DNA of 64,000 nucleotides from positions 1-64,000 of the forward strand of contig CABXOW010000003.1 in assembly GCA_902513955.1 (NCBI GenBank), read 5' to 3'. Numbering within the stretch: position 1 is the first letter of the stretch; every line of letters starts with the position of its first letter. Source of the DNA: an uncultured Pelagibacteraceae bacterium (GTDB lineage: Bacteria; Pseudomonadota; Alphaproteobacteria; Pelagibacterales; Pelagibacteraceae). Below the pieces are notes generated by a model, which ran no database searches, was not told the origin of the DNA, and was given only the letters and a program-made list of their open reading frames with translations. The position numbers and the translations under genes were made by a program. Shown here in pieces: positions 1 to 64,000 of this stretch.

Positions 1-383
1 CTATTAAAAACAAATGAATTATTTGTATTTATTTCATTTAAATTTTTTATAAAAAAAATATTTTTATTCTGTTTTAGAGAATTAATTATTTTGTCATAAA
101 ATAAACCACTATCAATTGTTTGATAGGGGCTATTTTTACACTCTAAATATTTTGTATGATCAGGTATATTAATAGTAAAATTATTCCAACTTTTTTTAAC
201 ACAATCCTCAAAGTTATGAGGAAAAATTTTCCAGAAAGACCAGGTCTTATCTTTTGTATAATTATCTCTTGGCTCAATTATAGCTAAAGTTTTATCCTTT
301 AATTTCTGGTGGAGATTTAATTCATAGGCTAGGGATAGACCCGCACATCCACCTCCAATAATTATATAGTCAAATTCTTTCAT
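1..383 (-). CDS. crtY: Lycopene cyclase-like FAD protein (C-terminal part cut by window edge)
   Basis: Minus-strand reading from ATG at 383 gives MKEFDYIIIGGGCAGLSLAYELNLHQKL..., a Rossmann GxGxxG flavoprotein start; adjacent to crtB and crtI. Confidence 0.75.
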   Translation of the reverse strand, partial: MKEFDYIIIGGGCAGLSLAYELNLHQKLKDKTLAIIEPRDNYTKDKTWSFWKIFPHNFEDCVKKSWNNFTINIPDHTKYLECKNSPYQTIDSGLFYDKIINSLKQNKNIFFIKNLNEINTNNSFVFN

Positions 384-1221
384 CTAAATTTATTTCTTCA
401 CTAATTAAAGAATGATTATGTTGAATATCATCATCACTTTTGTTAATCAAAAATAATTTAATTAGATCAAATATTGAATAAATAGTTTCAATTATTTTTT
501 CAATATTAGTTACATAAATTTTACCTGATTTTTTATAATTTTCTAAATTTTGTTTGTTTAGAATTTTATAACCAATTTTTCTATAAACTCTTCTTGCAAC
601 TAAAATAGCAAAACGAAAAGTAAAAGGAATTTCTTTGATTGAATAGAATGAATTTTCATAATAACTTTCAGAAAGTTTTATAGTAGATCTTATTTCTTCA
701 AAATTTAGATTTATGTAAGATCTTCCAAAATTAAGATCCTCAACAACATCCCTAGATATATTTGTTAGTTGCATAGCAATACCAAGATCAATTGCTGATT
801 TTAACGAGTTTTTTTTATTTACTCTTAAAATTTTAGCCATCATTAAGCCAACAGTTCCTGCTACCCTATAGGAGTAAAGCAACAAATCCTTTTTTTTATT
901 TAGTTTTATATTTTTTTGAATATCAGAATTTATTCCATCCAATAAATCATGAACGACTTTTAAGGGAATATTAAACTCATTTATGAGTTGCCACATATTT
1001 TTAATAATAGGATCATTAAATTTTTGATTATTAAAATTAGTTTGAAAATCTAAAAATTTTATTTTTTTTATCTCGATAGTTTCATCGCTGTCTGCAATAT
1101 TGTCAGCAACTCTGCAAAAATCATATAAAGCTGAACATTTTAAATAAGTTTGTTTTGGTAAGAAAAAACCTGCCCAATTAAATGATTTTGCGTATATCGA
1201 TAAATAATTCTGATCAGTCAT
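370..1221 (-). CDS. crtB: Phytoene synthase (squalene/phytoene synthase family)
   Basis: DxxxD-type motifs (RVADNIADSDE; NISRDVVEDL) and position in a crt cluster. Confidence 0.9.
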   Translation of the reverse strand: MTDQNYLSIYAKSFNWAGFFLPKQTYLKCSALYDFCRVADNIADSDETIEIKKIKFLDFQTNFNNQKFNDPIIKNMWQLINEFNIPLKVVHDLLDGINSDIQKNIKLNKKKDLLLYSYRVAGTVGLMMAKILRVNKKNSLKSAIDLGIAMQLTNISRDVVEDLNFGRSYINLNFEEIRSTIKLSESYYENSFYSIKEIPFTFRFAILVARRVYRKIGYKILNKQNLENYKKSGKIYVTNIEKIIETIYSIFDLIKLFLINKSDDDIQHNHSLISEEINLDERI

Positions 1222-2681
1222 TATATGATTTTATCTAATACCTTAGCAGAAGATAACACACCTGGCACTCCAGCACCAGGATGGGTTCCTGCCCCAACAA
1301 AGTAAAGACCATCATATATCTCTGATTTATTATGAAATCTAAAATAGGCTGATTGAGTAAATTTTGGCTGGATAGAAAAACCAGAACCATATTTAGTATT
1401 CAAATCTTTTTCAAAGTAATCTGGTGTAAGGTAAAAATCTTCTACAATATTTTCTCTTAGATTAGGCATTAAATCTTTTTCCATTTTATCTATCACTAAT
1501 TTTTTTATTTTTTTACCCTCAATATCCCAATCAATTTTTGATTGGTTATTAGGGACCGGGACCAACACATAAAAACAGTCGTTACCTTCAGGAGCCATTG
1601 ACTTGTCAGTCGCTGTTGGCCTATGAAGATAATAGCTAATATCTTCATTTAATTTTTTTTTATCAAATATATCATCTAGATGTTCTTTATATTTATTGCC
1701 AAACTTTATTGTGTGATGTTCAACGTTCTCATAAATTTTTTTTGTTCCAAAATAATATACAAACAACCCCATAGAATATTCCATACGATTTTTTTTCCAA
1801 TTAAATAGGAGTGAATTATTGTTATTTTGACTCAATAATTTTTCATAAACAGCAGGTGGATCTGCATTACAAATCACATTATCTGCATCTATATCGATTT
1901 GATTATTTATTTGGACGCCAGAAATTTTATTATTCTTTGAAATTATTTTGGTAACTTCGCTTTCTTTTAATATCTTTATTCCAACCTCATTCATCAGTTT
2001 TTCGTAACCTTTTATTATATTTCCAGTTCCACCCATCGAGTAATGTATCCCCCATTTTTTTTCTAAGTACAAAATTAGTCCATAAATAGAAGTTGTTGAA
2101 AAAGGGTTTCCGCCAACTAAAAGAGGGTGCATACTTAACATTCTTCTTAATTTTTCACTCTTAATATATGAAGAAACTAGGGAATAGACAGATTTATAGC
2201 TTTTAAGTTTTAAAAGTGCAGGTAATTGTTTCATCATTACAAATGGTTTATCAAAAGGCACATTTGCAAGTTCTGTAAAACCTTTATCAAAAATTTTTTT
2301 TGTAAACTTTACTAATCTTTCATAACCTTTTACATCCTCAATGCTTATTTTTTCAATTTGATTTTTCATTTCAATCTCATTTCCAGAGTAATCAAATTTT
2401 GTTTTATCCTCAAAAATGAATTGGTACCAAATTTTAAGTGGAGTAAGTTTAATGTAATCCTTAGGATTTTTTTTAAACAAATCAAACAACTCGTCAATTA
2501 AATAAGGTGCTGTAATAACAGTTGGTCCACCATCAAAGGTAAAACCATTTTTTTTAAAAACCCTTGCTCTTCCACCTAAATCAGGATGTTTCTCTAACAG
2601 TGTTACTTTGTGACCTTTAGCTCTTAGCCTTAGAGCTGCTGCAATTCCTCCAAAACCAGATCCAATAACTATAGAATTCAT
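1221..2681 (-). CDS. crtI: Phytoene desaturase
   Basis: N-terminal IVIGSGFGGIAAALRL FAD motif and C-terminal GLYFVGAGTHPGAGVPGV signature. Confidence 0.93.
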   Translation of the reverse strand: MNSIVIGSGFGGIAAALRLRAKGHKVTLLEKHPDLGGRARVFKKNGFTFDGGPTVITAPYLIDELFDLFKKNPKDYIKLTPLKIWYQFIFEDKTKFDYSGNEIEMKNQIEKISIEDVKGYERLVKFTKKIFDKGFTELANVPFDKPFVMMKQLPALLKLKSYKSVYSLVSSYIKSEKLRRMLSMHPLLVGGNPFSTTSIYGLILYLEKKWGIHYSMGGTGNIIKGYEKLMNEVGIKILKESEVTKIISKNNKISGVQINNQIDIDADNVICNADPPAVYEKLLSQNNNNSLLFNWKKNRMEYSMGLFVYYFGTKKIYENVEHHTIKFGNKYKEHLDDIFDKKKLNEDISYYLHRPTATDKSMAPEGNDCFYVLVPVPNNQSKIDWDIEGKKIKKLVIDKMEKDLMPNLRENIVEDFYLTPDYFEKDLNTKYGSGFSIQPKFTQSAYFRFHNKSEIYDGLYFVGAGTHPGAGVPGVLSSAKVLDKII

Positions 2682-2720
2682 TTTAATAATTTATAGTTTT
2701 TTTAAAAAAATGTAAGAATA

Positions 2721-3251
2721 TTATGAGTTAATCTTTTTTAACTCTTCTTTAGTTTCGTCTAAGTTTTTTTGAAATACTGCATCAAGTTTAGATTTATTAA
2801 CAGAAGTCGTAATAATTTTTTTAACTGAGTCTACTGCAATTTTAATCGACGCATCTTTAATTTCTTTAATTGCCGCTTCCTTCATTTGACTTATTTTATT
2901 TTCAGTTAAATTTTTTTTAATTTCTGAAGATTTGTGAAATTTATCATTTAGTTCAATAATTAACTTGTCTGAGTCTTTTCTAGCCTCATCTAGAATTTCA
3001 TTACTAACTGATTGTGCTGTATCTAATTTATTTTGTGCATTATCAAGTAATTTCTTTGCTTCAGTTCTTAATTTTTCACTTTCATCAATTTCATTTTTGA
3101 TATCAGAAATCATTTTATCTAACATCTCAGTGACTTTTTGAGGAATCTTTAGATAAATTAAGGCTCCAAAAAAAATAACAAAAGAAACTGCTACCCAAAA
3201 AGTTGCATCAATTGCCATAATATTTGTCTCCATTTCTTTTAGATAAATCAT
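2721..3251 (-). CDS. atpF: F0F1 ATP synthase subunit B (true start may be the internal MAIDATFW)
   Basis: Single TM plus long charged helix; in b-b'-c-a order. Confidence 0.85.
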   Translation of the reverse strand: MIYLKEMETNIMAIDATFWVAVSFVIFFGALIYLKIPQKVTEMLDKMISDIKNEIDESEKLRTEAKKLLDNAQNKLDTAQSVSNEILDEARKDSDKLIIELNDKFHKSSEIKKNLTENKISQMKEAAIKEIKDASIKIAVDSVKKIITTSVNKSKLDAVFQKNLDETKEELKKINS

Positions 3252-3801
3252 CTACAATTGCTGAAATACTACTGTTGTTTACTTCGGTACCAATAAGTTT
3301 TTGTATCAATTCTGATGAAGTCTCTATTGCTATCTTGTTGATTTTCTCAGCTGCACCATTCTGTAATACTTTTATTTCTTGTTCTGCCTTAATAATTTCA
3401 TCATCAATCTGCTTATCCAAAACTTCTTTTTTTGCATTAATATCTTTTAAAGCTTTTTCTCTTGCTTGATTAAAAATGTTTTTAGCTTCTAGCTTGTTTT
3501 TTAAAACGATTTCTTCATATTCCTTAAGCTTCTCTTCACTATTCTCTCTTTGTTTCTCCGCAGCCTCAATATTTTCTAAAATTTGAGATTTTCGAGACTC
3601 TAAGTTTTTGCTAATTTTAGGAAGTATTAATTTTGATAAAATTATATACAGAATCCCAAAAGTTAGAGTTAACCAAAAAATCTGTGAAATCCAAAATTCA
3701 GGATTTAATTGAGGCATACCCCCGCTTTCAGTTGCAAAAGCTTCCAAAGAAAAAAGGAAGCTAAAAAATATCGACTGAAAATATATTTTTTTAATCATCA
3801 A
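3208..3801 (-). CDS. F0F1 ATP synthase subunit B'
   Basis: GGMPQLNPEFWISQIFWLTLTFGILYIILSKLILPKI signature of b'; adjacent to atpE. Confidence 0.87.
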   Translation of the reverse strand: MMIKKIYFQSIFFSFLFSLEAFATESGGMPQLNPEFWISQIFWLTLTFGILYIILSKLILPKISKNLESRKSQILENIEAAEKQRENSEEKLKEYEEIVLKNKLEAKNIFNQAREKALKDINAKKEVLDKQIDDEIIKAEQEIKVLQNGAAEKINKIAIETSSELIQKLIGTEVNNSSISAIVDDLSKRNGDKYYGN

Positions 3802-3803
3802 AT

Positions 3804-4031
3804 TTAAAATGCAAATAGAATGATTAATGCAACTACTAATCCAAACAATCCTGTTGCTTCTGCAAGTGCAAAACCTAAAAGTAAATTAGGAAATTGTTTT
3901 TGTGCTGCTGATGGATTTCTCATTGCACCAGATAAATAATTTCCAAAAATTATTCCAATACCAACACCGGCACCAGCCAAAGCTATTGCCGCTAATCCTG
4001 CTCCGATCATTTTTGCTGCTTCTAATTCCAT
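3804..4031 (-). CDS. atpE: F0F1 ATP synthase subunit C
   Basis: 75 aa two-TM hairpin with GAGVGIGIIFGN and conserved acidic residue in ALAEATGLFGL. Confidence 0.95.
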   Translation of the reverse strand: MELEAAKMIGAGLAAIALAGAGVGIGIIFGNYLSGAMRNPSAAQKQFPNLLLGFALAEATGLFGLVVALIILFAF

Positions 4032-4049
4032 TATATCCTCCTATGTTAA

Positions 4050-4784
4050 TTAATGGTGTAAATTTAATGCATCATTTAAATAGATGCAGGTTAAGATTGC
4101 AAAAACATATGCTTGAAGAAAAGCAACTAATATCTCCAAACCTGTTAATGCAACCGAAAAACTCAGTGGAAGCCATCCACCAACTATTCCAAGACTTATT
4201 ACAAAGCCTCCGAAAACTTTCATCATAGTATGACCTGCCATCATATTGGCAAATAATCTAACAGATAAGCTAATAGGTCTGCTCAAATAAGAAATAATTT
4301 CTATTACTACAATTAATGGAAGTAGAACTGCGGGCACCCCGCTGGGAACAAATAATTTTAAATATCCAAAGCCATGTTTAATAAAACCAATAACTGTTAC
4401 TCCAATAAAAATAAATGAAGCTAATATAAATGTTACTATTATATGACTAGTTACTGTAAATGTGTAAGGGATCATTCCAAACATGTTGCAAAAAAGCACA
4501 AACATAAAAAGTGAAAAAATAAATGCAAAATAAGGTTTTGCTTTTGATCCCGCGGTATCACTAATCATTTTTGATACAAATGTATAACTAAGTTCTGCCA
4601 AGAGCTGAATTTTATTTGGTATTAATGAGTTTTTTTTTGATCCGAGATTAAAAATTAATAGAATTGCAAGTGAACTAATAATCATAAACAAACTTGCATT
4701 TGTAAATGAAATATCAAATGTGCCAATTTTAATTTCTGGTCCAATTCTGTGCACATTGAATTGGGTCATTGGATTTGATGCCAT
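4050..4784 (-). CDS. atpB: F0F1 ATP synthase subunit A
   Basis: SLSVRLFANMMAGH motif, multi-TM. Confidence 0.95.
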   Translation of the reverse strand: MASNPMTQFNVHRIGPEIKIGTFDISFTNASLFMIISSLAILLIFNLGSKKNSLIPNKIQLLAELSYTFVSKMISDTAGSKAKPYFAFIFSLFMFVLFCNMFGMIPYTFTVTSHIIVTFILASFIFIGVTVIGFIKHGFGYLKLFVPSGVPAVLLPLIVVIEIISYLSRPISLSVRLFANMMAGHTMMKVFGGFVISLGIVGGWLPLSFSVALTGLEILVAFLQAYVFAILTCIYLNDALNLHH

Positions 4785-4794
4785 AAAATTTTAT

Positions 4795-5070
4795 CTATTT
4801 TTGCATATTTTTTGCAGATCTAATTACGTTGGTTATTCCAGCAACCACACCCACAAAAAAAAATATTAATATAAACCAGGGTTTAGTACCAAAGGTCTTG
4901 TCAAAAATAAACCCAATAATTGTCCCAACTGCTACTGCAGCGACCAATTCTGTGCTTAATTTGAAGGCCGTTCCAATAGAAGAGGGGTTATCATTTTTAT
5001 TATGAAGGTTTTTCTTTGAAATCCTCTTTTTTGCAATCTCTAAGCGAGTTTTAAACTGATCTTTAGGCAT
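4795..5070 (-). CDS. atpI: AtpI-like ATP synthase accessory membrane protein
   Basis: Two TM segments, upstream of atpB. Confidence 0.75.
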   Translation of the reverse strand: MPKDQFKTRLEIAKKRISKKNLHNKNDNPSSIGTAFKLSTELVAAVAVGTIIGFIFDKTFGTKPWFILIFFFVGVVAGITNVIRSAKNMQK

Positions 5071-5079
5071 TTATATTCT

Positions 5080-7653
5080 TTAAGCAACCATACCCTCTGC
5101 TTTTTGTAAATCAACAGCAACTAGTTGGCTGATGCCTTTTTCAGGCATTGTGACCCCGTAAAGTCTATTCATTTTAGACATTGTTAGAGCATGGTGAGTT
5201 ACAATAATAAATTTTGTATTAGTGATCTTTATTAACTCTTCAAGGAGGCTACAAAATCGAGTTACATTTGCATCATCAAGTGGTGCATCAACTTCATCCA
5301 ACACACAAATTGGTGAAGGGTTGGTTAAAAAAACAGCAAAAATTAAAGATAGAGCTGTGAGTGCTTGCTCGCCACCCGATAATAAAGTTATTGATTGAAG
5401 TCTTTTACCAGGAGGACTGACTAACATTTCAAGTCCTGCCTCAAGAGGATCATCTGAGTCAACTAATTCTAGTTTGGCATTTCCACCGTTAAAAAGTTTT
5501 GTATAAACTTCATTAAATTTTCTATTAACTTTTTCAAATGCCTCAATTAGCCTTTCTCTACCTTTTTGGTTTAGCTCATTAATACTATCTTTTAGTTTAA
5601 TTATTGCTGTAACCAGATCTGAACGATCTTGTTCCATTTTTTTTATTTCTTCTTTGTATTTGTTAGTTTCTTCATCTGCTTTTAAGTTAACTGATCCCAA
5701 TCTTTCTCTTTCTTGTTTTTTTTTATCCAAGGAATCTTCCTGATCCACTGGATTAGGTAGTTCTTCAATACCATTTAGGTTTGAATTTTCTAAAATATTT
5801 TCTTCAGATAAATTAAGTTCTGAATTTATTCTATCTAGTAAATCACTTTTTCTCTTTTGTAGACCTTCAATAGTTGCTCCAGAACTTGCTTTTCTTTCTC
5901 TAATTTGAATTGATTGTTCTTGAATTTCATTCAATTGATACCTTAAGTTTTCTATTTGTTTATCAGTTTCATCAATAACAGAGTCGATATCAATTTTTTC
6001 TTTATCTGATATTCTTAAGTTTTCTGAAATTTGACCTTTTCTTTCAGCTTGAACTTTAGGTTGATTATCTAATTCTCTTAATTGAGCTAAAAGTTTATTT
6101 TTTCGTTCAATTAATTCAGTCACCATTTTTTCTGAATTTGATAACAAATTTTTCCAACTTTCAATTTCAGTTTCAATAGTCTTAATTCTCTCATTACGTT
6201 TAATAGACTCATTTTTGATTGATTGATTTTTGCTATATGCTTCAGCATATTTTTCTTGAAGTAGTTTTATATTTTGTGACTTCTCGTTTACATTTAATAA
6301 TTCTTGTCTACTTTTTTCATTTTTTAAATCATTTAAAAAGTTATCAAGCTCGATATTACATCTATCTAGCAACGTAACAGCTTGATTGATTTCATTGCTA
6401 TCAATCAATTCTTTGACTCTATTTATAGAGTTTTTAACATTTTTGATTGGCCCTAAACTTGTATTTATAGATCCTTCAGCAATATTATTTACGATTTCAT
6501 CTACAGCTTCATGTTCTTTTTTTAGTTCTCTTTTAGCATTTTCTAAATCTTCATTAGATAGTTTTTCAGTCTCAAAATATTTTGAGTCTACCTCTATAAG
6601 GTCTGCTTTTTCTTTTTTAAGTCTTTTTTCGTTAGAATTTGCATCTATTACAATTCCCCTTTCTCTGTTGATATCTTCATCAATAGTTCTTGCCGATTTA
6701 TTAATAGTCTCTATCTCATCTTGTATTCTAGTGTTTTCTTCATCCAAATTTTGCAACTCAAGATTAAGTCTTTGTATTCTAGATAAGTTTTCAATATTTT
6801 TTTCTCGTAGTGGAGAAACTTTATCTGTTGCTGTTTTGATTAAATTTTCAAGTTCAGCTATTTTATTGTTAAAACCTTCTACTTCGCCTCCTGCTTCATT
6901 ATTGATCTCATTTTCAATTTTTATCTCTTTATCAATCTCTAATAATTTTAAGTAATATAAGCCAGCTTCAATTTTTTTTATTTCCTCGGAAATTAATTTA
7001 TATTTTGTAGCTTCCTCAGCTTGTTTTTGGAGGTTGGCAAGTTGTTTTTCTTGTTGTCTTCGCAATTCATCCGCTCTTGTAAGATTATTTTCTGCAGCTC
7101 CCAATCTTAGTTCGGCCTCATGTCTTCTAACATGTAAGCCTGAAATTCCAGCAGCTTCCTCTAAAATAGCTCTTCTGTCTGTTGGCTTTGCAGTTACTAA
7201 TGCACCAATACGTCCTTGACTAATCATAGAAGGAGAATGCGCGCCAGTCGATAAATCTGCAAAAAACATTTGTGCATCTCTTGCTCTTACCTCTTTATCG
7301 TTAATATAAAATTTAGAGCCTTTATCTTTTTCTATTTTTCTTCTAACGTTAATTTGATCAAGTTCACGGTATTGAACTGGTCCTTCATTATTTTTATTTT
7401 CTACTTCGATTGAAACTTCTGCAATATTTTTAGAAGCTTTATTTGATGTTCCAGAAAAGATTACATCTTCCATTCCCGATCCACGCATACTTTTAGCTGA
7501 TGTTTCCCCCATGACCCATCTTAAAGATTCAACAATGTTTGATTTACCACATCCATTAGGCCCAACAATTCCAGTAAGACCTTCTTCAATTAAGAAATTT
7601 GCCTTATCAGCAAAAGATTTAAATCCATTTAATTGGATTTTTTTAAACTCCAT
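5080..7653 (-). CDS. smc: Chromosome segregation protein SMC (short form)
   Basis: N-terminal KSFADKANFLIEEGLTGIVGPNGCGKSNIVESLRWVMGE; C-terminal LLSGGEQALTALSLIFAVF and VLDEVDAPLDD. Confidence 0.92.
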   Translation of the reverse strand: MEFKKIQLNGFKSFADKANFLIEEGLTGIVGPNGCGKSNIVESLRWVMGETSAKSMRGSGMEDVIFSGTSNKASKNIAEVSIEVENKNNEGPVQYRELDQINVRRKIEKDKGSKFYINDKEVRARDAQMFFADLSTGAHSPSMISQGRIGALVTAKPTDRRAILEEAAGISGLHVRRHEAELRLGAAENNLTRADELRRQQEKQLANLQKQAEEATKYKLISEEIKKIEAGLYYLKLLEIDKEIKIENEINNEAGGEVEGFNNKIAELENLIKTATDKVSPLREKNIENLSRIQRLNLELQNLDEENTRIQDEIETINKSARTIDEDINRERGIVIDANSNEKRLKKEKADLIEVDSKYFETEKLSNEDLENAKRELKKEHEAVDEIVNNIAEGSINTSLGPIKNVKNSINRVKELIDSNEINQAVTLLDRCNIELDNFLNDLKNEKSRQELLNVNEKSQNIKLLQEKYAEAYSKNQSIKNESIKRNERIKTIETEIESWKNLLSNSEKMVTELIERKNKLLAQLRELDNQPKVQAERKGQISENLRISDKEKIDIDSVIDETDKQIENLRYQLNEIQEQSIQIRERKASSGATIEGLQKRKSDLLDRINSELNLSEENILENSNLNGIEELPNPVDQEDSLDKKKQERERLGSVNLKADEETNKYKEEIKKMEQDRSDLVTAIIKLKDSINELNQKGRERLIEAFEKVNRKFNEVYTKLFNGGNAKLELVDSDDPLEAGLEMLVSPPGKRLQSITLLSGGEQALTALSLIFAVFLTNPSPICVLDEVDAPLDDANVTRFCSLLEELIKITNTKFIIVTHHALTMSKMNRLYGVTMPEKGISQLVAVDLQKAEGMVA

Positions 7654-7661
7654 GTATTAAC

Positions 7662-8240
7662 TTATATCAGTTTTTCTAGAGCTTTTTTTAAATTTTTGTA
7701 ATTAAGAGTTTTTTCGAACTTTTCATTATTGATTATTATCGTAGGAGTAGCATTAACCTTGAACTTTTTAACTCCATCGATTCGATCATTTAAAACAAAA
7801 TCTTCAATTTCTTTGTCATTTATACACTTTTCAAAATCAACGTTATAACCTTCGCTAACTAAAAATTTTTGAAGATTTTCATTTGCTTCTTGTACCGAGC
7901 TACCTTTGACCCATTTTTGTTGGTTTGCAAATAAGCTATTTAAAATTTTCGAATCACCATCATTATTACATTGCGAAACTTTTGAGGCATTGAAGCCTGC
8001 TATATCTAAGGGAAAGTGTCTAAATTCGATTTTAGCTATACCAGTATCAAGATATTCTTTTTTTAGTTCTGGAAATACATCTTTGTGAAAATTTGCACAG
8101 TGACTACAAGTTAAAGACTCAAATGCAATTATAGTTATTTTTGCATCTTTGTTTCCTACAAATATTCTTTTTATTTCTTCCGCATTAATACTTGAGATAG
8201 TGCTAAAAAATATAAGTGTAAAAGTTAAAATTTTTTTCAT
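7662..8240 (-). CDS. DsbA-family thiol:disulfide oxidoreductase
   Basis: Signal peptide, SLTCSHCANFH active site, C-terminal VNATPTIIINN cis-Pro loop. Confidence 0.85.
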   Translation of the reverse strand: MKKILTFTLIFFSTISSINAEEIKRIFVGNKDAKITIIAFESLTCSHCANFHKDVFPELKKEYLDTGIAKIEFRHFPLDIAGFNASKVSQCNNDGDSKILNSLFANQQKWVKGSSVQEANENLQKFLVSEGYNVDFEKCINDKEIEDFVLNDRIDGVKKFKVNATPTIIINNEKFEKTLNYKNLKKALEKLI

Positions 8241-8725
8241 TTTTTTTTAAAGACCTTAGTTAATTCGATAAGTGATTTTTTTATTTTATCATTCTTAACA
8301 TTATTAATTTTATCTTGGTATTTATTAATTGCGACATTTTCTTGTTTTGTTTCAGTTTTAGTAAAAATTTTTTGTTCATCATCAAAACTTATAAATTTAA
8401 GTTTTTCAACCACTGTATAACCGAAAAAGCTATTCATTTTATCCATTATGTCTTTTTTGGAATACTCCATATCAACCTCGTGACCTCTTTTAACCATTAT
8501 TAATAAAGTGCTAACTCCAAACTTATTTGAGTTTTTAAATGTTTTTGGGTAACAAATTTTAAACAAATCCTCACCAACTATATATTTCCAGTTATTTAAA
8601 GTTTCAGAATAAATATGTCCTTTTTTATTTATAATTTTTTTTACATTCTTTGGCAAAGTGTCTTTAAATGATCTTAAACCTTGAATGGTTTTATTTCTCT
8701 GCTTAGTATTATCTTTAAATTGCAT
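8237..8725 (-). CDS. DUF721/DciA-like protein
   Basis: KNVKKIINKKGHIYSETLNNWKYIVGEDLFKICYP resembles the DUF721 family. Confidence 0.6.
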   Translation of the reverse strand: MQFKDNTKQRNKTIQGLRSFKDTLPKNVKKIINKKGHIYSETLNNWKYIVGEDLFKICYPKTFKNSNKFGVSTLLIMVKRGHEVDMEYSKKDIMDKMNSFFGYTVVEKLKFISFDDEQKIFTKTETKQENVAINKYQDKINNVKNDKIKKSLIELTKVFKKK

Positions 8726-9709
8726 ATGAAAGAATTAATAATAACAAATAAAATTCTCAATTGGTACGATATTCATAAAAGAACATTACCTTGGAGAAAA
8801 AAAACTTCCTCCAAAAAAAAGCAATATTATACGTTGGTAAGTGAGTTTATGTTACAACAAACACAAGTTGCAACTGTAATTCCATATTTTAATAGATTTA
8901 TAAAATACATTCCAAACCTAGAAGCTCTTGCTAAATTTAATGATCAAAAATTAATTAAGCTGTGGGAGGGTCTTGGTTATTATTCAAGAGTTAAAAATTT
9001 AAAAAAAACTGCACAAATTGTTACTAAAAATTTTAATAAAAATTTACCTGATAATCTTTTAGACCTTAAGTCACTTCCTGGAATTGGCGATTATACGGCA
9101 AGTGCTATTATGGCTATTGCATTCAATAAACCTATTATTCCTCTAGATGGTAATATTGAAAGAGTTTTGAAAAGATATCTGTACTTAAAGAATGAAAATC
9201 AAATTCAAAAAGATAATTTAGTTAAACAGAAAATAATTTTTGGAACTTCCATAAGAGCTAGCGACTATGCTCAAGCGTTAATGGAATTGGGAGCATTAAT
9301 ATGTAAGCCAACCAACCCTTATTGTGAAAAATGTCCTATCTCAAAAAAATGTAAATCATTTATTAAAAAGGATTTTGCTTTGATTAAATTTAAAAAGGAT
9401 AACAAAGAAAAATATTTTTTGCTTAAGGTTTATAAAAAAGATAATAAATATTTATTAGTTAAAAATAAAAATTTTAATTTTTTGAAAAATTTCAATATTT
9501 TCCCAATGCAAGAATTAATTAAACCCAAAAATTTTAAAAAAAATTTAAATTTTAAAATGTCTAATATGAATATGAATATTAAAATTCAAAATGATAGGAT
9601 GATTAAACCTATGTCATTTTCTTATTGGATTGATCCTAAAAAATTAAAAAACTACACTTTGCCAACTTTTACAAAAAAAATTGTTACATATCTGGAAAAC
9701 CATAGATGA
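8726..9709 (+). CDS. mutY: A/G-specific adenine glycosylase
   Basis: RTLPWR, LMLQQTQVATVIPYF-like, LPGIGDYTASAI HhH motif, Cx6Cx2Cx5C Fe-S cluster (CKPTNPYCEKCPISKKC); start set at ATG 8726. Confidence 0.93.
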   Translation: MKELIITNKILNWYDIHKRTLPWRKKTSSKKKQYYTLVSEFMLQQTQVATVIPYFNRFIKYIPNLEALAKFNDQKLIKLWEGLGYYSRVKNLKKTAQIVTKNFNKNLPDNLLDLKSLPGIGDYTASAIMAIAFNKPIIPLDGNIERVLKRYLYLKNENQIQKDNLVKQKIIFGTSIRASDYAQALMELGALICKPTNPYCEKCPISKKCKSFIKKDFALIKFKKDNKEKYFLLKVYKKDNKYLLVKNKNFNFLKNFNIFPMQELIKPKNFKKNLNFKMSNMNMNIKIQNDRMIKPMSFSYWIDPKKLKNYTLPTFTKKIVTYLENHR

Positions 9710-10857
9710 AAAAAATTGCAATCATAGGAGCAGGTATTTCAGGTTTATTTGTTGCAAATTTATTTAAAGAAAATCCTAATTATCAGGTAACAATTTATGA
9801 AAAAAATAATTCTATTGGATTAGATGAGGGGTATGGAATACAGCTATCTACAAACAGCATTAAACTTCTTAATAGAATTGGATTTAATACTTTAGAAAAC
9901 AAAGATAAATTTAATCCTGAAAAAATTGATTTTTATGAACTTAAGCAACAAAAAAAAATATGCGATCTCAATATTTCAGAATTTAATTCCGAAAATTGTA
10001 AGTATACAACACTAAAAAGATCTAAATTAATTGAATTTTTAAAAGATAGGTTAGACAACAATCTAATAAAATATGATTATGATATTAAGAAAATCGAAAA
10101 AAATAATGATCAAATAAGTTTAACTTTTAACGAAAACAATAAAGTAATTTGTGATCTTCTAATTATTTCTGATGGTGTTTTTTCTAAAGGTAAATCATTA
10201 ATTTCTAATAATGGAATAAAACCTGTTTTTAATAATTCCATTGCAATTAGAGGTAATATCTCAAGAAATAATCTTAATAATTTAAATGAAAAAAACATCT
10301 CCTTATTTATGGGTCATAATTTTCATTATGTGATTTATCCAGTTAATAACGACAACGAAGCATATAATTTTATTGGAGTTTTAAAGTATGAATTGATAGC
10401 AAAAGAGCTTGATAACTATAGTCTTTTTAAGGAAGAAGTTTTTATCAAAGGTGTTAAAGACAAATTACAAAATAAAATTTCCTCAACCATTTTAGATAAT
10501 CTTAATAATATCAAATGTTTCCCAGTATTTATAAGCAAAGGTTTTTTTAAACCAGGCAATAATATTTTCTTAGTTGGTGATGCCTTTTATGCTTTTCCAC
10601 CTTCATTTGCACAAGGAGCCTCTCAATCGATCGAGAGTGGTTCTGAGTTGTATGACTGTATCACAAATTATAAGAATGATTTTTATGATAACAGAATTTT
10701 AAAAGTTAAAATGATTAACAATAGATCAAAATTAAATCAATTTGCTTTTCACTTATCAAATCCGATAGTAGTTTTTTTTAGGAATATAAGTTTAAAAATA
10801 TTAACAAAAAATAAGAAATTTTTAGCAAATTATTTAGGAAGAATTTATAAAAATTAA
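9706..10857 (+). CDS. FAD-dependent monooxygenase (UbiH/PHBH-like)
   Basis: IAIIGAGISGLFVANLF, NIFLVGDAFYAFPPSFAQGASQSIES GD motif. Confidence 0.85.
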   Translation: MKKIAIIGAGISGLFVANLFKENPNYQVTIYEKNNSIGLDEGYGIQLSTNSIKLLNRIGFNTLENKDKFNPEKIDFYELKQQKKICDLNISEFNSENCKYTTLKRSKLIEFLKDRLDNNLIKYDYDIKKIEKNNDQISLTFNENNKVICDLLIISDGVFSKGKSLISNNGIKPVFNNSIAIRGNISRNNLNNLNEKNISLFMGHNFHYVIYPVNNDNEAYNFIGVLKYELIAKELDNYSLFKEEVFIKGVKDKLQNKISSTILDNLNNIKCFPVFISKGFFKPGNNIFLVGDAFYAFPPSFAQGASQSIESGSELYDCITNYKNDFYDNRILKVKMINNRSKLNQFAFHLSNPIVVFFRNISLKILTKNKKFLANYLGRIYKN

Positions 10858-11948
10858 TTCTTAGATATTAATCGTTGTCTTAAATAGTCAATTGGATAGG
10901 TTCTTCCGTTAATATCACAGTGCCAATAAGTCCAACCATTACAACTTTCTGCACCTAAAATAGTTGCTGCAACTTTATGAATGGATCCTTCGGCTTGATT
11001 ATGCTTAATACTGCCATCAGCCATAATTCTTGCAGTAATTTTTTTTTTGTTATCAAAAATATTTGTACCTGGTTTAATTATACCTAGTTCTACTAATGAA
11101 CCAAAAGGTATTCTTGGTTTTGATCTATTATTTTTCAAAGTATCTAAGAAATTATCTTCAATAGGTTTTGTATTATTTAATCTTTGTTCTGCAGCTTTAA
11201 AATAGGTTTTTTCTTTTTCTATACCAAAATAATTTCTACCTAATTTTTTCGCAACGGTTGCTGTTGTTCCTGATCCTAAAAATGGATCTAAAATTAAATC
11301 ATCTTTATTTGACGAGGCTAGTAAAATTCTATGTAATAGTGCCTCCGGTTTTTGTGTTGAATGTACTTTTTTTCCATTTTTTTTTAATCTTTCAGTTCCA
11401 TTACAAATTGGCAAATTCCAGTTGGATCTCATTTGAAGATCATCGTTTAAACATTTCAATGACTGATAGTTAAAAGTGTATTTTGATTTTTCATTTTTTG
11501 ATGCCCAAATCAAAGTTTCATGAGCATTAGTAAACCGTGTTCCTCTAAAATTAGGCATTGGATTATTTTTATTCCAAATAACATCATTTAATATCCAAAA
11601 TCCTAAATTTTGAATTGCCGTTCCTACTCTAAATATATTGTGATAGCTTCCTATAACCCATAGAGTTCCATCTTTTTTTAAAATTCTTTTACACTCCGAT
11701 AACCAAGCATATGTAAACTCATCATATTTCTTAAAGTTTTCAAATTGATCCCATTTATCATTAACTGCACTTACTTTAGATCTATCAGGTCTAATTAGAT
11801 CGTTTTTTAACTGTAAATTATATGGAGGATCTGCAAAAATTAAATCAAAAGTCTCGCTTGGAATATTTTTTAACTCTTCAAGACTATCTTCGTTAACAAT
11901 TTTATTTTTGAAGTCAGTATTCATTTGTATAAAATAATTAGACTCCAA
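10854..11948 (-). CDS. ccrM: CcrM-like adenine-specific DNA methyltransferase (GANTC type); likely start at 11924
   Basis: DPPYNLQLKNDL, DPFLGSGTTATVA and C-terminal extension (AEGSIHKVAATILGAESCNGWTYWH) typical of CcrM. Confidence 0.9.
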   Translation of the reverse strand: MESNYFIQMNTDFKNKIVNEDSLEELKNIPSETFDLIFADPPYNLQLKNDLIRPDRSKVSAVNDKWDQFENFKKYDEFTYAWLSECKRILKKDGTLWVIGSYHNIFRVGTAIQNLGFWILNDVIWNKNNPMPNFRGTRFTNAHETLIWASKNEKSKYTFNYQSLKCLNDDLQMRSNWNLPICNGTERLKKNGKKVHSTQKPEALLHRILLASSNKDDLILDPFLGSGTTATVAKKLGRNYFGIEKEKTYFKAAEQRLNNTKPIEDNFLDTLKNNRSKPRIPFGSLVELGIIKPGTNIFDNKKKITARIMADGSIKHNQAEGSIHKVAATILGAESCNGWTYWHCDINGRTYPIDYLRQRLISKN

Positions 11949-11989
11949 ATGGATTCTAGGGTCAACCTGAGATTGAATTATTTGGATTC
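11941..11989. promoter_or_regulatory. Cluster of three GANTC sites just upstream of ccrM
   Basis: GACTC 11941-11945, GATTC 11952-11956, GATTC 11985-11989. Confidence 0.6.
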
Positions 11990-12016
11990 GATTTGTGATG
12001 ACTTAATTATGAGTAA

Positions 12017-12589
12017 CTAGATATTGTGTGTCTTGTAATTAGATATAGGTGAAAAGGTTTTTCTATGGTGTTTATTAATACCAATTTTTTTAATAGCTTT
12101 TAAATGCTGTTTAGTTCCATATCCAAAATTTTGATCCCAATTGTATCCTTTATTTTTCTTTGCTAATTTTGTTATAAATTTATCTCTAGCAACCTTAGCA
12201 ACAATGGATGCTGCGGAAATAGAATGAATTTTTTGATCACCTTTAATTATTGCTTTTAAATTATAATTTTTTAAATCAGGAACTTTATTACCATCAATTA
12301 AAACCTGTGTAGGTTTTTTTTTAAGTTTTTTAATTGCTCTTTTCATTGCAAGCAAACTTGCCTGTAAGATATTAATCTTATCTATTTCTTTTACTGAAGC
12401 CTTGCCAATTACCCAAATAGAATTTTTTTTTATATAATTTGATAATAATTCTCTTTTATCTTTAGCGATAGTTTTAGAATCTTTTAATAATTTTTTATCA
12501 ATATTTTTATTTAAAATTACTGCTGCCGCATAAACTGGCCCTATTAAACTTCCTCTTCCAACTTCGTCGACACCTGCTATAATTTTCAT
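12017..12589 (-). CDS. rnhB: Ribonuclease HII
   Basis: AGVDEVGRGSLIGPVYAAAVIL; DGNKVP; SIVAKVARD. Confidence 0.95.
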   Translation of the reverse strand: MKIIAGVDEVGRGSLIGPVYAAAVILNKNIDKKLLKDSKTIAKDKRELLSNYIKKNSIWVIGKASVKEIDKINILQASLLAMKRAIKKLKKKPTQVLIDGNKVPDLKNYNLKAIIKGDQKIHSISAASIVAKVARDKFITKLAKKNKGYNWDQNFGYGTKQHLKAIKKIGINKHHRKTFSPISNYKTHNI

Positions 12590-12724
12590 TTAAATTATTA
12601 TAAAGTGATAAATTAATAGTCCAACCAAAACCCCTTTTATAAAAGAAACCCATAGCAAACCATAATTAGAAATATTAAGTTTTTTTGCCCACCAAGAAAT
12701 ATATCTTTTATGTAATTCAATCAT
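12590..12724 (-). CDS. 44-aa membrane protein, uncharacterised
   Basis: Manual translation MIELHKRYISWWAKKLNISNYGLLWVSFIKGVLVGLLIYHFIII*, fills the gap between rnhB and the UDG gene. Confidence 0.5.
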   Translation of the reverse strand: MIELHKRYISWWAKKLNISNYGLLWVSFIKGVLVGLLIYHFIII

Positions 12725-12730
12725 ATAAGC

Positions 12731-13450
12731 TTAAAAGACAATCTTCATTTCAGTAATTTTCTTTTTAATTTTTTTTAAATCTTCCCAAGAATATCTTTTA
12801 TTTTCTGGAAATCTAATTAAATATGATGGGTTAAATGTTATCATCACTGGATAGGTTTTATTTTTTAATATTGTTTCTTTCCATTTCCCTCTTTCAGAAG
12901 ATATCTTACTATTAATGCCTGTTACTGCTTCCATTGCTGAACTACCTATTAAAATTATAATTTTTGGATTAATAATTGAAATATGTTCTTTTAAGAAAAC
13001 TGAGTATCTTTTAATTTCCTGTGTAGTAGGTTTACGATCCTCCGGAGGCCTAAAATTTATTGCATAACTACAATAAATATTTTGTCTATTTATTCCTATT
13101 GCTATCAGCATTTTATTTAATAATTCTCCAACCTCACCTTGAAATGTTATGCTTGATTTATCTTCTTCAGCTCCTGGAGCCTCACCAATTAACATAATTG
13201 GACTATTTATATTTCCATTACCTAGGACAAGATTTTGAGAATTATCTTTTAAATTACAATTTTCGATTGAATTTATTTGTTTTTTTAATTCCTCTAGTAG
13301 TTTAGCTTTATTAGCTAGATTGTTTTCATCTCTATTTTCAATAATGCTAAATCTATTTAATGGCTTATCTTTAAATACAAAGTTTAGCTTTATTGTATTT
13401 ATTAATTCCTCGTCGAATTTGCCTTTTTGATTTATCACTTTTTTAGTCAT
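12731..13450 (-). CDS. Family 4-like uracil-DNA glycosylase
   Basis: IMLIGEAPGAEEDKSSITFQGEVGELL; MITFNPSYLIRFP. Confidence 0.88.
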   Translation of the reverse strand: MTKKVINQKGKFDEELINTIKLNFVFKDKPLNRFSIIENRDENNLANKAKLLEELKKQINSIENCNLKDNSQNLVLGNGNINSPIMLIGEAPGAEEDKSSITFQGEVGELLNKMLIAIGINRQNIYCSYAINFRPPEDRKPTTQEIKRYSVFLKEHISIINPKIIILIGSSAMEAVTGINSKISSERGKWKETILKNKTYPVMITFNPSYLIRFPENKRYSWEDLKKIKKKITEMKIVF

Positions 13451-13461
13451 ACAATGATCTA

Positions 13462-15147
13462 ATGTTTAATAAACTAATAAAACTTATAGTAGTTATTGGA
13501 TTATTCTATCAGACACCTGCATATTCTAAAAGTGCTAGTTTTAATGATTTTAATTCAAGAGATTTATCTAATTATTTTTCAGGAATTATTGCTTTTGAAA
13601 ATAAAGATAATTCTGACGCATTAAAATTTTTTAATGCCTCTAAGGTGTTACTTAACAAACATGATGCATATTTAAAACGATATGCATATTCTTTGGTTCT
13701 AGAAAATAAAGTTGCTCAAGCTATCAATGTAATAAAAAATAGTAACGACAAAGGAAATTTATATTTTTTTGATGCCTATCTACTCTTAATAGCTGATAGC
13801 TTAAAAAATAATAATTTAGATCAAGCAGAAAAATATTTAAATTTAAGTTTAAAATTTCAAAATGAAAATAGATTTAATTTAGTAATATTTGAAACTTTGA
13901 GACAATATCTCTACACTTTCAAAAATAAAAAAACTCTATTTAATAAAAAAAATTTTGGCAATATCTCTATTATAAATCAAGCATTTCAAAGATGTTATTT
14001 AAAAAAGGAAAACACTAGATCATCTTTTTTAAATTTAATAAATAATCCTGATGGAGATTATTCAAGATACATATTTTTTTATATTAATTACTTAATTGAA
14101 AATAATCAAATTGAGGAAGCAAAGGCGATCGCCGATCAACTTGAATATATAAATTCTACACTACTGTTGTCTCAAAGTAAAAGTTGGGTTGAAAATAAAA
14201 ATTTTAAAGAGTTTGGTAAGATTTTTTCATGTAATAATCATAACGATATTATTGGTGAGTTTTTATTTTTAATTTCAAATCTTTACTCTTCTCAGGATAA
14301 TATTGAAAAGTCTAATTTCTATTTAAATCTTTCAAATTATTTAAATCCAAAATTTATTTTAAATTCAACACTTGTAGCTGAAAACTTTTATCTTAATGAA
14401 GAATATGACAAGGCTAAAAAAGTTCTAAAAAACTTTAATAAGAAATATGAATTTTATTATTGGTTTAGGGTAAAAAAAGAAGCTCAAATAATTGTTAAAA
14501 ATATAGGATATAATGAGGGAATAGATTTTATAAGTTCAAAGTTTAGTAAAATTAAAAATCCGAATGTGAAGATGGTTTTTGATGTTGCAAATTTTTACAA
14601 AAGTTCAAAAAATTATGAAAAAGCAATTGAGTACTATACTGAAATTATTTCATCTTTGAGTAATAATTCGGAGATTAAATCTGATTTATTATATAGAAGA
14701 GGCGGTAGTTATGAACGATTAGGAGATTATCAAAAAGCAGATGAGGATTTAAAATACTCACTTAAAATTAATCCAGATGACGCTTATGTTTTAAATTATT
14801 TAGCATATTCATGGTTAGAACGTGATTATAAAATAGATGAAGCAATAGAAATGTTGGAGAAAGCTTATGCTCTAAGAAGTAATGATCCTTATATTACAGA
14901 CTCAATAGGGTGGGCGTATTATTTGATAGAAAATTACAATGAAGCAGAAAAATATATTAAAAAAGCAGTTGAATTAATGCCTGAAGATCCAACTGTTAAT
15001 GATCATTATGGTGATATTTTATGGAAGTTGAATAGAAATATTCAAGCAAGATATTTCTGGAACTACGTTTTAAGATTAGATGATACTGATGAGAATATTA
15101 AAAAAAAAATAAATATTAAAATTATAGAAGGTCTCAATAATTCTTAA
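13462..15147 (+). CDS. Tetratricopeptide repeat protein with signal peptide
   Basis: Multiple TPR units toward the C-terminus (NYEKAIEYYTEII, GDYQKADEDLKYSLKINPDD, NYNEAEKYIKKAVELMPEDP). Confidence 0.85.
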   Translation: MFNKLIKLIVVIGLFYQTPAYSKSASFNDFNSRDLSNYFSGIIAFENKDNSDALKFFNASKVLLNKHDAYLKRYAYSLVLENKVAQAINVIKNSNDKGNLYFFDAYLLLIADSLKNNNLDQAEKYLNLSLKFQNENRFNLVIFETLRQYLYTFKNKKTLFNKKNFGNISIINQAFQRCYLKKENTRSSFLNLINNPDGDYSRYIFFYINYLIENNQIEEAKAIADQLEYINSTLLLSQSKSWVENKNFKEFGKIFSCNNHNDIIGEFLFLISNLYSSQDNIEKSNFYLNLSNYLNPKFILNSTLVAENFYLNEEYDKAKKVLKNFNKKYEFYYWFRVKKEAQIIVKNIGYNEGIDFISSKFSKIKNPNVKMVFDVANFYKSSKNYEKAIEYYTEIISSLSNNSEIKSDLLYRRGGSYERLGDYQKADEDLKYSLKINPDDAYVLNYLAYSWLERDYKIDEAIEMLEKAYALRSNDPYITDSIGWAYYLIENYNEAEKYIKKAVELMPEDPTVNDHYGDILWKLNRNIQARYFWNYVLRLDDTDENIKKKINIKIIEGLNNS

Positions 15148-15993
15148 ATGAAAATTAGAGAAGTAAAATCATTTGCAAAGATAAATTTAGCCCTCCATGT
15201 TACTGGTAAAATAACCAAACTTCATAAAATTGAAAGCATTGTTAAGTTTATACAATTGCATGATTTAATTACCATTAAAAAAATTAACGGCAACAAACAT
15301 AAGATTTCTTTCAATGGAAGGTTTTCTGGAAATATAAAAAAAGATAATACAGTTGATAAATTATTCAAAATTCTAGATGAGCAAAAATTATTAAATAATA
15401 AAAAGTTTCAAATTAAGGTAAAAAAAGATATTCCACAGGAAGCAGGTCTTGGAGGAGGATCAATGAACGCAGCAACTATTTTAAATTTTTTAATTAAAAA
15501 AAAGTTTATCAAAATTAAACAAAAAAAAATTTTACAAATTGCAAATTTAATTGGTTCTGATGTGATTTTGGGTATTAATCCAATGAGTGCTATTTTATCA
15601 TCAAACGGCGTAGTTAAAAAATTTTTAAAAAGTTCTAGTTTTTATATTTTACTTGTACGCCCAAATTTTGGATGCTCTACAAAAAAAATTTATTTGGGAG
15701 TAAAAAAATTTAGTAAACCGTTGTTGAACAATCCTAAGAAAAAAATGTTAAATTTAAGATTTTTGCTAAAATATGAAAATGCCCTAGAAAAAATTGCATT
15801 CTCAAAATACTCAAAGCTTAAAAAGCTAAAATCTTTTTTAGAAAATTTAAACCAACCCTTATTTGTAAGAATGACGGGCTCTGGTTCGGTAATAGTTGCG
15901 TATTATCAAAAAAAACAAGATTGTGAATTAGCAAAAGTTAGATTTAAAAGAAAATTTAAAAATTATTGGTGTAATACATCGAAAACTATATAA
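15148..15993 (+). CDS. ispE: 4-diphosphocytidyl-2-C-methyl-D-erythritol kinase
   Basis: SFAKINLALHVTGK, PQEAGLGGGSMNAA GHMP kinase motif. Confidence 0.93.
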   Translation: MKIREVKSFAKINLALHVTGKITKLHKIESIVKFIQLHDLITIKKINGNKHKISFNGRFSGNIKKDNTVDKLFKILDEQKLLNNKKFQIKVKKDIPQEAGLGGGSMNAATILNFLIKKKFIKIKQKKILQIANLIGSDVILGINPMSAILSSNGVVKKFLKSSSFYILLVRPNFGCSTKKIYLGVKKFSKPLLNNPKKKMLNLRFLLKYENALEKIAFSKYSKLKKLKSFLENLNQPLFVRMTGSGSVIVAYYQKKQDCELAKVRFKRKFKNYWCNTSKTI

Positions 15994-16026
15994 ATTTTAT
16001 TTTTTTGTGTTATACGAAAACAATAT

Positions 16027-16100
16027 TGGGGCGTAGCCAAGTGGTAAGGCACTGGTTTTTGGTACCGGCATCCTAGGTTCGAATCCTAGCGCCCCAGCCA
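16027..16100 (+). tRNA. tRNA-Gln (anticodon TTG)
   Basis: Cloverleaf TGGGGCG...GTTTTTGGTAC...GGTTCGAATCC...CGCCCCAGCCA; canonical T-loop, encoded CCA. Confidence 0.95.
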
Positions 16101-16103
16101 TAT

Positions 16104-17378
16104 ATGAATAACTTTTTAGATAAAATTTTTTTTAGATCTCATAATCTTGATTATATAAGTCAAAATCTTATTAATTTAACAAATCAAACACCTGCTAACA
16201 GAATTTTTGAAGCACTTAACACTTACTCAGAGAGTAGTGAAGTTAGATATGTTGGGGGCTGTGTAAGAAAAGTTATTAAAAAGCAAATTGTTGATGATAT
16301 TGATTTAGCTACAAATTTAAAACCAAGCGAAGTTTGTGATGCTTTAAAAAAAAAAGAAATTAATTTTTATGAAACTGGTATTGAGCATGGAACTATCACG
16401 GCAATAATTGATAAATATAAATATGAAATTACGTCTTTAAGAAAAGATGTTTCTACAGATGGAAGACATGCAAAAGTAGAATTTTCTTTAGATTGGAAGG
16501 AAGATGCAGCCAGAAGAGATTTTTCCATAAATTCAATATACTCAGACAAAGATGGAAATTTGTTTGACCCACATGATGGTAAAAAAGATCTTGAGAGTGG
16601 AAATATTAATTTTATAGGAGATGCAGAAAGTAGAATTAAAGAAGATTACTTACGTATTCTTAGATATGTGAGGTTTTTTATAAATTATTCAAATCAAAAT
16701 CATGATCCAAAAATAATTAAAATAATTAAAAAAAATATTGGCGGTATTTCAAAGTTATCTTCAGAAAGATTGTTAGATGAATTTAAAAAACTAATAAGAT
16801 CAAATGCATTTTTAAGGATATTTAAAGATAAGATTAGTTTAGAGCTTATAGAAATTATCTTTCCTCAACTAAAAAACTTAGAAAACTTTAAGAAATTAAA
16901 TTCTTATGCTCTTGACAATCTATCTAAGGTCGATTTTATCTTTCTATTGTCACTAATGATAATCGATGGAACCGACAATGCTAATTATTTTATTTATAAA
17001 TTTAATCTCTCTAAAAAAGATCAAAAAAGATTAAAATCAATTGATTTTTTCTACAAAAAAAATGTAAATATAAAAAATTTTACTGAAAAGAATTTTAATA
17101 AGATTTTTTACTATAATGGCAAACAAGCTGTACTTGATATTATTAATTTTAAACTATTTACATCTATCAAAGTTAAAAAAAAATTACTTAAATTAGTAGA
17201 AACTTATAAAGACAAAATTATTCCAACTCTGCCGATAGGCGCTAGCACGCTCATGACCAAGTATAATATTCCTGAGGGAAAGATATTAGGTAATAAGTTA
17301 AAGTTGATAGAGGAAACATGGGTTCAAAATAGTTTCCAAATTTCAGAAAAACAAATTCAAAAAATTATAAAAAGTTAA
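16104..17378 (+). CDS. CCA tRNA nucleotidyltransferase/poly(A) polymerase family
   Basis: [33 protein letters not shown]. Confidence 0.93.
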
Positions 17379-17851
17379 ATATATTTTACGTCTTTTATTT
17401 TAAAATTTTTAACTCCAGCAGGAGTTGAGATTTCCACTAAATCATTTTTATTTTTTCCAATTAAACCTTTCCCTATTGGTGATTGGAAGAAAATTAGTTT
17501 TTGTTTTAGATCAGCTTCGTCTTTCCCAACAATTTTGTAGTTAATTTTTTCACCATTATCTAGGTTCTCTAAAAATACAGTAGAGCCAAAGATTATTTTT
17601 CCATCATTGTTTAATTTTGTGACATCAATGACATTAGCTCTTGCAATAATATCATTTATTTCTGTTATTCTTCCTTCGTTATGAGATTGTTCCTCTTTGG
17701 CAGCGTGATATTCTGCATTTTCTTTAAGATCTCCATGTGATCTTGCCTCTGCAATTGCAGCTACAATTTCAGGTCTTTTTTTTTCTTTTAAAAAAACTAA
17801 TTCTTCTTTTAGTTTATTTAATCCATTTAATGTTATCGGTTCTTTATCCAT
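17375..17851 (-). CDS. greA: Transcription elongation factor GreA
   Basis: [20 protein letters not shown] signature. Confidence 0.96.
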
Positions 17852-17854
17852 TTA

Positions 17855-18682
17855 TTATTTCCATTTAGCAACTGGAGGTAACGACATCAATATACCATCT
17901 ACATTTCCACCAGTTTGTAAGCCAAATTTAGTTCCTCTATCATACAATAAGTTAAATTCAGCGTATCTACCTCTTTTAATATACTGCATCTCTTTATCTT
18001 TTAAAGTCCATTTTTTTTTAATTTTTTTTTCTATAATATTATTAAATATCATTTGAAATGTAACACCAACATCTCTTACAAATTTAAAGTCTTCTTCAAA
18101 GTTATCTTTTTTATAATCAAAAAAAATTCCGCCTATTCCTCTTGCTTCATTTCTATGTGGTAAAAAGAAATATTCATCACACCATTTTTTATATTTTTTA
18201 TAATAATTTTTATTGTGCCGATTACACATTTTTCTTAATGATTGATGAAATGTATTTTTTTCCTTATCATCTTTAATAGCAGGTGTTACATCCATACCAC
18301 CACCAAACCAATTTTGAGTTGTGCAGATATATCTAGTGTTAAAATGCATTGCCGGAATATGAGGATTTTGCATGTGCATTACTATTGAAATGCCAGAGGC
18401 CCAAAATCTTGGATCTTTACTTGCCCCAGGAATATTTTTTTGAAATTTTTTTGGGAATTTTCCATAAACTTTTGAAAAATTTACTCCTACTTTTTCAAAA
18501 ACTTTTCCATTTGTTATAATCCTATATTCACCACCACCCTCATCTTTTTTTTTACTTCTTTGCCATGAGGTTGATTTAAATTTTATTTTATTTTTTTCTA
18601 ATCTACTAATATCATCACAGATTGCATTTTGAAGTAGCTTGAACCAATTACTTGCTAAGTCTTTTTTAATTTCAATATCCAT
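17855..18682 (-). CDS. hemF: Oxygen-dependent coproporphyrinogen III oxidase
   Basis: PHIPAMHFNTRYI, WFGGGMDVTPAI, RGRYAEFNLLYDRGTKFGL. Confidence 0.96.
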   Translation of the reverse strand: MDIEIKKDLASNWFKLLQNAICDDISRLEKNKIKFKSTSWQRSKKKDEGGGEYRIITNGKVFEKVGVNFSKVYGKFPKKFQKNIPGASKDPRFWASGISIVMHMQNPHIPAMHFNTRYICTTQNWFGGGMDVTPAIKDDKEKNTFHQSLRKMCNRHNKNYYKKYKKWCDEYFFLPHRNEARGIGGIFFDYKKDNFEEDFKFVRDVGVTFQMIFNNIIEKKIKKKWTLKDKEMQYIKRGRYAEFNLLYDRGTKFGLQTGGNVDGILMSLPPVAKWK

Positions 18683-18683
18683 T

Positions 18684-19142
18684 TTATAATAATTTATTTT
18701 GTCTTAAGCTTTCTGCCAAAACAATTGCAACAGAAGATGCAATATTTAAAGATCTAGCGTTTTCGTTCATAGGTATTTTTAAACGATCAACAATTGATTG
18801 ATGAATGCTTTCTGGTACACCAGCACTTTCTCGACCAAATAGTATTGTATCATTTCTTTCAAATTTAAACTTTAAGTACGATATGGAAGCTTTTGTTGTC
18901 ATTAGTATTACTCTACGATTCTTTTTTGCCTTGAAAAATTTATCTGCACTTTGATGAATTTTAATTTTATCCAAATCCATGTAATCCATCACCACTCTTT
19001 TAAACCTTTTATCGTTCATATGAAAACCACATGGCTCAATAATTTCAAGTTTAGCCCCTAAACAAGCACATGTTCTAATTATTGCTGCTGTATTTTGAGG
19101 TATATCTGGTTCATATAATGCAATATTAGGTCTATGGCTCAT
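18684..19142 (-). CDS. trmL: tRNA (cytidine(34)-2'-O)-methyltransferase, SPOUT
   Basis: ALYEPDIPQNTAAIIRTCACLGAKL; LFGRESAGVPE; MNENARSLNIASSVAIV. Confidence 0.93.
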   Translation of the reverse strand: MSHRPNIALYEPDIPQNTAAIIRTCACLGAKLEIIEPCGFHMNDKRFKRVVMDYMDLDKIKIHQSADKFFKAKKNRRVILMTTKASISYLKFKFERNDTILFGRESAGVPESIHQSIVDRLKIPMNENARSLNIASSVAIVLAESLRQNKLL

Positions 19143-19233
19143 AAACTATGTGTCATTCTTTCAGTAGAAAAAAAACTATTATCGTATAAAAAATCGTATA
19201 TTAAGTAATTTTTTAATAATAATATTTAAAAAA

Positions 19234-19743
19234 ATGTCAGATAAAAAGCCTAAAAGAAGAGAGTTTCTATTTACAGCCTCTTATGCAGTTGGAGCAGTTG
19301 GTGTTGGTGCGGTTGTTTGGCCATTAGTAGACCAAATGAATCCAGATGCGTCCGTGAAAGCATTAGCTAGCACAGAAGTTGATGTAAGTTCAGTTAAACC
19401 TGGAAATACTATAACTGTGCTTTGGAGAGGCAAACCAGTTTTTATTAGAAGAAGAACTCAAGAGGAAATTACAGAGGCAAAATCTGTTAAAATGGAAGAT
19501 TTAAAACATCCTGAAAAAGATGAGGACAGAGCAAAAGATCCTGAGTGGTTAGTTATGCTTGGTGTTTGTACTCACTTAGGATGTGTGCCATTAAATGATA
19601 AGGGTGATTATGATGGATGGTTCTGTCCATGTCATGGTTCACATTATGATATATCAGGCAGAATAAGGAAGGGACCTGCGCCAACAAATATGGAAGTTCC
19701 AAAGTATGAGTTTGTAAATGCTAACACAATTAAAATAGGGTAA
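19234..19743 (+). CDS. petA: Ubiquinol-cytochrome c reductase Rieske Fe-S subunit
   Basis: CTHLGCVP and CPCHGSHYD Rieske motifs. Confidence 0.97.
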   Translation: MSDKKPKRREFLFTASYAVGAVGVGAVVWPLVDQMNPDASVKALASTEVDVSSVKPGNTITVLWRGKPVFIRRRTQEEITEAKSVKMEDLKHPEKDEDRAKDPEWLVMLGVCTHLGCVPLNDKGDYDGWFCPCHGSHYDISGRIRKGPAPTNMEVPKYEFVNANTIKIG

Positions 19744-19753
19744 ACAATAAGCT

Positions 19754-21016
19754 ATGAGTGATCATAATTATCAACCTAGTTCAAAGTTAGGAAAGTGGTT
19801 CAATGATCGTTTACCTTTATTAACTCTTTCAAATCATCTTACAGAATATCCTACTCCAAAAAATTTAAATTATTGGTGGACGTTTGGAGGAATATTAACT
19901 TTTTGTTTAGTTGCACAAATAGTTACTGGCATAACATTAGCCATGCATTATATCGCTGATTCAGATTTAGCTTTTGCAAGTGTTGAACACATAATGAGAG
20001 ATGTTAATTATGGTTGGTTAATAAGATATATTCATGCAAATGGAGCTTCAATGTTTTTTCTTGCAGTTTATATTCACATTTTTAGATCATTGTATTATGG
20101 ATCTTATAAATCTCCAAGAGAAGTAATATGGATTATTGGAATGATAATTTATTTATTAATGATGATGACAGCATTTATGGGTTATGTTTTGCCTTGGGGA
20201 CAAATGAGTTTTTGGGGAGCCACTGTAATTACAAATCTGTTTAGCGCAATTCCTTTTGTTGGAGAAGGTATAGTAGCTTGGTTATGGGGAGGCTTTGCAG
20301 TTGATAACCCAACTCTTACAAGATTTTATGCTTTACACTACTTATTACCTTTTTTAATTCTTGGACTAGTAGTTCTTCATATTTGGGCATTACATGTTCC
20401 AGGAAACAACAACCCTATTGGAATAGATATAAAAAAACCTTCAAAGGATACAGTTCCGTTTCATCCATATATTGTTATAAAAGATGGTTTTGCTTTATTA
20501 ATGTTTATGATTGTATTTGCATTCTTTGTTTTTTATTCACCCAACATTTTAGGACATGCGGATAATTATATCGAGGCAAACCCAATGGTAACACCAACCC
20601 ATATTGTTCCAGAGTGGTATTTATTACCTTTTTATGCAATTTTAAGATCTGTCCCAGATAAATTATTAGGTGTTATAGCTATGTTTGCAGCAATTTTTGT
20701 ATTAGTAATTTTACCTTGGCTAGACACTTCAAAAATTAGATCTGCAGTATTTAGACCTTTATACAAGCAGTTTTATTGGATACTTATCGCTGATGTTTTA
20801 ATTTTAGGATATATGGGTGCAATGCCAGCTGAAGGACTTTATTTATTGATTGCTAGAGTGGCTACTGGGTATTACTTCATTCATTTTTTAGTTATTCTTC
20901 CAATACTAGGTTTTAAAGAAAAAACTCTTCCTGTTCCTTTAAGTATTACAGAACCAGTGCTTGGAGGTGCTCCTAATTTAACTACTGCCAAATATAAAGA
21001 AAGTTTTGATAAATAA
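19754..21016 (+). CDS. petB: Cytochrome b of the bc1 complex
   Basis: [49 protein letters not shown]. Confidence 0.97.
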
Positions 21017-21797
21017 AGTGAAAAATTTTATAAAAATATTATCAATATTTACCTTGATCTTTTTTACAACAGCCCAATCTAATTCAGCTGAAAGAGCTAA
21101 ACTTTTAAAAACAGATTGGAGTTTTATAGGTCTTTTTGGCAAATTTGATAAAGGTTCATTACAAAGAGGTTATCAAGTTTACACAGAAGTTTGTTCTTCA
21201 TGTCATTCAATGAAATATATGAGTTATAGAAACTTAGGAGAAAAAGGGGGGCCAGAGTTTTCAGAGGCTGAAGTTAAGGCGATAGCAGCTTCATTTGAAG
21301 TTACCGATGGTCCAAATGCAGACGGTGAAATGTTTACAAGATCTGCAAGATTATCTGACAAATTTGTTATGCCTTATGAAAATGTTAAAGCTGCTGAAGC
21401 AGCTAATGGTGGTGCTTATCCACCTGACATGTCTGTTCTAGTTAAAGCTAGAGGTGGCGGAGTAGATTATGTTTATTCATTATTACTAGGTTATGAAGAA
21501 GCACCAAGTGGAATGACTTTAGATGAAGGTGTTTATTATAATAAATATATGTATGGAAATAAAATTAAGATGGCAAGCCCACTATCAGAAGGTATTGTAG
21601 AATATGGTGATGGGACAGAAGCAACTCTTGAGCAGATGTCAAAAGACGTGACAACGTTTTTAATGTGGGCAGCTGAACCTCATTTAGAGTCTAGACACCA
21701 AATGGGCTTCAAAGCTATTTTATATTTGATTATCCTAACTATTATGGTTTATTTTAGTATGAAAAAAATATGGTCACGTGTTGAATCTGAAGTTTAA
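21006..21797 (+). CDS. petC: Cytochrome c1
   Basis: [15 protein letters not shown] heme motif; C-terminal TM. Confidence 0.96.
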
Positions 21798-22847
21798 TAC
21801 ATCTCCATCTTTAACTATATAATCTTTACCTTCTAATCTCATTTTTCCAATAGTTTTAGAATTTACCCAGCCATCATTTGCTACAAAATCTTCATAAGAA
21901 ATTGTTTCTGCTCTTATAAAACCTTTTTCAAAATCAGTATGAATTTCACCAGCAGCCTTAGGAGCTGTACAGTTTTTTTGAATTGTCCAAGCCCTTGTTT
22001 CTTCAGGGCCAGATGTGAAATAAGTATCTAATTCTAAGATTTTATAACCTTTCTGAATTAACATGCTCAATCCAGTTTCTTTTAAGCCAATCATTTCCAT
22101 ATAGCTTTTTCTCTCTGAAGACTCTAGCTCATTGATTTGATTCTCTATATCAGCTGATATAATCAGAGTATTTTCCTCACCAAATTTTTCTATAAAATTT
22201 TTTGTATAATGATTACCTTCTTGAACACTTTGTTCATCTACATTACATACAAATATTTTTGGTTTAATGGATAATAAGCCACTTTGATTGAGTTGTTTAT
22301 CTTCAAATTGAGATTTTAGAATTGAGATATCTTTATCATTATTAATACAATCTAGTGCTACTTCTAATATTCTAAGCTGTTCTTCATCAACATTTTTTTT
22401 GTTACTTTTTTCTAATCTTTTTTGAATTGACTCTAAGTCTGCCAACATCATCTCTGTTTCAATTATTTCCAAATCTCTGATGGGGTCTACTGTTGGATTG
22501 ACATTTTGAATATCATCTGAGTCAAAACATCTAATCATATGAATGATCGCATCAACTTCTCTAATATGTGATAAAAACTTATTACCTAATCCTTCTCCTT
22601 TTGATGCACCTTTTACTAGCCCAGCAATATCCACAAAAGAAATGGTAGTGTTAATGATTTTTTTAGATTTTGAAACTCTAGATAAATTATTTAATCTTTC
22701 GTCTGGTACAGGAACAATTCCAACATTTGGATCTATTGTGCAAAAAGGAAAATTTGCAGCTTGAGCCTTGCTAGAATTTGTTAAAGCATTGAATAAAGTA
22801 GATTTTCCTACATTGGGTAAACCAACAATCCCACATTTAAAGCTCAT
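21774..22847 (-). CDS. ychF: Ribosome-binding GTPase/ATPase YchF
   Basis: CGIVGLPNVGKSTLFNALT; FVDIAGLVKGASKGEGLGNKFL. Confidence 0.96.
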   Translation of the reverse strand: MSFKCGIVGLPNVGKSTLFNALTNSSKAQAANFPFCTIDPNVGIVPVPDERLNNLSRVSKSKKIINTTISFVDIAGLVKGASKGEGLGNKFLSHIREVDAIIHMIRCFDSDDIQNVNPTVDPIRDLEIIETEMMLADLESIQKRLEKSNKKNVDEEQLRILEVALDCINNDKDISILKSQFEDKQLNQSGLLSIKPKIFVCNVDEQSVQEGNHYTKNFIEKFGEENTLIISADIENQINELESSERKSYMEMIGLKETGLSMLIQKGYKILELDTYFTSGPEETRAWTIQKNCTAPKAAGEIHTDFEKGFIRAETISYEDFVANDGWVNSKTIGKMRLEGKDYIVKDGDVLNFRFNT

Positions 22848-23410
22848 TATTTGTTGTTATTAACTGTGCTAGAAAATAAATCTAATTTTTTTTCAACTAA
22901 TATAGAAATCGAGTCATTGATATGATTTGAGATTTTTTCTATACCAGCCAACTCTTCTTCCTCAAAATTTTGCAGAACAAAATCTCCAACTTCTATATTT
23001 TCTTTTGGTTTTCCAATGCCAATTCTTACTCTTGAATAATCTTTACCTATAAACTTATCAATGGATGCAATTCCATTATGCCCTGCGCTTGATCCACCAA
23101 ATTTTGCTTTAATTTTTCCAAATTCTACATCTAAATCATCATGGAAAACAATCACATCTTCTGCATCGATTTTAAAATATTCAATAAGTTCTCTAATACA
23201 AATTCCTGAATTATTCATAAATGTTAGAGGTTTAATTGCATACACTTTTTGATTACCAACATTACCAGTCGTTAGCAGACCTTTAAATTTTGGTTTTTGT
23301 TTTGATAATCCAAATTTTTTATTGATAGAGTCTATAATTTTAAAACCTACATTATGTCTATTATTTTCGCTATCTGGGGTTGGGTTGCCTAAGCCTACAA
23401 ATAAAAGCAT
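22847..23410 (-). CDS. pth: Peptidyl-tRNA hydrolase
   Basis: LLFVGLGNPTPDSENNRHNVGF; KPLTFMNNSG. Confidence 0.96.
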   Translation of the reverse strand: MLLFVGLGNPTPDSENNRHNVGFKIIDSINKKFGLSKQKPKFKGLLTTGNVGNQKVYAIKPLTFMNNSGICIRELIEYFKIDAEDVIVFHDDLDVEFGKIKAKFGGSSAGHNGIASIDKFIGKDYSRVRIGIGKPKENIEVGDFVLQNFEEEELAGIEKISNHINDSISILVEKKLDLFSSTVNNNK

Positions 23411-23446
23411 ATTTTTTAATGGATAGTAAAATTTAACTTTGGCAGG

Positions 23447-24166
23447 TTATTTTTTTTCTTCAGCTGCTTTTTTTTCTTCAGCTGCTTTTTTTTCTTCATC
23501 TTCTTTTTTTTCACCATCTGCTGCTGGTTTTTCACCATCTGTCGCTGCTTCAGAACCTTCTTCACCTTCTGCTGCTTCTGCTTCAGCAGGTTTTTCAGGC
23601 TCCTTCATTACCGTAGGTGCGGCCAAAGTTGCAATAACAAAGTCTCTACCTCTGATAGTTGGAGCTACATCTGTTTCCAAGTTGATTGATGATATTTTAA
23701 AACTTTCACCAATATCAACTCCATCTAGATCTATAACTAAACTTTCAGGAATTTTTTCACTTGGACATCTCAATTCTACTTTTCTTCTTACTATATTTAA
23801 AACTCCACCTCTCTTTAAACCGGGAGATTTTTCATGATTAATAAATTTTACAGGAACTTCTATTCGTATTTTTACACCTGGAACAACTCTTAAAAAATCT
23901 ACATGGATAGGATCATCAGAAATAATATGATATTTAATTTCTCTTGGAAGAACGTTCTGAGGTTTACCATCAACACTCAAAGTAACTATATTGGATAAAA
24001 AATTTTCTTTTTCAATAAGAGATTTTAACAATTTTTTAGAAATGGATATAGTCTCGTTTTGAGATTCACCACCATAAATTACTGCTGGCACGCTTCCATT
24101 ATTTCTAAGTGAACTTAGTTGGCCTTTAGTTTTTGTGCTTCTAATGTTTGCTTCTAATGAAATCAT
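23447..24166 (-). CDS. rplY: Ribosomal protein L25/Ctc with long acidic/lysine-rich C-terminal tail
   Basis: L25 N-domain plus TL5 C-domain; AEEKKAAEEKK tail. Confidence 0.93.
   Translation of the reverse strand: MISLEANIRSTKTKGQLSSLRNNGSVPAVIYGGESQNETISISKKLLKSLIEKENFLSNIVTLSVDGKPQNVLPREIKYHIISDDPIHVDFLRVVPGVKIRIEVPVKFINHEKSPGLKRGGVLNIVRRKVELRCPSEKIPESLVIDLDGVDIGESFKISSINLETDVAPTIRGRDFVIATLAAPTVMKEPEKPAEAEAAEGEEGSEAATDGEKPAADGEKKEDEEKKAAEEKKAAEEKK
23450..23495. repeat. 18-bp tandem repeat (~2.5 copies) encoding the L25 tail
   Basis: ttttttttcttcagctgc repeated head-to-tail. Confidence 0.8.
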
Positions 24167-24211
24167 AAAATCATGGGTTTTTAGCTCAAGTTCTTTAATA
24201 ACTCAAGGTAA

Positions 24212-25144
24212 TTATTTAAATAAATCCGAAACAGATGTTGAGTTAGATATCCTTTTAATAGCCTCGCCCATTAAGCCTGAAATTGGTAAAACCTCAATGT
24301 TTTTAGCTCCCTTAATCTTATCGTTGTTATCAATTGTATCTGTAATGACAAGATTTTTGATAACTGAATTTTTAATTTTATTTACAGCTTCACCACTTAA
24401 CACGCCATGGGTGATGTAAACATAAACTTCTTTTGCACCTCTATCTTTAAGAGCTTTTGCAGCATTAACTATCGTTCCACCTGAGTCAATAATATCATCA
24501 ACAATTATACAAGTTTTGTCTTTAACATCTCCAATTAAATTCATTACTTGAGATTGTCCTGGTTTCGGTCTTCTTTTATCAACAATTGCAAGTCCTACAT
24601 TTAATAGTTTTCCTAAGGCTCTAGCTCTTTCAGTACCACCAACATCTGGTGCAACACAAATAATGTTTTTACTTTTTATTTTTTTCTTTGCATGTCTTGC
24701 AAAAATTGGAGTTGCGAATAAGTTGTCAACCGGAATATCAAAAAAACCTTGAATTTGACCAGCATGTAAATCAACTGTTACAACTCTATCTGCACCAGCT
24801 TTAGTGATTAGATTTGATACAAGTTTAGCTGAGATCGAAGTTCTAGGAACAACTTTTCTATCTTGTCTTGCGTATCCGAAGTAAGGAATTACTGTTGTAA
24901 TATTTTTTGCAGACGATCTTTTTAATGCGTCTATACAAAGTAAAAGTTCCATAAGATTATCGTTAGCAGGTGATGAAACTGACTGAATAATAAAAATACT
25001 ATTTCCTCTTATATTTTCATTAATCTCAACATAGATTTCACCATCAGAAAAATTTCTGATACTAGAGTTTACCAACTTAGACTTTAAATATTTTGCAATA
25101 TTTTTGCTAAGAGGCTTGTTGCTATTTCCGGATAATAATTTCAT
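24212..25144 (-). CDS. prs: Ribose-phosphate pyrophosphokinase
   Basis: [50 protein letters not shown]. Confidence 0.97.
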
Positions 25145-25152
25145 TAAAAAAC

Positions 25153-25917
25153 CTAATTAAGCATAATTATTGAAATATTTCTACCATAATCATTATGTTT
25201 TAATTTTAAAGCTCTTCTTGCGCTGAAAAATTTATTTTTTATATTAAAAGTATCAATATTTAAAACATCTATATTTTTAACCTTAATTGTTTTTAATGAT
25301 GTGTATATATAATTAGTCAAATCAAAATATAATTTATTTTTTTTACTCTTAAAAAACGTAAAATTTTTTTTATTCTTTTTAATAAATTTTCTCTTAAAAT
25401 CCTCTTTAACTTCATAATTTTTTAGAGAAATAGATGGACCTATAACAGCAGTAATATTTTCTAATCTGCAGCCTTTTTTTATCATGAATTTAATTACTTT
25501 AATTATAATGCCTTTAAAAGCGCCTTTCCAACCAGCATGTATTGCAGCTATCATCTTCATTTTATCATCATAAATTAATATTGGAGTACAATCAGCAGTT
25601 AAAACAGCAATAGGCAAATTTCTTTGATTGGTAATTACAGCATCAGCTTTAGGTTTTTTTTTATTATTATATTTTCCATCAATGAATATGAACTTGTTAC
25701 TGTGGATTTGATTAAGTAAAAAAATATTTTTTGCGTTATTACTAATTTTTTTTTTTACAATTTGTAAGTTTTTTTTAATATTTGTTTTATTATCTAATGA
25801 GCCCGGCCCACAGTTTAAACTTTTATAAATATTTTTAGAATGACCACCAATACTATTAAAAAAGCCATGTTTAAGATTTTTTATTTTTGCTAATTTTTTT
25901 GATCTAATCAATTTCAA
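25153..25917 (-). CDS. Laccase-domain / PgeF-YfiH family purine nucleoside/peptidoglycan editing protein
   Basis: [28 protein letters not shown]. Confidence 0.92.
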
Positions 25918-26956
25918 AACCTGTTTTGAATTTATTTTTTTTCTTTTTTATTAACATTACTTTAAATAGTTCACCCATTTGTTTTTCATCTATAAGACGT
26001 CTAATTCTATAAAATAAGTCTGATTTTTTCGAGAAAGGTATATTTTTACTTATAATTTCAGCTCTTTGAACTATCCCCATACTAGTTAAAAATTTTTTTT
26101 GATTACTAATAATAGAATTTAAATCATTAAATTGATAAATAAATTTTTTAAATAAATTGAAGTTAATATTATACGTTATGTCAGAGTCCCCAATATCTTC
26201 TAAAATGTTTGAATGTTTATGATTTCTGATTGCTTGTAGTGTCTCGTGCATTTTAAAATTTAGATATCCATAATCAATTATTAGTATTCCGCCATCATTT
26301 TTTATAATTAAATTACAAACATTTTTTAAATATTCAAATGAATCTGGAGAATATTCAATAATTTCTTGATCTTTTGAAATTACAAAGTTTAGGTTCTGCT
26401 CAATATTTTTTATGTCTGTTGGTTGATTTTTAAATTCAGCTTTTTTTTTCTCCTTTAAATGAACAAATCTTTCAACCCAACCTTCTTTTTTTTTGAAAAA
26501 TTGTTTAATTGGTAGTGCATCAAAAAACTCATTTGCTAAAAATATTGTTGGATATGAATTATTTATTTTTATATCTTCTACCCAAGTTATTTTTTCAGAT
26601 TTTAAATTCAATTGTTGTTGTTTTTTCAATAGTTCACTTTTTTCATGTATTTGAAAATTACAATTAAGAAAACATTCTGGGAAATTTTTTAATGTTTCAA
26701 TTACAACTTTCATCATCTCGCCATTTCCTGCTCCAAACTCCAGCAAATTAAATTTTTTAGGTGACCCAATACTTTTCCAAAAGGTAACCACCCAGATTGC
26801 TATTATTTCTGAAAAAAGTCTTGTAATGTTTGGAGCAGTAATAAAATCACCTTCTTTTCCAAAGGGATTTTTTTTCATGTAGTATCCAGTAACTTTGTTG
26901 TAAAGAGCAAATTCTATAAATTGATCTAAGGGTAAATTTCTTCTATTTATTTTCAT
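25904..26956 (-). CDS. MidA/NDUFAF7-family SAM-dependent methyltransferase
   Basis: ALYNKVTGYYMKKNPFGKEGDFITAPNI; FNLLEFGAGNGEMM; NEFFDALPIKQF. Confidence 0.92.
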   Translation of the reverse strand: MKINRRNLPLDQFIEFALYNKVTGYYMKKNPFGKEGDFITAPNITRLFSEIIAIWVVTFWKSIGSPKKFNLLEFGAGNGEMMKVVIETLKNFPECFLNCNFQIHEKSELLKKQQQLNLKSEKITWVEDIKINNSYPTIFLANEFFDALPIKQFFKKKEGWVERFVHLKEKKKAEFKNQPTDIKNIEQNLNFVISKDQEIIEYSPDSFEYLKNVCNLIIKNDGGILIIDYGYLNFKMHETLQAIRNHKHSNILEDIGDSDITYNINFNLFKKFIYQFNDLNSIISNQKKFLTSMGIVQRAEIISKNIPFSKKSDLFYRIRRLIDEKQMGELFKVMLIKKKKNKFKTGFEID

Positions 26957-27716
26957 TTTTAAGGTAAAAAATAATTATTCCAATTGAGGCAAATACTAAA
27001 CTAATTATTTGTCCCATAGTTAAATTCAAAATTAAATAACCTATTTGTTCATCAGGTACTCTAAAAAATTCGATAAAGAATCTAAATAGAGAATAAAAAA
27101 TTAAAAATAATCCTGAAATTAAACCAGGTTTTTTTAAATAGTTTCTATTTATAAAATAAATTAATATTAAAAATAAAATTATACCTTCTAAAGTTGCTTC
27201 ATACAATTGTGATGGATGTCTAGACAATTTGTCTATTTTAATAAAAATAACTGACCATGGTAAATCGGAAGCTCTTCCATAAAGTTCTGAATTTATAAAG
27301 TTAGCCAATCTTCCAAAAAAAATTCCAATTGGTGCAACTAATGATACTTGGTCTAAATAAGAAAATGGATTTTGATTATTTTTTTTTGCAAAAATGTAAC
27401 TTGAAGCAATTACTCCCAACAAACCTCCATGAAATGACATTCCACCTTGCCAAATCTTAAAAATATCTAAAATATTATCCAAGTAATAAGAAAAGTTATA
27501 AAATATGATGTAGCCTATTCTCCCGCCTAAAATTATTCCGATTATAAGGTAAGTTATATAGTCATCAAATTTTTCATTTATATCAGAATTTTTGATAAAT
27601 ATTTTTTTGCACAATGACCAGCCAATTACAATTCCTAAAATATAAGCTAAAGAATACCATCTAATTTCAAATGACATAATTTGAAAAGCTACGGGGTCAA
27701 AATTATTGATGAACAT
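26943..27716 (-). CDS. lgt: Prolipoprotein diacylglyceryl transferase
   Basis: WQGGMSFHGGLLG; GRLANFINSELYGR. Confidence 0.95.
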   Translation of the reverse strand: MFINNFDPVAFQIMSFEIRWYSLAYILGIVIGWSLCKKIFIKNSDINEKFDDYITYLIIGIILGGRIGYIIFYNFSYYLDNILDIFKIWQGGMSFHGGLLGVIASSYIFAKKNNQNPFSYLDQVSLVAPIGIFFGRLANFINSELYGRASDLPWSVIFIKIDKLSRHPSQLYEATLEGIILFLILIYFINRNYLKKPGLISGLFLIFYSLFRFFIEFFRVPDEQIGYLILNLTMGQIISLVFASIGIIIFYLKNENK

Positions 27717-27733
27717 TTTAAATAATACTTATA

Positions 27734-27994
27734 ATGTATATCTTAAATATGAAAAATTCTAAATTTATAATTGATAAACTTGGTAAACTTTTTGAACAAG
27801 GTATTATTTCTTCAAAAGATCTTAGTTCAGAGCTCTTTAATATTTTAAGATCCAAAAGAGATGAAATTGTTTTTAAAATGAAACTTGTTAGCAAAGATGA
27901 ATTTGAAGTATTATCTAAACGTGTTGAAAATTTAGAAAATAAAATTAAAAAATTAGAAACAAAAAAAAAAACTAAACGGGCAAAAAAATCTTAA
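27734..27994 (+). CDS. Accessory factor UbiK/BMFP-family small coiled-coil protein
   Basis: KLVSKDEFEVLSKRVENLENKIKKLE. Confidence 0.7.
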   Translation: MYILNMKNSKFIIDKLGKLFEQGIISSKDLSSELFNILRSKRDEIVFKMKLVSKDEFEVLSKRVENLENKIKKLETKKKTKRAKKS

Positions 27995-29300
27995 CTCGTA
28001 ATCCGTTCATTTTAGATTTATCAAGAATAATATTTCCACCATGAGATTTAATGATGTCTGATGCTATAGACAATCCAAGACCTACGCTGGATTTTGACTC
28101 TGTTCTACCTTTGTCAATTTTATAAAATGGCCTGAATACATTTTCATGTTCTTTTTTTGGAATACCAGAACCGTTATCATCAATTATAATTAATAAATTT
28201 GTATTTTCTTTATTAAGTTTAATTTCAACTTTATTTCCATAATTTAAAGCATTATCGATTATATTATTTAAACATCGGTTAATTAAATTTTTTCTACCAT
28301 TTATGAAAATATTGGGCAGCAAATCTTTTTGAATATTTTGATTATTGTATTTGCTAACAACTTGCTCTATCAATTCTGATAGGTTAAACATTTCATCTTT
28401 TTCAATATAAGATGAACTTGTAAATTGAAGATACTCGTTAAGCATTTTTTCCATCTCATTAATATCTTCTGCTAATTTTTTAGCTAAATCTTTATCTTTA
28501 ATAAAAGCAATTTGCAGTTTCATTCTTGTAAGTGGAGTTCTTAAATCATGACTTATGCCAGATAACATTTCAGTTCTTTGATTTAGATGCCGGAGTATTC
28601 TTTTTCTCATTTTATCGAACTCATGTCCTGCTTGTCTTATTTCTAGAGCTCCTGATGGTTTGAACTCTTCTATTTCCTCACCTTTACCAAATCTTTCAGC
28701 AGCACGCGCAAGGTTAGTAATCGGTCTAGTTTGATTTTTTAAAAATATTAATGAAATCACCACCATTATAATTGCCGGAACAGTAATCCAAAGTGCAAAT
28801 ATTCTTGCCGATGAACTTGCCACTCTATCTTTGGGTACTAGAAATCTAAAGTAACCATTTTCATATTTTATTCTTAAGTCAATTAATTCTTTATAATTAG
28901 TAGTATCAAACCAATATTCTTTTGGGTTAAAATTTGATTTTAATTCTCGTCTTAGTGTTCTATCAATTGGACTAAACCATCTTTCGGTATATTTATTTTC
29001 AAAATCTTTGTTGTTAATAAGTTCTATATTTAGATCTATAAATAAAGAAAAGAGATTTTTTAATTCATCTTTGTTTGTTTTTTCATTATCATAAACTTCA
29101 ACAAACGTATTGATTTCATTTATTAATGCTCTAGTCATTCCTTTATTAGTTTTGATCCATAGACTATCAAAAAATACAATTGTTATAATTAATTGAAGAA
29201 CCAAAACAGGTACTGCTACAATTAAAAGTGCTCTGTAAAATAATCTTTTAGGTAATATTTTTTTTAGAAAATTATTCAATCCAAAGAACATATCCAGCAC
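27972..29300 (-). CDS. envZ: EnvZ-like sensor histidine kinase
   Basis: HAMP plus GISHDLRTPLTRMKLQ H-box, NALNYG N-box, GLGLSIASDIIKSHGG. Confidence 0.88.
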   Translation of the reverse strand: MLDMFFGLNNFLKKILPKRLFYRALLIVAVPVLVLQLIITIVFFDSLWIKTNKGMTRALINEINTFVEVYDNEKTNKDELKNLFSLFIDLNIELINNKDFENKYTERWFSPIDRTLRRELKSNFNPKEYWFDTTNYKELIDLRIKYENGYFRFLVPKDRVASSSARIFALWITVPAIIMVVISLIFLKNQTRPITNLARAAERFGKGEEIEEFKPSGALEIRQAGHEFDKMRKRILRHLNQRTEMLSGISHDLRTPLTRMKLQIAFIKDKDLAKKLAEDINEMEKMLNEYLQFTSSSYIEKDEMFNLSELIEQVVSKYNNQNIQKDLLPNIFINGRKNLINRCLNNIIDNALNYGNKVEIKLNKENTNLLIIIDDNGSGIPKKEHENVFRPFYKIDKGRTESKSSVGLGLSIASDIIKSHGGNIILDKSKMNGLRVKIFLPV

Positions 29301-29949
29301 CTCTTATTGTTTGTAAAAATTTTGGATTTTTAGGATCAATTTCAATTTTTTTTCTTAATCTTGTGATAATTACATCTATAGATCTTTCTTTATCAAGTTC
29401 AATTAATTGACCAATATCTTCTCTTGAAAATGTTTTGCCAGGATTGTTAATCATTTTTTCTAAAATTATTTTTTCTGTATTATTAATTTTAAATTCATTA
29501 TCATTTTTGAGTATTAAAAGTTTATTTAAATCAATTTTAATATTTGCAAACTCAATAATTCTTACTTGTTCAGTTTTTAAAGTTTTATCTAAAATATTTT
29601 TAATTCTCAAAATTAACTCTTTTGGTTCAAATGGTTTTGGTAAATAATCATCAGCTCCAGTCTCTAAACCCTCGACTCTTTCACTTGCTTCTCCTTTAGC
29701 AGTTAAAAGAATAATCGGAGTGTCTAATTTTTTTTTATGTTCTTTGATAAAGTCCAATCCATTTTTTCCTGGCATCATTATATCTAAAATTATTAAATCA
29801 AATTTTATAATATGGATTTTTTCCGATGCGTTTTCGGCACTATCTGCAGTTGTAACTAAAAAATTATTTTCATTTAAGTATTTTTTAACTAAAGATCTAA
29901 TTCCATCATCATCATCAACAACCAGGATATGAGCAATAAATTTATCCAT
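29272..29949 (-). CDS. ompR: OmpR-family response regulator
   Basis: VDDDDGIRSL, DLIILDIMMPGKNGL, C-terminal winged helix; overlaps the kinase gene. Confidence 0.9.
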   Translation of the reverse strand: MDKFIAHILVVDDDDGIRSLVKKYLNENNFLVTTADSAENASEKIHIIKFDLIILDIMMPGKNGLDFIKEHKKKLDTPIILLTAKGEASERVEGLETGADDYLPKPFEPKELILRIKNILDKTLKTEQVRIIEFANIKIDLNKLLILKNDNEFKINNTEKIILEKMINNPGKTFSREDIGQLIELDKERSIDVIITRLRKKIEIDPKNPKFLQTIRGAGYVLWIE

Positions 29950-30427
29950 TTATAATTTTGCTTAACACATTATCAAAATTAATTACTTCCTCTGAATTTG
30001 AATTAAGTAATGCATTGTAAATCCTTTTCTTTTGTAGATCAAAAATCTCATTAAATATTTTCATTCCTTTTTCGTTTAAAAAAACATGCTTCACTCTAGT
30101 GTCTAGATCATCTCTTTTAAAAGTTACAATTTCTAATTTGATTAAATCTTTAAGTACTCTGTTTAGGCTTTGCTTCGTAACTTTTAGTCGTTTTAAAAGC
30201 TCTGAAATCGAAATACCCTGGTACATTGATAATAAGTGAATAACTTTATGGTGAGCTAAACCAATAGAATGTCTATCTAATACTTTTTTGGCGTCTGAAA
30301 AAGTTTCTCTGTAGCTAACAAATAATTTTTCAATTAAATCTTTTAGTTGTTCATCTTTTAAATATAAAAGTTCTTTCATGATAGGTAAGTTATATTGACA
30401 TATTATAGATACAAAGATAATTTTCAT
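29942..30427 (-). CDS. MarR-family transcriptional regulator
   Basis: GISISELLKRLKVTKQSLNRVLKDLIKLEIVTFKRDDLDTRVKHVFLNEKG wHTH. Confidence 0.88.
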   Translation of the reverse strand: MKIIFVSIICQYNLPIMKELLYLKDEQLKDLIEKLFVSYRETFSDAKKVLDRHSIGLAHHKVIHLLSMYQGISISELLKRLKVTKQSLNRVLKDLIKLEIVTFKRDDLDTRVKHVFLNEKGMKIFNEIFDLQKKRIYNALLNSNSEEVINFDNVLSKIING

Positions 30428-30449
30428 TAATAATTTAAAAATTTCATAA

Positions 30450-31331
30450 ATGACACCGTACGATAAAAGATCTGGAAAAATTTGGTATAATAGTGAGTTA
30501 GTTGATTGGGCTGACGCTAAGATACATCTTTTAAATCATGGACTTCACTATGCCAGTTGCGTTTTTGAGGGTGAGCGGGTGTATGATGGCTCAATATTTA
30601 AATTGGAGGAACATACTTCAAGACTTTTTTATTCAGCAGAAAGAATGGGAATGACAATTCCTTACACTGAAAAAGAAATAAATGATGCCTGTAATAAAAT
30701 AATTTCAGTTCAAAATGTTGAAAATGGATATGTAAGACCTACTATTTGGAGAGGAAGTGAAATGATGGCAATATCAGCACAAAAAACAAAAATTCATGTT
30801 GCTATAGCTACTTGGGAATGGGGTTCTTATTTTGATCCAAAACTAAAAGTAGAAGGGATAAAGCTAAATATTTCAAACTGGCGAAGACCTGCACCGAACA
30901 CAATTCCTTGGGATACAAAAGCCTCAGGTTTATACATGATCTGCACTTTGTCTAAGCATGAAGCAGAAAAACAAGGTTATACCGATTCATTAATGTTAGA
31001 TTATGAAGGAAATGTTGCTGAAGCAACTGGAGCAAATATTTTTTTTAAAGATAAAAATGGAGAAATTCATACTCCAATTCCAGATTCTTTTTTAGACGGA
31101 ATAACAAGAAGAACAGTTATTGGAATCGCTAAATCAAAAAATATCAAAGTTCATGAAAGAAAAATAAATCCATCAGAACTCTCTAATTTTGCTGGTTGTT
31201 TTTTGACTGGAACGGCTGCAGAAGTAACACCCGTATCATGTATTGCAGAAAATCAATTTAAGGTATGTGAGACTATAATTGATTTAAACGAAAGTTATCA
31301 AGTTTTAGTAAGAAAGAAAAAAGTAGCTTAA
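30450..31331 (+). CDS. ilvE: Branched-chain amino acid aminotransferase
   Basis: NHGLHYASCVFEGERVYDG; EGNVAEATGANIF. Confidence 0.95.
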   Translation: MTPYDKRSGKIWYNSELVDWADAKIHLLNHGLHYASCVFEGERVYDGSIFKLEEHTSRLFYSAERMGMTIPYTEKEINDACNKIISVQNVENGYVRPTIWRGSEMMAISAQKTKIHVAIATWEWGSYFDPKLKVEGIKLNISNWRRPAPNTIPWDTKASGLYMICTLSKHEAEKQGYTDSLMLDYEGNVAEATGANIFFKDKNGEIHTPIPDSFLDGITRRTVIGIAKSKNIKVHERKINPSELSNFAGCFLTGTAAEVTPVSCIAENQFKVCETIIDLNESYQVLVRKKKVA

Positions 31332-31912
31332 TCTTTTTTATCTTCTGACATAGCATGATCTATTCCTTTACGCATATAATCATACCCAGTGAAAAGAGTT
31401 AAAAATGCCGAAAGCCAAAGTAAAATAATTCCAATAGTTTGAGCATTATAATCTTGAAAATTAATAATCTTGTTTCCAGTTTCTCCAGATAATAGAAGAG
31501 CTATTGAAATCATTTGTAAAACAGTTTTTAGTTTTGCTAGATTTGACACAGGAAGTTTTATTTTTCCTTTAGCCAAAAATTCTCTTAATCCTGAAATTAA
31601 AATTTCACGTGTAAGAATAATTATTGCCGCAATAACCTCATAATGTCCAATGGTACCATCCATTACTAATAAGATTAAAGCAGTAGCTACAATAATTTTA
31701 TCTGCAATTGGATCCAATAATTCACCCAATTTAGACTCTTCTCCAAGCATCCGAGCTAACATTCCATCCAAAAAATCAGTGAATGAAGCTACTATAAATA
31801 ATATTAATGCAGTTAAATCTCCATATAAACCTGGGAGATAAAAAGCCAACACAAAGAAGGGAACAATTATTATTCGTCCGATTGTTAATAAATTTGGAAT
31901 TTTTCTAAGCAT
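31328..31912 (-). CDS. pgsA: CDP-diacylglycerol-glycerol-3-phosphate 3-phosphatidyltransferase
   Basis: CDP-OH-P motif DFLDGMLARMLGEESKLGELLDPIADKI. Confidence 0.95.
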   Translation of the reverse strand: MLRKIPNLLTIGRIIIVPFFVLAFYLPGLYGDLTALILFIVASFTDFLDGMLARMLGEESKLGELLDPIADKIIVATALILLVMDGTIGHYEVIAAIIILTREILISGLREFLAKGKIKLPVSNLAKLKTVLQMISIALLLSGETGNKIINFQDYNAQTIGIILLWLSAFLTLFTGYDYMRKGIDHAMSEDKKD

Positions 31913-31914
31913 AA

Positions 31915-33780
31915 TTATTCGTGAAAAAAATTATATATCTTTTTTGCAATTTTTTCCTCAACACCTTCTACAGACTTTATCTCATCAAAACTAGCAGACT
32001 CAACGGCTCTAGCTGATCCAAAATGGTTTAATAGTGCTCTTTTTCTCATCAAGCCAATACCATTAATTTGGTCTAATAATGATTTTTTAATTCCTTTTGT
32101 CCTTTTTGCTCTATGTGTTGTAATTGAAAATCTATGAGCTTCATCTCTAAGTCTTTGCATTAGAAACAAAGTAGGATCATTTTTCTCAAATTTGAATGAT
32201 TTTCCTTCGTAAAAAAAGGTCTCATTTCCACTATTTCTAAATTTACCTTTTGCAATAGCAATCATTGGTAAATCGTGCAATCCAAATTCATTTAGAACTT
32301 CTTTGGCTGAGGAATATTGTCCTTTACCACCATCTATTAATATTAAATCTGGCAATGTTAGGTAGTTTCCTTTTTCTAGCATTGCTCTTTTAAATCTTCT
32401 TGTTAAAACTTCTTTCATCATTGCAAAATCATCTTGTTCAATTCCTTTAGTTTTAATATCAAATTTTCGATATCTTTTTTTTATAAAACCTTCTTCACCG
32501 TATGTAATTAAAGCACCAACACTATTTGTTCCAGAAATATGACTGTTATCGTAAACTTCAATTAGATTAATTTCTGAAGTTATATTGAACTTTGTGTTAA
32601 TTTTATCTAGTAGCTCTCTGTTATTTTGACTTTCATAAAGTTTTCTTGTTAAGCTATCCTTTGCATTTTTAATTGCCTGATTAATTACTTTTAGTTTAGA
32701 TCCTTTTCTTGCAATCGAAATAGCAATTTTTTTATTTTCTTTTTCGGATAATGTTTTTTCTATCAAATTTTTTTCTTTAATAACTTCATTTAATATAATT
32801 AATTTTGGGACACTTTTATTTTCATAAAACTGTGAAACAAAAGAATTTAATATCTCTTGTAAATTTTCATCTGGATCGTGTTTTGGAAAAAAGGCTTGAT
32901 TACCCCAATTTTGTTTAGATCTATAAAAGAAAACTTGAATACAAGTTTTTCCTGACTCTTTATATCCTGCTATAACATCTGCTTCTATTAAGTTTGCCTC
33001 ATTAATTTTAAGTGATGATTGAATTATATTTAGAGATTTAATTTTATCTCTTAGAATTGCAGCTTTTTCAAAATCAAGCTCATTACTTGCTTTTTCCATT
33101 TGGATAGAGAAGCTTTTTTGAATTTTTCTATATTTACCACTTGAAAGAAATTCATCAGCAGCTTCAACTAATTTTGCATAATCCTCTTTACTAATTTTAC
33201 CACCACAAGGACCTGCACAACGTTTTAGATAATAATTGAAACATGTTTTATCTGCGGAAGTAACTTGTTGATCAGTACAAGACCGAAGTAAAAATATTTT
33301 TTGAAGAGTTTTAATAGCACTATTTACAGCCATTGCACTTGCAAATGGACCATAGTAACGACCAGATTTACTTTTTTTCCCACGATGTTTTTCAATACGT
33401 GGAAAATCATGATTAGATAAAAAAATATAAGGAAAAGATTTATCATCTTTAAGTAAAATATTAAATTTTGGTTTATATTTTTTTATTAAATTTGCCTCTA
33501 ACAACAAAGCTTCACTTTCATTTACTGTGGTCGTAACTTCGATCTTAAAAGTTTGTGAAAGCATTCTTTCAGTTCTAATGATGTGATTTTTTTCAGACAC
33601 ATAACTTTTCAATCTATTTGGAAGGTTTTTGGCCTTACCAATGTACAAGATATCCCCTTTATAATTTAACATCCTGTAAACGCCAGGAAGTTTTGGAATT
33701 AATGGGAGTTCTTTTTTGATTACTTCTTTTCCAAGATCAGAGCTTTTCATGACTTCTTTTTTTGGTAATTTGAATACCAA
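31915..33780 (-). CDS. uvrC: Excinuclease ABC subunit C
   Basis: GIY-YIG domain [33 protein letters not shown]. Confidence 0.96.
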
Positions 33781-34162
33781 CAGACGTACACTCTTTTAGA
33801 ATTTCGAGTTTTTCTATTTTAAGCATTATCTTGCCAATTCTTTTATCTTTAAATAGGATATCAAAAACATCTTCAGCAAGTGTTTCTAAAAAATTATAAT
33901 GTTTATTTTTAGTTAATTTTTTAATTAATTTAACTACTTGTGCATAATTTACGATAGATTTTATGTCTTTATCGCTAGTTGGTTTTTTATCTTCATAATC
34001 AATTTCTAAACTAAATTTTACTTTTTGAGGTTTTTCTTTTTCAAAGTCGTAATAACCTAATTTTAAATCTAAAGTTAATTCTTTAATTAGAATTTTCTTT
34101 TCGTAATTAAATAGACTTTTATTTTTGTCTATTTTCACAATTTTAAGATTATTCTTTTTCAT
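33737..34162 (-). CDS. folB: Dihydroneopterin aldolase-like
   Basis: FolB-like architecture ([14 protein letters not shown]... [13 protein letters not shown]-like; [19 protein letters not shown]). Confidence 0.75.
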
Positions 34163-34911
34163 TCTTTCCCTATAACATCTGGTGTTTGCCAGTTTAAATT
34201 TTGTCCACTGTCAATTGCTATAACTTGTCCAGTAATAGAGCTGTTTTTAATAAAAAAGTCAACTGCATTACAAATTTCATTTACATCAACCTGTTTTTTT
34301 AATGGAGTTGCTAAATATTGTTTTTTGAAGTGTTTTTCAGTTTGTCTTTGATTTTTTATTGTAGGTCCAGGAGCTATTCCATTAACTCTGATATTTGGAG
34401 CAAAATTCATAGCGCTTGTTTTAGTTAAAGTATAAAGGCCAGTTTTACTTATAGTATAGGAAAAGAAATAAGGAGTGAGTTTAAACACTCTTTGATCAAT
34501 TATATTTATAATATTGTTATTTTTACCTTTAATGTTTTTTGAAAATTCTTTGGATAGTAGAGCAGGCGTTCTTAGATTTGTCCTTAAGTGTCGCCCCCAA
34601 CTATCGGTAGTAAAGTTATCTAATTTATCATTTTCAAAAAGAGAGGCATTATTAATCAAACAGTCAAAATATTTTAATTTTGATTTTGCAAATTTAATTA
34701 TTTTATTTACATCTGTTTCTTTGCTTAAATCTCCTTTAATTAGATATATCTTAGTGCCATTTTTTTCTAATTTTTTTTTTAAACTCTCAGCTGTAGATTT
34801 TGACTTGTAATAATGGATTAATATTTCTTTATTAGGGCCCGACAATTTCCTAGCTATAGCAGCACCTATCCTCGTTGCTCCACCAGTAATAATTATTTTA
34901 TTTGCTTCCAT
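34159..34911 (-). CDS. SDR-family oxidoreductase (possible FolM-like)
   Basis: [26 protein letters not shown]; next to folB. Confidence 0.85.
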
Positions 34912-37064
34912 TTTTTCTTACCTTTTTGTGCTCTTGTGCCCGGTAGACCCATAGTTGATCTGCCTTTTGGATAAATTTTATTATTTGTACTATATTTTTT
35001 TACTTTAGGGTTTAAAGTAATTTCTAATTCAGAAGCTTCTAGTTTTCTTATTTCGTCTCTAATTTTAGCTGCTTCCTCAAATTCAAGATTAGTAGCAGCC
35101 TCCTTCATTCTTTTGTTGAGTACTTTTAGGTGCTTTTTAAGATTACCACCAATGTTTTCATTAGTTCCAACTTTTACATAATCTTTTTCATAAACACTTT
35201 CTAATATGTCTCCAATTTCTTTTTTAATAGTCTTTGCATCAATTTTGTATTTTTTGTTATAGGCAACTTGGATAGTTCGTCTTCTATCTGTTTCTTTGAT
35301 TGCGTTTTTAATACTTTTTGTTTCTTTATCAGCATAAAGAATAACCTTTCCATCTAGATTTCTGGCCGCTCTTCCAATTGTTTGAATTAAAGAAGTTTCA
35401 GATCTTAAAAAACCTTCTTTGTCAGCATCTAAAATCCCAACTAATGCACATTCGGGTATATCAAGTCCTTCTCTTAATAGGTTAATACCAACCAATACAT
35501 CAAATACACCAAGTCTTAGATCTCTCATGATCTCAATTCGCTCTAAGGTGTCTATATCTGAGTGCATGTATCTAACTTTAATACCATTTTCATGAAGGTA
35601 TTCCGTTAAATCTTCTGCCATTTTTTTAGTTAAAGTAGTAACAAGTACTCTGTAATTTTTATCAATTACATTTTTACATTCATGCATTAAGTCATCTACT
35701 TGATTTTTAGCTGGTCTTATTTCAACTGGAGGGTCAATTAAACCAGTTGGTCTAATAACTTGTTCTACAAATTTATTTTTTGTTTGTTTTAATTCCCAAG
35801 GTCCGGGTGTTGCTGATACAAAAACTGTTTGGGTTCTCATGGCATCCCATTCTTCAAATTTAAGTGGCCGGTTATCCATACAAGAAGGTAATCTAAAACC
35901 ATACTCAGCAAGATTACTTTTTCTGGATCTATCACCTTTATACATCCCGTTTAATTGAGGAACTGTTACGTGACATTCATCAACAAAAATAAGAGTATTA
36001 TCTGGAAAATATTCAAATAGAGTAGGCGGTGGTTCTCCAGGTTTTCTACCAGATAAAAATCTTGAATAGTTCTCAATTCCAGCGCAAGAACCTGTGGCCT
36101 CAATCATTTCTAAATCAAATTTAGTTCTTTCTTCTAATCTTTGTGCTTCAAGTAATTTATTTTGCTCTTTAAATTTTTTTAAAGTAACTTCTAATTCTCT
36201 TTTAATTTTAATTATTGCTTGTTCGATTGTAGGTTTTGGTGTGATGTAGTGACTATTTGCATAAACTTTGATTACATTAAGTTCATTAGCCAAATCACCA
36301 GTTAGTGGATCAAACTCTTCTATTTTTTCTAATTTATCTCCAAATAAACTCAACCTCCAAGCACGGTCCTCTAAGTGTGAAGGAAAAATTTCAAGATATT
36401 CTCCTCTAGCTCTAAAGGTTCCTCTATAAAAATTTTGATCATTTCTTTTGTATTGAAGTGCTACTAAAGATTTTATTAATTCTTCTCTATTATAATCGTA
36501 ACCAGTTTTTAAACTTAAGGTCATTTTGCTATAAGCTTCAACTGAACCTAGTCCATAAATACAAGAAACACTGGATACAATAACTACATCGTCTCTTTCT
36601 AATAATGATCTTGTTGCTGAGTGACGCATCCGGTCAATTTGTTCGTTAATTGATGCCTCTTTTTCAATATAAGTGTCTGAGCGTGGAACATAAGCTTCCG
36701 GAGTGTAATAATCATAGTAAGATACAAAATATTCGACAGCATTGTCTGGGAAAAAAGATTTCATTTCACCATATAGCTGTGCTGCTAAAGTTTTATTAGG
36801 TGCAAGAATTAAAGCTGGTCTGTTAGTTTTTTCGATAACCTTAGCCATTGTAAAAGTTTTACCAGATCCAGTAACACCAAGTAAAACTTGACTAAGTTGA
36901 TCCTTATTAGCACCATTAATTAATTGTTTAATTGCTTCAGGTTGATCACCCGCAGGTTTAAAATCAGTTTTCATTTGAAATTTTTTTCCACCCTCAAGTT
37001 TTGGGCTAATCCCAGGGTTTTTATTTTGAATTTCAGTAATTAAATCTTGATATGTATTCTGCAT
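34893..37064 (-). CDS. uvrB: Excinuclease ABC subunit B
   Basis: [48 protein letters not shown]-terminal UVR motif. Confidence 0.97.
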
Positions 37065-37099
37065 TATTTATAAAACTAGTAGATTAATTTTATATTTCA

Positions 37100-38287
37100 A
37101 TGAGCATAATATCAGACAGTTTAAAAAGAATTAAACCATCTCCAACAATTGCTGTTACTCAAAAAGCTAGAGAATTAAGAGCTGCTGGCAAGGATGTAAT
37201 AGGTTTAGGTGCTGGTGAACCAGATTTTGATACTCCCAGCAATATTAAAAACGCAGCGATAAAAGCTATTAGAAGCGGTGATACAAAATATACTGCTGTT
37301 GATGGAACTCCAGCCTTAAAAAATGCAATAATAAAAAAATTTAAAAAAGAAAATAATTTAAAATATTCAGCAGAAGAAATAACTGTTGGAACTGGTGGTA
37401 AACAAGTTCTTTATAATGCTTTTATGGCAACTTTGAATAGAGGTGATGAGGTAATTATTCCAGCACCTTTTTGGGTTTCATATCCGGATATGGTTTTGTT
37501 AGCTGGAGGTAAACCAAAAATTGTAAAATGTAGTGAGACTGAGAATTTTAAAATAACTCCAAATAAATTAAGAAAAGCTATTTCTAAAAAAACAAAATGG
37601 TTAATATTAAATTCACCTTCAAACCCTACTGGTGCAAGCTATACTAAAGCAGAGATAATTAAGCTTTCTAAAGTATTAACTAAGCATAAAAGAATTCATG
37701 TTTTAAGTGATGATATTTATGAACATATTACTTATGATAAAGCAAAGTATTTTACTATCGCGCAAATTTCCAAATTAAAAAATAGAACTCTTACAATGAA
37801 TGGTGTTAGCAAATCTTATGCGATGACAGGATGGAGAATAGGATATGCAGGAGGTCCAAAAGAAATAATTAAAGCAATACGTAAAGTTCAATCACAATCA
37901 ACTTCAAATCCTTCTTCCGTAAGTCAAGCAGCTGCAGTTGAAGCATTGAATGGAACTCAAAAATTTATAAAAACAAGATCTAAAGAGTTTAAAAAAAGAA
38001 GAGATTTTGTAGTTAGTAGCTTAAATAAAATTAAAGGAATAAATTGTTTAACACCCAATGGTGCTTTTTACGTTTTTCCAAGCTGTAAAAAATTATTGGG
38101 AAAGAAAACTAAATTAAAAACCGACACTGAATTTGTTGAAAAACTTCTAGATAAATCAAATGTAGCTGTTGTTCAAGGATCTGCTTTTGGTTTACCGGGC
38201 CATTTTAGAATTTCATATGCTACATCTATGCAAAAACTAAAAGTAGCAATGGCAAGAATAAAATTATTTTGCGAAAGTTTAAATTAA
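37100..38287 (+). CDS. aspC: Aspartate aminotransferase family (class I)
   Basis: LNSPSNPTGASYT; NGVSKSYAMTGWRIGYAGGP. Confidence 0.93.
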   Translation: MSIISDSLKRIKPSPTIAVTQKARELRAAGKDVIGLGAGEPDFDTPSNIKNAAIKAIRSGDTKYTAVDGTPALKNAIIKKFKKENNLKYSAEEITVGTGGKQVLYNAFMATLNRGDEVIIPAPFWVSYPDMVLLAGGKPKIVKCSETENFKITPNKLRKAISKKTKWLILNSPSNPTGASYTKAEIIKLSKVLTKHKRIHVLSDDIYEHITYDKAKYFTIAQISKLKNRTLTMNGVSKSYAMTGWRIGYAGGPKEIIKAIRKVQSQSTSNPSSVSQAAAVEALNGTQKFIKTRSKEFKKRRDFVVSSLNKIKGINCLTPNGAFYVFPSCKKLLGKKTKLKTDTEFVEKLLDKSNVAVVQGSAFGLPGHFRISYATSMQKLKVAMARIKLFCESLN

Positions 38288-39234
38288 TTTTTAGAGGATA
38301 AATATTTCTCTGCTTCAAGAGCAGACATACACCCCATTCCAGCAGCAGTAACAGCTTGTCTAAAAATCTTGTCTTTGACATCGCCAGCAGCAAAAACTCC
38401 TGGCACGTTTGTTTCTGTTGAGTCTGGTTTTGTTAATAAATAACCTTCTTTATCCATATTTAATTGATCTTTGAATAACTCGGTTGCAGGGTCATGTCCA
38501 ATAGCAATAAAAAGACCATCTATTTTTAATTCTTTAATGTCATTAGTTTTTACATTTTTAATTTTTAATCCTTTTACGTTTTTTGGCTCTTCGTCGCCAA
38601 CTACTTCTTCAACAACACTATCCCAAATAATTTCAATTTTTTTGTTTTCCATTAATTTTTGTTGAAGCAGTTTTTCTGCTCTTAGAGAATCTCTTCTATG
38701 AATTAATTGTACTTTTGAAGCAAATTTTGTAAGAAACATTGCTTCTTCAACTGCAGCATTTCCTCCACCTACAACTGCTACTGTTTTATCTTTAAAGAAA
38801 AAACCATCACATGTTGCGCATGCAGAAACTCCAAACCCTCTGAATTTTTGCTCAGAATCTATATTTAACCACCTTGCTTGAGCTCCTGTAGAAATTATTA
38901 TTGAGTCTGCTGTGTATTTTTGACCACCATCTCCAATCGCTTCAAATGGTTTTGATTTTAAATTTACAGAAGCAATGTGGTCTTCAATCATTTCTGTACC
39001 AACAGCTTTTGCTTGATCTCTCATCTGTTCCATCAACCAAGGTCCTTGAATTACTTCAGCGAAACCAGGGAAATTCTCAACGTCAGTAGTTGTTGTTAGT
39101 TGACCGCCAGGTTCTATGCCGTGAACTAAAATAGGTTTCAGCATTGCTCTTGCAGCATAAACTGCGGCGGTGTATCCAGCAGGACCGGATCCAATTATTA
39201 ACACTTTTGTGTGTTTAGTTGGATTTTGACTCAT
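38284..39234 (-). CDS. trxB: Thioredoxin reductase
   Basis: CATCDGFFFKDKTVAVVGGGNAAVEEA. Confidence 0.96.
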   Translation of the reverse strand: MSQNPTKHTKVLIIGSGPAGYTAAVYAARAMLKPILVHGIEPGGQLTTTTDVENFPGFAEVIQGPWLMEQMRDQAKAVGTEMIEDHIASVNLKSKPFEAIGDGGQKYTADSIIISTGAQARWLNIDSEQKFRGFGVSACATCDGFFFKDKTVAVVGGGNAAVEEAMFLTKFASKVQLIHRRDSLRAEKLLQQKLMENKKIEIIWDSVVEEVVGDEEPKNVKGLKIKNVKTNDIKELKIDGLFIAIGHDPATELFKDQLNMDKEGYLLTKPDSTETNVPGVFAAGDVKDKIFRQAVTAAGMGCMSALEAEKYLSSKN

Positions 39235-39255
39235 ATCAAAGCTATATAGTGATTA

Positions 39256-40200
39256 ATGACTAAATTAAAAGGTCTTTTATTAACAGAAGGAATGCACGGA
39301 ATGATAAGCCAAGTTGAAGGTTTAGCTAAAGCTTTAGATATAGATTTCACACACCATACGGTTGAACTAAATAATTTTTGGAAAGTGATTCCTCCTAAGT
39401 TGACACCTGTTTCACAAAATGTTTATAAAAAAATTGATCATGATGATTTTGATGTGATTATATCTTGTGGGCGTAAAAGCGTTATTCCATCAATTCATTT
39501 AAAAAAAATTTCAAATAAAAAAGTATTTAATATCCATATTCAAGACCCAAAAGTGGATTTAAATAATTTTGATTTTATTGTCGCTCCAGAACATGATGCA
39601 ATACAAGGTAATAATGTAATTAGTACCAAAGGAGCAATTCATTATCTTACAGAAAATGAGATTAATGAAAGTAAAGATTATTTAAATTCTTTTATTAAAA
39701 AAGACGAAAGAAAAATTTGGACTTTAATTTTAGGCGGTCCTACCAAATATTATGATTATTCAACAAAGAATATGAAACATATTTTTACGATGTTGTATAA
39801 GTTATTAAAAAAACATGATTTTCAATTGGTAGTAATCCCGTCCATGAGAACACCAATTAATACCATTCATTATGCTAAAGAATTTTTTGGCGATAATCAT
39901 ACAATTATAATGGATGTTGATAAAAAAGCATATTTATCAGCTCTAGCAATAGCTGAAAATATTATAGTTACATGCGACTCTAGTTCAATGATTTCGGAGG
40001 CAGCTTTGACTGGTAAACCAATTTATATAGCAAGTATTTTACCTAAGAAAAATGATAAAAGATTTCAAAGATTTAGAAATTTATTTAGAGAATTAAACAT
40101 AACCAGAAATTTAGGTGAGGAAGTAGAAAATTGGAACTATCAAAAGCTAGATGAAACGAATAAAGTAGCAAACATTATTAACCAAAAAATTAATTCTTAA
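39256..40200 (+). CDS. Mitochondrial fission ELM1-like family protein
   Basis: ELM1-like: MHGMISQVEGLAKALD; LILGGPTKYYDYS; VTCDSSSMISEAALTGKPIYI. Confidence 0.8.
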   Translation: MTKLKGLLLTEGMHGMISQVEGLAKALDIDFTHHTVELNNFWKVIPPKLTPVSQNVYKKIDHDDFDVIISCGRKSVIPSIHLKKISNKKVFNIHIQDPKVDLNNFDFIVAPEHDAIQGNNVISTKGAIHYLTENEINESKDYLNSFIKKDERKIWTLILGGPTKYYDYSTKNMKHIFTMLYKLLKKHDFQLVVIPSMRTPINTIHYAKEFFGDNHTIIMDVDKKAYLSALAIAENIIVTCDSSSMISEAALTGKPIYIASILPKKNDKRFQRFRNLFRELNITRNLGEEVENWNYQKLDETNKVANIINQKINS

Positions 40201-40862
40201 TGTCATTTTTAAATTCAATTCAAAATCAATCCAAAAAACATGAATTTCCTTTTGATCATTGGGAATATCATGATGCACTTACAGATGGAGCAATAGAGGA
40301 GATAGTTAAAGCTGACATTCCAGATGTTAGTAAGCATAATCTTAATTATGATGGCACCAGAGCAATTGATGGTGGTGCGGCTGAATTTAGAGAAGGGATA
40401 GCATCTGGTGGTGAAGCAATTAAATTTAGATGTTTTGTAACAAAAGAAAATGAAAAACAATTTCCAAATTTAGTAAAATTTATTAATGAACTGCAATCTA
40501 AAGCAGTACATCAAACTATCTCAAAAATGATTAATAAAGATTTATCAAATTCATATGTTCGAGTTGAAGTTATTTGTGATCGAGAAGGTTTTTGGTTAAA
40601 GCCTCATTGTGATATTAAAGAAAAACTAATGTCAGGCTTAATATTTGTTAATAATGCCAATGAATCTGAAGATTTAGGTACGGATTTCTATAATGATAAA
40701 TTGGAAAAAGTAAAAACAGTTCCTTATAAAAATAACTATGGATACATGTTTACTAGTGGACCTAATACTTGGCATGGTATGGAAAAGAAGACAATAGTTA
40801 AAGAAAGACGATGCATACAGGTAAATTACGTTACTTTTGAAACAGATTGGAAAGTTCTGTAA
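40200..40862 (+). CDS. 2OG-Fe(II) oxygenase-like protein
   Basis: HxD..H arrangement: LKPHCDIKEKLMSGLIF ... TWHGMEKKTIVKERRCIQVNYV. Confidence 0.65.
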   Translation: MSFLNSIQNQSKKHEFPFDHWEYHDALTDGAIEEIVKADIPDVSKHNLNYDGTRAIDGGAAEFREGIASGGEAIKFRCFVTKENEKQFPNLVKFINELQSKAVHQTISKMINKDLSNSYVRVEVICDREGFWLKPHCDIKEKLMSGLIFVNNANESEDLGTDFYNDKLEKVKTVPYKNNYGYMFTSGPNTWHGMEKKTIVKERRCIQVNYVTFETDWKVL

Positions 40863-40867
40863 TTAAA

Positions 40868-41395
40868 TTAAAGCTCTTTATTAGCAGTTAAAATTTTATT
40901 AATTTTAATTAATATTCTCCACCCATCTAAATTAACAATTTTTTTTTCATATTTCTTTTTTACCAAATCAAATGAAGAATTAAATCTAGGTAGTTCAACA
41001 ATTTCACAGCTATTGTTTTCGGCAATATCAACAGCTTTATTGGTAAGCAGCAGATAAACTTGTTTTTCTAAAACAGGACTTGAAGAGATTAAATTTTCTA
41101 CAACTAAACATTTAGAAAATTCTTTTTTAGCATTTTTAGAAAGGCCTTTATTTATAATGTCTTGCATTGAATAAATTAGCAAACCAACGTTGTATAAGGA
41201 ATTATTTTTTGCAACCAAGATACCGTTCGACTCTTGTTTTAGAACTAATCTAATATAACTTTTTAATCTATCTAATCCCCAAGATGGAAATTCTTCAGCT
41301 AATAAAGGCAAAATACCTATTAAGTTTAAATCACTATCTTGAAATCTTAAAATATTGAGGCCAGGCAGGTTGTTAATATTATTTGTACTAAGCAT
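40868..41395 (-). CDS. GNAT-like protein, uncharacterised
   Basis: GILVAKNNSLYNVGLLIYSM; CLVVENLISSSPVLEKQVYLLLTNKAVDIAENN; divergent from the fnr-like gene. Confidence 0.4.
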   Translation of the reverse strand: MLSTNNINNLPGLNILRFQDSDLNLIGILPLLAEEFPSWGLDRLKSYIRLVLKQESNGILVAKNNSLYNVGLLIYSMQDIINKGLSKNAKKEFSKCLVVENLISSSPVLEKQVYLLLTNKAVDIAENNSCEIVELPRFNSSFDLVKKKYEKKIVNLDGWRILIKINKILTANKEL

Positions 41396-41428
41396 ATCTT
41401 GTATCTATCTTAAATTAAGAGGAAATGT

Positions 41429-41442
41429 TTGATCTAAATCAA
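41429..41442. promoter_or_regulatory. FNR box TTGATCTAAATCAA upstream of fnr
   Basis: Perfect TTGAT-N4-ATCAA. Confidence 0.85.
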
Positions 41443-41474
41443 AAACAATTTATACTTTGATTATATATTTTGGT

Positions 41475-42191
41475 ATGCAGTCAGCACAATTAAATAAAGA
41501 ATTTAACAAAAAGAGTAGATGCTCAGAGTGCAATATTAGACCATACTCATTTTGTAGATGTTTACAGGAAGAAAATCTTAAAGAATTTTCAAATATTTCA
41601 TCAGATAAAAAATTTCAAGATAAAGCAAACATTTTTTTACAACAAGATGATGCTAAAAATATTTACAATATTACTGAAGGAAATGTCAAAATTTATCAAT
41701 TAATTGATGATGGTCGTATTCAGATAATTGGTTTTCTCTACCCCGGAGATTTTTTTGGCTCTTATAAAAATGGTAAATATAATTATTGTGCAGAAGCTAT
41801 TGGTGATGTGCGCGTATGTGTTTTTGAACAGAAAAAACTAGATGAATACATTGATAAAAATATGGTTCTTGCAAAAGAACTTTTAAACCAAACATCTCAC
41901 GAATTAACACTGGCTCAAGATAGAATGGGTGTTTTAGGAAAATTAGATGCAACCGAACGACTTGCTAAATTTTTGATGAATATATCAGAACAAAGAAAAA
42001 GAATTGGCTGGCAAAATAATCCGATAAGTTTACCAATGATCAGACAAGATATAGCTGATTATCTAGGTTTAACGATTGAAACAGTAAGTAGAGAAGTATC
42101 TAAATTAAAAACTTCAAATATAGTTAAAGTCTTATCTTCTAAGCAAATCTATATTAATGATTTTAATAAATTATCTAATCTTTCAAAATAA
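41475..42191 (+). CDS. fnr: FNR-family (Crp/Fnr) transcriptional regulator with N-terminal Cys cluster
   Basis: SRCSECNIRPYSFCRCL N-terminal Cys cluster; cNMP-binding domain; recognition helix LTIETVSREVSKLK; start set at internal ATG 41475. Confidence 0.9.
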   Translation: MQSAQLNKEFNKKSRCSECNIRPYSFCRCLQEENLKEFSNISSDKKFQDKANIFLQQDDAKNIYNITEGNVKIYQLIDDGRIQIIGFLYPGDFFGSYKNGKYNYCAEAIGDVRVCVFEQKKLDEYIDKNMVLAKELLNQTSHELTLAQDRMGVLGKLDATERLAKFLMNISEQRKRIGWQNNPISLPMIRQDIADYLGLTIETVSREVSKLKTSNIVKVLSSKQIYINDFNKLSNLSK

Positions 42192-42201
42192 ATTAAATAG
42201 C

Positions 42202-42218
42202 CTCAGTATTTAACTGAG
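42202..42218. terminator. Hairpin between convergent fnr and hsp20 genes
   Basis: CTCAGT-ATTTA-ACTGAG. Confidence 0.5.
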
Positions 42219-42231
42219 ACTATTCATAATA

Positions 42232-42675
42232 TTATTGTCTGCTAGTAATTGGTATTTCCTTAACATATTTTGGCAAAGGTTTTTCTTCTCTCAACTTAAT
42301 TGACAACAAACCTTTTTCCATAATTGCTTCTTTGACTTTTACATCTTTACCAATAATAAAGCTGGCGCAGATATTTTCTTTTTCAACACCTTTATATAGA
42401 TATTCTTTATCATCTTTTTCAATTTTATTATTTGAAGTAGATTTTACTGTAAGAACATTATCTTCAACACTGACTTTGACATTTTTTTTATCAATACCAG
42501 GTAATGCAACCTCAATGTTGTAATCTTGTTTTCCTATCCTTGTAATATTGTATCCACCTCTGTTGGTTTCAAAAGCATCCAACTCTCTATGATGAATATC
42601 CTCAAAATGTTTAAACATATCATCAAAACCAACTGAAAAAGGTTTTAACGAGTCTATAATTGATAGTGATTTCAT
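42232..42675 (-). CDS. Hsp20/alpha-crystallin small heat shock protein
   Basis: IEVALPGIDKKNVKVSVEDNVLTVKS; C-terminal IPI motif; strong SD AAAGGAG. Confidence 0.93.
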   Translation of the reverse strand: MKSLSIIDSLKPFSVGFDDMFKHFEDIHHRELDAFETNRGGYNITRIGKQDYNIEVALPGIDKKNVKVSVEDNVLTVKSTSNNKIEKDDKEYLYKGVEKENICASFIIGKDVKVKEAIMEKGLLSIKLREEKPLPKYVKEIPITSRQ

Positions 42676-42723
42676 ATTTCTCCTTTCTATTAAATTAAAC
42701 TAACAAAACGTGAAAAAAAAAAT

Positions 42724-42737
42724 TTGGTTTAAATCAA
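42724..42737. promoter_or_regulatory. Imperfect FNR box TTGGTTTAAATCAA (hsp20 side)
   Basis: One mismatch to TTGAT-N4-ATCAA. Confidence 0.55.
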
Positions 42738-42749
42738 AATTATGAATTA

Positions 42750-42763
42750 TTGATTTTGATCAA
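42750..42763. promoter_or_regulatory. FNR box TTGATTTTGATCAA
   Basis: Perfect TTGAT-N4-ATCAA between divergent hsp20 and a small TM gene. Confidence 0.85.
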
Positions 42764-42835
42764 AACTGATATTTTTTGATGCATATCATTGCAAAAATTA
42801 ATCATAAAAATATATTAGTGATGAAAGGAGTAATA

Positions 42836-43006
42836 ATGAACTACATGTTAACTAACAGGCCTTATCATGGTAAGGCTAATATTGCGATTGCAATGATATT
42901 CATTGCATTTGCGGTTATGTTGATTACTGTTTATATGCCAGAATTTACTTCTAATCTTAAGGCAGGAGTAGGTGGTACTGGTTTAGATTACAATCAAATA
43001 CCATAA
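42836..43006 (+). CDS. 56-aa single-TM protein, uncharacterised
   Basis: MNYMLTNRPYHGKANIAIAMIFIAFAVMLITVYMPEFTSNLKAGVGGTGLDYNQIP; SD AAAGGAG before ATG 42836. Confidence 0.65.
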   Translation: MNYMLTNRPYHGKANIAIAMIFIAFAVMLITVYMPEFTSNLKAGVGGTGLDYNQIP

Positions 43007-43042
43007 TATGAAAAATAGATGGGTCCGGACCCCAGTTTGAAA

Positions 43043-43056
43043 TTGATTTAAATCAA
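43043..43056. promoter_or_regulatory. FNR box TTGATTTAAATCAA
   Basis: Perfect consensus; centre 40.5 bp upstream of ATG 43090. Confidence 0.85.
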
Positions 43057-43089
43057 TAACAAATTTTAAGAAAAAAATATTTTTTAATT

Positions 43090-43188
43090 ATGAAAATTCA
43101 CAATCTTGTAAAAACTTTGATACTAGCAATAGCCATAAGTTCTTTAATTACATTTGCTACTGTTCTGATTTCACCATATCTTTTCTAG
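43090..43188 (+). CDS. 32-aa TM micro-protein
   Basis: Manual ORF MKIHNLVKTLILAIAISSLITFATVLISPYLF* at constant distance from an FNR box. Confidence 0.5.
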   Translation: MKIHNLVKTLILAIAISSLITFATVLISPYLF

Positions 43189-43190
43189 AA

Positions 43191-43251
43191 TAGGCCTCAT
43201 CATTAATGAGATAATATTAATCAGTTTAGGGTAAAAAAATGATGAGACCTA
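43191..43251. other. Long inverted repeat / structured RNA candidate
   Basis: Arm taggcctcatcatt (43191-43204) vs aatgatgagaccta (43238-43251), 13/14 complementary. Confidence 0.55.
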
Positions 43252-43282
43252 CTTATTTATAACAAAATAAATCTTAATATTT

Positions 43283-43296
43283 TTGATTCATATCAA
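43283..43296. promoter_or_regulatory. FNR box TTGATTCATATCAA
   Basis: Perfect consensus; centre 40.5 bp upstream of ATG 43330. Confidence 0.85.
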
Positions 43297-43329
43297 TTTT
43301 TTCTTTTTAAATTTCTTTAAAAAAAAATC

Positions 43330-43971
43330 ATGTCAATTAAAGATCTAGTTTATAAAGTTCCAGGTTTATCATTTGATGTTAATAGACTGGTTGATACTTA
43401 TAGAGAAATCAAAAGAAAAAAAGAATTTGATCAAGGTGATGGGTCAGTGTCACATATAGATAGTATTTCTCTTAATAAAATTCCAGGTAATGATGACAGT
43501 ACATCGGGAAAATATTCATGGGGACTTTACTGGACAAAACCAGATAGTTCAGGCCAAGAAGTTGCTAGAGCTGATTATATTGAAGAAAACAATTTTACTG
43601 AGTTTTTACCAGAGTTTGAAAACACATATTTTAAATTTGTTTACGATATATTATCTAGAAGATTCGCTTTGGGAAGAACTCGAATCCTAAAAAAAGGACC
43701 TAGATCAACATTAAGTTGGCATAAAGATCCAGAACCAAGGTTGCATATACCAATTATTACTAATCCAGGGTGTAGATTTGTAATTGAAGACAGATCTTTT
43801 CATCTACCTGCAGACGGTGGAGTATGGATAGTCAATGCAAAAAAATACCATAATTTTTTTAATGGCGGAGAAGAAGATAGAATACATTTAGTGGCGACAC
43901 TTCCACATAGCAAATTATTTACTAAAAGAAAATACACTTATAATCAATTATGGGATCAATGGGCGAGCTAG
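43330..43971 (+). CDS. Aspartyl/asparaginyl beta-hydroxylase-like Fe/2OG protein
   Basis: LSWHKDPEPRLHIPIIT...NAKKYHNFFNGGEEDRIHLVATLP. Confidence 0.7.
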   Translation: MSIKDLVYKVPGLSFDVNRLVDTYREIKRKKEFDQGDGSVSHIDSISLNKIPGNDDSTSGKYSWGLYWTKPDSSGQEVARADYIEENNFTEFLPEFENTYFKFVYDILSRRFALGRTRILKKGPRSTLSWHKDPEPRLHIPIITNPGCRFVIEDRSFHLPADGGVWIVNAKKYHNFFNGGEEDRIHLVATLPHSKLFTKRKYTYNQLWDQWAS

Positions 43972-44087
43972 ATCTAAATTTTTTAGCAAGTTTTCTAGCA
44001 TGGTTAATTATAGCTAATTTTTTATTTATAATTTTTGCAAGTGGGTTAGGTTGGTTGTTTTATTCAGGTGGAAATCCTACGCAATAA
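43950..44087 (+). CDS. ~45-aa TM micro-protein
   Basis: Manual ORF MGSMGELDLNFLASFLAWLIIANFLFIIFASGLGWLFYSGGNPTQ*, overlaps the end of the preceding gene. Confidence 0.5.
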   Translation: MGSMGELDLNFLASFLAWLIIANFLFIIFASGLGWLFYSGGNPTQ

Positions 44088-44127
44088 ATTTAATTCTGTG
44101 TAAAAAAAGTCGATAGTCAATTTTACT

Positions 44128-44265
44128 TTAAAACTTTTTCATTATGCTTAGGTATGAGTTTTCTTCATATTGACCATGATAATTTGGATGATTTGTAGTC
44201 ATGTAAAGAAAAAAACACGGCAAAAATAATACTAAAAAAATAAAAATTAATGAAATACGCTTCAT
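44128..44265 (-). CDS. 45-aa secreted/TM micro-protein
   Basis: Manual ORF MKRISLIFIFLVLFLPCFFLYMTTNHPNYHGQYEENSYLSIMKKF*. Confidence 0.45.
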   Translation of the reverse strand: MKRISLIFIFLVLFLPCFFLYMTTNHPNYHGQYEENSYLSIMKKF

Positions 44266-44308
44266 GATTATCATGAGCTATAAATAGATTTTTAGTTTAT
44301 TAAGTTTA

Positions 44309-44322
44309 TTGATCTAGAACAA
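44309..44322. promoter_or_regulatory. Imperfect FNR box TTGATCTAGAACAA
   Basis: One mismatch. Confidence 0.4.
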
Positions 44323-44334
44323 AAATATTTAAAA

Positions 44335-44348
44335 TTGATTTAAATCAA
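44335..44348. promoter_or_regulatory. FNR box TTGATTTAAATCAA
   Basis: Perfect consensus; centre 40.5 bp upstream of ATG 44382. Confidence 0.85.
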
Positions 44349-44381
44349 ATACTAATTTTTTTTTTATTGTATTTATTCAGA

Positions 44382-44552
44382 ATGTCATTACCGATGTTTT
44401 TTGCAATCACCTATCTACCTTTTGTGGTCTTTAGTGCTTTCACTTGTACTTTTGAAGGTAAAGCAGCAAAGTTATTTAAAATTTTATCTTTAATTTTTGC
44501 AACAATGTCTTTATTTATTTATATACTTTTTATTAAGAATTTAATTAATTGA
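44382..44552 (+). CDS. 56-aa two-TM micro-protein
   Basis: MSLPMFFAITYLPFVVFSAFTCTFEGKAAKLFKILSLIFATMSLFIYILFIKNLIN (start moved from 44367 to ATG 44382). Confidence 0.6.
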   Translation: MSLPMFFAITYLPFVVFSAFTCTFEGKAAKLFKILSLIFATMSLFIYILFIKNLIN

Positions 44553-44562
44553 CACAAATCAA
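44549..44562. promoter_or_regulatory. Near-perfect FNR box TTGACACAAATCAA
   Basis: One mismatch; upstream of nirK. Confidence 0.55.
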
Positions 44563-44574
44563 ATTATAAAAACT

Positions 44575-44588
44575 TTGATCAAGATCAA
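44575..44588. promoter_or_regulatory. FNR box TTGATCAAGATCAA of nirK
   Basis: Perfect consensus, centre 41.5 bp upstream of the nirK ATG. Confidence 0.88.
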
Positions 44589-44622
44589 ATAAAATTTTGA
44601 ATCAAGTATTAACGTAGTTTTT

Positions 44623-45708
44623 ATGAATACAAAAAATTATATATCTATTTTCATCTCGTTATTATTAATTTCAATTACATTACAGGCAAAAAGTGGTGAA
44701 GCAGACAAGCTTCCTGTAGTTATCCAGGAACTAGTGCCGGCACCATTAGTTCCAGTTCACAACATAGTTGCTAAAGGGGGACCTAAAGTAATTAAAGTGA
44801 GAATGAATATTACAGAAAAAGTCATCACTATTGATAAACAAGGAACAAAGTTCAGAGTTTTTGCTTTTAATGATAGTGTTCCAGGACCACTTATCGTTGC
44901 TCATGTTGGTGATTATATTGAGCTAACATTAGTCAATCCTAAAAAAAATAACTTTGAACACAATTTAGATTTTCATGCAGCAACAGGTGCTTTAGGTGGA
45001 GGAGGTCTTACACATATTTTACCAGGTGAAGCAGTAATACTAAGATGGAAAGCAATTAAACCAGGAGTATTTGTTTATCACTGTGCTCCAGGTGGTGCGA
45101 TGGTGCCATGGCATGTTGTTAAAGGAATGAACGGTGCTGTTATGGTTTTACCAAGAGATGGATTGAAAGACAGGGAAGGAAATCCAATCACATATGACAA
45201 AGCATTTTACATTGGTGAGCAGGATTTTTATCTTCCAAAAGATGCTAATGGAAATTTCAAAGAATATATTCACCCAGGTGATGGTTTTAGTGATGTTTTA
45301 GAAGTGATGAAAACATTAACACCTACCCATGTTGTATTTAATGGATCCGAAGGTGCTTTAGAGGGAGATAATGCTTTGACTGCAAAAGTGGGTGAAACAG
45401 TAATGTTTATTCATGCGCAAGCAAATAGAGATACACGACCTCACTTAATTGGTGGACATGGTGATTATGTGTGGCCAAACGGATCGTTTAATGATCCACC
45501 AAGAACAAATCTAGAGACTTGGTTTGTACCAGGTGGTGCGGCTGGAGCAATGATTTATAAATTTAGACAACCAGGAACTTATGTTTATCTGAATCACAAT
45601 CTTATTGAAGCGTTCATCTTGGGTGCAAAAGCTGAAGTGAAAGTAACAGGTAAATGGAACAATGATTTAATGGAACAATTAATGGAGCCTACAAGAATTG
45701 TAGATTAA
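44623..45708 (+). CDS. nirK: Copper-containing nitrite reductase
   Basis: Two cupredoxin domains; T1/T2 Cu ligand motifs [50 protein letters not shown]. Confidence 0.93.
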
Positions 45709-45712
45709 CAAT

Positions 45713-45946
45713 ATGTATGTATACGATAAATGTTTAAATGAAAATACAACATTAGAAAAAATATCAAAATTACAAAATGAAAACAAATATCTTAAAGATG
45801 AAATGGACGAAGAATCACAAAAATTTATTCAAACTATAAGTGTTCTAAAAAGAGAGATTGAGTTTTATAAAAACAACACTGATATTTTAAATAGAGAAAT
45901 TAAAAATCTAAAAAAAACACAAAGGAGAAAACTATTTACGTCATGA
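45713..45946 (+). CDS. 77-aa coiled-coil protein
   Basis: Heptad-rich sequence between nirK and pseudoazurin. Confidence 0.55.
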   Translation: MYVYDKCLNENTTLEKISKLQNENKYLKDEMDEESQKFIQTISVLKREIEFYKNNTDILNREIKNLKKTQRRKLFTS

Positions 45947-46365
45947 AAAAATATATATTAATACTTTTTTTATTATTTTCTAATTATGCAATGAGTGAAG
46001 ATATAAATATAAAAATGTTAAATAAGCTAGATAAAGAAAGAATGGTTTATTCTGAAAAGATTATCAATATTAATGTTGGTGACAAAGTTTTTTGGGAATC
46101 AACAGACAAAGGACATAATGTCGAATTCATTAAAGGTGGAGTGCCCGAAGGAGTGGAGAAATTTAAATCTAAATTAAATGAAGATGTAAGTTATGAATTT
46201 ACTATTCCAGGAATTTATGCTTATTGGTGTACACCTCATAAGAGTTTAGGAATGATAGGTTTTGTTGTCGTTGGTGATGATAAATCTAATTTAGATATGA
46301 TTAAAGAAATAAGATTTTTTGGACAGTCTAAAAAATTAGCCCAAGCATTAATTGATCAAATATAA
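45943..46365 (+). CDS. Pseudoazurin-type cupredoxin
   Basis: Signal peptide, DKGHNVEF His ligand, YWCTPHKSLGMIG Cu site. Confidence 0.92.
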   Translation: MKKYILILFLLFSNYAMSEDINIKMLNKLDKERMVYSEKIININVGDKVFWESTDKGHNVEFIKGGVPEGVEKFKSKLNEDVSYEFTIPGIYAYWCTPHKSLGMIGFVVVGDDKSNLDMIKEIRFFGQSKKLAQALIDQI

Positions 46366-46367
46366 AA

Positions 46368-47456
46368 ATGGCACAAACAGTAAAAATTAATTCTGATACA
46401 TCAAAGCTTTCAAATAAAAGTGGATTGATGACTGGTGATCCAATTTATAAACCATTCAGATATCCTTGGTGCTACGATGCCTGGTTGACACAACAAAGAA
46501 TTCATTGGTTGCCAGAAGAAGTTCCGTTAGGAGATGACGTAAGAGATTGGCAAAAAGTAATTTCTGCTTCAGAGAAAAATTTACTAAAACAAATATTTAG
46601 ATTTTTTACCCAAGCAGATGTTGAGGTGAATAACTATTATATGGGCCACTGCATGAATGTGTTTAAACCTACAGAGGTTAAAATGATGTTATCAGTGTTC
46701 TCTGCTATGGAGACGGTACATATTGCAGCTTATTCACACTTATTAGACACTATTGGTTTACCTGAGACTGAATATTCTGAATTTTTGAAGATTAAAGCCA
46801 TGAAAGATAAATACGATTATCTTCAGAAATGTGATGTGAATTCATTGCATAATATTGCAAAAACACTAGCAATATTTAGTGCTTTTACTGAGGGCGTTCA
46901 ACTATTTGCTAGTTTTGCAATTTTACTTAACTTTCCACGTCATAATAAAATGAAGGGAATGGGACAAATCATAACTTGGTCAGTGAGAGATGAAACTTTG
47001 CACTGTAATTCAATGATAAGATTGTTTCAGGAGTTTATTAAAGAAAATAAAGAAATATGGACAGATAAATTAAAAAATGAAATTTATGAATCGTGCAAAA
47101 TAGCAGTATCACAGGAAGACGCTTTTATAGATGTTTCATTTGAAATGGGACCTCTTGAAAATCTAAAAGCACAAGAAGTAAAAGATTATATAAGATGGAT
47201 TGCAGACAGAAGACTTGTTCAATTAGGGCTTGAGAGAATTTATAATATCAAAAAAAATCCATTAACTTGGCTAGATTCAATATTAAACGCTGTTGAGCAT
47301 ATGAACTTTTTTGAAGGTAGATCTACAGAATATTCAAAAGCTGCAACACAAGGAACATGGCAGGACGCTTTTGAAGATTTAAAATCACCTTATTTCGATT
47401 TACTTGAAAAAAATAAAATTATTGGTGAAAAAGAATTTTTTAAACCTGAGCATTAG
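46368..47456 (+). CDS. nrdB: Class I ribonucleotide reductase beta subunit
   Basis: SAMETVHIAAYSHLLDT (E..H...Y ligand/radical pattern), VRDETLHCNSM. Confidence 0.92.
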   Translation: MAQTVKINSDTSKLSNKSGLMTGDPIYKPFRYPWCYDAWLTQQRIHWLPEEVPLGDDVRDWQKVISASEKNLLKQIFRFFTQADVEVNNYYMGHCMNVFKPTEVKMMLSVFSAMETVHIAAYSHLLDTIGLPETEYSEFLKIKAMKDKYDYLQKCDVNSLHNIAKTLAIFSAFTEGVQLFASFAILLNFPRHNKMKGMGQIITWSVRDETLHCNSMIRLFQEFIKENKEIWTDKLKNEIYESCKIAVSQEDAFIDVSFEMGPLENLKAQEVKDYIRWIADRRLVQLGLERIYNIKKNPLTWLDSILNAVEHMNFFEGRSTEYSKAATQGTWQDAFEDLKSPYFDLLEKNKIIGEKEFFKPEH

Positions 47457-47468
47457 TGAGAAAACAGA

Positions 47469-48146
47469 ATGCTAAATAAAACTGTAATAAAAGATAAACC
47501 AATATGTAAAAATTTTTTAGAATACAATGATGTTAGAAAAAATTTAAATAATGCCACACCAGTTAATGATCCATTTAATCACTGGACATTTGATAAAGTT
47601 CTACCAAAAAAATTAGTAGATAAATTTCTTAAACTTCCAATTGATCCACCAGTTATAAATTCTTATTCAGGTAAAAGAGAAAGCAATAATAAAACACGAA
47701 TATTTTTTAATAATGAAAATTGTAAAAAATATGGTTGTATGGAAGTAATTGCAGAAATTTTTAATAGTGAAGGAATAATTAACACGTTAAGTTCAATTTG
47801 CGGTAAAGAATTGTCTAAAGGAAAACTTCGTATTGAGCATACATTAGATACAGGTGATTTTTGGTTAGAGCCACATTTAGATATTAAAGAAAAAATATTA
47901 ACTTTTTTGATTTATCTTTCAAGTGATACAAACACATATACAAAAAATTGGGGAACTACAATTTATAACAAAGATTTAACATTCAATTCAAAAGTATCTT
48001 ATAAACAGAATACTGGATTTATGTTTGTTCCAGGTCATGACACTTGGCATGGCGTTCCGAAACAATATATTTTTGGAGTTAGAAGAAATTTGATTATAAA
48101 TTATGTATCAAATGATTGGCAAAGTACTAATGAACTTTATAAATAA
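47469..48146 (+). CDS. 2OG-Fe(II) oxygenase-like protein, paralogous to 40200..40862
   Basis: WLEPHLDIKEKILTFLIYLS...TWHGVPKQYIFGVRRNLIINYVSNDW. Confidence 0.65.
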   Translation: MLNKTVIKDKPICKNFLEYNDVRKNLNNATPVNDPFNHWTFDKVLPKKLVDKFLKLPIDPPVINSYSGKRESNNKTRIFFNNENCKKYGCMEVIAEIFNSEGIINTLSSICGKELSKGKLRIEHTLDTGDFWLEPHLDIKEKILTFLIYLSSDTNTYTKNWGTTIYNKDLTFNSKVSYKQNTGFMFVPGHDTWHGVPKQYIFGVRRNLIINYVSNDWQSTNELYK

Positions 48147-48154
48147 TGTTAAAT

Positions 48155-51100
48155 TTAAATATCTTGAAGAGAAGTTACTTCTAATTTTTTAGTTTTAAGA
48201 GATTTGATTGCTTCCAAACATGCTTGAGCAGTTGACATATTGGTACAATAGGGAACTTTATTTTTAAGTGCCGCTCTTCTAATGGCGATCGCATCACTAA
48301 TTCTATGCTCTCTGTTTCCACCGCCCGTATTAATAACGAGTGCAATTTTTTTAGAGTCCAAGACATCAACTATATGCGGGGATCCGGTACTTACTTTATT
48401 AATAATTCTACATTTCATTCCATGTTTTTGAATATATTCAGCAGTTCCTCTAGTTGCACATAAAGAGAAATTTAATTTAAGCAGTTGTTTTGCTAAATCA
48501 ATTCCTTCATCTTTATGAGAGTTTTTTAAAGAGACGAATGCAAGACCTTTTTTTGGAAGTGAGTTTGCTGCAGCAATTTGACTTTTGGCAAATGCCATAC
48601 CAAAATTTTTATCAAAACCCATAACTTCCCCAGTTGATTTCATTTCAGGTCCTAAAAGTAAGTCACTGTTAGGGAATTTATTAAAAGGAAATACTGCTTC
48701 TTTAACGGCATACATGCCCTTAGATTTATCTTTTAAATTAAACTTAGATAATTTTTCACCAGCCATTACACGTGATGCAATCTTAGCAAGAGGGAGGCCT
48801 TTAGCTTTTGAGACAAATGGCACTGTTCTACTTGCTCTAGGATTTACTTCAATTACATAAATTTCATCTTTTTTGATCGCAAATTGAATATTCATGAAAC
48901 CTTTAACTTTTAAAGCCAAAGCTAATTTTTTAGTTTGGTTTTCGATTTCTTTAATTAAAAATGGTTTAATTGATACTGGGGGTAAACTACAAGCGGAGTC
49001 TCCTGAGTGAATTCCAGCCTCTTCAATATGCTGCATGATACCTGCAACATGAACTTGTTTTCCATCAGATATAGCATCGACATCTACTTCCATTGCATGA
49101 TCAATAAATTTATCAATTAAAATTGGATTTTCTTCTGCTGCTTTAAATGCTTCTTCAACAAATTTTTTAAGTTGTTTTTTTTCATGAACAATTTCCATTG
49201 CTCTTCCACCTAATACATAAGAGGGCCTAACCATTAAAGGTAAACCAATTTTTTCAGCTATTTTAATTGCTTGTTTGAATGTTTTAGCAATTCCACTTTT
49301 TGCTTGTTTTAACTTTAATCTAATTAGTAGATTTCTAAATTGATCTCTGTCCTCAGCTAAATCTATAGATGTGTACTGCGTTCCTAAAATTGGAAGTTTA
49401 TTGTCATGTAAAAATTTAGCTAGTTTAATTGGAGTTTGACCACCGAATTGAGCAATAACACCAACTAAGTTTCCTTTTTCTTTTTCTATTATATTGAAGA
49501 CATATTCTTCTTTTAGTGGCTCAAAGTATAATCGATCACTGGTATCGTAATCAGTTGAAACAGTTTCAGGGTTACAATTGACCATGATAGTCTCAAAACC
49601 TGCATCTTTTAATGAAAAACTTGCCTGACAGCAGCAATAATCAAACTCTATTCCTTGTCCTATTCTATTAGGTCCTCCACCCAATATTATAATTTTTTTC
49701 TTAGCTGAAGGATCTGCTTCACACTCAGAATTAATTGAAAAATTTCGTTGATATGTTGAATACATATAAGGAGTGAAGGATTTAAATTCAGCCGCACAAG
49801 TATCAACTTTTTTAAATACAGGTAATATTTTAAGGGCAGTTCTTTTTCGTCTTACAACATCTTCTGAAGTATTAGTTAATTCTGAAAGTTTTTTATCAGA
49901 AAATCCAATGGATTTTATTCTATTAAATTCATTAAAGTCTCTTGGTAATCCTTTGTTTTTGATTTTATTTTCATTATCTACAATTTCTTTAATTTGATTT
50001 AAGAACCAAGGGTCGATTTTAGATAAAGTGAAAATTCTTTTTAAATTGATTTTTTTTCTAATTGCTTCTGCAATTAACAAAATTTTATTTGGAATATTTT
50101 CTTTAAGCTTCTTTTCAATTTGTTTTTTATTTAAATCAAATATTCTATCTAAACCTGAAAAACCAGTTTCAAGAGAAACCAATGCTTTTTGAAGGGACTC
50201 TTTAAAGTTTCTACCAATTGCCATTGCTTCTCCAACTGACTTCATAGAAGTGCCTAATGTTGCTGGAGAAGTTGAAAATTTTTCAAAAGTAAATCTTGGA
50301 ATTTTAGTTACTACATAATCAATGCTTGGTTCAAATGATGCTGGAGTTACTTTTGTGATCTCATTTTTTAATTCATCTAGCGTGTAACCAACAGCAAGTT
50401 TTGCAGCAACTTTTGCAATAGGAAAACCAGTTGCTTTTGATGCAAGAGCAGATGAACGAGACACTCTTGGGTTCATTTCAATTATAACCATTCGTCCATT
50501 TTTAGGATTGATTGCAAATTGAACATTTGAACCACCTGTTTCAACTCCAATTTTTCTAAGACAGGCAATGGATGCATTTCTCATTACTTGGTATTCTTTA
50601 TCCGTCAAGGTAAGAGCAGGGGCGACAGTAACAGAATCCCCTGTATGTATTCCCATTGGATCAATATTTTCAATTGAACAAATAATTATACAGTTGTCTT
50701 TTTTATCCCTCACAACCTCCATCTCAAATTCTTTCCAACCCTCTAAACATTCTTCAACTAATACTTGGCTCACAGGTGACTCGTGTAATCCATTTTTAAT
50801 AATTTTTAAGTAGTCTTTTTTGTTTTTAGCAATTCCACCTCCAAGACCTCCAAGAGTAAACGCAGGTCTTATGATTGCAGGTAAACCAATTTTATTTAAA
50901 ACTTTAGATGCTTGATTGATGTTATTAACGATTTCAGATTTAGGAAGATCTAAACCGATATCGATCATATTTTTTCTAAACTTCTTTCTGTCCTCTGCAT
51001 TAGAAATAGCTTTAGAATTTGCACCAATAAGTTCTATTTTGTATTTTTTTAGAATTCCTTTTTTCTCAGCTTCCATTGCAAGGTTGAGTGCAGTTTGACC

Positions 51101-51373
51101 GCCCATTGTTGGTAAAATTGCATCTGGTTTTTCTTTTTTGAGAATTTTCTCTAAAACCTCTAGGGTAATTGGTTCTATATAGGTTTTGTCAGCAACATCT
51201 GGATCAGTCATAATTGTTGCTGGATTTGAGTTTATTAGTACAACTTTATAACCCTCATCTCTTAAGGCTTTACAAGCTTGTGTTCCTGAATAATCAAACT
51301 CACAAGCCTGACCAATAATAATTGGACCAGCTCCAACAACTAATATTTTTTTAAGATCTTTTCTTTTTGGCAT
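48155..51373 (-). CDS. carB: Carbamoyl-phosphate synthase large subunit
   Basis: Duplicated ATP-grasp halves; [30 protein letters not shown]. Confidence 0.97.
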
Positions 51374-52544
51374 TTTTTTTCATGTTGTTAATAAATTCCT
51401 GAAATAAATAAACACTATCTTGTGGTCCTGGGTTCGATTCAGGGTGATATTGAACTGAAAATATTGGTTTATTTTTTAATCTGATACCTTCAATACAATT
51501 ATCAAATAAAGATTTATGAGTAACCTGAATATTTTTTGGTAAACTTTCTTTAATAATTTCAAAGCCATGATTTTGACTAGTTATTTCAACGTTATCATGA
51601 ACTAAATTTTTAACAGGATGATTGGCACCTCTATGACCAAGTTTCATCTTTTTTGTTTTAGCACCAAGTGTTAATGCAAGTATTTGATGGCCTAAACATA
51701 TACCAAATATTGGTAAATTCTTTTTAATTAATTTTTTAATTATATTGATTGCATATTTTCCAGTTGCAGCCGGATCTCCTGGGCCATTTGATAAAAATAT
51801 ACCATTTGGTTTAAGAGCTAAAATTTTATCAGCTGAAGTTTTACAAGAAACAACAGTCACTTTACAATTAAAATCAGAAAAATATCTTAAGATATTTTTC
51901 TTTATTCCATAATCGATTGCAACTACGTGAAAAGAACTTTTATTATTTTTTTTATAACCGGTTTCTTTTTTCCAAGTTTTAAGACCTTTCCAAACATAGT
52001 TTTTTGGTGTTGTAACTTTTTCTGCAAGATCAAGATTTTTTAATCCACTCCACCTAAAGGTTGAGTTAGTTAGTTTACTGATATTAAATTTTCCAGTTTT
52101 AGAGTAAGCAATGGTTCCTTTTGGAGCGCCATTATCTCTAATGTAATTAGTTAAACTTCTGGTATCTAATCCTGTAATACCAACAATTTTATTTTTCTTA
52201 AGCCAAGCATCTAAATGAAGAAATGATCTGTAATTTGATGGTGATGTTATTTCTGAATTAAACACCACTCCTTTAGTCCATATTTTATCTGACTCGTAGT
52301 CTTCTTTATTAGTTCCAACATTTCCAATATGAGGGAATGTAAAGTTTATAATTTGTCCGGCATAAGATGGATCAGATATAATTTCTTGGTAGCCTGTTAT
52401 TGATGTATTAAAGCAAACTTCTCCAGTAGCATTTCCTTGGTAGCCAATCCCAATTCCTTTGAAAACCTTCTTGTTTTCGAGAACTAAAACGCCTGTATTA
52501 ATTTGTGATTTTTTTGAGTTAGTTTTTTTTGCTTTTTTGATCAA
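51351..52544 (-). CDS. carA: Carbamoyl-phosphate synthase small subunit
   Basis: [19 protein letters not shown] glutaminase triad motif. Confidence 0.97.
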
Positions 52545-52670
52545 TTACAACTCATAAGTTAAAGGTTAATACAATAAATGCATTATTATCGCAACAGAGA
52601 TGTATTATAAAATTGTAAAAAAACAATTTTTCTTTTGAAGAATTTTTTCTTTGCAGTAGATTAAAAAATT

Positions 52671-53132
52671 ATGTCTTTAAAACAAACTATCGAAACTGAA
52701 TATAAAAACGCTTTAAAATCTAAAGAGAAAACTAAAATATCAACCTATAGGTTAATATTATCTTCAATTAAGGATTTGGATATTGTTAACAGATCGGGTC
52801 CGAACAAAAAAGAGACCGACGATGAAGACATTAAGAAGCTTTTAAAAAAAATGGTCAAGCAAAGAGCCGAATCGATAGATATCTATAAAAAGAACAACAG
52901 ATCAGATCTTTTAGAGGTTGAGCAAAATGAATATGATATTTTAACAGGATTTTTACCTAAACAGCTTGGTGAAGAGGAAACAAAAAAAATATGTGCTGAA
53001 GTAATTTCAAAACTTGGAGCAAGTTCAGTTAAAGATATGGGTAAAGTAATGGGGGAATTAAAAAAATTACATGCTGATGAAATTGATTTTGCAAAGGCAG
53101 GTCCTCTAATTAAGGAATTGTTGAGTAGTTAA
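52671..53132 (+). CDS. GatB/YqeY domain protein
   Basis: YqeY-like; immediately upstream of dnaG. Confidence 0.9.
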   Translation: MSLKQTIETEYKNALKSKEKTKISTYRLILSSIKDLDIVNRSGPNKKETDDEDIKKLLKKMVKQRAESIDIYKKNNRSDLLEVEQNEYDILTGFLPKQLGEEETKKICAEVISKLGASSVKDMGKVMGELKKLHADEIDFAKAGPLIKELLSS

Positions 53133-54907
53133 TGAAGTATCCTAAAGAGTACCTTGATGAAATTAAAACAAGGCTCAAAGTTTCAACAGTTGTATCAAAG
53201 TCAGTTGCTTTAAAGAAAAGAGGCAAGGAATATGTTGGTCTATCTCCTTTTAAAACAGAAAAAACTCCATCTTTTACCGTTAATGATGAAAAAGAATTTT
53301 ATCACTGTTTTGCAACATCTGAGCACGGAAACATCTTTGATTTTGTAATGAAAACTCAAAATTTTAAATTTGGTGAAGCTGTTAAACATTTAGCTCAATT
53401 AGCTGGTATGCAACCCTATATGTTTTCAAAACAAGACGAAGAAAGAGAAAAAAAATGGAAAGAATATTTATCAATTTATAGTCAGTATGTTGATTTTTAT
53501 CATAGTGAGTTATTAAAAAATGAAGCTTATTCAAATGCTAGAGATTATTTAAAAAATAGATCTTTAGGCAAAGAAGAGGTTAAGAAATTCAAAATTGGAT
53601 ATATTGAGAAAAATCCAAATTTTTTTGAAAAATTAAAAAATGAATTTAGTGAGCAAACTTTAATAGAAAGTGGCTTGTTCTATCTTGATGAAAAGAAAAA
53701 TACATATGTCGAAAGATTTAGAGGCAGGTTAATTTTTCCAATTAATAATATTTCTGGACAACCGATTGCATTAGGCGGAAGAATAATTGAAAATTTAGAT
53801 TATTTAGCAAAATATATAAATTCTCCAGAAACAACTTTTTTTAAAAAAGGCTCAAACTTATATAATTTAGATTTAGCTAGAAAATTATCTAATAAATTAG
53901 ATCATATATATTTAGTTGAAGGATATATGGATGTTGTTGGTTTAAGTAAAAATGGAATTGAAAATGTAGTTGCTAACCTTGGAACATCATTAACAGATAA
54001 GCAAATTTTAACGTTAAATCAATTTTTTGATGATATCATAATTTGTTTTGATGGTGACGAAAGTGGCTATAAAGCTGCTCTTAGAGCAGCAGAAAACTCA
54101 ATTAAAGAATTGAAACCTGAAAAACAGATATCTTTTTTATTTTTACCCGATAAAGAAGATCCTGATAGTTATGTTAACAAACATGGTAAAAACTATTTTA
54201 TAGATTTTTCTAAGCAAAGCAAACTGTCAATACATCAGTTTATTTTTAGTCATTATAAAAAACAAACTGAGAATAACCCATCTTCAATGGCTATATTTGA
54301 GAAGAAGCTTAGAGCTATTGCAAACACCATTAAAGATGATTTTATTAAAAAATATGTTTTAGAATATTTTTTAGAAAAAATTGCGGATTTAACTCCACAC
54401 TCTAATCAAAATAAGAAAAAGTTTTATGTTAAAAAGACAAAAACACTAGACTCTACTAAAAAGTATATTAACGAAAGCCAATCCATAACTGGTGTTGAGC
54501 TAAAAGAATTTTCTTTGCTATACTTAGTTCTGAATAACCTATCCCTTTTTCAAGCAAATATTCATTTAATTGAAAATATTAAATTATTTACTGAAATAAA
54601 TAAGCAAATATTTGTTTCAACTATTGAAAGATTAAAGTCTGGTGAACAGATTAACATTGAGGATTTAAACTTAGACAAACAATTATTAGATAAGGTTAAT
54701 AAGTTTGCGCCCATTAAACATATTCTAAAAAATAAGCCAGATGACGACAATCAGGTAATAGAATTGCTTGATGATATTACAAAAGATTTATTCAATTATG
54801 ATCTTGAGTTTAGAATCCAAGAATTAGAATCGAAGTTCTCAAAGGATATGAGTGAAACGACATTTAATGAGCTAAAAGAGTTGAAAAACGAGAGAAAAAT
54901 CAATTAA
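53132..54907 (+). CDS. dnaG: DNA primase
   Basis: CHC2-like zinc region, YLVEGYMDVVGL TOPRIM, FDGDESGYKAA. Confidence 0.95.
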   Translation: MKYPKEYLDEIKTRLKVSTVVSKSVALKKRGKEYVGLSPFKTEKTPSFTVNDEKEFYHCFATSEHGNIFDFVMKTQNFKFGEAVKHLAQLAGMQPYMFSKQDEEREKKWKEYLSIYSQYVDFYHSELLKNEAYSNARDYLKNRSLGKEEVKKFKIGYIEKNPNFFEKLKNEFSEQTLIESGLFYLDEKKNTYVERFRGRLIFPINNISGQPIALGGRIIENLDYLAKYINSPETTFFKKGSNLYNLDLARKLSNKLDHIYLVEGYMDVVGLSKNGIENVVANLGTSLTDKQILTLNQFFDDIIICFDGDESGYKAALRAAENSIKELKPEKQISFLFLPDKEDPDSYVNKHGKNYFIDFSKQSKLSIHQFIFSHYKKQTENNPSSMAIFEKKLRAIANTIKDDFIKKYVLEYFLEKIADLTPHSNQNKKKFYVKKTKTLDSTKKYINESQSITGVELKEFSLLYLVLNNLSLFQANIHLIENIKLFTEINKQIFVSTIERLKSGEQINIEDLNLDKQLLDKVNKFAPIKHILKNKPDDDNQVIELLDDITKDLFNYDLEFRIQELESKFSKDMSETTFNELKELKNERKIN

Positions 54908-54974
54908 TTTGATTAAATTAGTAATGGATTTTTACTAATTTGATATTATATAAGTCTCTCATACTTATATTGTC

Positions 54975-56801
54975 GTGGAAAGAATAATTACAAAATCATT
55001 TGCTAGATTAATGGGTCGTGGAACTCATAGAGGCTTTATCACATACGAAGAATTAAGCAAATCACTTGGAAAAAGAAATTTATCAGATGAAAATTTATCA
55101 CAAGCCTTTATTCATATTTTAGATGAAAGCGTAACTTTAGTAGAAAAAAAATCTGATTTTAAAGTTTTAAGAAAAAAAGAAGGATCCTCCAAAGAAGAAG
55201 GTAAGACAATGGAGAAAAGTGATGATCCTATTAGAATGTATTTACGAGAAATGGGTGGTGTTGAATTACTTTCAAGAGAAGGTGAAATTGCTATTGCTAA
55301 AAGAATTGAAGCTGGAAAAGATGTAATGTTGATAGCTTTATCGCAAAGCCCAATGACTGCTCAACAGTTCTACCAATGGAATAATCAATTACAAAAAGAT
55401 GAAATTTTAGTTAGAGAAATTATAGATATTGATACCAATTACATGGAAGACGAGTCTACTGGTCCTAGCGCAAAACAAAAAAACGCAGGTGAGACCGATA
55501 AAGATGAAAGCTCTGGTGAAAGTGATGAAGATGATTTTAACCCAACGCTTGCTGCTATGGAAACTGAAATTAAACCTAAGGTTTTGAAGACAGTAAATAC
55601 TTTAACAAAAGAATATACAAAATTAATAAAATATCAAAAAGAAAAATTAGATTGTGTTTTAAATTCAAAAAATTTTTCTCCAGCAAAAAAAAAAGGGTAT
55701 GAAAAAATTGTTGAAGATATTTTAGAAAATATTAAGTCACTTCAATTGTCACCTTCAGTTTTAGAAGAATTAGTTCAAAAACACTATATTGAAAATAAAA
55801 AAATTATATCTCTAGAAGGTAATCTTTTAAGGTTAGCAATGGATCACAATATTCCAAGAAATGAGTTTATTAAATTTTATATTGGCAATGAGATAAATCC
55901 AAATCTTAAAAAATTTTTAGATACCAATTTAATTTGGAAACAATTTTTTGCAAATAACAAAGAAGAGTTTATAAATATTAGAGAAAGATTAATTGAGATT
56001 AGTCACAAATTAGGAATTTCAGTTACTGATTTTAAAAAATTAGTTAGTAGAGTTCAAAAAGGTGAAAAAGAGTCAAGAATTGCTAAAAAAGAGATGGTTG
56101 AGGCTAATTTAAGATTAGTAATATCAATTGCTAAAAAATATACTAATAGAGGCCTTCAGTTTTTAGATTTAATTCAAGAAGGAAATATTGGCCTTATGAA
56201 GGCAGTTGATAAATTTGAGTACAGAAGAGGATACAAATTTTCTACTTATGCTACATGGTGGATTAGACAAGCAATCACAAGATCAATTGCTGATCAAGCT
56301 AGAACTATTAGAATTCCAGTTCATATGATTGAAACAATTAATAAGATTGTTAGAACTCAAAGATTAATTTTGAGTGAGTTTGGAAGAGAAGCAACTCCTG
56401 AGGAGTTGTCTCAAAAGCTCAGAATGCCACTAGACAAAGTTAGAAAAGTTTTAAAAATCTCTAAAGAACCAGTTTCATTGGAAAAACCAGTGGGTGATGA
56501 AGAAGATAGTAGTTTGGGAGATTTTATAGAAGATACAAAAGCATTAGCGCCGTTAGAACAAGCTATTAAATCTAACTTAGGAGAGGCAACAACTAAAATC
56601 TTATCCACATTAACCCCAAGAGAAGAAAGAGTTTTAAGAATGAGATTTGGTGTTGGAATGAATACAGATCATACTTTAGAAGAAGTGGGTCTTCAGTTTT
56701 CTGTGACTAGAGAAAGAATTAGACAAATAGAGGCAAAAGCTCTCAGAAAATTAAAACATCCAAGTAGATCAAAACAATTAAAGAGTTTTTTGGAGAGCTA
56801 A
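54975..56801 (+). CDS. rpoD: RNA polymerase sigma factor RpoD
   Basis: Region 2: [41 protein letters not shown]; region 4: [27 protein letters not shown]. Confidence 0.97.
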
Positions 56802-56805
56802 CAAG

Positions 56806-56880
56806 GGGCCGTTAGCTCAATAGTAGAGTACTGCATTGACATTGCAGGGGTAGTTGGAGCGTAACCAACACGGCCCACCA
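56806..56880 (+). tRNA. tRNA-Val (anticodon GAC) with non-canonical D- and T-loops
   Basis: GGGCCGT/ACGGCCC acceptor, CTGCA-TTGACAT-TGCAG anticodon arm, GTTGG-AGCGTAA-CCAAC T arm, encoded ACCA. Confidence 0.85.
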
Positions 56881-56885
56881 AATCA

Positions 56886-57725
56886 TCAGCATGTTCTTCT
56901 TGCAACTACATAGCTCCTATCATTAAAAGATTTGATTATTTTTTTTTCATAACCAAACTTATTAGAAATTTCATTTACAGCCTTTACTATTCCTGGAAAC
57001 AGTTTTTCATTATAATCATCAAAAACGATAATATCTCCATCTTCTTGGTGTTTTTCTATAATATTAAATTCAAACAAAACATCCTCGTAAGTGTGTGCTC
57101 CATCTAGGAATGCAAAATTAATCCTTTGCAAACCAATTTTTTTTAATTCTATATTTGAATATCCTTGGTGAAAAATAATATACTTATCAACTAGGTACTT
57201 CCATGGTTCTAATAGTTCCTGTCTGGTAATTGGACCTTCTATATGGTCAGTAATACAATTCCAATAAATTTTTTTTGTATGTGGGAGGACATCAAACGTA
57301 AGAATAGATCCTGATATGTTGCTATCGTTTAGAGCTTTTGCCATACATAAACTTGAAAATCCTCTTGCAGTTCCTGTTTCTAAAATTACTAAATTCTCTA
57401 AATTTGTTTTATTTCTTGAAATGTATTCTCTTAGAGAACTATAAAGAATTTTACCATGAGCATAATTAAGTTCACTTTTTTTTATTACAATTTGTGTTCT
57501 TAGAGCAAGATTATTTAGCCAATCATTTTCTATTTTATAACCTGTAGTTTCTTCGTATTGATTAACTTCAGGGTTATTTTTCAATGAAGCTTTAGTCCAA
57601 AGGTCATAGTACTTTTCTTTATTAGAAATTGGTTTAATTGAGAAAGGTTGATTATTCCATTTTTTATATGCGAGATTATCCAATCTATATAATACATGTT
57701 TTAATAAAGTCGAAAAAAGCCTCAT
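56886..57725 (-). CDS. Class I SAM-dependent methyltransferase
   Basis: LVILETGTARGFSSLCMAKAL; INFAFLDGAHTYEDVLFEF. Confidence 0.78.
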   Translation of the reverse strand: MRLFSTLLKHVLYRLDNLAYKKWNNQPFSIKPISNKEKYYDLWTKASLKNNPEVNQYEETTGYKIENDWLNNLALRTQIVIKKSELNYAHGKILYSSLREYISRNKTNLENLVILETGTARGFSSLCMAKALNDSNISGSILTFDVLPHTKKIYWNCITDHIEGPITRQELLEPWKYLVDKYIIFHQGYSNIELKKIGLQRINFAFLDGAHTYEDVLFEFNIIEKHQEDGDIIVFDDYNEKLFPGIVKAVNEISNKFGYEKKIIKSFNDRSYVVARRTC

Positions 57726-57859
57726 AAAAGTAAATAATTTAAATTATAATAATCATTTTAATCTATAGATTTTTTTTGTTTTTACCATTTAAACATATAA
57801 TGTTTCTTAATAATTCTTGTGAGATTCAAAAAATTATTGTAATTACTAAATTGTTTTTT

Positions 57860-57899
57860 GGGCCTGTAGCTCAGTTGGTTAGAGCAGTACACTCATAAT
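57860..57899 (+). pseudogene. Orphan 5' half of tRNA-Met (CAT), nucleotides ~1-39
   Basis: GGGCCTGTAGCTCAGTTGGTTAGAGCAGTACACTCATAAT then loss of anticodon-stem complementarity; no T arm follows. Confidence 0.85.
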
Positions 57900-57993
57900 C
57901 TCCCGCCTAATTAAAACCATTTCTACTGTTTAAATAAGATAACAAAAACAAGCCTATTAGCCAATTCTTTTAATATCTTTTTTTTAAAATTAC

Positions 57994-58012
57994 TTACCAA
58001 CTATTTACCAAC
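57994..58012 (+). repeat. Two direct TTACCAAC repeats, 11-bp period
   Basis: TTACCAAC at 57994 and 58005. Confidence 0.6.
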
Positions 58013-58019
58013 GAATTAA

Positions 58020-59279
58020 ATGTTGTTAGGGTCATTAATAATTATAATGAGAAATCTTCAGACTTTTACTTTTTTGCTTGTATTTGTTTTCACCAATTTA
58101 GTTGCTGAAGAAAAAAAGATTAAGTTAAGAGGTATTAGTGATAATGAAACATTTAAACCTATACAGATCTCAATTAGCCCAGATTTATTAAATACTGATA
58201 AAGTAAAAGATTTAAAATCTACCTATGAAGCCGCTAAAGAATTTGCAAATAAAACAGACAAACAGTTAAAAAGTAGAAAAGTAAAAAAATTTAGAAGTGC
58301 AAATGCTGGTGATTCACCAAGTAAAATTTATAATGATTACGCAAAAAGTGTATTTTTTCTTTATAATGAAAAAGCTGAAGCAATAGGCACAGGTTTTTTA
58401 GTAGATTCTTCTGGATTAATTCTTTCCAACTGGCACGTGACAGATAAAACTAAAAAAATGTTTGTTTGGACATTACCTGAAGAAGGAGTAATCGATGCAG
58501 ACAGTTTATTTGCTAAAGAATATTACTTTGGTTCAGTTATAGCTGAAAATAAAAAAGAAGATTTAGCTTTAATTAAAGCAATTGGATTACCTAAAAATAT
58601 AAAGCCAGTAAATCTAGGAACAAATGATGAGGTTAATGTTGGTGATAGCGTTTATGCTATTGGTCACCCAAAAGGTTTGCCATGGAGTTTTTCAGCAGGG
58701 ATGGTTAGTCAAAAAAGAAAAAATTATAAATGGACTTATGAAGATAAGTCAGAACACTCTGCAACAGTTTTACAAATGCAAACACCAATAAGTACGGGGA
58801 ATTCAGGGGGGCCATTATTTTCAGGAAAAGGGAAAGTTGTAGGTGTTAACACTTTATTCCAAGGAGATGGGCAAAATTTAAATTTTGCAGTAGCGGTAGA
58901 TCATGTAAAAAAATTTATTAAAGACAATCCAGTTGTCACCAAAATAAATCCTATTGGAGCTATAATCAAACAAGACTACCCTAATGCCATAACGGAGGAT
59001 TATAATAAAAATGGCACAATTGATACTTGGTATGTAGATAAAAATGGTAATGGTAAATTGGATTTAGGATTTGTTGATGACGATGAAAATGGATTTGTGG
59101 AAGGCACACTAATAGACAAAGATGAAGACGGTGTTTGGGAAATCTTTTTAATTGATACTGATGAAAATGGTAAAGCCGATCAAGCTTATTTAGATAATGA
59201 TGCCGATAAAAAACCTGATGTTCTTGCTCATGATTATAATGAAGACGGTGAGTGGGATAAGTTTGAAGAGCTTTCTTAG
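58020..59279 (+). CDS. Exported trypsin-like (S1C) serine protease with C-terminal Ca-binding-like D/N-rich repeats (probable start 58047)
   Basis: Triad motifs SNWHVTD, KKEDLALIK, TGNSGGPLF; C-terminal DYNKNGTID/DKNGNGKLD/DDDENGFVE/DKDEDGVWE/DTDENGKAD/DNDADKKPD/DYNEDGEWD. Confidence 0.88.
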   Translation: MLLGSLIIIMRNLQTFTFLLVFVFTNLVAEEKKIKLRGISDNETFKPIQISISPDLLNTDKVKDLKSTYEAAKEFANKTDKQLKSRKVKKFRSANAGDSPSKIYNDYAKSVFFLYNEKAEAIGTGFLVDSSGLILSNWHVTDKTKKMFVWTLPEEGVIDADSLFAKEYYFGSVIAENKKEDLALIKAIGLPKNIKPVNLGTNDEVNVGDSVYAIGHPKGLPWSFSAGMVSQKRKNYKWTYEDKSEHSATVLQMQTPISTGNSGGPLFSGKGKVVGVNTLFQGDGQNLNFAVAVDHVKKFIKDNPVVTKINPIGAIIKQDYPNAITEDYNKNGTIDTWYVDKNGNGKLDLGFVDDDENGFVEGTLIDKDEDGVWEIFLIDTDENGKADQAYLDNDADKKPDVLAHDYNEDGEWDKFEELS

Positions 59280-61444
59280 GATTTAGGAAAAAATAAAAAT
59301 TCTCCACCATCGTGACCTGTTCCATGAATTAAAGAGTGCTCTGGTGTTTGATCTGCATTGTTTTCTACATAATTTCTAACTTCTTGAAATAATTCAATAG
59401 ACCTAATAACTTTATTATTATCTCTAAGCGATTTAATTAGAGGTTCTGCAAAAACTGAATTTTTTGAATTTCCTATTCCATCCACAACTTGTTCATTGCC
59501 ACCTGATGTCATTACTAGTCTAGTCTTTTTTTGTTGGTATCTTTTAATTGAAGTTGCAGTTATTTTTTCAACTGATTTATTTTCACCACTTCCTCTCATT
59601 AAAGAACCTGAGAAACAACTATCAACAATTAATAAAATATGTTTTGCATCTGAGGATCCTATCAAATCTTTGATACTGTTATTGCTTAACCATTTAGAAT
59701 CTTGCGTTGAGCCTGCATCTGTTGGTAACCAATATCCTCTTTTTTGTTTTTTGATTAGTTGTCCATGTCCCGCATAATAAATAAGAATATTGTCACTTTT
59801 TTTTCTTTTTTGTGTGAAATTTATTATTGCATTATGGGTGTCATCTTTATTTTTATCGATCATTAAAGTAGTTTCAAAACCATACTTATCTTTTAAAACT
59901 TTTTCTAAATCCTTAGCATCATTAACTGCATTGTCTAAATCCTCTAATTTTTCATAATCATTATTTCCAATTATTAATGCATAATATTTTTCTTCAGTTG
60001 TATGTTTTGCTAGTGTAGTTTTGCCTTCAGCTTCACCCCCATCTTCCCATAAACCATCGTATATATCACCATTAGCATAAACCATTTTTCCTTGCCCATG
60101 TCTGTATCCATCTTTAAATTGGCCTCTATAAATTCTTCCATCAGCATATTCAGCTGAACCTTGTCCATTTTCATCTCCATCTTTAAATTCACCAATATAT
60201 TTATCACCACTTGAATATATTATTGCTCCTTTTCCGTCTGCAAAATTTTCAATGAAATCTCCCTCATAAACTGTTCCACTTTCATAAATATATTTTCCTT
60301 TTCCTGTTCGAAACCCTAATTCAAAATCACCTTCATATTTATCACCATCGCTCCAAGTAAAAAAACCATAACCGTGTTCTAAACCATCTTTATACGGTCC
60401 AATATATTTATTACCATTTGCGTAATGATATTCACCTTTATGAAAAGTATTATTTTTCCATTGACCAGTATATTTTTCTCCATCAGACCAAGTAAAAACT
60501 CCATACCCAGATTTATTTCCATCTAGGAAGTTTCCAATATATTTGTTACCTGTTTCAGATGTGTAGGTACCTTTGCCATCAAATTCACCATTTTGATATT
60601 GTCCCTCATGTTTTTCTCCATCTATATAATAAGTAGTCCCTTTACCAGATAACTTTCCATCTACAAAATCACCTTCATATCTATCTCCATTTACCCATGT
60701 AAAAGTTCCTTTTCCCGTTCTTATTCCATTTACAAAATCACCTACATATTTATTACCACCACTGTATAGATAAGTCCCTTTGCCATTCAATTCATCATTT
60801 ATAAAATTACCAAATTCTATACTGCCATTATTCCATTCAATTCTACCCTTACCATTTAAATCTCCATCTTTGAATGAACCAATATATTTAGTGCCATTTG
60901 CAAAAATTATTTTGCCTTCTCCATTAAGAATATCTTTTTTATATGTTCCTTCAGAATAATACCCACCTTCACAAGTTACTTTTCCTTCACCATGTAAATC
61001 ATGATCTTTAAAAGTTCCTTCTCTTTTACAACCATTAGCTGAGAGATACGTACCTTTACCATTCAGATAATCATTTTTAACTTCACCCTCAAAATATCCG
61101 CCACTTTCAAAAAAATCTTGTCGACCATATCCATCAGCTTTATTATCTTTAAAACCTCCAAAATATATATCTCCCCAAGCTTCTCTAAGAATTCCTTGAC
61201 CATCAAATGCACCATTTTTCCATTCCCCTTTATATTCAATTCTTGGAAATTTATATTCACCGTAACAATTATTCCATTTTCTATAATCAGTTCCTTTGCA
61301 ATTAGAAAGTGAGCTTTCGATTTTATATTTTTCTGGAATTTCAGAGGTGGCTTTAAAACTTAAAATAAAAATAAGAATAACTAGTGCTGAATACTTAATT
61401 ATTTTTGAGTAATTATTTTGATAAGTTGATAGTTGAAATTTCAT
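59276..61444 (-). CDS. Exported 18-MORN-repeat protein with C-terminal caspase (peptidase C14) domain
   Basis: YxGxxxxGxxxGxG repeats; ALIIGNNDYEKLEDLDNAVNDAKDL, ILIYYAGHGQL (His) and LLIVDSCFSGSL (Cys). Confidence 0.9.
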   Translation of the reverse strand: MKFQLSTYQNNYSKIIKYSALVILIFILSFKATSEIPEKYKIESSLSNCKGTDYRKWNNCYGEYKFPRIEYKGEWKNGAFDGQGILREAWGDIYFGGFKDNKADGYGRQDFFESGGYFEGEVKNDYLNGKGTYLSANGCKREGTFKDHDLHGEGKVTCEGGYYSEGTYKKDILNGEGKIIFANGTKYIGSFKDGDLNGKGRIEWNNGSIEFGNFINDELNGKGTYLYSGGNKYVGDFVNGIRTGKGTFTWVNGDRYEGDFVDGKLSGKGTTYYIDGEKHEGQYQNGEFDGKGTYTSETGNKYIGNFLDGNKSGYGVFTWSDGEKYTGQWKNNTFHKGEYHYANGNKYIGPYKDGLEHGYGFFTWSDGDKYEGDFELGFRTGKGKYIYESGTVYEGDFIENFADGKGAIIYSSGDKYIGEFKDGDENGQGSAEYADGRIYRGQFKDGYRHGQGKMVYANGDIYDGLWEDGGEAEGKTTLAKHTTEEKYYALIIGNNDYEKLEDLDNAVNDAKDLEKVLKDKYGFETTLMIDKNKDDTHNAIINFTQKRKKSDNILIYYAGHGQLIKKQKRGYWLPTDAGSTQDSKWLSNNSIKDLIGSSDAKHILLIVDSCFSGSLMRGSGENKSVEKITATSIKRYQQKKTRLVMTSGGNEQVVDGIGNSKNSVFAEPLIKSLRDNNKVIRSIELFQEVRNYVENNADQTPEHSLIHGTGHDGGEFLFFPKS

Positions 61445-62168
61445 AGTTATTATTTATTTTACATAAGTCCAAGGAAACATCAGTTCCTTGATCATTGCTA
61501 GATAATTTTAAAGGTTCATTGAATTTAACTTTTTTACAGTCATTTCCATTAGCGTTAAAATTTTCAACCAATATAAATCTTACTTTTTTACCATCATTAT
61601 CCTCAAGTGAAGATTCAAACTCATCATTTAAATTCATATTATCAATTTTAGAATTAATATCGTTTAGAAACTGCTCTTCATCAAAGTATCTATAAAGATT
61701 TGTTACTCTTGTAGATAAATCTTCATCTGTATTTGGCATACCTCTTAGCTTAAGTTCTTTTGGTGTATCAATTTTTTGTGTCGCCATCATTACAGTTTTT
61801 TTATTATCACCATCAAGTGAGGCAACAAATGTATTTGTATAAAATCCTCCAACAAAAAACATTGCAAACGCTGCAGCAACACCTGCATATTGAATTTTAA
61901 ATAATCCAAAAAAGTTAAAAGAACCTGTTTCTTTAGCTAAAGGTTTCTTCCAGCTTTTAATAATATTAGCTTTATCTTGTAAGTTTTGAGGTAGCGGTTT
62001 TGATTTAATTTCATTACCTAATTTAAATAATAGGTCCCCAGTTTCTTGAAAATTATTATATAATTCTTTGAGTTTTGGATCAGCCTCTATAGCTTTTTTA
62101 ACTTCTTCATGCTCTTCGATGGGTAAAGTACCATCTGCGTATTGCATTATTTTAGTTTCATCTATCAT
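61413..62168 (-). CDS. Membrane-anchored anti-sigma factor-like protein
   Basis: Cytoplasmic N-terminus MQYADGTLPIEEHEEVKKAIEADPKLKELYNNF; single TM YAGVAAAFAMFFVGGFYT; overlaps the sigma stop codon. Confidence 0.75.
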   Translation of the reverse strand: MIDETKIMQYADGTLPIEEHEEVKKAIEADPKLKELYNNFQETGDLLFKLGNEIKSKPLPQNLQDKANIIKSWKKPLAKETGSFNFFGLFKIQYAGVAAAFAMFFVGGFYTNTFVASLDGDNKKTVMMATQKIDTPKELKLRGMPNTDEDLSTRVTNLYRYFDEEQFLNDINSKIDNMNLNDEFESSLEDNDGKKVRFILVENFNANGNDCKKVKFNEPLKLSSNDQGTDVSLDLCKINNNYEISTINLSK

Positions 62169-62656
62169 TATGCAAGCAATCCTTTTAATTCTTTTCTACA
62201 ATTTGATAATCTACTTAAAACAGTTCCTAAACTCTTAACTTGAGTTACTTCTTGCATTTCTTGCATACTCATACCTTCCGAAGCTAGCATTAAAACCTCT
62301 TGGCATTTTTCACCCATAGTTTTAATAACAGATAGAACTTTGCTACATTCATCACTCAAACTAATTTTATCTGAAATATCAGCTTGTTTTTCATCTACAA
62401 TTTGTAAATCATTTCCCTCATCATCTGTCATAGAAGTCATTTTTTGATTTTTTCTAATTCCATCAATAAATAGACCTTTCATTTTTAATACAGCTATTGC
62501 TTTTATATTTGGATGATCCATATACTTTTCTTTATTAGAAATTAAATATTCCATAGCACCATTCACTAAATCGTAAGGGTCGCCTTTGCCCCTCATTATT
62601 CCCAGTGCTATCACTACTAAGCTTTTGATAAAATTCTCGTCCAATTTCTCTGTCAT
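62168..62656 (-). CDS. ECF-type RNA polymerase sigma factor
   Basis: Region 2-like DPYDLVNGAMEYLISNKEKYMDHPNIKAIAVLKMKGLFIDGIRKNQK; region 4-like CQEVLMLASEGMSMQEMQEVTQVKSLGTVLSRLSNCRKEL. Confidence 0.78.
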   Translation of the reverse strand: MTEKLDENFIKSLVVIALGIMRGKGDPYDLVNGAMEYLISNKEKYMDHPNIKAIAVLKMKGLFIDGIRKNQKMTSMTDDEGNDLQIVDEKQADISDKISLSDECSKVLSVIKTMGEKCQEVLMLASEGMSMQEMQEVTQVKSLGTVLSRLSNCRKELKGLLA

Positions 62657-62723
62657 ATCTTAAGTCTTTAACTATATCTAAAGTATCAAACTTAAAACAA
62701 TTATAGTGTTTATTCAAATCCAT

Positions 62724-62921
62724 TTATATCCATTTAGAGTTAGGTGTTTGCCCACATCTGTAAGTGGGATTAGTAAAACTATTAATTAATTGTAATTCTT
62801 TATGATTATTGCAATCATCAAAAGTATAACCAGGAAGATCACTAGCAGCATTTGCTCGACCAGCTACTCCAATTACTTTTAGAATAATTAGAATAGCTAT
62901 TATCATAAACTGAGGTTTCAT
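62724..62921 (-). CDS. 65-aa secreted small protein
   Basis: Signal peptide MKPQFMIIAILIILKVIGVAGRANA; start overlaps the stop of the upstream gene by 1 nt. Confidence 0.6.
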   Translation of the reverse strand: MKPQFMIIAILIILKVIGVAGRANAASDLPGYTFDDCNNHKELQLINSFTNPTYRCGQTPNSKWI

Positions 62922-63061
62922 TAAAAATTTTCCCCTAAAAATGCTTTATCAATATAAAAATTATAACCAATCAATTCATTTGCAACCATATTCCATTCAC
63001 TAGCTTGTGATGTACTTGAAAGAACTGAAAGTAATCCAATAATTAAAAATATTTTTTTCAT
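62921..63061 (-). CDS. 46-aa secreted small protein
   Basis: Manual ORF MKKIFLIIGLLSVLSSTSQASEWNMVANELIGYNFYIDKAFLGENF*. Confidence 0.6.
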   Translation of the reverse strand: MKKIFLIIGLLSVLSSTSQASEWNMVANELIGYNFYIDKAFLGENF

Positions 63062-63072
63062 GTTTATCCTTA

Positions 63073-63282
63073 TTATTTAGAGTTAGAGTTAAGTAACGCA
63101 CTTCCAATTAAACCAAAAACGATTGGTGAGAATCTAGAAGCAGAACCTAAAAATGGAGTTAAGTTATAACCTGCAAAAGATGCTGCAAAATCAATAACTG
63201 CAAAACCAATCATTAATCCACCTAAGATTTGTACTACTGTTGTTTTTTCTTCTTCTTGTCTTATTACTATTGCTTTTTTCAT
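63073..63282 (-). CDS. 69-aa membrane protein (start corrected to MKKAIVI)
   Basis: SD AAAGGAAAC before ATG 63282; the longer ORF start at 63318 lies in the 5' UTR repeat. Confidence 0.6.
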   Translation of the reverse strand: MKKAIVIRQEEEKTTVVQILGGLMIGFAVIDFAASFAGYNLTPFLGSASRFSPIVFGLIGSALLNSNSK

Positions 63283-63355
63283 TTTGTTTCCTTTTGTTAG
63301 TTGTTTCTTTGTGTTCATATTTAGTTAACGTTTGAAGTCAGATTTTATTCAAAAA
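63268..63355. repeat. 88-bp duplicated promoter/5'UTR unit, copy 1
   Basis: 86/88 identical to 63562..63649. Confidence 0.9.
63326..63351 (-). promoter_or_regulatory. ECF-like promoter copy 1: TGAATAA-N14-CGTTA
   Basis: Minus strand TGAATAAAATCTGACTTCAAACGTTA. Confidence 0.6.
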
Positions 63356-63382
63356 AAAAGCCCCAGAGAGGAGGGGCTTTTT
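63355..63382. terminator. Bidirectional Rho-independent terminator
   Basis: AAAAAGCCCC - AGAGAGGA - GGGGCTTTTT. Confidence 0.9.
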
Positions 63383-63399
63383 AATTAAAATAGAGCTTA

Positions 63400-63576
63400 T
63401 TAACAGCCACTGAAATTATTGTAGCAAACACCATCCGGGTTAGTTCTGTAGTGAGAACCCACATAAGTACCATTGCTTTTGAAATATCCATTAACTAGCA
63501 CTAGAGCGTTAGCTGCAGTGTTTAAATTAAGACCGATTACTGAAATTAGACTGATCATCATTATTGCTTTTTTCAT
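63400..63576 (-). CDS. 58-aa secreted peptide
   Basis: MKKAIMMISLISVIGLNLNTAANALVLVNGYFKSNGTYVGSHYRTNPDGVCYNNFSGC; SD AAAGGAAAC. Confidence 0.65.
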   Translation of the reverse strand: MKKAIMMISLISVIGLNLNTAANALVLVNGYFKSNGTYVGSHYRTNPDGVCYNNFSGC

Positions 63577-63649
63577 TTTGTTTCCTTTTGTTAGTTGTTT
63601 CTTTGTGTTCATATTTAACTAACGTTTGAAGTCAGATTTTATTCAAAAA
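63562..63649. repeat. 88-bp duplicated promoter/5'UTR unit, copy 2
   Basis: 86/88 identical to 63268..63355. Confidence 0.9.
63620..63645 (-). promoter_or_regulatory. ECF-like promoter copy 2: TGAATAA-N14-CGTTA
   Basis: Minus strand TGAATAAAATCTGACTTCAAACGTTA. Confidence 0.6.
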
Positions 63650-63671
63650 TAAATGAAATATTTTTTAATCC

Positions 63672-63699
63672 AGAAAGGGTAGTAAAAACTACCCTTTCT
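63672..63699. terminator. Strong hairpin, 12-bp stem, 4-nt loop
   Basis: agaaagggtagt-aaaa-actaccctttct. Confidence 0.65.
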
Positions 63700-63709
63700 A
63701 GGTGATTAT

Positions 63710-63925
63710 TTATTTCTCATAATCCCATTTGCCAGTAAATGGATTGTACTCAAGCTTCGAGTCTGATCTCTCATGAGACCAATCTCCATCAAAAGGATTG
63801 TACTTCAAGCTAGAGTCTCTTGGAGCACTTTCCCACTGACCAGTAAAAGGATTATATTTGATATCTGCCATAGTTATATTAGGCAGGAGAACAAATAATG
63901 CGATTATGATAGTTTTTACTTTCAT
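63710..63925 (-). CDS. 71-aa secreted protein built of three YNPFxGxW repeats
   Basis: Signal peptide, then IKYNPFTGQWESA / LKYNPFDGDWSHE / LEYNPFTGKWDYE; SD AGGAGG. Confidence 0.75.
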   Translation of the reverse strand: MKVKTIIIALFVLLPNITMADIKYNPFTGQWESAPRDSSLKYNPFDGDWSHERSDSKLEYNPFTGKWDYEK

Positions 63926-63942
63926 AATACCTCCTGAAATAT

Positions 63943-63968
63943 TAACGTTTTGATGTTAGGATTATTCA
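63943..63968 (-). promoter_or_regulatory. ECF-like promoter copy 3: TGAATAA-N14-CGTTA, diverged spacer
   Basis: Minus strand TGAATAATCCTAACATCAAAACGTTA. Confidence 0.6.
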
Positions 63969-64000
63969 AATAATAATTATTTTAAGGAAATAGATTTTAA

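Follow-up and report, generated by a model that had tools for sequence, protein, structure and literature searches.

SAR11 ranks among the ocean's most abundant bacterial groups; its low-oxygen members play a part in marine nitrogen loss. In SAR11, a nirK-cbb3 region sits between ELM1 and carB and contains crp-fnr, nirK, pseudoazurin, an Fe(II)/2OG oxygenase, and an R2 ribonucleotide reductase; control of this region by FNR has already been suggested (Morris et al. 2026, PMC12816887). Neither promoters nor boxes are analyzed there (PMC12816887). Class II FNR/FnrL promoters, such as those of E. coli and of nirS/nosR2 and hemA3/dnrE in Dinoroseobacter shibae, have a TTGAT-N4-ATCAA-type site whose distance to the transcription start site (TSS) is about 40-42 bp (PMC5398030). 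In this alphaproteobacterium, the distance between Fnr/Dnr sites and TSSs mapped by RNA-seq is 39.5-43.5 bp, and one box can serve a divergent pair, for example of denitrification genes at 39.5/41.5 bp; distances to TSSs are given, and leaderless messages are not mentioned (PMC5398030). Leaderless genes of the TA-led type have a TANNNT element ~12 bp upstream of the start and no Shine-Dalgarno (SD) sequence, were scored in 2 of 117 alphaproteobacterial genomes, and are tied to no regulator site (Zheng et al. 2011, PMC3160421). Our literature search found no paper on FNR-driven leaderless regulons or on mapped TSSs in Pelagibacter. In phage Lambda, an activator bound ~42 bp upstream at PRM-cI drives a leaderless mRNA that starts with AUG. 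This is a single phage promoter with an unrelated activator, whereas the locus described here holds a gene set that would be under an oxygen sensor.

The window, that is, the whole stretch of 64,000 nucleotides analyzed here, comes from a SAR11 (Pelagibacteraceae) assembly, and the boxes lie within the known ELM1–carB nirK island (Table 1). The island resembles the nirK-cbb3 region in its placement between ELM1 and carB, with fnr at the head and nirK present, and in the shared gene set, but in the window carB lies directly 3′ of the oxygenase with no cbb3 genes between them. Among the window ORFs, no ccoN-like ORF was found between nirK and carB; in a near relative (G468) ccoN is present, with a box at 41.5 bp. 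The background sample consisted of the window and 320 kb of further stretches.

Table 1 Features of the ELM1–carB island in the window. Distances are from box centre to the A of the ATG unless stated otherwise.
Feature	Positions	Strand	Remarks
ELM1	39256-40200		Pfam 1e-80
Divergent 41395 gene, 175 aa	40868-41395	-	ATG at 41395; predicted leaderless
TAGATA	41402-41407	-	predicted -10 of 41395 gene
Perfect FNR box	41429-41442		common to fnr (39.5 bp) and 41395 gene (40.5 bp)
TATATT	41464-41469	+	predicted -10 of fnr, 28.5 bp from box centre
fnr, CRP/FNR-family regulator, 238 aa	41475-42191	+	predicted TSS at/adjoining 41475
hsp20 (Pfam HSP20)	42232-42675	-	predicted TSS 42690
One-mismatch FNR box	42724-42737		class II position for hsp20, 55.5 bp to ATG; TAGTTT at 28.5
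Perfect FNR box	42750-42763		middle of 26+26 bp array; predicted upstream (-66.5) site for hsp20 and 42836 gene
One-mismatch FNR box	42776-42789		class II position for 42836 gene, 53.5 bp to ATG
TATATT	42811-42816	+	predicted -10 of 42836 gene; predicted TSS 42823
42836 gene, 56-aa small membrane-protein ORF	42836-43006	+	
Perfect FNR box	43043-43056		for 43090 ORF, 40.5 bp
TATTTT	43078-43083	+	predicted -10 of 43090 ORF
43090 ORF, 32-aa single-helix	43090-43188	+	predicted leaderless
Perfect FNR box	43283-43296		for 43330 gene, 40.5 bp
TAAAAA	43318-43323	+	predicted weak -10 of 43330 gene
43330 gene, Asp/Asn beta-hydroxylase-like (Fe(II)/2-oxoglutarate)	43330-43971	+	predicted leaderless; Pfam Asp_Arg_Hydrox 5e-7
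One-mismatch FNR box	44309-44322		26 bp upstream of 44335
Perfect FNR box	44335-44348		for 44382 gene, 40.5 bp
TATTTA	44370-44375	+	predicted -10 of 44382 gene
44382 gene, 56-aa small membrane protein	44382-44552	+	
One-mismatch FNR box	44549-44562		26 bp upstream of 44575
Perfect FNR box	44575-44588		for nirK, 41.5 bp
TAACGT	44610-44615	+	predicted -10 of nirK
nirK, copper nitrite reductase	44623-45708	+	predicted leaderless (0-1 nt); NCBIfam TIGR02376 1.6e-140, above cut-off
carB-like ORF	48155-51373		

The fnr product contains the Pfam domains cNMP_binding (2e-14) and HTH_Crp_2 (3e-16), both above cut-off. Its cysteines C16-x2-C19-x7-C27 and C115 are invariant in three species and are predicted to carry a [4Fe-4S] cluster. 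The best match among the NCBI curated FnrL/Fnr/FixK models was FnrL, whose 148.6 bits fall short of the cut-off of 300; judged by sequence, the island regulator is a divergent FNR/FnrL-type member and not an FnrL equivalog. When the search was extended to the order, the only FNR orthologue it returned was that of this genome. The profile search gave no Pfam match for the divergent 41395 gene.

We observed six perfect TTGAT-N4-ATCAA boxes and five boxes with one mismatch in the locus (Table 1; the fifth of the latter is at 42984, inside an ORF). Allowing up to one mismatch, the whole window has 26 matches against 11.5 expected, a number reached in 0 of 100 shuffles, and the 6.2-kb locus has 11 against 0.9 per shuffled locus. 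Tandem boxes in the locus repeat a spacing of exactly 26 bp, and three other species keep the 44309/44335 tandem in front of the orthologous gene. The initial annotation had listed the six perfect boxes correctly but only three one-mismatch boxes, and its five spacings, for fnr, nirK, and the 43090, 43330, and 44382 ORFs, agree with our recomputed values. It did not contain the divergent 41395 gene at 40.5 bp, the proximal one-mismatch boxes of hsp20 and the 42836 gene, or the 26-bp tandems. We also considered a genome-wide regulon and rejected it: the 22 perfect boxes outside the island in this genome are mostly intragenic and look like chance occurrences, and the few intergenic ones are 60.5, 67.5, 114.5 bp or farther from starts. 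The genes beside these intergenic boxes have no obvious low-oxygen role.

The box-to-start spacing recurs across species. Across seven SAR11 genomes with an FNR, 57 non-redundant ATGs lie within 115 bp of a perfect box; 15 of them are at 39.5-41.5 bp, where ~1.3 are expected (Poisson p ~1e-11; this and the later p-values rest on hand-made groups and are somewhat optimistic). Some boxes of the far group may be non-functional. The initial annotation had held that a broad distribution of spacings would speak against its reading, and the outcome is mixed, a sharp spike together with a broad tail. Cytochrome c genes keep 40.5/41.5/40.5 bp in three species. The 44382 family, with 31-42% protein identity and Met1 aligned in four species, has 40.5/41.5/40.5/41.5 bp. 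The 43090 ORF and its spacing are also found in L031 and L121. Two close relatives (L030, L031) have GTG instead of ATG as the start codon of the 41395 orthologue, in an unchanged position. The spacing of fnr is not kept in relatives, being 45.5 or 27.5 bp in G472 and 48.5 or 27.5 bp in G473. As a control, five genomes of other alphaproteobacterial families showed no spike near 40 bp among 15 intergenic boxes, a small sample that is not restricted to known FNR targets.

The predicted -10 elements are phased with the boxes. In all eight promoters of the locus, including those of hsp20 and the 42836 gene, the "TA" of the hexamer and the box centre are exactly 28.5 bp apart. The same offset is found in 22 of 36 promoters compared with 12% elsewhere (p 3e-12, hand-made groups): 6/6 of the own close-spaced genes, 7/13 of the relatives' close-spaced genes, and 9/17 of the far genes. 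Because genes with a far ATG share this offset, the TSS can be predicted at centre +40.5 without use of the ATG. In four of the six own close-spaced genes this position is occupied by the A of the ATG, and in all six the predicted TSS coincides with the ATG or is no more than 1 nt away, with the -10 ~12 bp upstream of the start, as in the TA-led leaderless genes. No -10 peak was seen at intragenic boxes. A good -35 hexamer at the expected place is missing in 18 of 19 close-spaced promoters, as in activator-dependent promoters. The site near -41.5, the phased -10, and the poor -35 hexamers together fit a class II promoter. We note that 43330, 43090, and ccmD have poor -10 hexamers.

The lack of SD sequences is less informative. 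None of the six own close-spaced genes has one, as expected for leaderless mRNAs and as the initial annotation had stated for five of them; this does not discriminate, since ~76% of the first-in-operon genes of this genome lack an SD (24% have one), and we count the missing SD as weak evidence for leaderlessness. In the rest of the window, an SD was found in 0 of 25 first genes. SD scores of -4 or below occur in 1 of 19 close-spaced genes versus 6 of 15 far genes (p 0.02, hand-made groups), and L071 has a close-spaced gene with a strong SD. The initial annotation was also right that genes with an SD lie farther from their boxes, which is explained by their predicted leaders: 15 nt for hsp20 (atagaaaggagaaat, with an SD) and 13 nt for the 42836 gene (gaaaggagtaata, with a strong SD). 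The G473 orthologue of nirK has a spacing of 53.5 bp and AAGGAG, whereas the own nirK, at 41.5 bp, has no such SD.

We consider class II activation of leaderless mRNAs by FNR the likely explanation of the whole. The boxes would be class II sites for the FNR encoded in the same island. At low oxygen, FNR whose iron-sulphur cluster is intact would bind the box and touch RNA polymerase, whose -10 contact would lie at a fixed offset, 28.5 bp from box centre to first base, so that transcription would start at about centre +40.5. In fnr, nirK, and the 41395, 43090, 43330, and 44382 genes, the start codon is predicted at that base, giving an mRNA with a 5′ AUG (0-2 nt leader), which would have to be translated as leaderless. 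The hsp20 and 42836 genes would use the same promoter geometry with 15 and 13 nt inserted, carrying the SD. FNR probably binds and activates here, with the TSSs and the leaderless translation probably as predicted. The initial annotation had proposed this reading, and the cross-species spacing and the -10 phasing in far genes, two sequence-based tests that do not depend on its argument, lend it support.

It is unlikely that FNR instead represses these genes, with the box overlapping a sigma70 -35, the -10 at 15.5 bp from the centre, a leader of ~12-14 nt, and occlusion at low oxygen. Autorepression of fnr is known in E. coli, and such elements score well at the own fnr (TTGATC-N16-TATACT), at the G470 fnr (TTGATT with TATAAT at 15.5), and in L071 (TAGACT at 15.5). 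However, a convincing -10 at 15.5 is present in only 3 of 19 close-spaced promoters, and repression predicts neither the 28.5 phasing, which far genes also show, nor the clustering of ATGs at 39.5-41.5. At fnr, a competing ordinary sigma70 promoter may overlap the box, and repression may coexist there with class II activation. We regard it as similarly improbable that class II activation is real but transcription starts 2-6 nt upstream of the ATG, so that the messages would have minimal leaders instead of being leaderless. RNA polymerase can shift its start site by a few bases, and several relatives have their best hexamer at 26.5 (TATAGT for the G472 44382-like gene and GATAAT for a G473 cytochrome c gene, for instance), which would leave a leader of 1-3 nt. 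The modal "TA" offset of 28.5 nevertheless places the start at the A of the ATG in most own close-spaced genes, and 2-6 nt would still be too short for an SD. A reading in which the spacing simply reflects the short intergenic regions of a streamlined genome, with no bearing on transcription start or translation, is very hard to credit: SAR11 gaps are short and most first genes lack an SD, but short gaps yield neither a 3-bp spike nor a -10 at one constant offset in close-spaced and far genes alike, and genus members without this FNR have only 4-22 boxes per genome versus 28 here.

Under class II activation of leaderless mRNAs, the island differs from the described FNR/FnrL promoters in that most of its genes have their start codon at the predicted TSS (PMC5398030), and from the described leaderless genes in being tied to a regulator site (PMC3160421). 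The island switch is probably an unusually compact version of the well-known FNR switch, as predicted from its promoters. If so, the regulator site would let the start codon and the transcript start be read from sequence, the gene-start annotation of the island's small proteins would be corrected, and one 79-bp gap (fnr/41395) would hold two complete promoters. The island would also offer a natural matched set of leaderless and leadered genes under one activator for testing leaderless translation. More speculatively, the FNR regulon of nitrite-respiring SAR11 might be a regulon of leaderless messages, in which the site sets both the transcription start and the start codon; the low-oxygen mRNAs would then need another initiation mode (5′-AUG recognition, perhaps by 70S ribosomes) and could be regulated as a group.

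The island carrying the FNR boxes lies in a Pelagibacteraceae assembly of 1.2 Mb and 28% G+C. It is bounded by ELM1 and a carB-like gene, and contains fnr, hsp20, three small ORFs, an Asp/Asn hydroxylase-like gene, nirK, pseudoazurin, and ribonucleotide reductase beta. This island corresponds to the nirK portion of the SAR11 nirK-cbb3 region published in 2026, where a crp-fnr gene was noted and low-oxygen expression was proposed, with promoter analysis absent (PMC12816887). The FNR protein is rare, with a close homologue in 3 of 147 family genomes. The initial annotation claimed FNR-activated leaderless mRNAs at 41429-44623, with the ATGs of five genes ~40 bp from the centre of a TTGAT-N4-ATCAA box. 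Its six perfect boxes and five spacings were all recovered exactly, while its three one-mismatch boxes became five. It overlooked a divergent 175-aa gene at 41395, which is 40.5 bp from the box that it has in common with fnr. The same arrangement is present in two near relatives, where the start codon is GTG. The 79-bp gap (41395-41475) holds one palindromic box, and its two predicted class II promoters, placed back to back, each end at a start codon; a ccmD-like/ccoN pair in a relative's locus (L121, box 748) has the same divergent form, at 39.5 and 41.5 bp. The 175-aa protein (40868-41395) has no Pfam match; its relatives adjoin fnr in other FNR-bearing SAR11, and it may regulate, or act as an enzyme in, the same response.

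Island borders and tandem FNR boxes 26 bp apart
Feature	Position	Remark
ELM1	39256-40200	island border
carB-like gene	48155-51373	island's other border
26-bp tandem boxes	42724/42750/42776; 44309/44335; 44549/44575	also in relatives' loci L033, L034, L035

Six further FNR-bearing SAR11 genomes were identified and their perfect boxes gathered. This FNR-bearing set has 119 distinct perfect boxes (61 intergenic), with 77 ORF starts less than 250 bp away. Nineteen of these starts are 39.5-41.5 bp from the box, and 23 fall at 39.5-43.5 bp or the same 5-bp neighbourhood, compared with 1-5 in most other 5-bp bins. With near-identical copies removed, 57 starts remain within 115 bp, and 15 of them are at 39.5-41.5 bp (1.3 expected). 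Gene starts were taken from ORFs, and cross-species alignment backs them only for the family of the small membrane protein at 44382, which keeps its spacing in four species despite 31-42% protein identity. The close-spaced genes are sensible FNR targets: this one, fnr, nirK, cytochrome c, ccoN, and a CcmD-like gene. Other genes form a broad tail, such as narG (83.5 bp) and a HemN-like gene (71.5 bp; labelled by sequence motif only, as an 80-aa piece found no match), and fnr of two relatives, G472 and G473, departs from the ~40-bp spacing. The FNR recognition-helix region of G472 (L028, L034) reads TIATVSRE, versus TIETVSRE or TLETVSRE, with E, in our genome and G473, and G472 boxes retain the TTGAT consensus despite this. 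In another relative, G468, the nirK start region (L121, around 4877) looks duplicated: reading from an ATG at 41.5 bp would yield a peptide of 22 codons similar to the NirK signal peptide, and the full gene then starts at 112.5 bp. This may be an assembly error.

The -10 hexamer was searched relative to the box, not to the ATG. For 17 genes whose ATG is distant, the mean score is maximal 28.5 bp from the box centre, a value reached anywhere in 3 of 1000 shuffles, and the same scan gave no peak for boxes inside genes. TA occurs at this offset in 9 of these 17 genes and, among close-spaced genes, in 7 of 13 from relatives and all six of our own, giving 22 of 36 promoters, versus 12% elsewhere. 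With the hexamer placed at -12 to -7, transcription is predicted to start at centre +40.5. This base is the A of the ATG in four of our genes and falls within one base of it in fnr and nirK. Mapping experiments in Dinoroseobacter shibae place transcription starts 39.5-43.5 bp from Fnr/Dnr sites, some of them single boxes that separate divergent genes (PMC5398030).

The initial annotation measured hsp20 and the 42836 gene from perfect box 42750; the two genes are better read from the one-mismatch boxes on either side of it, 42724 and 42776 respectively. TA is at 28.5 from each, and the predicted leaders, atagaaaggagaaat (15 nt) for hsp20 and gaaaggagtaata (13 nt) for 42836, comprise a Shine-Dalgarno and spacer alone. 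With the flanking boxes as proximal sites, box 42750 would be an upstream site (-66.5) common to both promoters. Ten tandem pairs exactly 26 bp apart, near-identical relatives counted, were found over the loci examined, which puts the second site at about -66.5. Tandems spaced by 22 and 27 bp were also found. nirK shows this same contrast from one species to another, being at 53.5 bp with AAGGAG in G473 and at 41.5 bp without it in our genome.

Lack of a Shine-Dalgarno is the rule in our genome (present in 24% of 117 first genes) and is therefore of little weight as evidence. Between close-spaced and far genes, groups put together by hand, the difference is modest (1 of 19 versus 6 of 15, p 0.02). 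TATAAT-like hexamers starting 11-12 bp before the ATG show a small genome-wide excess (12 of the 117), which suggests further leaderless genes. They are also somewhat frequent at -26/-25, weak counts that would match ~13-nt leaders.

Our fnr, G470 fnr, and a further gene (L071) have a plausible sigma70 promoter in which the first half of the box serves as -35 and the -10 lies at 15.5. Because this promoter overlaps the box, fnr may be subject to autorepression as well as activation.

We consider it strongly supported by these sequence patterns that the boxes are FNR class II sites. Leaderless messages would follow from class II activation, and we hold this with good but not complete confidence. 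A literature search found no paper on a regulon combining activator site with start-codon placement. The components are all known; what is new is their combination into a regulon where activator site and start-codon placement coincide.

What the first reader, a model, noticed from the sequence alone, without database searches (positions are those of the whole stretch)
58020..62656. Candidate sigma/anti-sigma/MORN-caspase operon facing an exported trypsin-like protease
Seen: an ECF-type sigma factor (62168..62656), a single-TM anti-sigma-like protein (61413..62168) and an exported 722-aa protein with about 18 MORN repeats plus a C14 caspase domain (His in YYAGHG, Cys in DSCFSG) overlap head-to-tail on the minus strand. 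A signal-peptide-bearing trypsin-like protease with an intact triad converges on them. Known: ECF/anti-sigma pairs are commonly controlled by proteolysis of the anti-sigma factor; prokaryotic caspases are often paired with trypsin-like proteases in conflict/stress modules. Inference: this may be an envelope-sensing protease cascade in which MORN repeats sense membrane or surface damage and the caspase and/or trypsin-like enzyme acts on the anti-sigma factor or on each other, releasing the sigma factor. I do not know this exact arrangement as a described system.
Basis: partly seen in the sequence, partly recalled or inferred. Interest (0 to 1): 0.87.

Follow-up and report, generated by a model that had tools for sequence, protein, structure and literature searches.

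The report
Mobile SAR11 caspase–sigma-factor switch island
A small mobile DNA island in ocean SAR11 bacteria carries secreted caspase-type and trypsin-type proteases, a membrane anti-sigma factor and a sigma factor whose predicted promoters occur almost only on the island, so it looks like a self-contained alarm circuit at the cell surface that nobody seems to have described.

Summary
The four genes are real: ECF sigma, anti-sigma, exported MORN–C14 caspase, exported trypsin-like protease. They are the core of a ~9.5 kb island, with a second exported caspase just past the window edge, inserted at tRNA-Met and flanked by a 40-bp repeat of the tRNA 5' half. The four-gene core recurs in the same order in six other Pelagibacteraceae genomes; island and host distances conflict, implying horizontal transfer. 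Among 250 genomes the predicted sigma promoter occurs only in the two sigma carriers; across eight loci 31 copies lie inside islands and none in 59 kb of flanks, nearly all just upstream of tiny exported or membrane proteins. A K-x-R-[G/S] motif is invariant in the anti-sigma's disordered linker and at both ends of the trypsin pro-segment; a similar one follows the caspase cysteine. In four sigma-less SAR11 caspase–trypsin pairs Lys replaces this Arg in caspase and trypsin alike. Best reading: an exported caspase cascade frees the sigma factor to switch on the island's own small secreted proteins. Cleavage, trigger and benefit are inferred. New variant of a known kind.

The parts
57860..57899 (+). 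Left copy of the 40-bp direct repeat: 5' half of tRNA-Met(CAT), left end of island
   Evidence: Identical to the 5' 40 nt of the intact tRNA-Met at G000:C3:67353-67429
57995..58012 (+). TACCAAC pair (11-nt step) at island left end; a matching pair lies at the right end
   Evidence: the same end motif is found in other tRNA-Met elements
58020..59279 (+). Exported trypsin-like serine protease with a ~50-aa pro-segment and a C-terminal Asp-rich, calcium-binding-like repeat tail
   Evidence: Pfam Trypsin_2/Trypsin, no PDZ; triad and D-rich tail conserved in 7 homologues
58122..58133 (+). K35-L-R-G motif right after the signal peptide: predicted cleavage site 1
   Evidence: K-x-R-[GS] in 7/7 homologues
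58287..58298 (+). K90-F-R-S motif just before the protease domain: predicted cleavage site 2
   Evidence: K-x-R-[GS] in 7/7; K-x-K-G in four sigma-less caspase-trypsin pairs
59276..61444 (-). Exported 722-aa protein: 17-18 MORN repeats plus C14 caspase domain (H560, C610)
59591..59602 (-). L615-M-R-G in the disordered loop after the catalytic Cys (predicted autoprocessing loop)
   Evidence: L-[MT]-R-[GS] in all island caspases; Lys instead of Arg in four sigma-less systems; loop pLDDT<50
61413..62168 (-). Anti-sigma factor: helical N-terminal domain, one hydrophobic segment, disordered linker, C-terminal alpha/beta domain with 2 Cys
61740..61751 (-). K140-L-R-G motif in the anti-sigma juxtamembrane linker: predicted cleavage site
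   Evidence: K140 and R142 invariant in an otherwise variable, low-confidence linker, 7/7
62168..62656 (-). ECF-type sigma factor (162 aa)
   Evidence: NCBIfam and PDB profile hits; 74-90% identical in six other SAR11 islands
62724..62921 (-). 65-aa exported small protein (..NPTYRCGQTPNSKWI) in the sigma operon
62921..63061 (-). 46-aa exported small protein in the sigma operon
63073..63318 (-). 81-aa small membrane protein, first gene of the sigma operon; homologues also lie in sigma-less caspase-trypsin loci
63327..63352 (-). Predicted ECF promoter (TTGAATAAAATCTGACTTCAAACGTT) of the sigma/anti-sigma/caspase operon
63400..63612 (-). 70-aa exported small protein (GYFKSNGTYVGSHYRTNPDG)
63621..63646 (-). 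Predicted ECF promoter
63710..63925 (-). 71-aa exported small protein with three YNPF repeats
63944..63969 (-). Predicted ECF promoter

Best explanation
A tRNA-Met-integrated island of SAR11 bacteria encodes a self-contained, envelope-facing alarm switch. At rest the inner-membrane anti-sigma holds the ECF sigma. An envelope event (trigger unknown, perhaps phage or competitor attack) activates the exported MORN-caspase and the second exported caspase, whose variable N-terminal regions are the likely sensors. The caspase processes itself after Arg in the loop behind its cysteine, cuts the trypsin pro-segment at two K-x-R-[G/S] sites, and cuts the anti-sigma linker at K-x-R-[G/S] (alone or through the activated trypsin). 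Host RseP and cytoplasmic proteases finish the anti-sigma. Freed sigma transcribes TTGAAT-N16-CGT promoters on the island: five to eight tiny exported or membrane proteins plus, by operon structure, sigma, anti-sigma and MORN-caspase themselves as positive feedback. Shown by sequence: gene content and order, island boundaries, transfer between hosts, the promoter family and its restriction to sigma carriers, conserved motifs, predicted export. Inferred: cleavage events and their order, the trigger, and the output function.
For: Order and co-occurrence in 7/7 sigma-bearing SAR11 loci. Promoter: 8 exact genome-wide hits, 6 of them in the 9.5-kb island; in 250 genomes, hits only in the 2 sigma carriers, 5 each, against 2 scattered hits for a mis-spaced control; 31 sites inside islands and 0 in 59 kb of flanks, 30 of 31 with a 33-95-aa ORF start 7-24 nt downstream (one of these, in the SAR86-bin contig, is an uncertain ORF). 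K-x-R-[GS] invariant in the anti-sigma linker (pLDDT<50) and at both trypsin sites, 7/7. Arg-to-Lys concordance of trypsin sites and caspase loop in 4 sigma-less pairs. Site-2 protease (M50) present in the host. All proteases carry signal-peptide-like or TM N-termini (by hydropathy and eye). Horizontal transfer: L031/L034 anti-sigma 90% and trypsin 87% identical while dnaG is 58%.
Against: No cleavage or expression data. The K-x-R-[GS] motif was chosen after the fact; against host frequency, three sites in 670 aa is about p=0.01, and one fully conserved site also occurs in dnaG. The seven islands are one lineage, so Arg/Lys concordance may reflect a single divergence; the first trypsin site in L097 does not fit, and three further caspase-trypsin loci (L100, L102, L103) lack K-x-[RK]-[GS] in the trypsin. 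In G420 no exact motif lies directly before the sigma operon, so feedback may not be universal. Trypsin alone could cut basic sites. MORN as sensor is only plausible.
Confidence: 0.55

Rival explanations
1. The trypsin-like protease is the site-1 protease (as DegS is for RseA): it senses the signal and cuts the anti-sigma; the caspases are downstream effectors or separate defence proteases.
For: Trypsin-like enzymes cut after Arg/Lys; the protein is HtrA-like in sequence (TIGR02037 2.5e-31); a trypsin gene accompanies all seven sigma-less C14 loci and a CHAT locus, so it is a core part.
Against: No PDZ domain. The caspase loop carries the same motif class and has Lys where the trypsin sites have Lys, which points to the caspase, although mutual processing is possible.
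Confidence: 0.25
2. The island is a regulated antagonism or toxin island: sigma induces tiny secreted or membrane-active peptides (for example the 33-aa and 81-aa hydrophobic proteins) that kill or exclude neighbours, or kill the infected cell, and the proteases mature these peptides.
For: The regulon is almost only tiny exported or membrane proteins; homologues of the 81-aa and 61-aa proteins occur in other exported caspase or CHAT plus trypsin loci.
Against: No significant Pfam family for the small proteins; no immunity gene recognised; no shared K-x-R-[GS] site seen in them. It could be the output of the main switch model rather than an alternative to it.
Confidence: 0.25
3. It is a non-immune envelope stress or surface-remodelling regulon (sigmaE-like) that happens to ride on a mobile island.
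For: Sigma/anti-sigma layout and small secreted output resemble envelope responses; the trypsin carries a calcium-binding-like D-rich tail.
Against: No chaperone or outer-membrane assembly gene in the island, and the promoter does not reach host genes at the stringency used; the site is a hotspot whose other occupants are mainly restriction-modification cargo.
Confidence: 0.2

Closest known systems
CRISPR-associated protease circuit (Cas7-11 / Csx29 / Csx30 / CASP-sigma), PMC10028731
   Same: Caspase-superfamily protease cuts an inhibitor to relieve an ECF sigma factor whose promoters lie in its own locus
   Different: CHAT protease, RNA-triggered, with CRISPR genes; here C14 caspases are exported, carry MORN repeats and a trypsin partner, the anti-sigma looks membrane-bound, and no CRISPR gene was seen in the island
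DegS-RseA-sigmaE (E. coli) regulated intramembrane proteolysis
   Same: Periplasmic trypsin-fold protease, single-TM anti-sigma, ECF sigma, host RseP available
   Different: Protease lacks PDZ, anti-sigma has no RseA profile hit, caspases are added, and the regulon is confined to a mobile island
EACC1/EACC2 caspase conflict systems (PMC7159879, PMC8195603)
   Same: Constant caspase with variable sensor regions, trypsin partners, ECF sigma genes in some EACC2 neighbourhoods
   Different: Caspase below the EACC1 cut-off, no NTPase; proteins here are exported; found in a streamlined unicellular bacterium
Myxococcus-type metacaspase operons with sigma factors (PMC3501461)
   Same: Caspase gene and sigma factor in one operon
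   Different: That paper reports the operon association; anti-sigma, promoters and island are not described there
Tycheposons / tRNA genomic islands
   Same: Small element at a tRNA gene leaving a partial tRNA copy, with variable cargo
   Different: No integrase found in the island; the 5' half of the tRNA is the part duplicated

Membership tests
ECF sigma factor | Small protein with only sigma2 and sigma4 regions | tested here: met
   162 aa; many NCBIfam sigma profiles, best 4e-14 spanning residues 11-158 though below curated cut-offs; no Pfam hit; PDB SigR/SigH sigma4 3e-4
ECF sigma factor | Cognate bipartite promoter shared by operon and regulon | tested here: met
   TTGAAT-N16-CGT family confined to sigma carriers; recognition itself not assayed
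Membrane anti-sigma factor | Adjacent, coupled gene with N-terminal sigma-binding domain, TM segment and periplasmic domain | tested here: inconclusive
   Overlapping genes and helical N-domain; HMM hits weak (1e-4); hydrophobic segment passes threshold in 5 of 7, not in the window copy
C14 caspase | Caspase domain with His/Cys dyad | tested here: met
   PF00656 8.4e-29; H560/C610 invariant
C14 caspase | Proteolytic activity after basic residues | not testable with these tools
   Needs an assay
DegS-RseA-sigmaE system | Trypsin-like protease with PDZ sensor domain | tested here: not met
   No PDZ in Pfam scan; DegS equivalogs far below cut-off
DegS-RseA-sigmaE system | RseP-type site-2 protease available | tested here: met
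   M50 protease G000:C4:73746-74786, 2.5e-65
CRISPR CASP (Csx29/Csx30) | CHAT protease with Cas7-11 and CRISPR | tested here: not met
   Protease domain is C14 and no cas-like gene was recognised among island ORFs
EACC1-associated caspase systems | Caspase of NF047832 type passing cut-off | tested here: not met
   86 bits against cut-off 140
Tycheposon / tRNA island | tRNA target with partial tRNA copy at the distal end | tested here: met
Tycheposon / tRNA island | Tyrosine recombinase carried by the element | tested here: not met
   No recombinase-like ORF recognised in the island; not every small ORF was profile-scanned

The most novel reading that the evidence does not exclude
A mobile bacterial zymogen cascade outside the cytoplasm, comparable in logic to complement or coagulation: a MORN-sensing caspase activates a trypsin zymogen and cuts an anti-sigma factor at matching K-x-R-[G/S] sites, and the freed sigma floods the envelope with tiny island-encoded proteins as an immune-type response; sister SAR11 modules use the same caspase-trypsin pair with K-x-K-G sites and ion-channel-like or PrsW partners instead of a sigma factor.
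Probability: 0.3. Interest if true: 0.9.

Novelty: new variant of a known kind. Interest (0 to 1): 0.75.

Why it matters
SAR11 is among the most abundant bacteria in the ocean and is streamlined. A horizontally moving, self-regulated caspase module there would extend caspase-type signalling to the envelope of a free-living unicell, and it offers a ready regulon, promoter code and candidate cleavage-site code with which to test what bacterial caspases do.

Tried and rejected
Phage or plasmid carriage: no sigma or MORN-caspase relative in IMG/VR by single-protein queries, only three remote MORN matches with the profile, no plasmid match and one remote match in an unannotated 4.9-kb phage record; 80 viral-contig trypsin relatives showed no caspase partner in a motif screen. 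Anti-sigma C-terminal fold: Foldseek gave nothing significant. Ion-channel-like proteins as caspase substrates: no consistent K-x-K-G site. The first promoter survey was mis-spaced by one base and is kept as a control. A second C14 survey added no new loci. The idea that SAR11 caspases always come with the sigma was dropped: seven other SAR11 genomes have caspase plus trypsin without sigma.
Full report
OBSERVATION. The four ORFs exist at the stated coordinates. Pfam gives Trypsin_2 (1.4e-25), 15 MORN stretches and Peptidase_C14 (8.4e-29). The sigma has no Pfam hit but matches many NCBIfam sigma profiles (best 4e-14, below cut-off) and the sigma4 region of solved ECF SigR/SigH. The anti-sigma is weak by profile but has the expected layout in the model: helical N-terminal domain, a hydrophobic segment, a disordered linker and an alpha/beta C-terminal domain (mean pLDDT 61.6). 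The MORN-caspase model shows a confident 17-18-hairpin MORN solenoid that matches solved MORN proteins; its caspase part is modelled poorly.

THE UNIT IS AN ISLAND. A C14 search of the genome found a second caspase just beyond the window (G000:C3:65714-66355), in an 804-aa protein with N-terminal hydrophobic segments. The region from window 57860 to contig position 67353 is bounded by a 40-bp exact repeat of the 5' half of tRNA-Met; the right copy is the intact gene. TACCAAC pairs sit at both ends. No integrase was recognised.

RECURRENCE. Close sigma relatives occur in few genomes: only this one of 247 family genomes, and 4 of 399 genus genomes including this one. The genome-contig scan gave six Pelagibacteraceae loci (L029-L034) plus a truncated one in a SAR86 bin (L035). 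In all six the order is trypsin facing MORN-caspase/anti-sigma/sigma. A second exported caspase is seen in the five whose contig extends far enough (L030 is cut short), and L032 has two. Both tRNA-Met repeats are seen in G000, L031, L032 and L034, the left one in L030; L033 sits elsewhere, and L029's contig shows no tRNA fragment. Distances conflict with the host: L031 versus L034 is 58% in dnaG but 90% in anti-sigma and 87% in trypsin, so the island appears to move between lineages.

THE SITE. In 198 SAR11-family genomes, nine besides G000 have two tRNA-Met copies 2-20 kb apart. Their elements share the TACCAAC ends. Six carry restriction-modification-type cargo (profile-confirmed methyltransferase, nuclease or GHKL/Z1 proteins in L068, L070 and L072-L074; the L069 methyltransferases by near-identity to those of L068), and one (L071) carries two exported CHAT proteases, an exported trypsin, a PrsW protease and a homologue of the island's 61-aa peptide. 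Two genomes show empty sites (L077, L078). Such company favours a conflict role but does not prove it.

REGULON. TTGAATA-N15-CGTT has eight exact hits in the 1.2-Mb genome, six of them in the island. TTTGAATAA-N9-TCAAACGTNA with up to one mismatch hit only G000 and G596 among 250 genomes; both carry the sigma. A version mis-spaced by one base gave two scattered hits and none in G000. Over eight loci there are 31 sites inside islands and none in 59 kb of flanks; 30 of 31 have an ORF of 33-95 codons starting 7-24 nt downstream. The GAAT-N16-CGTT layout resembles ECF promoters (own knowledge). In G000 the first gene of the sigma operon has such a promoter, implying feedback; in G420 a terminator-like stretch and another gene intervene.

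CLEAVAGE-SITE HYPOTHESIS. K-x-R-[G/S] is present in 7/7 anti-sigma linkers (K140/R142 invariant in a variable, pLDDT<50 stretch), in 7/7 trypsins just after the signal peptide, and in 7/7 just before the protease domain. Island caspases have L-[M/T]-R-[G/S] in the loop after the catalytic cysteine. In four sigma-less SAR11 caspase-trypsin pairs the trypsin sites read K-x-K-G (both sites in L098, L099 and L101; only the second in L097) and the caspase loop also has Lys (L099 and L101 'GGKFKG', L097 'LLKGS', L098 'ATKGK'). This was noticed on inspection, the loci are few and related, and three more divergent pairs do not show the motif, so it is a hypothesis with a clear test. A housekeeping control found one fully conserved K-x-R-[GS] in 1,400 aligned columns (dnaG, mlaC, rpoD) against three in 676 for anti-sigma plus trypsin.

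MECHANISM. See Best explanation. Predicted export of the proteases and of the anti-sigma C-terminus to the same side, a host site-2 protease and the island-only regulon make a proteolytic switch the most economical reading.

KNOWN WORK. Text searches found no description of this arrangement, within an open-access library only. Precedents are caspase operons with sigma factors (PMC3501461), ECF sigma genes near EACC2 caspases (PMC8195603), CHAT and other peptidases proposed to act on ECF54 sigma factors (PMC8999054), MORN-metacaspase architectures in Baltic metagenomes (PMC4933709), and the Csx29/Csx30/CASP-sigma circuit (PMC10028731). Hence 'new variant of a known kind'.

Noticed in passing
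L097:8643-10040, L098:9034-10500, L099:8960-10441, L071:11226-12788: Proteins resembling pentameric ligand-gated ion channels (Neur_chan_memb about 1e-6 in L097/L098 and 1.5e-4 in L071, LBD 3e-4 in L097) beside exported caspase or CHAT plus trypsin genes, often with PrsW and a conserved ~155-aa protein: a possible caspase-trypsin-channel module.
   Followed up: partly
L033:452-1222 and 17132-18593; L098:12573-13340; L099:11441-13501: A second insertion region near NAD-kinase-like and cinA/sfsA-like genes (named by eye) hosts both the sigma-type island (L033) and sigma-less caspase-trypsin modules.
   Followed up: no
L034:10001-10486: This sigma has a region 4 of different sequence from the other six, as if recombined, yet its promoters keep the same -35.
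   Followed up: no
L035:2921-3458: SAR86-binned 3.4-kb contig with a 59%-identical sigma and one matching promoter; transfer to a gammaproteobacterium or a binning error.
   Followed up: no
window 62540-62724 (minus): A short ORF overlaps the sigma start in another frame and is open in both G000 and G420.
   Followed up: no
L075:1637-3724: A 2.4-kb tRNA-Met element whose only large gene encodes a 695-aa protein with weak LRR hits; a relative is present in L069.
   Followed up: no
window 63280-63318 and other islands: Many of the small genes share an A/C-rich leader (ATGAACACAAA..AAAGGAAACAAAATG) with two in-frame ATGs; which one is used is unknown.
   Followed up: no
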